Shown: positions 1 through 35,484 of the stretch, piece after piece | How positions within the stretch are numbered: position 1 is the stretch's first letter | Layout of the letters: each line of letters begins with the position of its first letter | Source: an uncultured Saprospiraceae bacterium | GTDB taxonomy: Bacteria; Bacteroidota; Bacteroidia; Chitinophagales; Saprospiraceae | Reading direction: 5' to 3' | Length of the DNA: 35,484 nt | Assembly: GCA_937973995.1 (NCBI GenBank) | Contig: CALJIQ010000531.1 | Coordinates: forward strand, 1-35,484 | Notes under the pieces: generated by a model | The model's input: only the letters and a program-made list of their open reading frames with translations | What the model was told of the DNA's origin: nothing | Database searches by the model: none | Translations under genes and position numbers: made by a program

Positions 1-1971
1 TATTACAATCAGCCAACCGCACAATATTATCGAGTGACTACGGATAATCACTTCCCTTATCGAATCTATGTTGCCCAACAAGATAATAGTACCCAACGAG
101 TATTGCATCGTTCGGGTGGAAGCTCTATTGGAGATAGAGATTGGGAAACTTCCGCAGGTTGCGAATGTGGACATATAGCCATTGATCCGCGTAATAATGA
201 AGTCGTATATGGAGGTTGTTATGATGGATTGATTGAAAGAAAAGACCACCGTAAAGACTTAGAACGAAGAATCAATGTTTATCCCGATTTACCGATGGGT
301 TGGGGGGCAGAAGGTATGAAGTATCGCTTTCAATGGAATTTTCCTATTTTCCTTTCCCCTCATGATCCTAATAAATTATATACCGCTTCTAATCACTTGC
401 ATGTGAGTTATAATGAGGGGCAAAGTTGGGAAATCATTAGCCCCGACTTAACTAGAAATGATCCTGAAAAACAAAAATCATCTGGTGGACCGATTACACA
501 GGACAATACTTCAGTGGAATATTACTGTACCATTTTTGCAGCAGCAGAATCACCTAGGGTAAAAGATTTATTATGGGTAGGCTCTGATGATGGTTTGGTA
601 CATGTAAGTAAGGACGGCGGAGCGAATTGGTCGAATGTCACCCCAAATGGTTTACCAAAATGGGTGATGATTAATAGCATAGAACCTGATCCTCATAATG
701 ACTGTGGAGCGTATTTAGCGGCGACTTTGTATAAAGCAGGGGACTTTAAACCTTATTTATACAAAACCAATGATTACGGAGCAACTTGGACAAAAATTGT
801 GAATGGTATTCCAAACGATCATTTTACGAGAGTCATTCGAGCCGACCCTAACAAGAAAGGGTTGTTATATGCAGGAACGGAAACAGGCATGTACGTATCC
901 TTTAACGACGGATCTAATTGGCAACCTTTGCAAATGAACCTACCTATTGTACCCATTACAGATTTAGCCATTAAGAATGATAATTTGATTGCCGCTACTC
1001 AAGGTAGAAGTATTTGGATGATAGATGATTTGACGGTATTGCACCAAATGAATGATCAGGTAACAAAAGCAAAAGTTCATTTATTCAAACCAATGGACAG
1101 TTACCGAATGCCTGGTTCTCAAAATAAAAAGGTAAAAAATGCGGGTATGAATCATCCTGGGGGCGTTATGGTACATTTCAATCTGCGGGATACGTCCTTA
1201 TTAAAAGACGTGGAACTATCTTTTCATGAAGCGGATGGAGATATGATTACCAGCTATTCCACCAAAGCAAAAGAGAAGAATAAAAAATTGACAGTCAAAG
1301 AAGGAGGCAATCAATTTGTTTGGAATATGCACTATCCTGAGGCGAAGAAATTTGATGGGATGATCATGTGGTGGGCTTCTATGAATGGTCCAAAAGCGGT
1401 ACCTGGTAATTATAAAGTAACCTTGAAAGTCAATGGCGAAGAACAGACCCAAGATTTTAAAATCTTACCAGACCCACGTTCTGAAGTGAGCCTTGCCGAT
1501 ATGCAATCTCAATTTGATTTCATCAAGGGCATCGGAGATAAAATTACCGAAACCCATGAAGCGATCATTGATATTCGTCAAGTAAGAGAACAATTAGAAA
1601 ATTACAAAAAATTAATGGGCGACCAAGAAGGAATGGAGGATATCAAGAAGTTGGCAGATGAGATCAATCAGCAAATGTCAAAAGTGGAGGAAGCCTTATA
1701 TCAAACTAAAAATAGAAGTCGACAAGATCCGCTGAATTTCCCTGTTCGTTTAAATAATAAACTGGCGCATCTAAATTCACTGATACAAGGCAGCGACTAT
1801 CCGCCGACTAATCAGATGAAGGAAGTGCGAGAAACACTGACCAAAGAGATCAATAAAGAGTTAGCGACTTTTAATCAAATTATGCAGACAGAAGTTCCGA
1901 AATTTAATCAACTCATTAAGGAGAAAGCTATTGATGCGATTATTTTGAAGAAGGGGGATTCTGCAATGTAA
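1..1971 (+). CDS. BNR/Asp-box beta-propeller protein (VPS10/sortilin-like), 3' part
   Basis: The frame is open to the left edge, so this is the C-terminal ~656 residues of a larger protein. The GTG at 34 is internal to the family motif around YYNQPTAQ and is not the start. Four Asp-box-like turns with the pattern S/T-x-D/N-x-G-x-x-W are visible near nucleotides 410, 606, 768 and 900, as in BNR/sialidase-like and VPS10 propellers. A linker with an Ig-like part follows (about 1180-1460), then a helical, Lys/Glu-rich C-terminal region (about 1480-1960). Bacteroidota encode many such ~1000-residue proteins, usually annotated as glycosyl hydrolase or VPS10-domain proteins. No catalytic activity can be assigned from what is visible. 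No T9SS sorting domain is seen at this C-terminus. Confidence is high for the fold and low for function. Confidence 0.85.
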   Translation, partial: YYNQPTAQYYRVTTDNHFPYRIYVAQQDNSTQRVLHRSGGSSIGDRDWETSAGCECGHIAIDPRNNEVVYGGCYDGLIERKDHRKDLERRINVYPDLPMGWGAEGMKYRFQWNFPIFLSPHDPNKLYTASNHLHVSYNEGQSWEIISPDLTRNDPEKQKSSGGPITQDNTSVEYYCTIFAAAESPRVKDLLWVGSDDGLVHVSKDGGANWSNVTPNGLPKWVMINSIEPDPHNDCGAYLAATLYKAGDFKPYLYKTNDYGATWTKIVNGIPNDHFTRVIRADPNKKGLLYAGTETGMYVSFNDGSNWQPLQMNLPIVPITDLAIKNDNLIAATQGRSIWMIDDLTVLHQMNDQVTKAKVHLFKPMDSYRMPGSQNKKVKNAGMNHPGGVMVHFNLRDTSLLKDVELSFHEADGDMITSYSTKAKEKNKKLTVKEGGNQFVWNMHYPEAKKFDGMIMWWASMNGPKAVPGNYKVTLKVNGEEQTQDFKILPDPRSEVSLADMQSQFDFIKGIGDKITETHEAIIDIRQVREQLENYKKLMGDQEGMEDIKKLADEINQQMSKVEEALYQTKNRSRQDPLNFPVRLNNKLAHLNSLIQGSDYPPTNQMKEVRETLTKEINKELATFNQIMQTEVPKFNQLIKEKAIDAIILKKGDSAM

Positions 1972-2037
1972 TAAATAATGAATTACGTGATTTATCCCTG
2001 ACATGGACTTTGAGTCTATGTAAGGGAAACAAGATTT

Positions 2038-2080
2038 TCTAAAGGGGCAGGTCAGGCATAGCTTGACTTGCCCCTTTAGA
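2038..2080. terminator. 17-bp stem-loop downstream of the propeller gene
   Basis: Arms 2038-2054 and 2064-2080 pair over 17 bp with one G-U position and a 9-base loop. The stem contains AAAGGGGCAGG and its complement. It starts about 65 bases after the stop codon. There is no T-run after it, so it could be a 3' processing or stability hairpin rather than a strict intrinsic terminator. Confidence 0.55.
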
Positions 2081-2105
2081 ATCCTATTGATACCTCACGT
2101 CTCTA

Positions 2106-2288
2106 AATCCCGAAAGGATTCAATATGAATAGCACCGTATGCAATACGGTGACATCATGTATAATGCTTTTTCCAACTCTGGAGGAGTTGAATATTGCAG
2201 ATTCAACCCATTCTGGGTTGGAAAACACGACTTATCTCTTATCCCTAGATTGCATCTAGGGCTATTCGTATTCAATCCCTTTGGGATT
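2106..2288. repeat. Six-hairpin dyad-symmetric palindromic element
   Basis: Six short palindromes lie in a row: H1 2106-2120, H2 2133-2151, H3 2174-2190, H4 2204-2220, H5 2243-2261 and H6 2274-2288. The whole element is also an inverted repeat around about 2197. The linker after H1 (2116-2133) matches the complement of 2261-2278 at 16 of 18 positions. H2 and H5 share the centre ATGCAAT, and H3 and H4 share flanking TTCCAAC. The paired hairpins have different stem sequences, yet each stem is still self-complementary, so the structure appears conserved rather than the sequence. I recall similar mosaics in other Bacteroidota genomes but cannot verify this. The minus-strand reading frame across it (2120-2317) looks like translated palindromes and is not called as a gene. 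Confidence 0.8.
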
Positions 2289-2337
2289 TTATAGACTAAA
2301 AAGGTGTTGGGGTTCAATAGCTTTTAGAAAACCTTGT

Positions 2338-2372
2338 GCAAATCAGATTGGCTCGATGCTAATCTGATTTGC
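2338..2372. repeat. 12-bp inverted repeat, terminator-like
   Basis: GCAAATCAGATT (2338-2349) pairs perfectly with AATCTGATTTGC (2361-2372) across an 11-base loop. It lies beyond the 3' end of the minus-strand gene that stops at 2438 and could help end its transcript. There is no clear T-run on either side. Confidence 0.5.
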
Positions 2373-2404
2373 GGATCATGTATTTTATGAAATTCGTCAA
2401 AGCA

Positions 2405-2428
2405 CCTATTTCTGCTCTAACAAATAGG
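2405..2428 (-). terminator. Small hairpin just after the 212-residue gene
   Basis: CCTATTT (2405-2411) pairs with AAATAGG (2422-2428). It is the first stem-loop downstream of the minus-strand stop at 2438-2440. The stem is only 7 bp and lacks a strong T-run, so a terminator role is tentative. Confidence 0.3.
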
Positions 2429-2437
2429 AGGCAAAGC

Positions 2438-3076
2438 TTATTTCCAACTAACCGTCAAAGCCGTCTCTTCAGAAGAATTCCAATTAACCGTTTGATTTTT
2501 CTTCTTGGCTTTGCCCTTCACTTTTCTTACTTTATTTGGCAAATAAATCGTGGTATTAATAGAAGCATTGGTAGTAGGTACTTCTATGGAAAGTTCTTTT
2601 TTATTGTTTTTTGTAACTTTAAAGGAGGTAGTAGCGGTAGGTTTATGGTCCACCTTTGCTAATGGATTATCTCTAAACAATTCCATTAGTAAAGCCAACT
2701 CTTCTAAATTATCGAACTTACACATGACACCAGAATGAATGGTGTTTGCTTCCTTTTTACCAATCGTAAAATAGGTGCTGTGTTGAAGTAATTTTCGTAG
2801 TTCTGAATCTTGTTGAATAGTCGGTGAGGCATCTCGATAAACAGAATTGGAATAATTGAATTCGCTAGAATGTTCTTTCCAAACTGCTTTTTGAGCAGCT
2901 TCTATAGTGGCTAATCCTTCCTGGTGCATTTTCATTTCTGCAAGAGCAGGTAGTTGGTCAAGATATACATTGTATCGACCTGAGCCATCTTCATTTAAAA
3001 ATATTTCCTCAGCGATTGTTGTTTCATCAATAGCTGCAAATAAGGTCATAACTGCCAGTAACAGTAAGTGTTTCAT
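2438..3076 (-). CDS. Secreted protein of unknown function, 212 residues
   Basis: The protein starts with a short signal peptide (residues 1-15, MKHLLLLAVMTLFAA) that has no lipobox cysteine, which predicts export to the periplasm or beyond. The mature N-terminus holds an EEIFLNEDGSGRY segment, an acidic-Gly beta pattern common in exported Bacteroidota proteins of unknown role. The middle is helical. The last ~60 residues look like a small beta domain with YLPNKVRKVKGKAKKK and alternating T/V/S strands, loosely like the LppM-type 'component' fold. One cysteine (in GVMCKF) is present. It lies 108 bases downstream of the giant SprB-repeat gene on the same strand, separated by a heptamer inverted repeat, so cotranscription is possible but not shown. 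No specific function is proposed. Confidence 0.7.
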   Translation of the reverse strand: MKHLLLLAVMTLFAAIDETTIAEEIFLNEDGSGRYNVYLDQLPALAEMKMHQEGLATIEAAQKAVWKEHSSEFNYSNSVYRDASPTIQQDSELRKLLQHSTYFTIGKKEANTIHSGVMCKFDNLEELALLMELFRDNPLAKVDHKPTATTSFKVTKNNKKELSIEVPTTNASINTTIYLPNKVRKVKGKAKKKNQTVNWNSSEETALTVSWK

Positions 3077-3123
3077 GTCTTTTTTCTTTTTAAGTAGATT
3101 AGATTGGTTAAACTGATTTGGTT

Positions 3124-3184
3124 AATAGTCATTGGTCAATAGTCAATAGTCATTGGTTGTAATGACTAATGACCAATGACTATT
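3124..3184. repeat. Heptanucleotide-period inverted repeat (GTCATTG/GTCAATA words)
   Basis: From 3128 the words GTCATTG, GTCAATA, GTCAATA and GTCATTG follow each other with a 7-base period. The segment 3124-3145 pairs with 3163-3184 over 22 bp with one mismatch. The array fills most of the 107-base gap between two minus-strand genes and touches the stop codon of the SprB-repeat gene. The 18 bases at 3128-3145 recur exactly at 35450-35467. Confidence 0.85.
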
Positions 3185-6100
3185 TACTCTCTCTTTAAAA
3201 TTTTCTGACTATATCGTTTTAAGGTTCGATTTTGAAATTTTAAATAATAGATCCCACCAGGTAAGGCTTGAAGGGATAATTGGTATTTAGAAATATCGGT
3301 ATCAATAGTTACTTGTTGAATAACTTGTCCAAAACCATTGGCGACTTCCAGGATTGCTGGTTCCGTTCTACTTTCTAAGAAGTGAATAGTTAATTCCTCT
3401 TGTGCTGGATTTGGATAGACTGTAACTACGGATTTACTTGTTGGTTTTAGCATCGCCATAGCAGTATTGGAATAGGCATATCCCATGTTAGGATGGACCG
3501 TTTTTATTCGATAGTAATTCTCTCCAATGCTGGGCGATTTATCCATATAATCATAGGCGGTATAACTGTCAGATTGGAAAGCCTTCGCACTACCAATCGT
3601 CTTAAAATGAACACCATCTTGGCTGCGTTCAATGACAAAGTGACTTTGGGTTAGCGGAATATTCCCATCCCATTCTAACATGATTTCCGCTGCCATTGGC
3701 GTTACCCGTAATTGTTCTGCGGTAGGTATAGCTGCACAGTTCACTACGGTTTTAGCGATGACATTGGTTTCGCCCGGATAATTATCACAACCCTTTCTTC
3801 TAGTACATCGAATATAGTAAGTGGTCGATTGAATGCTATCTGGTTGATAAAATTCCTCATTAGAATTTGGGATTTCTATCCAATCTGGATCGCCAGGGGT
3901 ATAATCAGGTTTATGACTTTGTAGCCATAGATACTGTAATTCTCCTGAACCACCCGTTGGTTTGGACACACTGAATATTCGGGAAGGGCCTGCTGTAGGA
4001 CCACAAAGTATTTCGTCCTCGGCAATACTACCTCCGCTTAAAACATTATCACAAAATCCTTTGGGTACTAATCCGATATCTAGATCACCAAAAAACTCGC
4101 CACCTATCACAGATATTTCTTGACTCATGGCGGTAATTGGATCAATATCACTATCAAGATGATCTTCCCCTACATTGGGTGTTGAAATTTTTAAATTTAA
4201 GAAATCTGTCAGAGTAATTTTGTATGTACCTGCGACTACTAAAAACATGTACATTCCATTTTTGTCTGAAAGGGTATTTAATACGACTTCCTCCCCATAT
4301 TCATTGAGGCCGCTTAGGGTAATACCCACTCCTCTTAGTCCATCCTCTCCAACATCTTGGATACCATTATCGTTGCTGTCTTCAAAAACAAAATCTCCTA
4401 TTTTTGCAGGATTCTTTAGTTTAGCATTTGCCTCACAAGAACATCCGAAAGCATCCGTAATCGTCACAGAGTATTCTCCATCTGAAAGATTGCTAATGGA
4501 TGATTCTGTACTTCCATTACTCCATAAATATTTCAAGGAATTACCACCTTCAACGGCTGCTTGTAAATGTCCTTCTGATCCATTGATGGTAGTGATAGGG
4601 CTTATCACATTTATTTGACAGTTAGTAATGCTTTCTTGCAGTATGGTGGCAGTTGCTATTGCGGTACAACCGTTTTGATCTCTGACACTTACTTGGTAGT
4701 CACCTGGTGCTAAGTTATCTATGTTGGAAGTGGTTCTACTCAAACCATCATTCCATTGAAATTGATAAGGACCAACGCCTCCTTTCACAGTTGCTTCTGC
4801 GGCTCCAAAAGATTGGCAAGTAACATGACTGGTAGTAATGGTGACGGTTAGGGCTTCTGGTTCCGTTAAAGTAGTGTTCAAGGCAGTCGTACAGCCCAAG
4901 GCATCTACTATATCAATCGTATAAGACCCCGCCGAAAGATTTGCCACGCTAGGGTTGTTGGGTTGTCCATTCCATAGATAAGTATAGGGAGCAACTCCTC
5001 CATTAGTAGTGACCACAATCCCTCCAGTATTATCTCCAAAACAATTAATATTTTGAGTTGCTACTTCCGCTACTAAATTAGATTCATTGACAACTGGAAT
5101 GGAAATAGTATTGCTGCAACCCAAGGCATCTGTAACCAGAAGATCATAAACGCCCATCGTTACATTTTTTTTCTCACTGGTAGTTGAGCTATCTGACCAA
5201 AGGTAGGTATAGGGCGCTGTTCCGCCAGATACTATCACGTTAATTTGTCCATTGGCATCATCAGCGCAAGTTGCATTAGCTACTGTATGGTCAATGGTAA
5301 CAGGTGCTTGTACGAGGATTGTTGTTGTAGCTGTAGAAGTACAAACACCATCAAAAATAGATACCGTAATGGTATGTGTACCTGGTGTATCTGGGAAATA
5401 GATTGGACGATCACTATTCCCATCCGTGAAAGTTCCATTGGTAGCAGTCCATGAATAAGAACTGAAAGTGGTATTCCAATCGGTCGCCAGTTCTGTAGCA
5501 CCTTCCAGGCACAACGTCGTCGCCCCAGCGATAATATTGAAAGGACTAGCTCTGCGTCTATCTACTTCTATTGAATTATTTGATAGAACGGCACAGCCAG
5601 GTAAATTGGTTAAAGAACTTCCAATATTAATATTGGTCAAAGGCCTATCAGAACTAATATGCCAGATGTAACAAATGCCTACTTCTGTATTGTTGAAATC
5701 AAACGGAGGAGCAGAAGGGATGGCAATGACCGTTTCATGAATATCTGTAATTACCCAGGTAGAGTAGGTGCCAATGCTTCCAGCTACAACGGTATTAATC
5801 TCATTAGGGATACCGTCTCCAACGCATACAACTGTAGGGTCACTAGTAGAAATATCTCCTCCCGCTACATTGCATAATACATTACAAGCTTCTCCTGAAT
5901 ATCTATCAATTCTAATAGGGTTGGATAACCCAAAACACCCAGTAAGGCTTGCTAAGTTTACGCCTGGGGTAACACTATTAGAAATGGAAGAATCAAAACT
6001 AATATTTCTAATGAAAACAAATTCTTCGCCTGCTGATTCAAAATTAAATTGGTTACTATTTTGTACTCCTATGATGTTATCAGACTTATCAGTTACAATG

Positions 6101-8271
6101 AAGGTATTCCTAGCTGTACTAGTTCCCGTAAGCGTTACCATAACGGTATCCAAGTACGGATCGTCTATACAGATGCCTGTTTTATCAGCGGTTATAGTTC
6201 CACCAAAAGCATTCACAACAGTAACGGTAACCGTTTCCGTTGCTTGACAACCGTTGGCATCTGTCACAAACAAGGTTATCGTGTGTTCCCCTGGAAGAGA
6301 ACTGATATAAGAAGTATTTGGACTGTTAGCATTTAAGAATTCACCAGAAGTGGCGGACCAAGCATAGCTCTGTGCATTACCTGTGATAATAGCGGATACC
6401 TCTGTGATAGACCCTAAGCATAGCGTGGTGTTACTGATGTCTATACTAGTTGAAAAATTGGAACTTACAGTCCCAATGGGAGCTGCCCCTTCCAAACTAC
6501 AACCATTGGGTGCTGTAACAGTCACGGTATAAGTACCTGGTGCTAATTTGTCTGCAGCACTACTTATTTGGTTGTTACTATCATTCCATCTATAAGTAAA
6601 AGGATCGTCAGACCCAATCACATTGACCACTGCACGACCGTTATTTTCACCACAAGTAGCATCGGAGGTAGAGATAACTAATTCAAATGAAGTTTCCGCA
6701 TTGACGACTAATTCGGATATGGCAGAACAACCAGCAGCATCACTTACAGTAACAATATAAGTGCCTTCTGATAGAGTAGTAATCGTTGCTGAATTACCGC
6801 CATTTGACCATGAATACGTATAAGGTGCAACGCCATTTGCTACAGATATGGTTGCAGTTCCTGTACTGCTTCCAACACAACCTGTATTAGTGGTGTTGCT
6901 ACTTATTAATAATCCATTAGTTGCAATTGAGGTAGTAGCGATAGCGGTACAACCCGCAGCATCTGTTACCGTGACGGTATAAGTGCCATTACTCAACTTA
7001 GTTGCTGTGGAGCTAGTTTGTGAAGAAGGATCGTTCCAGATATACGTGTAACCAGGTGTTCCACCTGATACTGAAACGGTAGCTACTCCATTACTCGCAT
7101 CACAAGAATTGTTAGTGGTGATAGTAGCTGCAAGAGGTGGGTTCTCTAATATGGTAATATTGGCAACATTGGAACAACCCGTTGCATCTACTACCGTTAT
7201 CTGATACGCTCCTGCAGAAAGATTACTAGCGGTTGCTGTCGTACTTATATTGTTCGCCCATTGATAAGTATAAGGAGCGATTCCATCTCTCGGTTGAATC
7301 GTAATAGATCCATCCGCTGCTTCATTACAGGAAACATTGTTGGACGTAAAATCTATCGCAAGATTACCCGTCGCTTGAAGTTCGGCAGTAGCCGTACTAC
7401 TACATCCATTCGCATCTGTGACAATGACAATATAAACGCCAGCAGCTAAATTTGAAATAGTGGGCGCATTGGGGTAGGCATCTCCCCAATCATATTGCAA
7501 TGGACTCACTCCTCCCGTAACGGTTGCGGTGACGGAACCATCATTCTTACCACATGTGGGGTGATTGACTGTGGTGGTAGCAGTGACGCTTCCGAGAGAG
7601 ATAGGAAGACTAGTAGTAGTCTCACAACCATCAGGGCTAGTTACTGTTACTGCAACGGAAAAAATGCCTGATACCGCTGAGGTAAAAATAGGCGTAGCAC
7701 TGTTAGGATTATTAAAGGTGCCACCGTTGCTAGTCCAAGTATATTGTGAACCTTGTGGTGCAGCCGCGCTTAAGGTTACTTCTCTATCACAGGTATTACC
7801 ACCCGTTGTATTGATAGTAACATCAAAAGAACAACATTGGATTGTCTTGGAAATGATATTGGTTTCCCCATTATAATCCGTACAAAGTGCTCGTCTCGAG
7901 CATCTAGCATAATAGGTAGTTACGGAAATGGGCAAAGGATCATAGGTCTCTCCTTTTGCTCCAGGAATAATATCCCAAGCATTAAATGGGGCATTGGGAT
8001 CACCCGTTGTTCTCATCCACAGATATTCTATTGCCCCACTTCCTCCGCTAGGAGGGGATAGGCTTACAATAGGAGTAGGATCAAAAGTGGGATTGGGACA
8101 TCCCATTTCATTTCCTGCTATCACGCCACCATCTGTAACATTGTTACAAGTGGACTGTGCGGACAAAGAATTACTTAAAAATAGACTACCTAACATCACA
8201 CCTATTAATAGGAGGGTAGAGTAGGGCCATATAGATTGCAAGAATCTAGTGTGTAAGTTTGGAGTATCCAT
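3184..8271 (-). CDS. Giant T9SS-secreted SprB-repeat adhesin-like protein
   Basis: This 1695-residue exported protein has a hydrophobic signal at residues ~17-39 ending SLSAQ. A Cys-rich ~105-residue module (42-147) follows, then a PKD-like domain, then five SprB-type repeats (about 230-600). These carry the pattern C-x(n)-DG/NG ... GG-x-x-P-Y-x-Y-x-W ... L-x-x-G-x-Y-x-V-x-V-x-D-x-x-G-C. Next come PKD-like and two related ~110-residue modules (about 600-985), four more SprB repeats (990-1287), an SdrD-B-like domain (about 1289-1400, DSNDNGIQDVGEDG calcium-type loop) and a second copy of the N-terminal Cys-rich module (about 1405-1515). An Ig/FN3-like domain and a T9SS type A sorting domain (about 1614-1695, starting VYPNP) end the protein. 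SprB repeats are known from the Flavobacterium gliding adhesin. A role in surface adhesion or motility is inference. Confidence 0.9.
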   Translation of the reverse strand: MDTPNLHTRFLQSIWPYSTLLLIGVMLGSLFLSNSLSAQSTCNNVTDGGVIAGNEMGCPNPTFDPTPIVSLSPPSGGSGAIEYLWMRTTGDPNAPFNAWDIIPGAKGETYDPLPISVTTYYARCSRRALCTDYNGETNIISKTIQCCSFDVTINTTGGNTCDREVTLSAAAPQGSQYTWTSNGGTFNNPNSATPIFTSAVSGIFSVAVTVTSPDGCETTTSLPISLGSVTATTTVNHPTCGKNDGSVTATVTGGVSPLQYDWGDAYPNAPTISNLAAGVYIVIVTDANGCSSTATAELQATGNLAIDFTSNNVSCNEAADGSITIQPRDGIAPYTYQWANNISTTATASNLSAGAYQITVVDATGCSNVANITILENPPLAATITTNNSCDASNGVATVSVSGGTPGYTYIWNDPSSQTSSTATKLSNGTYTVTVTDAAGCTAIATTSIATNGLLISSNTTNTGCVGSSTGTATISVANGVAPYTYSWSNGGNSATITTLSEGTYIVTVSDAAGCSAISELVVNAETSFELVISTSDATCGENNGRAVVNVIGSDDPFTYRWNDSNNQISSAADKLAPGTYTVTVTAPNGCSLEGAAPIGTVSSNFSTSIDISNTTLCLGSITEVSAIITGNAQSYAWSATSGEFLNANSPNTSYISSLPGEHTITLFVTDANGCQATETVTVTVVNAFGGTITADKTGICIDDPYLDTVMVTLTGTSTARNTFIVTDKSDNIIGVQNSNQFNFESAGEEFVFIRNISFDSSISNSVTPGVNLASLTGCFGLSNPIRIDRYSGEACNVLCNVAGGDISTSDPTVVCVGDGIPNEINTVVAGSIGTYSTWVITDIHETVIAIPSAPPFDFNNTEVGICYIWHISSDRPLTNINIGSSLTNLPGCAVLSNNSIEVDRRRASPFNIIAGATTLCLEGATELATDWNTTFSSYSWTATNGTFTDGNSDRPIYFPDTPGTHTITVSIFDGVCTSTATTTILVQAPVTIDHTVANATCADDANGQINVIVSGGTAPYTYLWSDSSTTSEKKNVTMGVYDLLVTDALGCSNTISIPVVNESNLVAEVATQNINCFGDNTGGIVVTTNGGVAPYTYLWNGQPNNPSVANLSAGSYTIDIVDALGCTTALNTTLTEPEALTVTITTSHVTCQSFGAAEATVKGGVGPYQFQWNDGLSRTTSNIDNLAPGDYQVSVRDQNGCTAIATATILQESITNCQINVISPITTINGSEGHLQAAVEGGNSLKYLWSNGSTESSISNLSDGEYSVTITDAFGCSCEANAKLKNPAKIGDFVFEDSNDNGIQDVGEDGLRGVGITLSGLNEYGEEVVLNTLSDKNGMYMFLVVAGTYKITLTDFLNLKISTPNVGEDHLDSDIDPITAMSQEISVIGGEFFGDLDIGLVPKGFCDNVLSGGSIAEDEILCGPTAGPSRIFSVSKPTGGSGELQYLWLQSHKPDYTPGDPDWIEIPNSNEEFYQPDSIQSTTYYIRCTRRKGCDNYPGETNVIAKTVVNCAAIPTAEQLRVTPMAAEIMLEWDGNIPLTQSHFVIERSQDGVHFKTIGSAKAFQSDSYTAYDYMDKSPSIGENYYRIKTVHPNMGYAYSNTAMAMLKPTSKSVVTVYPNPAQEELTIHFLESRTEPAILEVANGFGQVIQQVTIDTDISKYQLSLQALPGGIYYLKFQNRTLKRYSQKILKRE

Positions 8272-8541
8272 AATCTAATTGTAAATGGAATGAACCGACT
8301 TTTCTAATGTGATACTTAAAACACCTAGTGATAAGATGTATCTGGTAGGATAAGATTTTTGGAATGGACCCAACTGTAAAAGGAAGTAGAATTTTTTTTC
8401 AAATTCTACTCTAATATGGTTATGCTTGTCCTGTGCAAAATTGTAGCCAAATTTCTATGGTCATCGAAATAGACTTGGAAAAGGAAAGGATAATTGACTG
8501 ATTGTCAGTCTGAAACTGATAGGAATTTTTTTAAGATTGCA
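8272..8541. other. Non-coding stretch upstream of the SprB-repeat gene
   Basis: No gene is visible. A perfect 10-bp inverted repeat with AGTAGAATTT at 8385-8394 and its complement at 8401-8410 sits about 115-140 bases upstream of the minus-strand start. I found no TAnnTTTG box for the minus-strand gene here. This region presumably holds its promoter. Confidence 0.4.
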
Positions 8542-8792
8542 ATGGGCGTAATTCAGTTTTGTCCTAGTCTAATTTTACCTCGCTGGCTGTCGCCAGCTCG
8601 ATATATAGGGTTTTAGGAGGCAAAGGTTTTTAAAATTGGCTTTGAAAAAGCCAATTTTAAAAACCTTTGCCTCCTAAGAACCATTTTGCGAGACGCCGAA
8701 GGCGGCGAGCAATGACTAAAGTAAAAGATACGAATACTTTTATCTTTACTTTTCAAGTAGTTACGCAGGGGACAGAACTGAATTATGCCCAT
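8542..8792. repeat. MITE-like 251-bp element with nested hairpins
   Basis: The ends 8542-8564 and 8770-8792 are inverted repeats matching at 21 of 23 positions (ATGGGCrTAATTCAGTTyTG core). Inside is a perfect 29-bp stem (8613-8641 with 8649-8677, 7-base loop). Smaller hairpins sit at 8582-8597, 8694-8704 and 8718-8753. There is no open frame with coding character. I could not identify a target-site duplication at the flanks. The layout suggests a non-autonomous element or a structured RNA locus. Confidence 0.6.
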
Positions 8793-8822
8793 ATCATTTC
8801 TATATATCAAAACTCAACCCAA

Positions 8823-8846
8823 ACACCATAAAACCACAATACCGAT
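8823..8846 (+). repeat. Degenerate octamer array remnant upstream of queG
   Basis: Three octamers (ACACCATA, AAACCACA, ATACCGAT) match the right-arm pattern of the octamer hairpins further along. The expected left arm is absent. The remnant ends 19 bases before the queG ATG. Confidence 0.5.
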
Positions 8847-8865
8847 ATAAACCAAGCAAAAGTAA

Positions 8866-9792
8866 ATGATAAAAGAACAATACACGACTTGGATAAAAGA
8901 AGAGGCAAAACGACTAGGTTTTGATGGTATTGGTATTGCCAAAGCAGCGCGATTGGATAAAGAAGCTAAACAATTAGAAAGATGGTTGAATAAAGGCTAT
9001 CATGGAAAAATGGGGTATATGGAAAATTATTTTGATAAGCGGGTAGATCCCACCTTACTAGTCCCCGGTGCAAAATCAGTCATTTCCTTAACCTATAATT
9101 ATTTTACAGAAGAAGAGCAAAAAGATCCTTCCGCCCCCAAAATATCAAAATATGCCTATGGGAAAGATTACCATAAAGTCATCAAGAATAAACTGAAAGA
9201 ATTTCTCTATAATTTGACAGAAAAAATGGGAGAAATAAGCGGTCGTTGTTTTGTGGATTCCGCACCTGTATTAGAAAGGGATTGGGCTAAAAAAAGTGGA
9301 TTGGGTTGGATTGGCAAAAACACCCTACTGATTCATCCTAAAAAAGGCTCTTATTTCTTTTTGGCGGAATTAATCATTGATGTAGAACTAGTACCAGATG
9401 ACCCTATAAAAGATTATTGTGGTACCTGCACCCGCTGTATAGACGCCTGTCCAACAGAAGCGATCAGTCCAAAAGGATACGTAGTAGATGGCAGTAAGTG
9501 CATTTCTTATTTTACCATAGAATTAAAAGAGCAAATTCCAACTACTTACAAGGGTAAATTTGAGGATTGGATGTTCGGCTGTGATATTTGTCAAGAGGTC
9601 TGTCCGTGGAATCGGTTTTCCACTTCACATGAAGAAGCGCAATTCCAGCCTACTACCGAATTATTAGAAATGACTAAAGCGGAGTGGAAAGAAATTACAG
9701 AAGAGGTATTCAAAAAAGTATTCAAGCAATCTGCCGTCAAGCGAACAAAGTACGCTGGCTTAAAACGAAATATTGATTTTTTATATGAATAG
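8866..9792 (+). CDS. queG: Epoxyqueuosine reductase QueG
   Basis: QueG catalyses the last step of queuosine synthesis in tRNA, reducing epoxyqueuosine to queuosine with cobalamin and two [4Fe-4S] clusters in the cytoplasm. The N-terminal DUF1730-type domain ends near the [12 protein letters not shown] motif, where D131 is the predicted general acid. The ferredoxin region has C185, C188, C191, C195 ([12 protein letters not shown]) and C212, C239, C242, C246 ([10 protein letters not shown]), enough for both clusters. At 308 residues it lacks the C-terminal HEAT-like extension of the ~380-residue E. coli and B. subtilis forms. I recall the short form as usual in Bacteroidota. The ATG at 8866 gives the expected N-terminus. 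The gene is followed by an octamer hairpin with a T-run. Confidence 0.95.
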
Positions 9793-9880
9793 GCGTTATG
9801 GCATTGTGGCACTATGGCATTGTGGATAAACACCATAATGCCGTAGTGCCACAACGCCATAACGCCATAACGCCTTTTTT
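9791..9880 (+). terminator. Octamer-array inverted repeat with T-run after queG
   Basis: The left arm 9791-9825 is a run of octamers such as GTTATGGC, ATTGTGGC, ACTATGGC. The right arm 9831-9875 is the complementary series with one extra octamer. TTTTTT follows, so this copy looks like a rho-independent terminator for queG. It ends only a few bases before the fluC ATG at 9884, so it covers that gene's whole upstream region. Confidence 0.8.
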
Positions 9881-9883
9881 CTC

Positions 9884-10246
9884 ATGCAATCTTTCCTAGC
9901 AGTATTCATAGGAGGAGGACTCGGAAGTATTTGTAGGTATGGAATCGCTAGAATCCTACAGCCTTTCGAGTTCGTATTTCCGTGGGCAACCTTTGTGGCT
10001 AATCTAATAAGTTGTATAGTATTAGGAGGTCTGATTGGCTGGTTCATGAAAAACGCTACTCAAGACGCTATCAAACTATTGTGGCTAACTGGATTTTGCG
10101 GTGGCTTTAGCACCTTTTCTACCTTTACGTATGAGACTTATGCTCTTTTGCAGGAGGGGAATTATTTCTATGCCTGTACGAATATCTGTTTAAGTTTACT
10201 TGTTTGTTTGGTAGGTATTTGGTTGGGCTTAAAACTTGTTCCATAA
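9884..10246 (+). CDS. crcB: Fluoride channel FluC (CrcB family)
   Basis: FluC is a small inner-membrane protein that forms dual-topology dimers and lets fluoride leave the cell. The 120-residue length, four hydrophobic segments, GGGLGSICRYG at the N-terminus (G11, G14, R18), N40 in the second helix and the GFCGGFSTFSTF motif (70-81, including F75 and F78) fit the family. No fluoride riboswitch is visible upstream, because that space is taken by the octamer hairpin. The start ATG gives a complete first helix. Confidence 0.95.
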   Translation: MQSFLAVFIGGGLGSICRYGIARILQPFEFVFPWATFVANLISCIVLGGLIGWFMKNATQDAIKLLWLTGFCGGFSTFSTFTYETYALLQEGNYFYACTNICLSLLVCLVGIWLGLKLVP

Positions 10247-10533
10247 CTTGCCCATCTTTTTTTTCTTTTTTAATACAAGAGAATACTTTGGTTCGGTTTT
10301 TGTTCATCCTATACCAGTATTGATAATTGATATTACTCCCTTCAATACTTCTTTTAGTACTCACGAGATAAATATTGGCTAAGAGAAGTTCTTTTCCATC
10401 TTTCGTAGCATTTTATATTTTTTATATTAAAAATTATAAAATATCAAAAAATTGGTAGATATTTGCAACACTGCAAAATTATCATTCCACGAAAGATCGC
10501 AAAATTGTCACTTTTTATATTGAATATAGGGTG
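10247..10533. other. AT-rich non-coding stretch after fluC
   Basis: No gene or strong hairpin was seen. It contains two similar copies of GCAAAATTrTCAy (about 10473 and 10499) 26 bases apart. These could be a pair of protein-binding half-sites, but the evidence is slight. Confidence 0.35.
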
Positions 10534-10595
10534 AGTGTTTGTTCATAGTTTTTGTTTTTATCTTGTCCCCCGATTTATTCGGGGGTGTTTTTTTT
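10534..10595 (+). ncRNA. Candidate small RNA or terminator module, copy 1
   Basis: A T-rich leader that begins AGTGTTTGTTCATAGT runs for 33 bases into TTGTCCC, then a perfect 7-bp hairpin (CCCCCGA at 10567-10573, TCGGGGG at 10579-10585) and a TGTTTTTTTT tail. The same leader with a different hairpin is found at 10659. There is no coding frame. A short stable RNA is inferred. The alternative is a duplicated terminator. Confidence 0.45.
10567..10595 (+). terminator. Intrinsic terminator of module 1
   Basis: A GC-rich 7-bp stem with a TTTAT loop is followed by a T-rich tail of ten bases, a textbook rho-independent terminator on the plus strand. Confidence 0.85.
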
Positions 10596-10658
10596 CTCCA
10601 AAGAAAAAAAACTAATACAACAAGATAATCGAGGAACTCATCCGACTTGCAAAAAATT

Positions 10659-10725
10659 AGTGTTTGTTCATAGTGTTTGTTTTTTGTTTTGTCCCTGTCA
10701 ATAAACCTTGACAGGGTTTTTTTTT
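10659..10725 (+). ncRNA. Candidate small RNA or terminator module, copy 2
   Basis: This repeats the leader of copy 1 (AGTGTTTGTTCATAGT, then T-rich sequence to TTTTGTCCC) 125 bases downstream. A different hairpin follows (CCCTGTCAA at 10693-10701, TTGACAGGG at 10708-10716) with nine Ts. The leader is conserved while the stem sequence is changed but still paired, which argues for function at the RNA level. Confidence 0.45.
10693..10725 (+). terminator. Intrinsic terminator of module 2
   Basis: A perfect 9-bp stem with a 6-base loop is followed by nine consecutive Ts. Confidence 0.87.
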
Positions 10726-10748
10726 GCCCCTAATTAGCACCTACCTTC

Positions 10749-10779
10749 TTGGTTATTGAATTAGAGCAGCTTATTTTTG
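10749..10779 (+). promoter_or_regulatory. Bacteroidota-type promoter for pdxH
   Basis: TTG (10749-10751), a 20-base spacer and TATTTTTG (10772-10779) fit the -33/-7 consensus TTG ... TAnnTTTG of Bacteroidota sigma-ABfr. The start site would fall near 10784, leaving a leader of about 75 bases. Confidence 0.6.
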
Positions 10780-10802
10780 TTTGATTAGTTCTACTACTAG
10801 TA

Positions 10803-10830
10803 TTGCCTCGCAAGCTCGGCAGCGAGCGAT
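10803..10830. repeat. Short REP-like palindrome
   Basis: CTCGC (10807-10811) pairs with GCGAG (10822-10826). The 15-base string TTGCCTCGCAAGCTC (10803-10817) recurs on the other strand at 17988-18002 and is loosely echoed near 8580-8600, so it may be a dispersed palindrome. It lies in the pdxH leader. Confidence 0.35.
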
Positions 10831-10859
10831 CTTGCTCCAACTATATATAGATTAATCTA

Positions 10860-11513
10860 ATGGCTGTTAATAACAAACTAATTGCAAATTTAAGGGAAGA
10901 CTATAAAGCAAAGACCATGGATGTGCAAGATATGCTAGCTCATCCCATTCAGCAATTTGAAATATGGTTTCAAGAAGCGTTAGCTGCAAATATTAAAGAA
11001 GCGAATGCAATGACTTTAGCAACGGTTACGAAGCAGTCTCCAAGTGCTAGAATCGTCTTATTGAAAGGAGTGGATCAAAAAGGATTTTACTTTTATACGA
11101 ATTATAACAGTAAAAAAGGAAAGGAAATAAAAGCAAATCCTAAAGTAGCCCTTGTCTTTTTTTGGAAAGAATTAGAACGACAAGTGCGAGTGGAAGGGAC
11201 CATTAAAAAAATAAGCAAAAAGAAATCGACTCTTTATTTTCAAAGTCGCCCAAAAGGAAGTCAAATTGGGGCTTGGGCTTCCCCACAAAGTACGGTTATT
11301 CCAGATAGAAAAATCTTATCCGATAATTATCAGGCCCTAGAAAATCAATATAAAGACAAAGACCTATTACCACTACCACCTAATTGGGGTGGCTACTGTA
11401 TCCAGCCTCACTATATTGAATTTTGGCAGGGTCGGAGTAGTAGAATGCATGATCGAATTTGTTATACTTTAAAAAGTCGAAACAAATGGGTCATTGAGCG
11501 ACTTGCACCATAA
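10860..11513 (+). CDS. pdxH: Pyridoxamine 5'-phosphate oxidase PdxH
   Basis: PdxH uses FMN and oxygen to oxidise pyridoxine or pyridoxamine phosphate to pyridoxal phosphate, the last step of vitamin B6 synthesis and salvage. The 217-residue length is standard. Family motifs are present: ARIVLLKGVDQKGFYFYTNY (FMN phosphate region), ANPKVALVFFWKELERQVRVEG, SRPKGSQIGAWAS, and the C-terminal PPNWGGYCIQPHYIEFWQGR with RMHDRI. The stop is 17 bases before the next ATG, so it is probably cotranscribed with the nucleotidyltransferase. A TTG-N20-TATTTTTG promoter lies 80 bases upstream. Confidence 0.96.
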   Translation: MAVNNKLIANLREDYKAKTMDVQDMLAHPIQQFEIWFQEALAANIKEANAMTLATVTKQSPSARIVLLKGVDQKGFYFYTNYNSKKGKEIKANPKVALVFFWKELERQVRVEGTIKKISKKKSTLYFQSRPKGSQIGAWASPQSTVIPDRKILSDNYQALENQYKDKDLLPLPPNWGGYCIQPHYIEFWQGRSSRMHDRICYTLKSRNKWVIERLAP

Positions 11514-11530
11514 CGAAGAACGGAAGTATA

Positions 11531-12526
11531 ATGAAAGCTATTATTCCTGTTGCTGGGGTTGGAACACGCCTTCGCCCCCTTACTTATACACAACCTAAAC
11601 CCTTGATACCGGTAGCTGGTAAACCGATCATTGCCTTTATCATAGATCAGTTATTATCCGTAGGCGTTAAGGAATTTGTTTTTGTGATTGGTTACTTAGG
11701 GGAGAAAATTAGAGATTACGTTGAATCGCAATATCCTTCTTTAAATATGCAATTTGTAGAGCAAGAAACTAGAGAAGGTTCTGGTCATGCGATCTGGACT
11801 GCAAAAAAAACACTCAAAAATACAGAAGAGGTCATCATTGTTTTCGGTGACTCTATTGTAGATATTGATCTAAAGAAATTTATAAATACCCCTCATTCCT
11901 GCTTAGCGACTAGAAAGGTAGAAGATCCTCGAGAATTTGGCATTGTCGAATTCGATGAGGAAGGCATTGTCAATAAACTAGTAGAAAAACCTACCATTCC
12001 TAAATCTAATACTGCTATGGTAGGGCTTTATAAAATCAAAGAAGTACCACTATTATTAAAAGCACTTAATTACAATATCAAAAAGAATAAACGAACGGGC
12101 GAAGAATTTCCTTTGACAGATGCCTTGATGCGCATGATTGATAAAGGTGCTATTTTCAGTACGATGGATGTAAATAATTGGTTTGACTGCGGGAAGATTG
12201 AAATCCTATTAGAAACGAATGCTATCTTATTAGACAAGGAGGGCTATGCATCTGCTAATCTTCCCCTTTATGAAAACTCGATCATCATCAATCCTGTGAG
12301 TATCGGTAAGAACTGTACCATCAAGAATTCTATTATTGGGCCACATGTAACCATCGGAAATAATACGAGCGTAGATTATTCCATCATCAAAAATTCTATT
12401 ATTGGAAATTACGCTTCTATCAAAGAGGTGGTATTACAAAAATCAGTGGTAGGAAATGACGCAGGCATTACAGGGCTACGTCAGAGTTTAAATATCGGAG
12501 ATAATACGGAGATTGATTTTAGTTGA
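11531..12526 (+). CDS. Sugar-phosphate nucleotidyltransferase with left-handed beta-helix tail
   Basis: The N-terminal domain is a Rossmann-like nucleotidyltransferase with the signature GVGTRLRPLT (residues 9-18) and QPKPLIPVAGKP, which activate a sugar phosphate with an NTP. VFGDSIVDID is the metal-binding acidic motif. From about residue 245 the protein shows hexapeptide-type repeats (NSIIGPHVTIGNNTSVDYS, KNSIIGNYASI) of a left-handed beta-helix, as in RmlA-long, GlmU-like or GDP-mannose pyrophosphorylase relatives. The exact sugar and nucleotide cannot be decided by eye; glucose-1-phosphate thymidylyl- or uridylyltransferase and mannose-1-phosphate guanylyltransferase are all possible. 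It is the second gene after pdxH. Its stop codon runs straight into a hairpin shared with infB. Confidence 0.9.
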   Translation: MKAIIPVAGVGTRLRPLTYTQPKPLIPVAGKPIIAFIIDQLLSVGVKEFVFVIGYLGEKIRDYVESQYPSLNMQFVEQETREGSGHAIWTAKKTLKNTEEVIIVFGDSIVDIDLKKFINTPHSCLATRKVEDPREFGIVEFDEEGIVNKLVEKPTIPKSNTAMVGLYKIKEVPLLLKALNYNIKKNKRTGEEFPLTDALMRMIDKGAIFSTMDVNNWFDCGKIEILLETNAILLDKEGYASANLPLYENSIIINPVSIGKNCTIKNSIIGPHVTIGNNTSVDYSIIKNSIIGNYASIKEVVLQKSVVGNDAGITGLRQSLNIGDNTEIDFS

Positions 12527-12577
12527 TTTGGTGATTGGTGATTGGATTACTAGTCACCAATCACCAGTCACCCAATT
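12524..12577. terminator. Heptamer inverted repeat between convergent genes
   Basis: GATTGGT-type heptamers (about 12525-12545) face TCACCAA, TCACCAG and TCACCCA (12554-12574) in mirror image. The repeat overlaps the TGA of the nucleotidyltransferase and the TAA of infB, so the whole 49-base gap is one hairpin. A bidirectional terminator is the simplest reading. Confidence 0.75.
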
Positions 12578-15500
12578 AAGACCTTTTCTTCTTGATAGAT
12601 TGAAGCGTCTGTTTGATTTCTATGATTTCATAGACTTCGATCACATCTCCCACTTTAATATCGTTGAAGTTCTTAATAGTAACACCACATTCCATTCCAT
12701 TCTTCACTTCTTTTGCATCATCTTTGAACCGCTTCAATGAGCTAATTTCACCATGTACCCCTTCTTTCGTTGGATAGATGACAATACCATTTCTAATTAA
12801 TCGGATATTGGCATTTCTCATCACTTTCCCATCGGTTACATAACTACCTGCCACGGTGCCCACTTTACTAATTTTATAAACTTCCCTTACTTCTACCTCA
12901 CCCAATATTTTCTCTTCTTTCGTTGGTTCCAGTAATCCTTCAATCGCAGAGCGTATCTCCTCAATGGCTTCATAGATAATAGAGTAAGACTTGATTTCTA
13001 CTCCTTCCCTTTCAGCTAATTTCCTGGCACCTAAAGATGGTCTTACTTGGAAACCTATAATAATTGCATCCGAAGCGGAGGCCAATAATACATCCGATTC
13101 AATAATCTGTCCTACCGCTTTATGGATAACGTTTACTTGAACAGATTCGATAGATTGTTTGATTAAGGAATCCGATAAGGCTTCGATAGAACCATCCACA
13201 TCACCTTTCACAATCAAGTTCAGTTCTTTGAAATTACCTAATGCTAATCTTCTACCAATCTCATCTAAACTAATTCGCTTATTCGCTCTATTCGTTTGTT
13301 CTCTAGATATTTGTGCGCGTTTAGATGCAATTTGTCGTGCTTCTGGCTCGCTCTCTGTTTCTTTAAATTTCTCTCCTGCTTGAGGAGCACCACTTAGCCC
13401 TAAAACTAGTACGGGAGTAGAAGGACCTGCCACTTCAATTCGCTTTCCTCTTTCATTAAACATCGCCTTTACCTTACCAGAATGCGAACCCGCAACAACT
13501 GGATCTCCAATATTCAAAGTACCATTGGAAACTAATGCTTTCGCTACATATCCTCGACCTTTATCTAAAGAAGCCTCTAAAATAACTCCTGAAGAAGTCC
13601 GATTAGGATTAGCTTTTAATTCTAACATTTCTGCTCGTAAAAGCACTTCCTCTAATAGGGAATCAATATTCTGTCCTGTCTTAGCGGATATATCGGTAGA
13701 TTGATATTCGCCGCCCCATTCTTCGATCAATAAATTCATACCAGACAATTCCTGCTTAATTCTTTCTGGGTTAGCACCTGGCTTATCAATCTTATTAATG
13801 GCAAAAACGATAGGCACCCCTGCCGCCTGAGCGTGACTAATGGCTTCTTTTGTTTGAGGCATAATGCTATCATCTGCAGCAATAATGATAACCGCAATAT
13901 CCGTTACTTTCGCACCCCTAGCCCGCATCGCTGTAAAGGCTTCGTGACCCGGTGTATCTAAGAAAGTAATTTTCTTTTTTTCTTCTCCTACAAAAACTTC
14001 ATAAGCACCAATGTGCTGAGTAATTCCCCCTGCCTCTCCATCGGCTACATTGGCTTGTCGGATATGATCTAACAAAGATGTTTTACCATGATCTACGTGC
14101 CCCATTACTGTTACAATCGGAGCTCTTGGTTCTAAATCTTCTGGTGCATCTTCTTCCTCCTCTTCCTCTAGCACTTGTTCCTCTGCCGAAATGAACTCTA
14201 TTTCATGACCAAATTCATCTGCCAGTAATTCGATGATCTCTGCATCCAACCGTTGGTTAATAGAAACAATCACCCCCAAATTCATACAAGTGGTGATAAC
14301 ATCCGTTACCTCAATCTCCATTAAACTAGCTAACTCTGAAACGGAAACGAACTCAGTTAGCTGCAATTTCGTATCAATCTTCTCCATTTCCTGCATCTCC
14401 TCCTTCTTCCGCATAGTCTCCCGCTTATCTCTCCGAATCCGCTGGCGTTTTTTTCCACCCCCGCCCTGTAAACGGGCCATAGTAGATTTGATCTTATCTT
14501 CTATCTCCTTTTGAGAAACTTCTTTTACTTCATCTCTTCTACCTCTACCCTTTCTGCCCTGATTCTGTCTATTTCCTCCTCCTCCTCCAGGACGATTATT
14601 TGGCCTACGACCTCCTCCTCCACCTTGTCCTTGTCCTTGTCCAGAGCCAGGTCCTCGTCCTTGACTCGGACCCCGTCCTTGCCCTTGCTGCTGTCGTTGC
14701 TGTCCACCTGGATTTTCTACTTTCTTCCTAGTACGTTTTCTTTTTCTCGAACGGGTATTGTCAGAAGAAGCAACTGGCTTAGAAGCCTCTGGCTTCTTCT
14801 CAAATTGCTTCATATCAATCTTACCCATTATTTTCGTTCCCTTTAATTTGGGAGCTTCTGCACGGAAAACTTTATTGGAAGGTTTAGGTGTTTCTTTACT
14901 GGCTGTCCCTTCTTTTGGATCTGAAGGCTTTTGATTGGTAGGTACCTCTTTAGCTGGCTTAGCCGCTGGTTTTTTATCACTCTTTGACTGCTTATCAGCA
15001 GACTTTTCCGTTTCAGCTTTAGGCTTTGCTGTTTTTTTACTAGCTGGCTTATCTTTTGATGCCTTTGGCGCTTCCGCTACTGGCTTGTCTTTTTTCTTTG
15101 CTTTAGCTGGTTTCTTCGCCTCTAAATCTATTTTACCAACTACGGTTAAAGCAGGAGCTGCTGGTTCTTTCACCACGGGTTCTTCTGCAACAGGCTCTTT
15201 AGCTGTAGGTGCTTTTGGTTCCTCCTTAGGTTTTTCTTCTACTTTTTCCTTGACTTCTTCTTTTGCTTCCACTACAGGAGGTACTGGTGCAGCTTCCGGT
15301 TCAGGTTGAACCGTTGGTTCCATTTTAACTTCAGGCTCGGGTTGAACCACTGGTTCTGGTGCTTGAACTACCTCTGGCTCAGGTGTTGGCTCCGGCTCAC
15401 TAACTGGTTCCACCACTTTAGTGGGAACTGCAATAGACTCCTTCTTAGTTATTGGTCGAGTTCCAATAATCAATTGATCTGCTTTTTCCTTTATCGCAAC

Positions 15501-15659
15501 GGACTCGCTGAACTCTTCATATAGCTTAGCTTCCATTTCATCCGTTAACTTGGCAGTAGGTTTATCCACAACATCAAAACCACTGTCATTTAGAAAATCT
15601 ACAATGGTGGATGTTCCTACATTTAATTCCTTTGCTACCTTAATAAGACGTTTTGCCAT
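12576..15659 (-). CDS. infB: Translation initiation factor IF-2
   Basis: IF-2 is the GTPase that brings fMet-tRNA to the 30S subunit and promotes joining of the 50S. The 1027-residue protein starts with an IF2_N-type helix ([20 protein letters not shown]). A long disordered region follows, first Pro/Glu/Lys-rich (about 60-280), then a Gly/Gln/Arg-rich tract (about 316-373). The GTPase domain has GHVDHGKT at 520-527, DTPGH and NKID. Domains II, III and the C-terminal tRNA-binding domain follow and are intact. It is the last gene of rimP-nusA-infB. A gap of 218 bases with its own candidate promoter separates it from nusA. Confidence 0.98.
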
Positions 15660-15801
15660 TCAAATCTTTTTCCCAGTAAAATGGGAGTTAACAAAATTAA
15701 TTTATATGGGGAGGTGAAATTTAGCATATTACTAAGTCAAACACCCCATGAAATTAATACTTTCTTGGTGTTATTTAGTCCTAATAGATCCAATTTCGCC
15801 G

Positions 15802-15809
15802 CAAAGGTA
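15802..15809 (-). promoter_or_regulatory. -7 box upstream of infB
   Basis: The minus strand reads TACCTTTG here, matching TAnnTTTG, followed by CGGCG. No convincing TTG sits at the expected distance. The start site would be near 15795, giving a ~135-base infB leader, so infB may be expressed partly independently of nusA. Confidence 0.4.
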
Positions 15810-15877
15810 AAGGAAAACAGTTGTTCGACTACATTTACAGCATATAAATTGATTTAAGAGCTTGACTAAAATAATTA

Positions 15878-17194
15878 TTATTCTCCTCCTTCTTCCTCAT
15901 CCTCTTCAAATTCTGCTTTTAATACCTTTAATACTTCTTGAATTGTTTCTTCCTCTAAATCTGTTCTTCTGACTAATTCTCTAATATCTAATTTCAGGAC
16001 ACTTTTAGCAGTATCACAACCTATCGCTTTTAACTCATCAATGATCCAATCTTCAATTTCATCCGCGAATTCATCTAAGTCCACATCATCTATTTCGGTT
16101 ACTGTGTCATCTTCTCTATACACATCTATTTCAAAGCCCGTTAATCTACTGGCTAATTTAATATTAGTACCTCCTTTTCCAATAGCCAAGGACACTTGAT
16201 CTGGCTTTAAGAATACCGCTGCTCTTTTTTGTCCTACTGCTGCGTTTTCGCCTTCCCCTTCTTCTCCTTCTACTTCCGCTGGTTGTCCGTTATCTAACTC
16301 GATACTGCTTACTCTAGCAGGTGTTAAAGATCGCTGGATTAGCAACGAATCATTATTGGTATAATTAATAATGTCAATATTTTCATTCTTTAATTCTCGT
16401 ACAATCCCGTGAATCCGAGAACCCTTCATCCCCACACAAGCACCAACTGGATCAATTCGATCATCATAAGACTCCACGGCTACTTTCGCTCTTTCACCAG
16501 GAATTCTCACTATATTTTTAATGGTAATTAATCCATCCTCAATTTCTGGCACCTCTTGTTCTAGTAATTTCGCTAAGAAATCATTATCCGTTCGGGATAA
16601 AATTACTACGGGATTGTTATTTTTCATTTCCACCCGCTTGATAACGGCTTTTACCATATCCCCCTTTCTCAAAAAATCTGCTTGTATCATTTCTTTTCTG
16701 GGCATCGTTAATTCATGCCCCGTAATATCGTCTAAAACTAGAATTTCTCTCTTTAAAATCTGATGTACTTCACAATGTACGATCTCTCCTACTCGCTCCA
16801 TATATTGTTTGTAAATCTCATCCTTCTCCAGTTCCATAATTCTAGAAACCAAGGTCTGACGTGCCGCCATAATCGCTCTTCGTCCAAAGTCTTTTAAGTG
16901 TAATTGCTCATAGCACTCCTCCCCTATTTCATATTCATCATCAATACTCAGTGCCTCAGATACAGAAATTTGGCTACGCTCATCCGTTACCTCCCCATCT
17001 GGCACTATATCTCGTACCCGCCACAATTCCAAATCACCTTTGGTGGTATTGACAATCACATCAAAGTTTTCATCAGAACCAAATTTCTTTTTAATTAAGG
17101 TTCTAAAAACATCTTCTAAAACCCGAACCATAGTCGGTCTGTCAATGTTCTTTCCCGTTTTAAACTCCGAGAAAGTATCAGCAAGATTCATCAT
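15878..17194 (-). CDS. nusA: Transcription termination/antitermination factor NusA
   Basis: NusA binds RNA polymerase and modulates pausing, termination and antitermination. The 438-residue protein has the N-terminal polymerase-binding domain (1-~130, with KFGSDENFDVIVNTTKGDLE), an S1 domain (about 135-200), two KH domains (about 210-375, with GACVGMKGSRIHGIVREL and AIGKGGTNIKLASRL) and a short helical C-terminus with a helix-hairpin-helix-like DELKAIGCDTAKSVL. It lacks the duplicated acidic repeats of E. coli NusA. Two ATG codons are adjacent at the start (17194 and 17191). It sits between rimP and infB, the usual order, but a heptamer hairpin occupies the rimP-nusA gap. Confidence 0.97.
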   Translation of the reverse strand: MMNLADTFSEFKTGKNIDRPTMVRVLEDVFRTLIKKKFGSDENFDVIVNTTKGDLELWRVRDIVPDGEVTDERSQISVSEALSIDDEYEIGEECYEQLHLKDFGRRAIMAARQTLVSRIMELEKDEIYKQYMERVGEIVHCEVHQILKREILVLDDITGHELTMPRKEMIQADFLRKGDMVKAVIKRVEMKNNNPVVILSRTDNDFLAKLLEQEVPEIEDGLITIKNIVRIPGERAKVAVESYDDRIDPVGACVGMKGSRIHGIVRELKNENIDIINYTNNDSLLIQRSLTPARVSSIELDNGQPAEVEGEEGEGENAAVGQKRAAVFLKPDQVSLAIGKGGTNIKLASRLTGFEIDVYREDDTVTEIDDVDLDEFADEIEDWIIDELKAIGCDTAKSVLKLDIRELVRRTDLEEETIQEVLKVLKAEFEEDEEEGGE

Positions 17195-17217
17195 CTTGAT
17201 TCAATTTTTTAATTCTT

Positions 17218-17284
17218 TAGGGTCAGGAGTCAGGAGTCAGGGGTCAGAGGGATTTCCTCCTGACTCCTGACCCCTGACTCCTGT
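17218..17284. repeat. Heptamer inverted repeat (GTCAGGA words) inside rimP-nusA
   Basis: GTCAGGA, GTCAGGA, GTCAGGG and GTCAGAG follow with a 7-base period from 17222, and CTCCTGA/CCCCTGA words mirror them from 17254 to 17282. The stem could exceed 24 bp. It begins 7 bases after the rimP stop and ends about 24 bases before the nusA start, so it lies within the expected polycistronic message. Confidence 0.85.
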
Positions 17285-17291
17285 CTCCTAT

Positions 17292-17771
17292 TTATTTAAA
17301 CACAATTTGCACTTTTGCCTTGTCAATTTTCTCTATAGGTATTATTGCCGTTCGCAATTCCTTTATTTTTTTCTTGCCTTGCTTTGTGATGTGTAACTCT
17401 TCTAAGTGGATGGCCGTTTCTTCTACCGCTTTTAAAGTCCCTTTTCTCACTTCTCCGTCTAATAGTTTAACTGTCAATCCTCTACCAATGTTTTTGCGAT
17501 ATTGTCTCACAATTTTTAAGGGTTGATCCAACCCCGGTGAAGATACTTCTAAGGTGTATTTTTCGCCCAACCATTGCTCCTCATCCAAATAACTTTCGAG
17601 GTATCTACTGAGTCGTTGACATTTAGAAATTTCCAGTCCACCATCACTATCCATAAACACTCTTAAGGTGTTGTTTTTTACATTCAACTTGGTCTCTACC
17701 AAGAAGCAATCTTGGAATTCTTCTTCTTCAAATTTTTGTAGTAATAAATCGTTTATTTTCTGCTCTACCAC
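17292..17771 (-). CDS. rimP: Ribosome maturation factor RimP
   Basis: RimP assists 30S subunit maturation. The 159-residue protein shows the family layout: an N-terminal alpha/beta domain with the MDSDGGLEISKCQRLSRYLE segment and the conserved YTLEVSSPGLDQPLK motif, then a small SH3-like C-terminal domain (GRGLTVKLLDGEVRKGTL). The start is GTG; the only upstream in-frame ATG (18 bases up) is followed at once by TAA, so the GTG is the best choice. rimP heads the rimP-nusA-infB cluster and has a strong terminator hairpin 28 bases upstream of its start. Confidence 0.95.
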   Translation of the reverse strand: MVEQKINDLLLQKFEEEEFQDCFLVETKLNVKNNTLRVFMDSDGGLEISKCQRLSRYLESYLDEEQWLGEKYTLEVSSPGLDQPLKIVRQYRKNIGRGLTVKLLDGEVRKGTLKAVEETAIHLEELHITKQGKKKIKELRTAIIPIEKIDKAKVQIVFK

Positions 17772-17798
17772 TAAACAATATATTTACATATGGGCTAT

Positions 17799-17826
17799 AA
17801 AAAAAGAGGGAACTTTTGTTCCCTCT
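17799..17826 (-). terminator. Intrinsic terminator in the rimP leader (candidate attenuator)
   Basis: On the minus strand GAGGGAAC, loop AAAA and GTTCCCTC form a perfect 8-bp stem (extendable by one A-T pair) followed by seven Ts. No minus-strand gene lies upstream for this to terminate. It is 28 bases before the rimP start and about 20 bases after the predicted transcription start. This suggests premature termination control of the nusA operon. Confidence 0.75.
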
Positions 17827-17848
17827 CCCTAGATTCGCTTTCGCTGCG

Positions 17849-17879
17849 CAAATATAAGCGGTATTTTGAGATATAGCAA
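17849..17879 (-). promoter_or_regulatory. Bacteroidota-type promoter for rimP-nusA-infB
   Basis: The minus strand reads TTG (17879-17877), a 20-base spacer, then TATATTTG (17856-17849), a full TAnnTTTG match. The start site is expected near 17844, about 73 bases before rimP. Confidence 0.65.
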
Positions 17880-18162
17880 GTTGAAGGCTTGATTTTGCTA
17901 GGGTTTTATCGCCATTACCCAGTGATTTACTGTCACTGGATCATTTTATTAGCTTACCTATTTCTACTTTGGCAATTTAAGATTGCTGAGCTTGCGAGGC
18001 AAAATAACTAAAGAATCAACATAGAAGGTCCATTTATTTTGTCACCGTTCCTTAAATGGCAAATTATAACTGTTTTGGATGTTGAAAATTATAAGGATTA
18101 CTTAAATTGAATTATTTTATGCAAATCCATGTTTTAAACTTAGATTTGCATAAAAACAATCT
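17880..18162. other. Divergent intergenic region with several hairpins
   Basis: The region separates rimP (minus) from the AAA ATPase (plus). It contains CCAGTGA/TCACTGG (17919-17939), the REP-like string at 17988-18002 and CCATTTA/TAAATGG (18030-18059). No gene is supported. Confidence 0.45.
18115..18155 (+). repeat. 13-bp perfect inverted repeat at the ATPase start
   Basis: TTTTATGCAAATC (18115-18127) pairs with GATTTGCATAAAA (18143-18155). It ends 7 bases before the ATG at 18163, where an operator or a start-blocking hairpin could act. The GCAAATC/GATTTGC core also occurs in the inverted repeat at 2338-2372. Confidence 0.6.
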
Positions 18163-19329
18163 ATGTTTATACCAAGAAAAATTGAAGGAAGAATTAGCGC
18201 ATTACGAAATAAATACCCAATCATTTCCCTATCCGGTCCTAGGCAATCTGGAAAAACGACCTTGCTTAAAAATCTTTTCCAAGACTATCAGTATCTCTCA
18301 CTTGAAAATCCAGATCATCAAGATTTTGCCGTAAATGATCCAAAGCAGTTCCTTAACACCTATTCCAAATATGTTATTCTCGATGAAGTCCAACGAGTCC
18401 CAAAACTATTTAATTACCTACAAGGGAAAGTAGATGAAGATAATATCAACGGACAATACATTTTATCAGGTTCCCAAAATTATTTATTAATGGAGCAAAT
18501 CACGCAAAGTTTAGCGGGTCGGGTTGCTCTATTCAAACTGTTTCCTTTTTCGTTTGGAGAATTATCAGCAGTCTCACAACTACCCGCTTCTTATGAGGAA
18601 AGTATTTTTAAAGGATTCTATCCTAGAATTTACGATCAAGATATATCCCCAACCGATTTTTATCCCAATTACTTCGAGACTTATGTGCAACGAGATGTGC
18701 GGCAGTTAAAAGCTGTTCAGAATTTAACCTTATTTCGGAATTTTGTACGACTCTGTGCAGGGCGTATTGGTCAACCTCTTAATTACCAAAATCTAGCGGC
18801 TGATACGGGGATTTCTCCAGTAACGGCGAAAGAATGGATGGCTTTATTAGAGGCTAGTTATATCATTTTTTTACTCCCTCCTTATTTTCGCAATTTTTCA
18901 AAGAGAATTACCAAAACCCCTAAACTCTATTTTTATGATGTTGGTTTTGCTGCTAATTTACTAGGCATCTCTTCTAAAGACGATGTTACCTTACACTTCG
19001 CAAGAGGTAATTTATTCGAAAATTTAATCGTTGCTGAAATTGCCAAGCAACAATTTCAAACCGGCTGGTCTATGGATTTATTCTTTTGGCAAGCGCCTAA
19101 TAGAAGAGAAATAGACCTACTCCGAGAACAGCAGCAACACATTACCTTAGCAGAAATAAAATCTGGTACCACTATCAATTCCTCTTTTTTTAAAAATATT
19201 ACCTACTTCAAAAAACAGCTTCCTCCCTCTTTTAAGTGCACGCCTTATTTAATCTATGGAGGAACCGATTCTCAACAACGCACGGAAGCTAATGTGGTTG
19301 GTTGGAACACTATAAATGGTATTTTTTAA
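18163..19329 (+). CDS. AAA_14/DUF4143 family ATPase
   Basis: The 388-residue protein has an N-terminal AAA+ module with Walker A GPRQSGKTT (25-33), Walker B VILDE (71-75) and a sensor-like LSGSQNYLL (101-109). A C-terminal DUF4143 domain (about 170-340) has the KLYFYDVGFAANLLG and GNLFENLIVAEI motifs and a nuclease-like FFWQAPNRREIDLL ... LAEIKS ending. The family is widespread, often strain-variable, and without a settled function; a DNA-related or toxin/antitoxin-like role has been suggested for relatives. The gene stands alone between the nusA operon and the mutL group, fitting an acquired single gene. The E/D...D...E-x-K pattern at the C-terminus resembles a PD-(D/E)xK nuclease core, but this is inference. 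Confidence 0.9.
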   Translation: MFIPRKIEGRISALRNKYPIISLSGPRQSGKTTLLKNLFQDYQYLSLENPDHQDFAVNDPKQFLNTYSKYVILDEVQRVPKLFNYLQGKVDEDNINGQYILSGSQNYLLMEQITQSLAGRVALFKLFPFSFGELSAVSQLPASYEESIFKGFYPRIYDQDISPTDFYPNYFETYVQRDVRQLKAVQNLTLFRNFVRLCAGRIGQPLNYQNLAADTGISPVTAKEWMALLEASYIIFLLPPYFRNFSKRITKTPKLYFYDVGFAANLLGISSKDDVTLHFARGNLFENLIVAEIAKQQFQTGWSMDLFFWQAPNRREIDLLREQQQHITLAEIKSGTTINSSFFKNITYFKKQLPPSFKCTPYLIYGGTDSQQRTEANVVGWNTINGIF

Positions 19330-19435
19330 ATGGATAATCTACAACTTATGCACCAAGCCAATGGTTTGCAATAGCCATTTACCTCTCGATTCTTCTTGTC
19401 TAAATAGGATTCCTTAATGAAGCCTACACTTTTTG

Positions 19436-19443
19436 TATATTTG
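19436..19443 (+). promoter_or_regulatory. -7 box upstream of the small membrane protein
   Basis: TATATTTG matches TAnnTTTG and lies 33 bases before the ATG at 19476. The -33 element is weak. It could drive the small gene and possibly mutL. Confidence 0.5.
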
Positions 19444-19475
19444 AGTAATAAAGAACCTAAATTTAACGATTGACT

Positions 19476-19805
19476 ATGGCTTTTTTAAATTTCTTTAAAA
19501 CCCCTAAGAATAATCGCTATAATTATCAGCCTAGGTATTGGGATCCTAAAAAAGAGGAAATAGAAGAGCGGATGCAAAAGTATAAAGGGAAGAAAGGAAA
19601 CAATGACGTTGAGGCAGTCAAGTCTAGATTATCTAAAGGATTTCGAAAAGGAGCGGCACCTGATTTTAAAGTGAGTGCGCAAATGCGGGCGGCGGAGGCT
19701 AAACGATCCAATAAGATGCTCATAGCAATAGTTATTATTTTAGTTGTCATTACTTACTTTGCCTTACAGATATATGTGCCGACTATTGAAAAGGCTTTGG
19801 GATGA
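19476..19805 (+). CDS. Small basic membrane-anchored protein upstream of mutL
   Basis: The 109-residue protein has a basic, tyrosine- and proline-containing N-terminus (NNRYNYQPRYWDPKKEE), a charged helix with SRLSKGFRKG, and one C-terminal transmembrane helix at about 82-103. The ATG at 19476 is preferred over a TTG two codons earlier. A similar small gene next to mutL occurs in other Bacteroidota as I recall, sometimes labelled riboflavin synthase subunit beta, a label the sequence here does not support. The topology suggests an inner-membrane tail anchor with a cytoplasmic N-terminus. Function is unknown. Confidence 0.8.
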   Translation: MAFLNFFKTPKNNRYNYQPRYWDPKKEEIEERMQKYKGKKGNNDVEAVKSRLSKGFRKGAAPDFKVSAQMRAAEAKRSNKMLIAIVIILVVITYFALQIYVPTIEKALG

Positions 19806-19806
19806 T

Positions 19807-19881
19807 TTGTTGGCGCTGTGGCACTATGGCGTTTTGGTCTTGTGGCCATAAAGCTATAATACCACAATGCCATAACGCCAA
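19807..19881 (+). repeat. Octamer-array inverted repeat before mutL
   Basis: Left words such as GCTGTGGC, ACTATGGC and GTTTTGGT mirror right words ATACCACA, ATGCCATA and ACGCCAAA. The stem spans about 36 positions with several mismatches. It starts right after the small gene's stop and ends 36 bases before the mutL ATG. Confidence 0.8.
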
Positions 19882-19917
19882 ATTCTATTTCTTCATTTTT
19901 ATAAATTAATCTTTTAC

Positions 19918-21774
19918 ATGGCTGATGTGATTCAGCTTTTACCAGATGCTATTGCGAATCAGATTGCAGCAGGCGAGGTCATTCAGCGACCTGCGTCTTT
20001 GGTGAAAGAGTTAATGGAAAATGCAATTGATGCGGGTAGTACGCAGGTAAAACTGATTGTTAAAGAGGCAGGCAAGTCTTTGGTGCAAGTAATAGACAAT
20101 GGTTGTGGGATGTCAGAAACCGATGCTCGGTTGTCTTTTGAGCGACATGCTACTTCTAAAATTAAAAAGGCGGATGACCTATTCGCTATCCGTACCATGG
20201 GGTTTCGAGGAGAGGCATTGGCCTCTATCGCTGCTATTGCGAAGGTAGAGCTAAAAACCAAAAGAACGCAAGATGAATTGGGGACTTGCATTGTCATTGA
20301 GGGGTCGGAGGTAAAGCGACAAGAGGCTTGTCAATTCCCAACAGGTACGAGTATCGCTATTAAAAACCTATTTTATAATGTACCTGCTAGGAGAAAATTT
20401 TTAAAATCCAATACGGTGGAGATGCGACACATCATTGATGAATTCCAGCGCATCGCCATTGCCCATCCAGATATTTTTTTCACCCTCCACCATAATAATA
20501 CAGAACAATTTCATTTACCGCATTCTAATCTTAGACAGCGGTTGGTTGGCATTTGGGGCTCAACTGCCAATAAAAAATTAGTGCCGATCTCGGAAGAAAC
20601 GGATATATTATCCTTAACGGGTTTTATTGGAAAACCTGAATATGCAAAAAAGACAAGGGGAGAACAACTCTTTTTTGTAAATAACCGCTTTATCAAGAGT
20701 GGTTACCTTCACCATGCAGTAGTGGCTGCTTATGAAGATTTATTGCCTAAAGATAGCTATCCCTTATATGCTATTTTTATAGAAATGGATACGGATAAGG
20801 TGGACATCAATGTCCATCCGACCAAACAGGAAATCAAATTTGACGATGAACGATTGGTGTATAATTATTTAAAAGTAACCATTCGTCATGCACTCGGACG
20901 GCATAGTGTGATTCCTTCCTTAGACTTCGATCAAGAGGGTAATTTGAATAGATTGCCGAATTATGCCAATTCTCAGGCAGCCGCCAACGGTCAGCAAAAC
21001 TCTTATAACAACCAAGCACCTCCTAGTAATTATCCCAGAAACGACGGTTTGGAAGCGTCCAATATAAAAAACTGGCGAAAGTTATATGAGGGGATGGATT
21101 TATTTGAAAAAGAGGAGGAAACCCCTCAAGACTCCTCCATGACCACGATAGAGAGTAATTGGTCAACGGAAAAAGAACTGGATGATAAAAACAAAAGTTT
21201 TTCCACCCCACAAACTAAGCCCTATCAAATACATTCCAGATATATTGTGAGCCCTATTAAATCTGGTTTTATCCTGATTGACCAACAAGCGGCGCATGAG
21301 CGTATTCTATACGAACAATATTTGCAAATATTACAAAACAACCAAACTGTTACCCAAGCACAGTTGTTTCCTAAACAAATCACCTTTAACCCCTCAGATG
21401 CATTGGTGCTAACTGAAATTTTACCGACGATCAACCAATTGGGGTTTGATATTCAGGTATTCGGACAAGACACCTTTGTCGTTCATGGGCTTCCAGCCAC
21501 TCTTCCTACGGGTACGGACGAAAAAGAAATGGTGGAACAATTAATCGCCCAATACAAAGCTAATTTGGACCTAGATTTAGGCTTACCTGAAAAAATAGCC
21601 CAAGCTACTGCCAAACAAGCAGCTATTAAAAGTGGACAATCTTTGACGGAAGAGGAAATGCATCAACTAATAGATCAATTATTTGCATGTACGACGCCTT
21701 TTAAAAGCCCTTCAGGTAAAAATTGTTTTATTACCTACGAACTAGATGAACTGGAAAGACAGTTTAGTAGTTAA
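19918..21774 (+). CDS. mutL: DNA mismatch repair protein MutL
   Basis: MutL links mismatch recognition by MutS to strand removal. The N-terminal GHKL ATPase has E31 and N35 in ELMENAIDAGS, DNGCGM (60-65) and GFRGEALASI (95-104). A variable, Gln/Asn-rich linker covers about 345-425. The C-terminal domain holds DQQAAHERILYE (455-466), which matches the endonuclease motif DQHA-x2-E-x4-E except that His is replaced by Gln. Further on are ATAKQAAIKSG and a C-terminal CTTPFKSPSGK instead of the usual C-P-H. Bacteroidota MutL proteins are normally counted among the nicking type. The altered metal-site residues make the activity here uncertain. Length (618) is typical. Confidence 0.97.
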   Translation: MADVIQLLPDAIANQIAAGEVIQRPASLVKELMENAIDAGSTQVKLIVKEAGKSLVQVIDNGCGMSETDARLSFERHATSKIKKADDLFAIRTMGFRGEALASIAAIAKVELKTKRTQDELGTCIVIEGSEVKRQEACQFPTGTSIAIKNLFYNVPARRKFLKSNTVEMRHIIDEFQRIAIAHPDIFFTLHHNNTEQFHLPHSNLRQRLVGIWGSTANKKLVPISEETDILSLTGFIGKPEYAKKTRGEQLFFVNNRFIKSGYLHHAVVAAYEDLLPKDSYPLYAIFIEMDTDKVDINVHPTKQEIKFDDERLVYNYLKVTIRHALGRHSVIPSLDFDQEGNLNRLPNYANSQAAANGQQNSYNNQAPPSNYPRNDGLEASNIKNWRKLYEGMDLFEKEEETPQDSSMTTIESNWSTEKELDDKNKSFSTPQTKPYQIHSRYIVSPIKSGFILIDQQAAHERILYEQYLQILQNNQTVTQAQLFPKQITFNPSDALVLTEILPTINQLGFDIQVFGQDTFVVHGLPATLPTGTDEKEMVEQLIAQYKANLDLDLGLPEKIAQATAKQAAIKSGQSLTEEEMHQLIDQLFACTTPFKSPSGKNCFITYELDELERQFSS

Positions 21775-21777
21775 AAG

Positions 21778-21852
21778 ACTGGTGTTATGGTATTATGGTT
21801 TTATGGTATTATTGGCCATAACACCACAATACCACAAAACCATAATACCATA
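21778..21852 (+). repeat. Octamer-array inverted repeat between mutL and rhomboid 1
   Basis: GTTATGGT, ATTATGGT, TTTATGGT and ATTATTGG run to a GGCC centre and are mirrored by ACACCACA, ATACCACA, AAACCATA, ATACCATA. The right arm ends 6 bases before the true ATG at 21859. An upstream in-frame ATG at 21787 lies inside the left arm and would add 24 residues of translated repeat, so it is rejected as the start. Confidence 0.85.
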
Positions 21853-21858
21853 AAAATT

Positions 21859-22683
21859 ATGTTGAGATTAACAGACGTAGTTAAGCAGCTACTTATCATA
21901 AATGTCCTCTTTTTTATAGCGGATTCCTTACATGACCAAGGGGTATTCACGATATTGGATATGGACTTATTTGCCTTATTCTATCCTGAATCAGAAAACT
22001 TTCGCCCTTATCAAGTCGTCACGCATTTTTTCATGCATGGCAACGTTCCTCATCTTTTTTTCAATATGTTTGCCTTGGTGATGTTCGGTAGCGCCCTTGA
22101 GCAATTATGGGGTCCTAAGCGGTTTTTGTTTTTTTACATTGTCTGTGCATTAGGGGCAGCTTTAATTCATACCTTGGTCAATTATTATGAAATAGGGGGC
22201 ATACAAGAAGCTATTGAAGTATTTAAAGCAGCGCCTTCCTATGAAAGTTATGTAGCTTTATTAGAGGAGAACACGATTTTTCGCAACTCTTTAAATGCTT
22301 CTGGGCAGTCTTTATTAAATGAATTAGGAGAAAATTTGCAGAATGGCGTTTCTGGCGCAAAGATGGAAGCAGGAAATACCTTAACGCAAATCTATCATAT
22401 GCTCGTCAATAATTTCCCACCAGTGGTAGGTGCCTCTGGGGCGATTTATGGGCTATTATTGGGTTTTGGGATGCTATTCCCCAATGTAGAGTTAATGTTA
22501 ATCTTTCTACCAATTCCTATTAAAGCCAAGTATTTTATCCCTATCTTGATGGTGGTGGAGTTATTTCTTGGAATTAATCAGTTTTCTTGGGATAATATCG
22601 CCCACTTTGCCCACTTGGGTGGCGCATTGTTTGGCTTCCTTTTGGTACTATATTGGAAAAAGACGGGTGTGGGGTTGAGGTGA
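21859..22683 (+). CDS. Rhomboid family intramembrane serine protease 1
   Basis: Rhomboids cut membrane proteins within the lipid bilayer using a Ser-His pair. This 274-residue protein starts MLRLTDVVKQLLI and has six or more hydrophobic segments. The HGNVPHLFFNMFAL motif is the HxxxHxxxN-like loop/helix. S193 lies in GASGAIYG, and H249 in AHFAHLGG. A ~60-residue hydrophilic insert (about 115-180) between membrane segments is notable. It follows mutL directly and precedes a second rhomboid, a neighbourhood I recall from other Bacteroidota. The substrate is unknown. Confidence 0.93.
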   Translation: MLRLTDVVKQLLIINVLFFIADSLHDQGVFTILDMDLFALFYPESENFRPYQVVTHFFMHGNVPHLFFNMFALVMFGSALEQLWGPKRFLFFYIVCALGAALIHTLVNYYEIGGIQEAIEVFKAAPSYESYVALLEENTIFRNSLNASGQSLLNELGENLQNGVSGAKMEAGNTLTQIYHMLVNNFPPVVGASGAIYGLLLGFGMLFPNVELMLIFLPIPIKAKYFIPILMVVELFLGINQFSWDNIAHFAHLGGALFGFLLVLYWKKTGVGLR

Positions 22684-22778
22684 GGTTGGTTTTGTGGTGT
22701 TATGGTATTTTGGTTTTCTGGTCAAGATGCAAACCATAATACCACAACGCCAAAATACCAAAACACCAGTCCAACCTT
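22683..22778 (+). repeat. Octamer-array inverted repeat between the two rhomboids
   Basis: GGT-centred octamers (22683-22722) face complementary words ATACCACA, ACGCCAAA, ATACCAAA, ACACCAGT (22732-22778). The right arm has one more unit than the left. The left arm overlaps the last base of the rhomboid 1 stop codon. Confidence 0.8.
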
Positions 22779-22812
22779 GAATATCGCATACTAAGTTTTT
22801 AAATTTGAAGGT

Positions 22813-22879
22813 GAATTATTAATTAATGATTATTGATTATTCATCATTGTTTAATAATCAGTAATTAGTAATCAATAAG
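22813..22879 (+). repeat. Heptamer inverted repeat (AT-rich, GATTATT words) before rhomboid 2
   Basis: TAATGAT, TATTGAT and TATTCAT words are mirrored by AATAATC, AGTAATT and AGTAATC. The segment 22817-22842 pairs imperfectly with 22854-22879. It ends 9 bases before the ATG at 22889, so this gap holds two different arrays back to back. Confidence 0.7.
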
Positions 22880-22888
22880 ATTTCTAGA

Positions 22889-23830
22889 ATGTTTGACTCA
22901 ATCTGGCAAGACGTAAAGAAAGAATTTTCCGTTGGTAATATGATTACCCGTATTATCATCGTGAATGTTGTGTTCTTTATAGTACTTAACCTGGTGAAGG
23001 TAGTGCTATACTTCTCCAATGGAGGTACGCTGCCCGATTTTTACGAAACTTTCCGTAATTTCTTTCTGGTTTCTTCTGATTGGAGACATACCCTGAGTCA
23101 TCCGTGGTCGCTCATTACGAGTATGTTCCTGCATGAGGGCGTATTTCATATTTTATTCAATATGCTCTTCTTGTATTGGTTTGGTAAGATTGTAGGGGAT
23201 TTGATAGGAGATGCTAGAATTTTACCCCTGTACTTATTGGGAGGTTTAGCAGGCGTTGCCGCTTATTTTATCTCCGCCAATATTATGCCTTTTGGAGAAT
23301 TAGGGGGTAGATATGCCTTAGGTGCATCAGCAGCAGTAATGGCTATTGTGGTGGCATCAGGAATGCTGGCACCTAACTATATTATGCACCTGTTATTTCT
23401 CGGCCCCATCAAGTTAAAATATATAGTAACCGCCTTGGTATTTATAGATATGATCAGTTTGGCTAATAATGTCAATACTGGCGGTCATTTTGCGCATTTG
23501 GGAGGAGCGTTGTTCGGTCTCTTTTTTGTCCTTCGGCTTCGAGAAGGCAGGGACTTATCCATTCCTGTGAATAAACTATTAGCTAAAATTACGGGTTTGT
23601 TCAGAGGTACTCCTCCCCCTCAAAAGGCAAAACGAGGACCTAGAATGGCTTATAAAAACACCTCTCCACAACGCAAAACCCGTCGTGCCAAAGGCGGTGC
23701 TAAATCCGACCAACACGATCTTTCTCACCAAGAACAAGTGGATACCATCCTTGAAAAAATCAAAAAGTCTGGTTATGAGAGTCTTACAGCGGAAGAAAAA
23801 GAGTATTTATTTAATGCTAGTAAGAAGTGA
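22889..23830 (+). CDS. Rhomboid family intramembrane serine protease 2 with C-terminal tail domain
   Basis: The 313-residue protein has the HEGVFHILFNMLFLYWFG motif, the predicted nucleophile S147 in GASAAVMA and H200 in GHFAHLGGALFG. The residue after the serine is Ala where most rhomboids have Gly, but both catalytic residues are present. After the last membrane helix there is a basic linker (about 235-275) and a ~30-residue helical motif (VDTILEKIKKSGYESLTAEE, then a LF-x-ASKK end). I know this motif as a conserved C-terminal tail of Bacteroidota rhomboids. It may form a pair with rhomboid 1, though the two differ in inserts and tails. Confidence 0.93.
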   Translation: MFDSIWQDVKKEFSVGNMITRIIIVNVVFFIVLNLVKVVLYFSNGGTLPDFYETFRNFFLVSSDWRHTLSHPWSLITSMFLHEGVFHILFNMLFLYWFGKIVGDLIGDARILPLYLLGGLAGVAAYFISANIMPFGELGGRYALGASAAVMAIVVASGMLAPNYIMHLLFLGPIKLKYIVTALVFIDMISLANNVNTGGHFAHLGGALFGLFFVLRLREGRDLSIPVNKLLAKITGLFRGTPPPQKAKRGPRMAYKNTSPQRKTRRAKGGAKSDQHDLSHQEQVDTILEKIKKSGYESLTAEEKEYLFNASKK

Positions 23831-24110
23831 ATCCATTGTCTCATTGATCCATTGATCCATTGATCCATTGTCCCATTGATCCATTGTCCCATTGTTAGGA
23901 TTGTCCCGCTTCGCTGATTGCTAAAAGCAACATAAAAACAATCAAACAATCACAACCATCTAGCAATCAATACAATCAAACAATCCTTCATATATTCATC
24001 TGACAATCAAAAAGTTAGATTCTCTTCTTTCCAACTATAAATCTATCCTAGATACTTTCTTTTAGTCCTAAAACGTCGTTTCTTTGCAGCTTTGAACAAA
24101 CAAGAGTCTG
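23831..24110 (+). repeat. CCATTGAT direct array plus nested inverted repeat in a 380-base gap
   Basis: From 23832 to 23895 the word TCCATTGA or TCCATTGTC is repeated eight times. This array has no mirror arm. Next, GGATTGT (23898-23904) pairs with ACAATCC (23980-23986), and GATTGCT (23916-23922) with AGCAATC (23962-23968), around CAATCA-rich sequence. The rest of the gap (23987-24110) is AT-rich with no gene and no clear promoter. Confidence 0.7.
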
Positions 24111-24157
24111 AGGTGTATTTTTATTGGTACACCGTTTGGAGTTCTTCTATAAGGTTA

Positions 24158-24197
24158 ATACCATAACACCAAAGTGCCATAATGCCACAACGCCAAA
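24158..24197 (+). repeat. Solo octamer array before korA
   Basis: Five octamers in perfect phase (ATACCATA, ACACCAAA, GTGCCATA, ATGCCACA, ACGCCAAA) form a right arm without a left partner. They lie inside an in-frame extension from a GTG at 24124, which is rejected as a start. The array ends 13 bases before the ATG at 24211. Confidence 0.8.
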
Positions 24198-24210
24198 CAA
24201 AATATTTTCC

Positions 24211-26079
24211 ATGAGTAAGACCACTCAAATAAAAGAAGAGGTAACCATCAAATTTGCAGGAGATTCTGGGGATGGAATGCAATTGACGGGTACCTTATTT
24301 ACGAATGATACCGCCTTGACGGGTAGTGACTTAGCCACCTTTCCTGATTTCCCTGCGGAGATTCGGGCTCCACAAGGTACTTTGGCTGGCGTATCCGGAT
24401 TCCAATTACATTTTGGTAGTAAAAAAATATTCACCCCTGGTGATGAATTTGATGTATTAGTGGCCATGAATGCGGCAGCTTTAAAAGCCAATCTGGGTAG
24501 AATCAAAAAGAATGGGACCATCATTGCTAATACGGATGGGTTTGATAAAAAGAATCTTCGATTGTCTAAATATCCCGATGGAGAGCATCCTTTAGAGAAT
24601 GATTCCTTAGATGGGTATGAGGTTTATCAGATGCCCATTACCAAGATGACAAGGGAGTGCTTGAAGGATTCGGGGCTGGGTACAAAAGAACAAGACCGAG
24701 GCAAGAATATGTTTGTCTTGGGTTTTCTGTATTGGCGATATAATCGAAGTTTGGATTCTACCATCCAATATTTAGAAGGAAAATTTAGCAAGAAACCCAA
24801 GATATTAGAAGCCAACTTAAAGGTACTTAAAGCGGGCTATCATTATGGAGAAACGACGGAGACTTTTACTACTAAATATAAAGTGAAAGCGGCCCCTATG
24901 GAAAAGGGGACTTATCGTAGCATTATGGGCAACCAAGCCTTAGTAATGGGATTGGTGACTGCTTCCAAAAAAGCAGGGCTTCCTTTATTTTATGGCTCCT
25001 ATCCTATCACGCCTGCTTCTGATGTCTTACATGGGTTGGCAGCTTATAAAAACTTTGGTGTAAAAACCTTCCAAGCGGAAGATGAAATTGCAGCAGTAGC
25101 AGCAGCAGTGGGCGCTTCTTATGGAGGTAATTTAGCCATCACAGGTACCTCTGGTCCTGGACTAGCATTAAAAGGAGAAGCTATTGGATTGGCGATGATA
25201 TTGGAAATCCCAATGGTCATTGTTAATGTCCAAAGAGGTGGACCTTCTACAGGATTGCCTACCAAAACGGAACAGTCCGATCTATTACAAGCAATGTATG
25301 GTAGAAATGGAGAAAGTCCGTTACCCATCATCGCTCCTAATTCTCCAGCCGATTGTTTTGAAGTAGCTATAGAAGCCTGTCGCTTAACCTTACAACACAT
25401 GACCCCTGTGGTACTGCTAAGCGATGGTTATATAGCTAATGGGGCAGAGCCGTGGAAATTTCCAAAGGCTGCGGATATTCCTGAAATTGAAGTGAATTTC
25501 GTCCCTGCTAGAGATGGCAATGAAGCAGAACCATTCCTACCCTATAAACGAGATGAGCGACATGTCAGGGGCTGGGCGATCCCTGGCACCAAAGGACTAG
25601 CTCATAGAATTGGTGGCTTGGAAAAAGAAGCTAATACGGGTAACGTATCTTATGATCCTGCCAACCACGAATACATGACTAAAATTCGTCAGGCAAAAGT
25701 GGATGCCATTGCGGATTATATTCCAGCACAAGAGATTAGCATCGGTCCCGATGAAGGCGAAGTATTGGTACTAGGCTGGGGTTCTACCTATGGTGTCATC
25801 CAAGCCATTACCCACGAATTATTAGCGGAAGGTCATAGTGTGGCGCATGCCCATATACGGTATCTTAATCCCTTCCCTAAAAACTTGGAAGCGGTTTTAA
25901 TATCTTATAATAAGGTCATTATACCTGAAATCAATAATGGACAACTTTGTAAATTGATTCGAGATAAGTACATGATTGAAGTCATCCCTTATAATAAAAT
26001 CCAAGGGGTCCCTATTTCTAATGCGGAGTTGAAGCATTTTGTGAAGGGAATATTGGAACAAGCGGCTGTGCCTGTTTGA
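24211..26079 (+). CDS. korA: 2-oxoacid:ferredoxin oxidoreductase, fused gamma-alpha subunit
   Basis: This family oxidatively decarboxylates 2-oxoglutarate or a related 2-oxoacid to acyl-CoA, passing electrons to ferredoxin; carboxylation in reverse is also known. The 622-residue protein starts with a gamma domain (about 8-195, IKFAGDSGDGMQLTGTLF). The alpha domain follows: YPITPASDVLHGLA, FQAEDEIAAVAAAVGASYGG, GTSGPGLALKGEAIGLA, then NVQRGGPSTGLPTKTEQSDL, and a C-terminal transketolase-like domain with VLVLGWGSTYG. The thiamine-binding beta subunit, normally encoded immediately downstream, is not in this window. The 2-oxoglutarate specificity is a family-based guess. The start ATG at 24211 is placed after the octamer array and gives the family N-terminus. 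Confidence 0.9.
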   Translation: MSKTTQIKEEVTIKFAGDSGDGMQLTGTLFTNDTALTGSDLATFPDFPAEIRAPQGTLAGVSGFQLHFGSKKIFTPGDEFDVLVAMNAAALKANLGRIKKNGTIIANTDGFDKKNLRLSKYPDGEHPLENDSLDGYEVYQMPITKMTRECLKDSGLGTKEQDRGKNMFVLGFLYWRYNRSLDSTIQYLEGKFSKKPKILEANLKVLKAGYHYGETTETFTTKYKVKAAPMEKGTYRSIMGNQALVMGLVTASKKAGLPLFYGSYPITPASDVLHGLAAYKNFGVKTFQAEDEIAAVAAAVGASYGGNLAITGTSGPGLALKGEAIGLAMILEIPMVIVNVQRGGPSTGLPTKTEQSDLLQAMYGRNGESPLPIIAPNSPADCFEVAIEACRLTLQHMTPVVLLSDGYIANGAEPWKFPKAADIPEIEVNFVPARDGNEAEPFLPYKRDERHVRGWAIPGTKGLAHRIGGLEKEANTGNVSYDPANHEYMTKIRQAKVDAIADYIPAQEISIGPDEGEVLVLGWGSTYGVIQAITHELLAEGHSVAHAHIRYLNPFPKNLEAVLISYNKVIIPEINNGQLCKLIRDKYMIEVIPYNKIQGVPISNAELKHFVKGILEQAAVPV

Positions 26080-26083
26080 GGAT

Positions 26084-26150
26084 AGGCGTTATGGCATTTT
26101 GGCTTTATGGTATTGTGGAACGATGGCTAACCATAAAGCCAAAATACCAA
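26084..26150 (+). repeat. Octamer-array inverted repeat after korA
   Basis: GTTATGGC, ATTTTGGC, TTTATGGT and ATTGTGGA run from 26088. The segment 26091-26112 pairs with 26129-26150. It starts 5 bases after the korA stop. An ATG at 26099 inside it would extend the next gene by 34 residues of translated repeat and is rejected. Confidence 0.8.
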
Positions 26151-26157
26151 AAAATAT

Positions 26158-26199
26158 AAAAGCCTTTTGTGTACCTTTGGTCGCACAAAAGGCTTTTTT
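26158..26199 (+). terminator. 14-bp terminator whose loop carries a -7 promoter box
   Basis: AAAAGCCTTTTGTG (26158-26171) pairs perfectly with CACAAAAGGCTTTT (26184-26197), followed by more Ts. The 12-base loop contains TACCTTTG (26172-26179), a TAnnTTTG match. Readthrough from korA would be terminated, while transcripts starting near 26184 would begin in the second arm and escape. The permease ATG follows at 26201. Confidence 0.75.
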
Positions 26200-26200
26200 A

Positions 26201-27481
26201 ATGAGCAGTACTCAGCAAAAAATAGGTTGGAAAACAGCAGCAGCTATTGTCATAGCAAATATGATAGGAACTGGAGTATTTACCAGTTTGGGATTTCAGA
26301 TCGCCGATGTTCGGAATACTTGGAGTATTATTTTACTATGGGTCATTGGTGGAGTGATTGCCTTGATTGGCGCATTTACCTATGCAGAATTAGGTACTCA
26401 TTTTAAAGAATCAGGAGGCGATTATATTTTTCTTTCCAGAATCATACATCCTTTTGCTGGCTATTTATATGCGTGGATTTCTCTAACAGTGGGCTTCTCC
26501 GCTCCCATTGCTATCTCTGCTTTAGCAATGACTAGCTATCTCAGTCCCATCAACCCTACCCTATTTACGGATTGGTTTGGAATTGGTATTATCCTATTAG
26601 TCACAGCAGTCCACTCCGTAAGTGTGGGACAAAGTGGGCGATTTCAAAGTTATGCTACTGTTTTAAAACTAGGGTTTGTATTTATGCTAGTCGCTCTAGG
26701 ATTCTACTTTTTACCTATTGATGGAAATGCTCAAAATTATACCGCTACTTGGCAGGAGGAATTATGGTTACCAAGTTTTGCAGTGTCTTTGATTTATGTA
26801 TCCTATGCCTATACCGGCTGGAATTCTGCTGCCTATATCACCGAGGAAATAGAGGACCCTAATCAGAATTTACCCAAGGCACTCATCCTCTCTACCCTGT
26901 TAGTAACGATACTTTATATTTTATTGCAATTGGTATTTTTGAGACATGCGACTGTTGAAAATTTATCGGGAAATATAGAAGTAGCAACTATTTCTTTTGG
27001 CAATTTATTTGGGGAGACTGGTGGTTTTTGGGTAAGTGTTTTTATTGGTATTCAATTAGTTGCGACTATCAGTGGGTATCTTTGGGTAGGCTCTAGGATT
27101 TCTTATGCGATGGCAAAGGAAAATCCCTTATGGACCTTTATTGCTTCCAAAAATGCGAACGGCATTCCCGTAAAAGCGCTTTGGCTACAAGCTGTGGTTG
27201 CCATTTTTTTGACACTTACGGGTACGTTCCAAGCCGTGTTGCTCTACGCTAGTTTTGCTTTACAACTTATGAGTACCCTTACTGTTGCCTCTCTATTATT
27301 TTTAAAAAGAACTAAAAACACCTACCGCAGTCCACTTAGACCTTGGCTACAAATTGTATATATTCTTTTTAGTATTTGGGTACTAGGCTTTATGTTATTA
27401 GAGCAACCTAAAGAGAGCTTAATTGGGTTGGGAATTGTGCTAGTTGGAGGAATTACGTATTTCTTTCAGCCAAAAGCATAG
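26201..27481 (+). CDS. APC superfamily amino-acid permease
   Basis: The 426-residue inner-membrane protein has about 12 hydrophobic segments. Helix 1 carries the unwound GTGVFTSLG motif for amine/carboxylate binding. ELGTHFKESGGDYIFLSR and the YAYTGWNSAAYITEEIEDP region are typical of amino acid/polyamine transporters. Substrate and mechanism (symport or exchange) cannot be told by eye. The start at 26201 (MSSTQQKIGW) is chosen because upstream frame codes only repeat and terminator sequence. If transcription starts in the terminator loop, the leader is only about 17 bases, with no Shine-Dalgarno. Confidence 0.9.
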   Translation: MSSTQQKIGWKTAAAIVIANMIGTGVFTSLGFQIADVRNTWSIILLWVIGGVIALIGAFTYAELGTHFKESGGDYIFLSRIIHPFAGYLYAWISLTVGFSAPIAISALAMTSYLSPINPTLFTDWFGIGIILLVTAVHSVSVGQSGRFQSYATVLKLGFVFMLVALGFYFLPIDGNAQNYTATWQEELWLPSFAVSLIYVSYAYTGWNSAAYITEEIEDPNQNLPKALILSTLLVTILYILLQLVFLRHATVENLSGNIEVATISFGNLFGETGGFWVSVFIGIQLVATISGYLWVGSRISYAMAKENPLWTFIASKNANGIPVKALWLQAVVAIFLTLTGTFQAVLLYASFALQLMSTLTVASLLFLKRTKNTYRSPLRPWLQIVYILFSIWVLGFMLLEQPKESLIGLGIVLVGGITYFFQPKA

Positions 27482-27663
27482 CGCTACTCACCTTATCTGC
27501 TCAGCATGTAATTTGAAAATAATTGAACCTTCCATTTTTCCACTCGGCTTATTATTATAAATTATTATTAAGTACTACTTTTAGCCTTTTAATCATTAGT
27601 TATTTATACATAGAATACGATTCTATACTATACTATTTTAATCACAAACTCAACAATTTTTGT

Positions 27664-30291
27664 ATGAAAAAACTCTCCTTACTTATTACATCCATTTTCT
27701 TGTGTACTTATTTGGTAGCTCAAGTAAATGTCACCGGTCGTGTAGTAGATGACCAAGGTGAAGCTTTAATTGGGGTAAATATCGTTGAAGAAGGAACTTC
27801 CAATGGAACCGTTACTGACTTTGATGGAAATTATGAACTCACGGTTGCTTCTTCTGGTTCTGAATTAACCTTTAGCTATACTGGTTACAATACTTCTACG
27901 GTCAGCATCAATGGACAATCTATTTTAAATGTCTCTTTATCAGAAGGGATTGATTTAGGAGCAGTACAGGTAGTTGGTTCACGTAGTTATAGAAGAACTG
28001 CCACGGAAACACCTGTAGCAGTGGATATCATTAATATTCAGGAAGTGGCAACTAAAAACGGAAATATTGAATTAAACAGAATTCTTCAATATTTAGCACC
28101 TTCTTTCAATGCGACTAAACAATCTGGCTCGGATGGAGCGGAGCACATTGACCCAGCATCTTTAAGAGGTTTAGGTCCAGATCAAACTTTAGTATTAATC
28201 AATGGTAAAAGAAGACATCAATCTTCTTTAGTAAATATTTTTGGTACTAGAGGTCGTGGAAATACAGGTACGGATTTCAATGCTATTCCAGCAAGTGCTA
28301 TTGAAAGAATCGAAATCTTAAGAGATGGTGCAGCTGCCCAATATGGTTCTGATGCGATTGCAGGGGTTATCAATGTTGTTTTAAGAAAAGGGACAAATAA
28401 ATTAACGGGTTCCGTAACAGCAGGAGGTTATAACCCAATTGCGCCAGGTGATTTTGAGGTGGGCACCCCTAATACTTCTGGCAATTTCTTAGATTTAGAC
28501 CAAGATGGCACCCAAACTAGAAATGATGACCCTTCCTTAGACGGAATCACTACTAAAGTGGCTGCTAACTATGGTTTTGACATAGGAGAAGAAGGGGGTT
28601 ATGCAAACTTTACAACAGAATTTATTAACAGAGAAAAAACGCTAAGACCAGGCGCCACTTTCCGTAGAGGTATGGGAGAGGCAGAAATTAGTGGTTTCTC
28701 TTTCTTTGGAAATTCTGCTGTACCCATCAGCGATAATACAGAATTTTATTTATTTGGTGGTCGCAATTACAGAGATACCGACGCTTTTGCCTTTACAAGA
28801 AATCAAGGAGATGATAGGGCAGTGCCTTCTATATACCCACAAGGCTTTACGCCAAGGATTACTTCTATTATTGAAGATAACTCTCTATCTGCCGGTATTA
28901 AAACAACGATTGCAGATGGATGGGCAGTTGATTTTAACAATACCATCGGGAAGAATAATTTCCACTATTTCATTAAAGGAACAAATAACGCTACACTAGG
29001 AGCAGCCTCCCCTACTGATTTTGATGCAGGTGGGCACTCTTTGGTACAAAATACAACTAGTTTAGATTTTTCTAAATATTTCAAATCAGCGGATGCTACC
29101 GGTTTTAACTTTGCTTTCGGTATGGAATATCGAACCGATAACTTTGAAATTTTTGCAGGTGAAGCGGGTTCTTATGCCGCATATGATACTGGTGGGTTGA
29201 TTATTACTAGTCCAGACCAAGAATCTACCGGTCTTGCTGCTGGTTCTCAAGGTTTTCCTGGATACTCCCCTGCTAACGAGGTAGATAGAAGTCGTTCTAA
29301 TTTTGCGTTATATGCAGATTCTGAGTTTGATATTTCTAAGGCATTCTTAGTAAGTGCAGCCTTGCGATATGAAAATTATACAGATTTTGGTAGTACTTTA
29401 AATTGGAAATTAGCTTCTAGAATTAAAGCTAGTGATAATGTATCCTTAAGAGCAGCACTTTCTACTGGTTTTAGAGCACCTTCTTTAGCACAGATTTACT
29501 ATAACTTAAGATTTACAGGCTTCCAAGATGGAGTATTAACAGAAACTTTATTATCGGCTAATAATAGTCCTGTAACTCAAGGGTTTGGTATTCAACCACT
29601 AAAAGAAGAAGAATCTTTCAATGTAAGTGCAGGAGTAACGTTCAAGTCTGGTGCGTTTACGGCAACGGTTGATGGATATTTCATAGATATATCTGATCGT
29701 ATTGTGATCTCTGGATTTTTCGATGCTGCTTTCTTAGGTATAGGGGTAGAAGGTGCACAATTCTTTGCAAATGCTGCCGATACAGAGTCTAGAGGTTTAG
29801 ATGTAGTTTTATCTTATAAACTGGATTTAGCGAATAGAAGTGATTTATCCTTCACTTTAGCAGGAAACCTGAATGAATTGGAAGTAACCGATATTAGTAA
29901 TGGAAGTCTTGATAGAGAAACATTCTTCGGACCAAGAGAGCAATCTTTATTAGAGGATGCCGCTCCAAGCAGCAAATTTGCATTCAATGCTGCTTATAAC
30001 ACGCCTAAATTTAGTGCAAGTTTGGGTCTAACAAGATTTGGAGAAGTAAGTTACTTGTCATTCGATAATGCAACTAGAGTGAACTATGATTCAAAAATTA
30101 CGGCTGATTTAATATTGACAGCTAAACTAAATGATAAAATCAATTTCACTTTAGGTTCTAATAATTTGTTCAATACCTACCCAACGCAACAAATTGCTAG
30201 TGATAATACTGATTCGGGAGGGTATTGGGATTCTGTTCAAATGGGTTTTGGTGGTGCTTACTACTTTGCTCGAGTAGGGTTTAGTTTTTAG
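27664..30291 (+). CDS. TonB-dependent outer-membrane receptor
   Basis: The 875-residue protein begins with a signal peptide (MKKLSLLITSIFLCTYLVAQ). A carboxypeptidase-regulatory-like beta domain follows (about 22-100, VTGRVVDDQGEALIGVNI), then the plug (about 120-255, with SLRGLGPDQTLVLINGKRRH and RIEILRDGAAAQYGSDAIAG). A beta-barrel ends in an aromatic strand (YYFARVGFSF). A possible TonB box, TETPV, lies just before the plug. The ligand is unknown: the layout fits receptors that import iron complexes, vitamins or oligosaccharides. No SusD-like partner is adjacent. The start at 27664 is chosen over an upstream in-frame ATG at 27523, because only the former gives a clean signal peptide. The 182-base upstream gap is AT-rich with no clear promoter. 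Confidence 0.93.
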   Translation: MKKLSLLITSIFLCTYLVAQVNVTGRVVDDQGEALIGVNIVEEGTSNGTVTDFDGNYELTVASSGSELTFSYTGYNTSTVSINGQSILNVSLSEGIDLGAVQVVGSRSYRRTATETPVAVDIINIQEVATKNGNIELNRILQYLAPSFNATKQSGSDGAEHIDPASLRGLGPDQTLVLINGKRRHQSSLVNIFGTRGRGNTGTDFNAIPASAIERIEILRDGAAAQYGSDAIAGVINVVLRKGTNKLTGSVTAGGYNPIAPGDFEVGTPNTSGNFLDLDQDGTQTRNDDPSLDGITTKVAANYGFDIGEEGGYANFTTEFINREKTLRPGATFRRGMGEAEISGFSFFGNSAVPISDNTEFYLFGGRNYRDTDAFAFTRNQGDDRAVPSIYPQGFTPRITSIIEDNSLSAGIKTTIADGWAVDFNNTIGKNNFHYFIKGTNNATLGAASPTDFDAGGHSLVQNTTSLDFSKYFKSADATGFNFAFGMEYRTDNFEIFAGEAGSYAAYDTGGLIITSPDQESTGLAAGSQGFPGYSPANEVDRSRSNFALYADSEFDISKAFLVSAALRYENYTDFGSTLNWKLASRIKASDNVSLRAALSTGFRAPSLAQIYYNLRFTGFQDGVLTETLLSANNSPVTQGFGIQPLKEEESFNVSAGVTFKSGAFTATVDGYFIDISDRIVISGFFDAAFLGIGVEGAQFFANAADTESRGLDVVLSYKLDLANRSDLSFTLAGNLNELEVTDISNGSLDRETFFGPREQSLLEDAAPSSKFAFNAAYNTPKFSASLGLTRFGEVSYLSFDNATRVNYDSKITADLILTAKLNDKINFTLGSNNLFNTYPTQQIASDNTDSGGYWDSVQMGFGGAYYFARVGFSF

Positions 30292-30308
30292 CAATTAGCA
30301 AAATAAAG

Positions 30309-30340
30309 AAGAGCCAATTCAAATTAATGAATTGGCTCTT
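30309..30340. terminator. Bidirectional terminator between convergent genes
   Basis: AAGAGCCAATTC (30309-30320) pairs perfectly with GAATTGGCTCTT (30329-30340), followed by TCTTTTC on the plus strand. It lies 17 bases after the receptor stop and 53 bases beyond the minus-strand stop at 30394. Confidence 0.85.
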
Positions 30341-30393
30341 TCTTTTCAATGTGGTTGACTTATTACTTTAAAGTTTGAAATCATCAACCACTA

Positions 30394-33300
30394 CTATTCT
30401 AACCTGATCATTTTTTTAGTGGCGATTTTAGAACCTGTTTTTATTCGATAGTATAACACACCTGAAGTGTGAATATCATTAATCGCTACTTCATTGTATC
30501 CTTTTTCAAATTCTTTTTCTACTTCCCAAAGAATTTTTCCTGCTGTATTAACAACCATAATTTTCACTATATCCTTTTTAGGCAAGGTGAATGGAATGAC
30601 TGTATTTTGTGCAAATGGATTAGGGGTGTTTTGCAATAGTTCAAATGGTAAACTAGTTCTTTGGAAATTCAACTGTACATCTAAAATTTGACCCGTAGGG
30701 GTATAGGCTTCAATTGGGGTTAAGGTGGAACTCAAATCTAATAGTTGACTAAGCATACCGTCTTTTTGAGCTTGTAGGCTTAGAGTGTACTCCAACGGTT
30801 TAGTGCTGTTTTCTTTCTTATTCCAACTAAAAGTTAGTAGGCCATTATTTTGAAATCGTTGTCCAATATTATCGGAAGATATCCAATCATTTTCTTTTGT
30901 CCCTAAGTACAACAAATCATTAGGAGCATGCTTTAACGTAAATTGTGCCCCTTGAATATCTGTTCGATTGGCGGTAAAAGTAATGTCATAGGTTTCGCCT
31001 TTTTGTACTTGTACATCTTCTACCGTTAACACAAGTGACTCTTTACTACGTGGTTCACTTGATTGTAGTTGATTCACCCTTACACTACCGTTTATATCGC
31101 CTATTTTGATGGCAATAAAATCAAAAGACTGCTCCTCTTCCAGCCCACTGATATATACCTCCTGCGGCATCAGCTCAGCCGTCGGATTAGAAGGATTTTC
31201 AAAAACAAAATCTGAAGCTACAAACCTCCATGAGGTATTATTAGTAAATTCATCATTTAATTTTAAGATCGCTCTCCTCAATTCGACCATATCCAAGGCA
31301 GTGATACTACCTGAATTATTGACATCCGCTGCTATCAACTGGTAAGGATCCGTCAGCTTGTCTAATCCTATAATATGTCTTTGTAATAATATTAAATCAA
31401 AAGTAGTGACGCCGTTATCAATATTATCAATTCGCTCAGGTCGCAGCATATAATCTTTTGCGATAGGGGCATCAAAAGCAAAATTACCATTAGCTTCCGT
31501 TGCAACAATATTAGAAGCACCGCTATCCATATCTTCTAAAATAATATTTACAAAAGGTACTTCTTCTCCTTTTACAGTTACAATATTTCCACCTACCGTA
31601 GTGGTTCGACTTTGTCCACATTTTGGCACTCCGGTAACTGTGAAATTAACTACACAAGAGGTTCTGTTCTCTGCTGCATCCCACATAAATAATTCTATTG
31701 ATTGAGTACCAATATGGTCACAAGTGAATACAAATCCTGTATCTGCTTGAGATTCTGAAAAGGAAAAGAAGACTTCACCTGATCCACAATCTGCACAATT
31801 ATCTGTAGTGTTTTGATTGAAATCTTTTGCCCAAAATTCTACGGTACCATCTTCTCCTAATCCTAAGGTCAGTCCATTAAGGCAACGTGCTGTAGGAGGT
31901 TCACAATCTACAATTTCATATTCTCTTATACATATCGCCGTATTACCGCATCCATCTACTATTTCAAAAGAAATGGTCAATTTTCCTGGTCCAAAGGCGG
32001 GTGAGGTAAATCCATTTAGAACACCTGCATATCGACCTTCCATTGGCTGTAATTTACATGCAGCATTAGGAATGAATTGCCAGTCTGCAGTAGCTTCAAT
32101 TTTATCTCCACAGAAATTCTTTACATCTACTCCTACTACATTGACTGACGCTGTACAGGCCTCACCTGTGATACAAACTGTTTCTGTTGTGCCGCAGTTT
32201 ATGCCTAGATCTATTCCTGTGTCGCCTCCATTATCACCTCCATTGTTTCCTCCGCCAGAGTTGTCACCGCCTACTGGTGGATCGCCTCCATTGTCACCTC
32301 CGTTGTTTCCTCCGTCAGAGTTGTCACCTCCAGAAGGACTATCATCACAAACTCCATTGGGAGACTGAATGATAATATTCGTTTCGCAGAAAGTTTGATT
32401 ACCTACATGATCTGTTACATAAATCACCACTGGTTGTTCTCCTAAATCTGCGCAAGTATAAACTTTGCTAGAATCACCTACCGTTTTAGAGAAAGAGAAC
32501 AATAGATTACCATTAAAGCAGGTACTACAATTATCAAAACTCTTTTCATCAAAATCCTTTGCCCAAAAAACCGCTTTACCATCTTCTTCTAGTGGCAATA
32601 CGATTCCACTTTGACAAGATACACTAGGGGCTTTACAATCTTTAATCACATATTCTCTAGAACAGGAAGAAATATTTCCACAATTATCACTCACATTGAA
32701 AGCCACCATTAATGTCCCTGGACCAAACTTTGGAGAAGTAAATCCAGCTATTCCATTACTAACTTTTCCAGTTATAACTTCACCTGAACAATTTTCATTT
32801 GGCGTAAATACCCAATCAACCGCTGCGGTAAGTTCGCTACCACAATCTTGAACAGAAATCCCAGCTACATCTACTGCTACACTACAAGCATTATTGTCAA
32901 TACAAACAGAAACACTTGTACCACAATTGACTATAGGTGCTTCTGTATCTTTAATTTCCAAAATTTGAACATGGGTAAAGACGGAATCTAATTGACTAGC
33001 TTGTGTTGCGCAAACATTTCTGACAGTCCAAGTACGCTCCACTTTTCTACAAATGTCTCCTTCTGATGTCACCACATCTATGTAATCCATTTCCACCTTT
33101 TCACAATCTGTTCCAGATACTTGAGGCGATCCTGTTAAACTTGGCACTAAATCGGCCAATCCATAACATTGTTCAGGCTTGAAGTCTTTAGGAAATTCAA
33201 CTGTGAAAGGAGTACCATCATAAAAAGAAACGACTTGCTGACAGGTACTCCTATTTCCAGCAGCATCCGTAAAAGTCCATAGGTAAATAACCGCCCCTAA

Positions 33301-35001
33301 GCCACATTCATTTCTATAATCATTTCTGATGGACAAAGTTCGAGTGACCTGATCAGAAGAGCAAGACTCTTCCACTATAGGTGTTCCCAAAATATCTTCC
33401 CCTATTTTATCTACCGTAATCCCGTCATTACAATCAATCGGAACAGGTGGAGGACAGTAAGTAACCGTTGGCGCAGCTTTATCATCTGTTGCTGCTTCCA
33501 CCATACAGTCCGCAAAATTTCCAGCACAGTCATACACACGCACTGCTACCATTATCGTTTTTCCTACATCCTCACAATTAAAGTCCACAAAATCTGTAAA
33601 ACCAACTGTCGGCTGATCCATTCTTCTTGCCTCAAATCTATCTATACAGCAATTATCATAACTGCCATTAGCAAATGAACTTGCGTAAATTGTCGTATTC
33701 CCATTATTATTGACACTCAATTTAGTACTGCCATTGCAAATGGGAGTTGGTGCCAAATCGTCTCTGATATCTACCACACATGGTTTTTCAATATTGGTAG
33801 AAGTATTGCCACAGTCATCTGTAGCTTCATATACAATTCCAATTCTTCCTAGTGGTACTGATTGGGAAAAACCGCCATTTGTGTTTTCTTTTTTGGTTAA
33901 CACTTCTCTTGAACCATCTGCTAGTAAGTGATACACATAAGTTGTAATAGCTATATTTTTTGCTGAAGAACAGTCATCAGTTATGGTAGCCGGAGGAACA
34001 TTTATGGTTGCTAAACAAGAAGAAGGGAACGGATTAACAATTGGCTCTATTGGCGTTGAGGAACAGATAATAGTAGGGCCTGTATTATCCACAATATGAA
34101 TCGTCTGTACTCGATTTATAGATTCCTCCGTACAGGGATTGGTAATCGTCCAAGTTCGAGTGATAGTGGAGGTTCCTTCACATCCATCGACAACCACATC
34201 AGCGGAACTAATAGAAACATTACAAAATCCCACACTAATAGGTTGACCATGAATTGAGGGACCACCTACACAAGCAATGTCATTAGTATTACAATTGTCA
34301 CTGCAAGAAACAGTAGATATTTCAGGCACTTCTATTTCGGAAAATATTAGATTTTTGACTATGATATTTTGGGTGCAGGTTCCGCAATTATTAAAACCGT
34401 CGCATACAGTCCATACTCTTTCTATTTTGGCGACATCTCCCTCATTAGATAAATCGTCTCCGCACTCAGCCGTTACAATTTTATCTTCATAGGTATAGGT
34501 TAGGGATTCACATTTATCTGCACACTTATTCGTTACCGCTGGCAATGGTATAGCACCTCCTTCACTTTCAGGTGCTATATTTTCATTACACCAGATAGTA
34601 ACGGGTTCCACACAGTCTAATTGAGGAGCTAGTTTATCTTCTACTTTAATCGTGGACCAACAAGAATTACCCGTTAACCAATGTTGCGCTTTGACCGTTA
34701 ACGTTTGACCAATATAGTCACAAGAAATGATAGGACTAGAAGCGATGGGGATACTATCCATTTCCATCACAACAAGTTTATATGCTGCTGGTCCATTGGG
34801 AGAGCAAGTGAATGGATTATCAGGATCTTGAAGTACCATTCTGTAATTAACGGCTGCTTCACAATCTAAACCAACGGAGACTCGGATATCCTCAATGCAG
34901 GTAAGTGTACAATATTGAGCAACACTACTTTGGCTGCAAAAAATTGTAAATATTGCTATTAGGCAAACCATCCAAAAGGAATAAGTGTAATCTTTTTTCA
35001 T
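30394..35001 (-). CDS. Giant Cys-rich T9SS-secreted protein with dockerin-like segment
   Basis: The true start is the ATG at 35001 (MKKDYTYSFW), which gives a signal peptide ending SSVAQ near residue 29. The longer frame from 35067 adds 22 residues before it. The 1535-residue product has a chain of HYR/Ig-like domains (about 30-690) with recurring DNTGPTI, DDLAPTP, DKAAPTV and DCGN motifs and many cysteines. Two ~200-residue homologous modules (about 690-880 and 934-1134) flank a Gly/Asn/Asp-rich linker (about 887-929). A carboxypeptidase-regulatory-like stretch follows. A dockerin-type segment (about 1195-1249) has TTFDLILLQRHIIG and ADVNNSGSITALDMVELRRA, both Ca-binding-like. A cohesin-like beta region and a T9SS type A sorting domain (about 1449-1535, TPNPF start) end the protein. 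It is a probable surface or secreted structural protein; the substrate is unknown. Confidence 0.9.
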   Translation of the reverse strand: MKKDYTYSFWMVCLIAIFTIFCSQSSVAQYCTLTCIEDIRVSVGLDCEAAVNYRMVLQDPDNPFTCSPNGPAAYKLVVMEMDSIPIASSPIISCDYIGQTLTVKAQHWLTGNSCWSTIKVEDKLAPQLDCVEPVTIWCNENIAPESEGGAIPLPAVTNKCADKCESLTYTYEDKIVTAECGDDLSNEGDVAKIERVWTVCDGFNNCGTCTQNIIVKNLIFSEIEVPEISTVSCSDNCNTNDIACVGGPSIHGQPISVGFCNVSISSADVVVDGCEGTSTITRTWTITNPCTEESINRVQTIHIVDNTGPTIICSSTPIEPIVNPFPSSCLATINVPPATITDDCSSAKNIAITTYVYHLLADGSREVLTKKENTNGGFSQSVPLGRIGIVYEATDDCGNTSTNIEKPCVVDIRDDLAPTPICNGSTKLSVNNNGNTTIYASSFANGSYDNCCIDRFEARRMDQPTVGFTDFVDFNCEDVGKTIMVAVRVYDCAGNFADCMVEAATDDKAAPTVTYCPPPVPIDCNDGITVDKIGEDILGTPIVEESCSSDQVTRTLSIRNDYRNECGLGAVIYLWTFTDAAGNRSTCQQVVSFYDGTPFTVEFPKDFKPEQCYGLADLVPSLTGSPQVSGTDCEKVEMDYIDVVTSEGDICRKVERTWTVRNVCATQASQLDSVFTHVQILEIKDTEAPIVNCGTSVSVCIDNNACSVAVDVAGISVQDCGSELTAAVDWVFTPNENCSGEVITGKVSNGIAGFTSPKFGPGTLMVAFNVSDNCGNISSCSREYVIKDCKAPSVSCQSGIVLPLEEDGKAVFWAKDFDEKSFDNCSTCFNGNLLFSFSKTVGDSSKVYTCADLGEQPVVIYVTDHVGNQTFCETNIIIQSPNGVCDDSPSGGDNSDGGNNGGDNGGDPPVGGDNSGGGNNGGDNGGDTGIDLGINCGTTETVCITGEACTASVNVVGVDVKNFCGDKIEATADWQFIPNAACKLQPMEGRYAGVLNGFTSPAFGPGKLTISFEIVDGCGNTAICIREYEIVDCEPPTARCLNGLTLGLGEDGTVEFWAKDFNQNTTDNCADCGSGEVFFSFSESQADTGFVFTCDHIGTQSIELFMWDAAENRTSCVVNFTVTGVPKCGQSRTTTVGGNIVTVKGEEVPFVNIILEDMDSGASNIVATEANGNFAFDAPIAKDYMLRPERIDNIDNGVTTFDLILLQRHIIGLDKLTDPYQLIAADVNNSGSITALDMVELRRAILKLNDEFTNNTSWRFVASDFVFENPSNPTAELMPQEVYISGLEEEQSFDFIAIKIGDINGSVRVNQLQSSEPRSKESLVLTVEDVQVQKGETYDITFTANRTDIQGAQFTLKHAPNDLLYLGTKENDWISSDNIGQRFQNNGLLTFSWNKKENSTKPLEYTLSLQAQKDGMLSQLLDLSSTLTPIEAYTPTGQILDVQLNFQRTSLPFELLQNTPNPFAQNTVIPFTLPKKDIVKIMVVNTAGKILWEVEKEFEKGYNEVAINDIHTSGVLYYRIKTGSKIATKKMIRLE
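32225..32335 (-). repeat. In-frame tandem repeat encoding a GGDNSGGGNNGGD linker
   Basis: The minus strand encodes GGDNSDGGNNGGDNGGD followed by PPVGGDNSGGGNNGGDNGGD, two near-identical ~51-base units. Such runs are prone to slippage, so the linker length may vary between strains. Confidence 0.8.
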
Positions 35002-35375
35002 GTTTTTGACCTTTTTCCATCGGGAATTACCCCTACAAAGGTGAAGTAATGAGGGAAAGCTAGACATAGTTATGTTCTAGCTATTATCAACTAAAGATTT
35101 GAAAATGCGGAGTATGTATATATTGATAAGGTTTGAAAAGCGACAGACAGCGGTGAGCGTCGCTTTGTTACATACTTTAATCGGTTAGTTATACAGATAT
35201 GATATTAGCGATATAACACAATTATCATTCCGATAATATAAAAATGAAAAGAAGTGTGTAATGATTTAAAGCTAAAGCAAAATTCATAATCATAAATTCA
35301 CCCAAAATGTAACTTGGATGGATTTATGAATTCTGATGTAAGAACTGTAATGTATGATTTTTTACAAAAAGGCAT
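35002..35375. other. Non-coding stretch upstream of the giant secreted gene
   Basis: No gene is supported. AATTCATAA (about 35280) and TTATGAATT (about 35324) form an imperfect inverted repeat. No clear TAnnTTTG promoter for the minus-strand gene was seen. Confidence 0.4.
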
Positions 35376-35422
35376 AAAAAAAGGGAAGCCCCCCTCCCAT
35401 TGCTGGAAGAGAGGTCTTCCCT
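35376..35422 (-). terminator. Minus-strand intrinsic terminator
   Basis: On the minus strand AGGGAAG (35422-35416) pairs with CTTCCCT (35388-35382), with an inner CCTC/GAGG pairing, followed by seven Ts (35382-35376). It would end a transcript coming from beyond the right edge. Confidence 0.65.
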
Positions 35423-35443
35423 AAAACTGTATCGTGTAATTAG

Positions 35444-35484
35444 TTATTCGTCATTGGTCAATAGTCAGCAAAGACCAATGTCTA
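35444..35484. repeat. Heptamer inverted repeat at the right edge
   Basis: The 18 bases at 35450-35467 are identical to 3128-3145. TCATTGGTC (35451-35459) is mirrored by GACCAATGT (35473-35481). The element is cut by the window end. Confidence 0.75.

Follow-up and report, generated by a model that had tools for sequence, protein, structure and literature searches.

Several described systems resemble the locus reported here. With the REPINs or BIMEs and the associated RAYT (TnpA_REP) transposases of Pseudomonas and E. coli (PMC3116915, PMC3733652), it shares an inverted pair of palindromic units, an intergenic scatter as single copies and tandem arrays, and copies adjoining a Y1 transposase gene. 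The TnpA_Y1 proteins of subclass 1.2 have been presented as relatives of transposases that have neither IS features nor REP partners; they are generally without typical terminal structures, and their REP entry is 'no' (PMC6006769). The Y1 transposase and the subterminal hairpins on both flanks are in common with the IS200/IS605 family. The identical terminal inverted repeats and the 11-12-bp target duplications are in common with IS4-family insertion sequences and their MITEs. IS4 itself makes 11-13-bp duplications. The element in the window (the whole stretch of 35,484 nucleotides analysed, from an uncultured Saprospiraceae bacterium) is quite probably a REPIN-like pair of Y1-element ends, lacking the transposase, that has been captured by an IS4-type MITE.

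Direct reading of the sequence confirms the six hairpins of the initial annotation, H1 to H6 at 2106-2288, which are mirror-symmetric about 2197. The match of 16 of 18 positions between 2116-2133 and the reverse complement of 2261-2278 is exactly as claimed, and ATGCAAT is present in H2 and in the opposite strand of H5. The repeat search of the window gives an inverted repeat of 80% at 2105-2145/2249-2289 and a second one at 2169-2193/2201-2225. A single three-hairpin unit, present twice in inverted orientation, makes up the six hairpins, with H1/H6, H2/H5 and H3/H4 as counterparts (Table 1; R1 is a covariance model of this half unit). The dyad is intergenic. The DNA fold of 2090-2300 has an energy of -40 kcal/mol compared with -16.1 ± 2.9 kcal/mol for shuffled sequences (z = -8.15), and 0 of 200 shuffles fold as well. 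H1 of the window copy contains one broken stem pair, C2111 opposite A2115.

Table 1. Features of the element and its flanks, in window positions.
Feature	Position	Strand	Sequence or composition	Basis or remark
Interrupted target palindrome	2029-2081	+	hairpin 2037-2081	inverted repeats I3 and I6
Decayed target duplication, left copy	2073-2083	+	CCTTTAGAATC	8/11 match with 2321-2331; weak alone
Left terminal inverted repeat	2084-2102	+	CTATTGATACCTCACGTCT (family consensus CTATTGATACCCCACATCT)	own-genome repeat search
Left three-hairpin unit H1-H2-H3	2103-2193	+		model R1, 97.7 bits
H1	2106-2120	+	stem AATCC/GGATT	sequence reading, covariation
H1-H2 linker	2121-2132	+	CAATATGAATAG	with its H5-H6 counterpart, the most conserved linker
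H2	2133-2151	+	stem CACCGTAT/ATACGGTG, loop GCA	
H3	2174-2190	+	stem CAACTC/GAGTTG	
Right three-hairpin unit H4-H5-H6	2201-2291	-		model R1 on the other strand, 102 bits
H4, counterpart of H3	2204-2220	-	stem CAACCCA/TGGGTTG	
H5, counterpart of H2	2243-2261	-	stem CCCTAGAT/ATCTAGGG, loop TGC (GCA on the - strand)	
H6, counterpart of H1	2274-2288	-	stem AATCCC/GGGATT	
Right terminal inverted repeat, decayed	2302-2320	-	CTATTGAACCCCAACACCT on the - strand	aligned copies
Decayed target duplication, right copy	2321-2331	+	CTTTTAGAAAA	

The window contains further repeats. A 15-bp hairpin, GCAAATCAGATTGGC/GCTAATCTGATTTGC, is found at 2338-2372, just outside the MITE, and an AT-rich run at 3121-3185 comprises mirrored ATTGGTCA / TGACCAAT motifs. 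A repeated motif of the ATGGCATTATGGC type is present in the intergenic stretches 9591-9860, 9796-10047, 21787-21840, 24124-24180 and 26099-26160, and is read in ORF lists as MALWHYG / PQCHNA peptides.

The source genome is a draft of 5.4 Mb in 562 contigs. BLASTN of 2104-2290 against it gives 70 matches at about 40 places (a palindromic place being counted once), which is an undercount because many contigs end inside the repeat; a search with the H5 hairpin finds further copies. The 27 full copies obtained by sequence searches were placed in a plain MAFFT alignment, and the six local hairpins were scored. Stem cells are paired in 98.5% of cases, and double changes occupy 42 cells compared with 12.2 ± 2.7 in shuffles. 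In the control, with partners slid by 1-3 columns, pairing falls to 24-46%. The pairwise difference among these copies is 0.087 in stems against 0.316 in linkers, and the H1-H2 linker with its H5-H6 counterpart differs by 0.18, compared with 0.32 for all linkers. Co-alignment of the left and right halves gives one shared unit, with double changes in 8 pairs and 91 cells. A preference for convergent neighbouring genes is absent (6 convergent, 6 divergent and 7 tandem). One copy, L020, has its H5 hairpin tandemly duplicated at 628-663.

Covariance modelling was needed beyond this genome, because BLASTN across the family gave full copies in this genome only. Model R1 detects the unit in 16 of 120 genomes of the same family and in 39 of 395 genomes across the phylum. 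A sequence-only model, R2, was run on the fetched loci to lessen structure bias, some of which remains since R1 had originally found these loci; the own-genome set is free of it. R2 gives 143 matches with 93.2% of cells paired, and double changes in 20 of 21 pairs (348 cells compared with 86.4 ± 9.3 in shuffles). The H2 stem pairs comprise 67 distinct variants, while loops and linkers are conserved. The covariance-model search of Bacteroidota proposed in the initial annotation, made with the half unit, finds copies, and the claim of many copies with covarying stems is borne out both by the own-genome alignment and by the sequence-only search of the fetched loci. No earlier description of such units was found in the open literature, a search with subscription journals and ISfinder outside its range.

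Another reading is that the unit acts as a transcribed RNA structure (a terminator, a stabiliser of mRNA or a small RNA), perhaps with control over the Y1 gene. Its intergenic location and stable fold would agree with this, and the conservation of paired stems suits RNA and DNA alike. However, no family of such kind was found in Rfam, which gave only weak eukaryotic look-alikes far below the cut-off. Inverted pairs place the units on both strands, and there are also arrays of them away from Y1 genes. The triloops of the unit strand are mostly GNA (193 of 250, against a single TNC, partly as a result of the model used), and GNA triloops are reported to be very stable in DNA (PMC4686876). A role as RNA is improbable.

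In the phylum search, some inverted units form pairs with a spacing of about 550-600 bp. This suggested a gene between them, and the fetched loci contain a Y1 transposase gene at this place. L207 has a unit at 739-829, the Y1 gene at 913-1353 and a second unit at 1367-1455, and L208-L212 have the same layout, with the gene exactly between inverted units. The Y1 protein matches PF01797 at 79.5 bits, and the Y1 genes between units in L207-L212 are 52-59% identical to that of L154. With the unit loci ranked by R1 alone, nine of the best 19 have a Y1 gene within 1.5 kb; the chance expectation for 19 loci is well under one, at about three Y1 genes per genome. Y1 loci were also picked by PF01797 independently of the unit; the four of them that belong to the clade (L154, L164, L146 and L155) each have a unit match nearby, two of these matches being weak. 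The tree places nearly all unit-bearing Y1 genes in one clade with a support of 100/99; unit-bearing loci with Y1 genes outside it are L138, which is clear, and L140 and L143, which are weak. In G112, remnants of a Y1 gene lie beside a dyad. REP-type Y1 transposase genes, which the initial annotation suggested looking for, thus adjoin copies of the unit design in other genomes. For the form that contains the gene, neither an empty site nor a product of excision was seen.

The clade has the motifs DH[LIV]H, WQ and Y--NQ--HH, a length of about 148 aa and an occurrence in Bacteroidetes. These fit the criteria of subclass 1.2 (HUH motif DH[IV]H, WQ, Y---Q--HH, about 148 aa, Bacteroidetes or Cyanobacteria), an assignment made by motif alone and not by position in the published tree. 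The source genome, as far as the draft covers it, yielded no Y1 gene from the unit-bearing clade. The one full-length Y1 gene of this genome (L093, contig C14) is outside the clade and lies amid CGTGCCTTTAGGTACG hairpin repeats; it was rejected as partner of the dyad, its hairpins (CGTGCC..GGTACG) being a different set. The non-clade Y1 genes L141, L143, L144 and L145 each lie amid short hairpin repeats of their own kinds.

The inner layer of the window element consists of two inverted H1-H2-H3 units. Elsewhere in Bacteroidota the unit forms both flanks of Y1 (HUH, IS200-like) genes of one clade, in the order [H1H2H3]-tnpA-[H4H5H6]; with the loss of tnpA, the two flanks would meet to give a six-hairpin dyad, the likely counterpart of a REPIN, that is, a non-autonomous REP doublet. 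By analogy, gene-less dyads may correspond to the REPINs of PMC3116915. The Y1 enzyme of the clade probably has the units as its single-stranded substrate, and would both bind and move them. Binding of the folded single strand would most likely depend on its shape, its loops (GAA/GNA) and the linker, and not on the letters of the stems. Since the enzyme is proposed to read these parts, compensated changes could accumulate in the stems, with loops and linkers kept.

The outer layer is larger than the hairpins. Similarity among the aligned copies extends past them to the inverted repeat CTATTGATACCCCACATCT, and terminal inverted repeats at both ends bound a 237-bp MITE at 2084-2320, of which the six hairpins are the interior. 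The limits first given to the element were thus too narrow at both ends. In the source genome CTATTGATACCCCACATCT is present at 58 places with at most 2 mismatches, and at 0 places when read backwards as a control. The 237 bp of the MITE contain no ORF that reaches 80 aa, its places number about 40 in this genome, and its target duplications have a near-constant length of 11-12 bp in sister copies, that of the window copy being decayed. Perfect 11-bp direct repeats lie outside sister copies, with ATTTTTGAAAT in L002 and ATTTCAAAAAT in L005 and L044, and the perfect target duplications of L006 and L012 are of 12 bp. The targets of sister copies are themselves palindromic, for example GATAAC-T-GGTATTT-TTG-AAATGCC-T-GTTATC. 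Remains of such a palindrome are the best reading of the window flanks, where the outer arm 2029-2043 pairs with 2323-2337 on the far side of the element. The 11-column average for target duplications over all 13 pairs is 6.7, little above the 5.9 of mismatched pairs, because the targets all resemble each other, duplications of 12 bp fall out of register, and the flanks of three copies are unlike; only individual perfect duplications carry weight. Several MITE copies (L011, L014 and L020) have two different palindromic targets on their left and right, which suggests that copies have recombined or were misassembled.

The terminal repeat was scanned for in 85,000 species genomes. L244, from another uncultured Saprospiraceae genome, contains two copies of it (TATTGATACCCCACATCT) about 1.5 kb apart, with a transposase gene between them. 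The protein is an IS4-family transposase (NF033590 at 320.7 bits, with a cut-off of 160; also PF14706 and PF01609), and its terminal repeats are identical to those of the MITE. PF13586 gave no match. The initial annotation had held that the locus was no known IS end, which is wrong, since these inverted repeats also bound an IS4-family insertion sequence; its copies, covariation and Y1 adjacency stand. An IS4-type enzyme would have moved the window copy. A relative of the L244 transposase was not found in the source genome, G063 or G107, fragmented drafts searched with no positive control. An IS4-type gene on contig C87 of the source genome was rejected as partner of the MITE because its inverted repeats differ.

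The six-hairpin dyad is also present in the genus of G107, where its stems are different, the inverted repeats around it (TAATGTCGTCAACTTAGCGA) are of another sequence, and target duplications of 11 bp such as CACTTTAAGTG occur. The dyads of other genera have no such terminal inverted repeats in a test that detects the positive controls L123, L165 and L005 and gives a low score to the decayed window copy. In the source genome and the G107 genus, the dyad lies inside terminal inverted repeats and has multiplied as a MITE, inserted into palindromic targets with duplications of 11-12 bp; the repeats of the source genome are those of an IS4-family insertion sequence. Capture of the dyad by the MITE would be secondary, and the order of these steps is the one we infer. 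It is very improbable that the dyad is the IS4-type MITE's own design, with sites for a DDE transposase or host factor, and that its nearness to Y1 genes reflects a shared preference for insertion into palindromes. Dyads inside inverted repeats starting with TAWTG and with 11-bp duplications in two genera would be in line with such a design, but the ends of the full-length IS4-type element L244 have no hairpins of the dyad kind, a 47-bp element has none either, and the dyads of other genera lack the repeats.

Other fillers are also enclosed by the same terminal inverted repeats in the source genome. The 47-bp minimal MITE, L062 (contig C417, about 2824-2873), consists of little beyond two inverted repeats, is without hairpins, and has a nearly perfect target duplication. 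L066 (C201, 2533-2700) and L069 (C19, 1811-2033) have these repeats around a different, GGAGCGTAGCTCC-like hairpin array, and such an array is likewise inside the same repeats in L228, L233 and L243 from other Saprospiraceae. Such fillers, with the inverted repeats and target duplications, speak for a pure IS4-type MITE in which the hairpins are neutral filler, kept self-complementary by template-switch correction in replication. Correction of quasi-palindromes would likewise yield double changes. However, units with this order, these loops and these linkers are found throughout the phylum, in most cases without the MITE repeats, so that the unit is conserved where no such MITE exists. The units also flank one Y1 clade, and correction leaves the conserved loops, the linkers and the gene association unexplained. 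Neutral filler is unlikely, if less so than the two readings above. Double changes are expected under selection on structure as well as under hairpin-correcting replication, and what speaks for recognition is confined to the conserved loops, the linkers and the association with the gene.

A broader reading is somewhat more likely than not. Within the orphan HUH subclass 1.2, one clade would be partnered with multi-hairpin ends that are read by shape, loop and linker instead of stem; these ends would diverge freely, and gene-less dyads would occur throughout the phylum, some hitch-hiking on unrelated DDE transposons. A poorly understood Y1 subclass gains a candidate, testable DNA substrate, and more than 60 natural stem variants keeping one fold are useful for learning what an HUH enzyme reads in a hairpin. 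The locus is also an example of the ends of one mobile element travelling inside another.

When compared to the known systems, the locus differs from each. Filler of IS4-family MITEs is here a Y1-type hairpin dyad, and such a transposase is not seen in the source genome. Subclass 1.2 as published (PMC6006769) is without such partners, whereas one clade is flanked here by three-hairpin units. In contrast to IS200/IS605, there are several hairpins per end, the ends are mutually inverted, and many dyads are gene-less. Like REPINs, the units are inverted, dispersed and palindromic, and a dedicated Y1 transposase gene is present in other genomes, though not in the source genome. No GTAG-type hairpin foot was recognised, and the class 2 RAYT of REPINs is absent: the most frequent letters at the H2 foot are AATAG/AATAA, and the Y1 gene is of the class 1 type (Y---Q--HH, here Y--NQ--HH) instead of class 2 (Y---NP). 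Each unit has three hairpins where a REPIN has one, with variable stems, conserved loops and linkers, and an enclosing MITE. The IS-like form [unit]-tnpA-[unit] beside the REPIN-like form [unit]-[unit] represents a step proposed for the origin of REPINs (PMC3116915).
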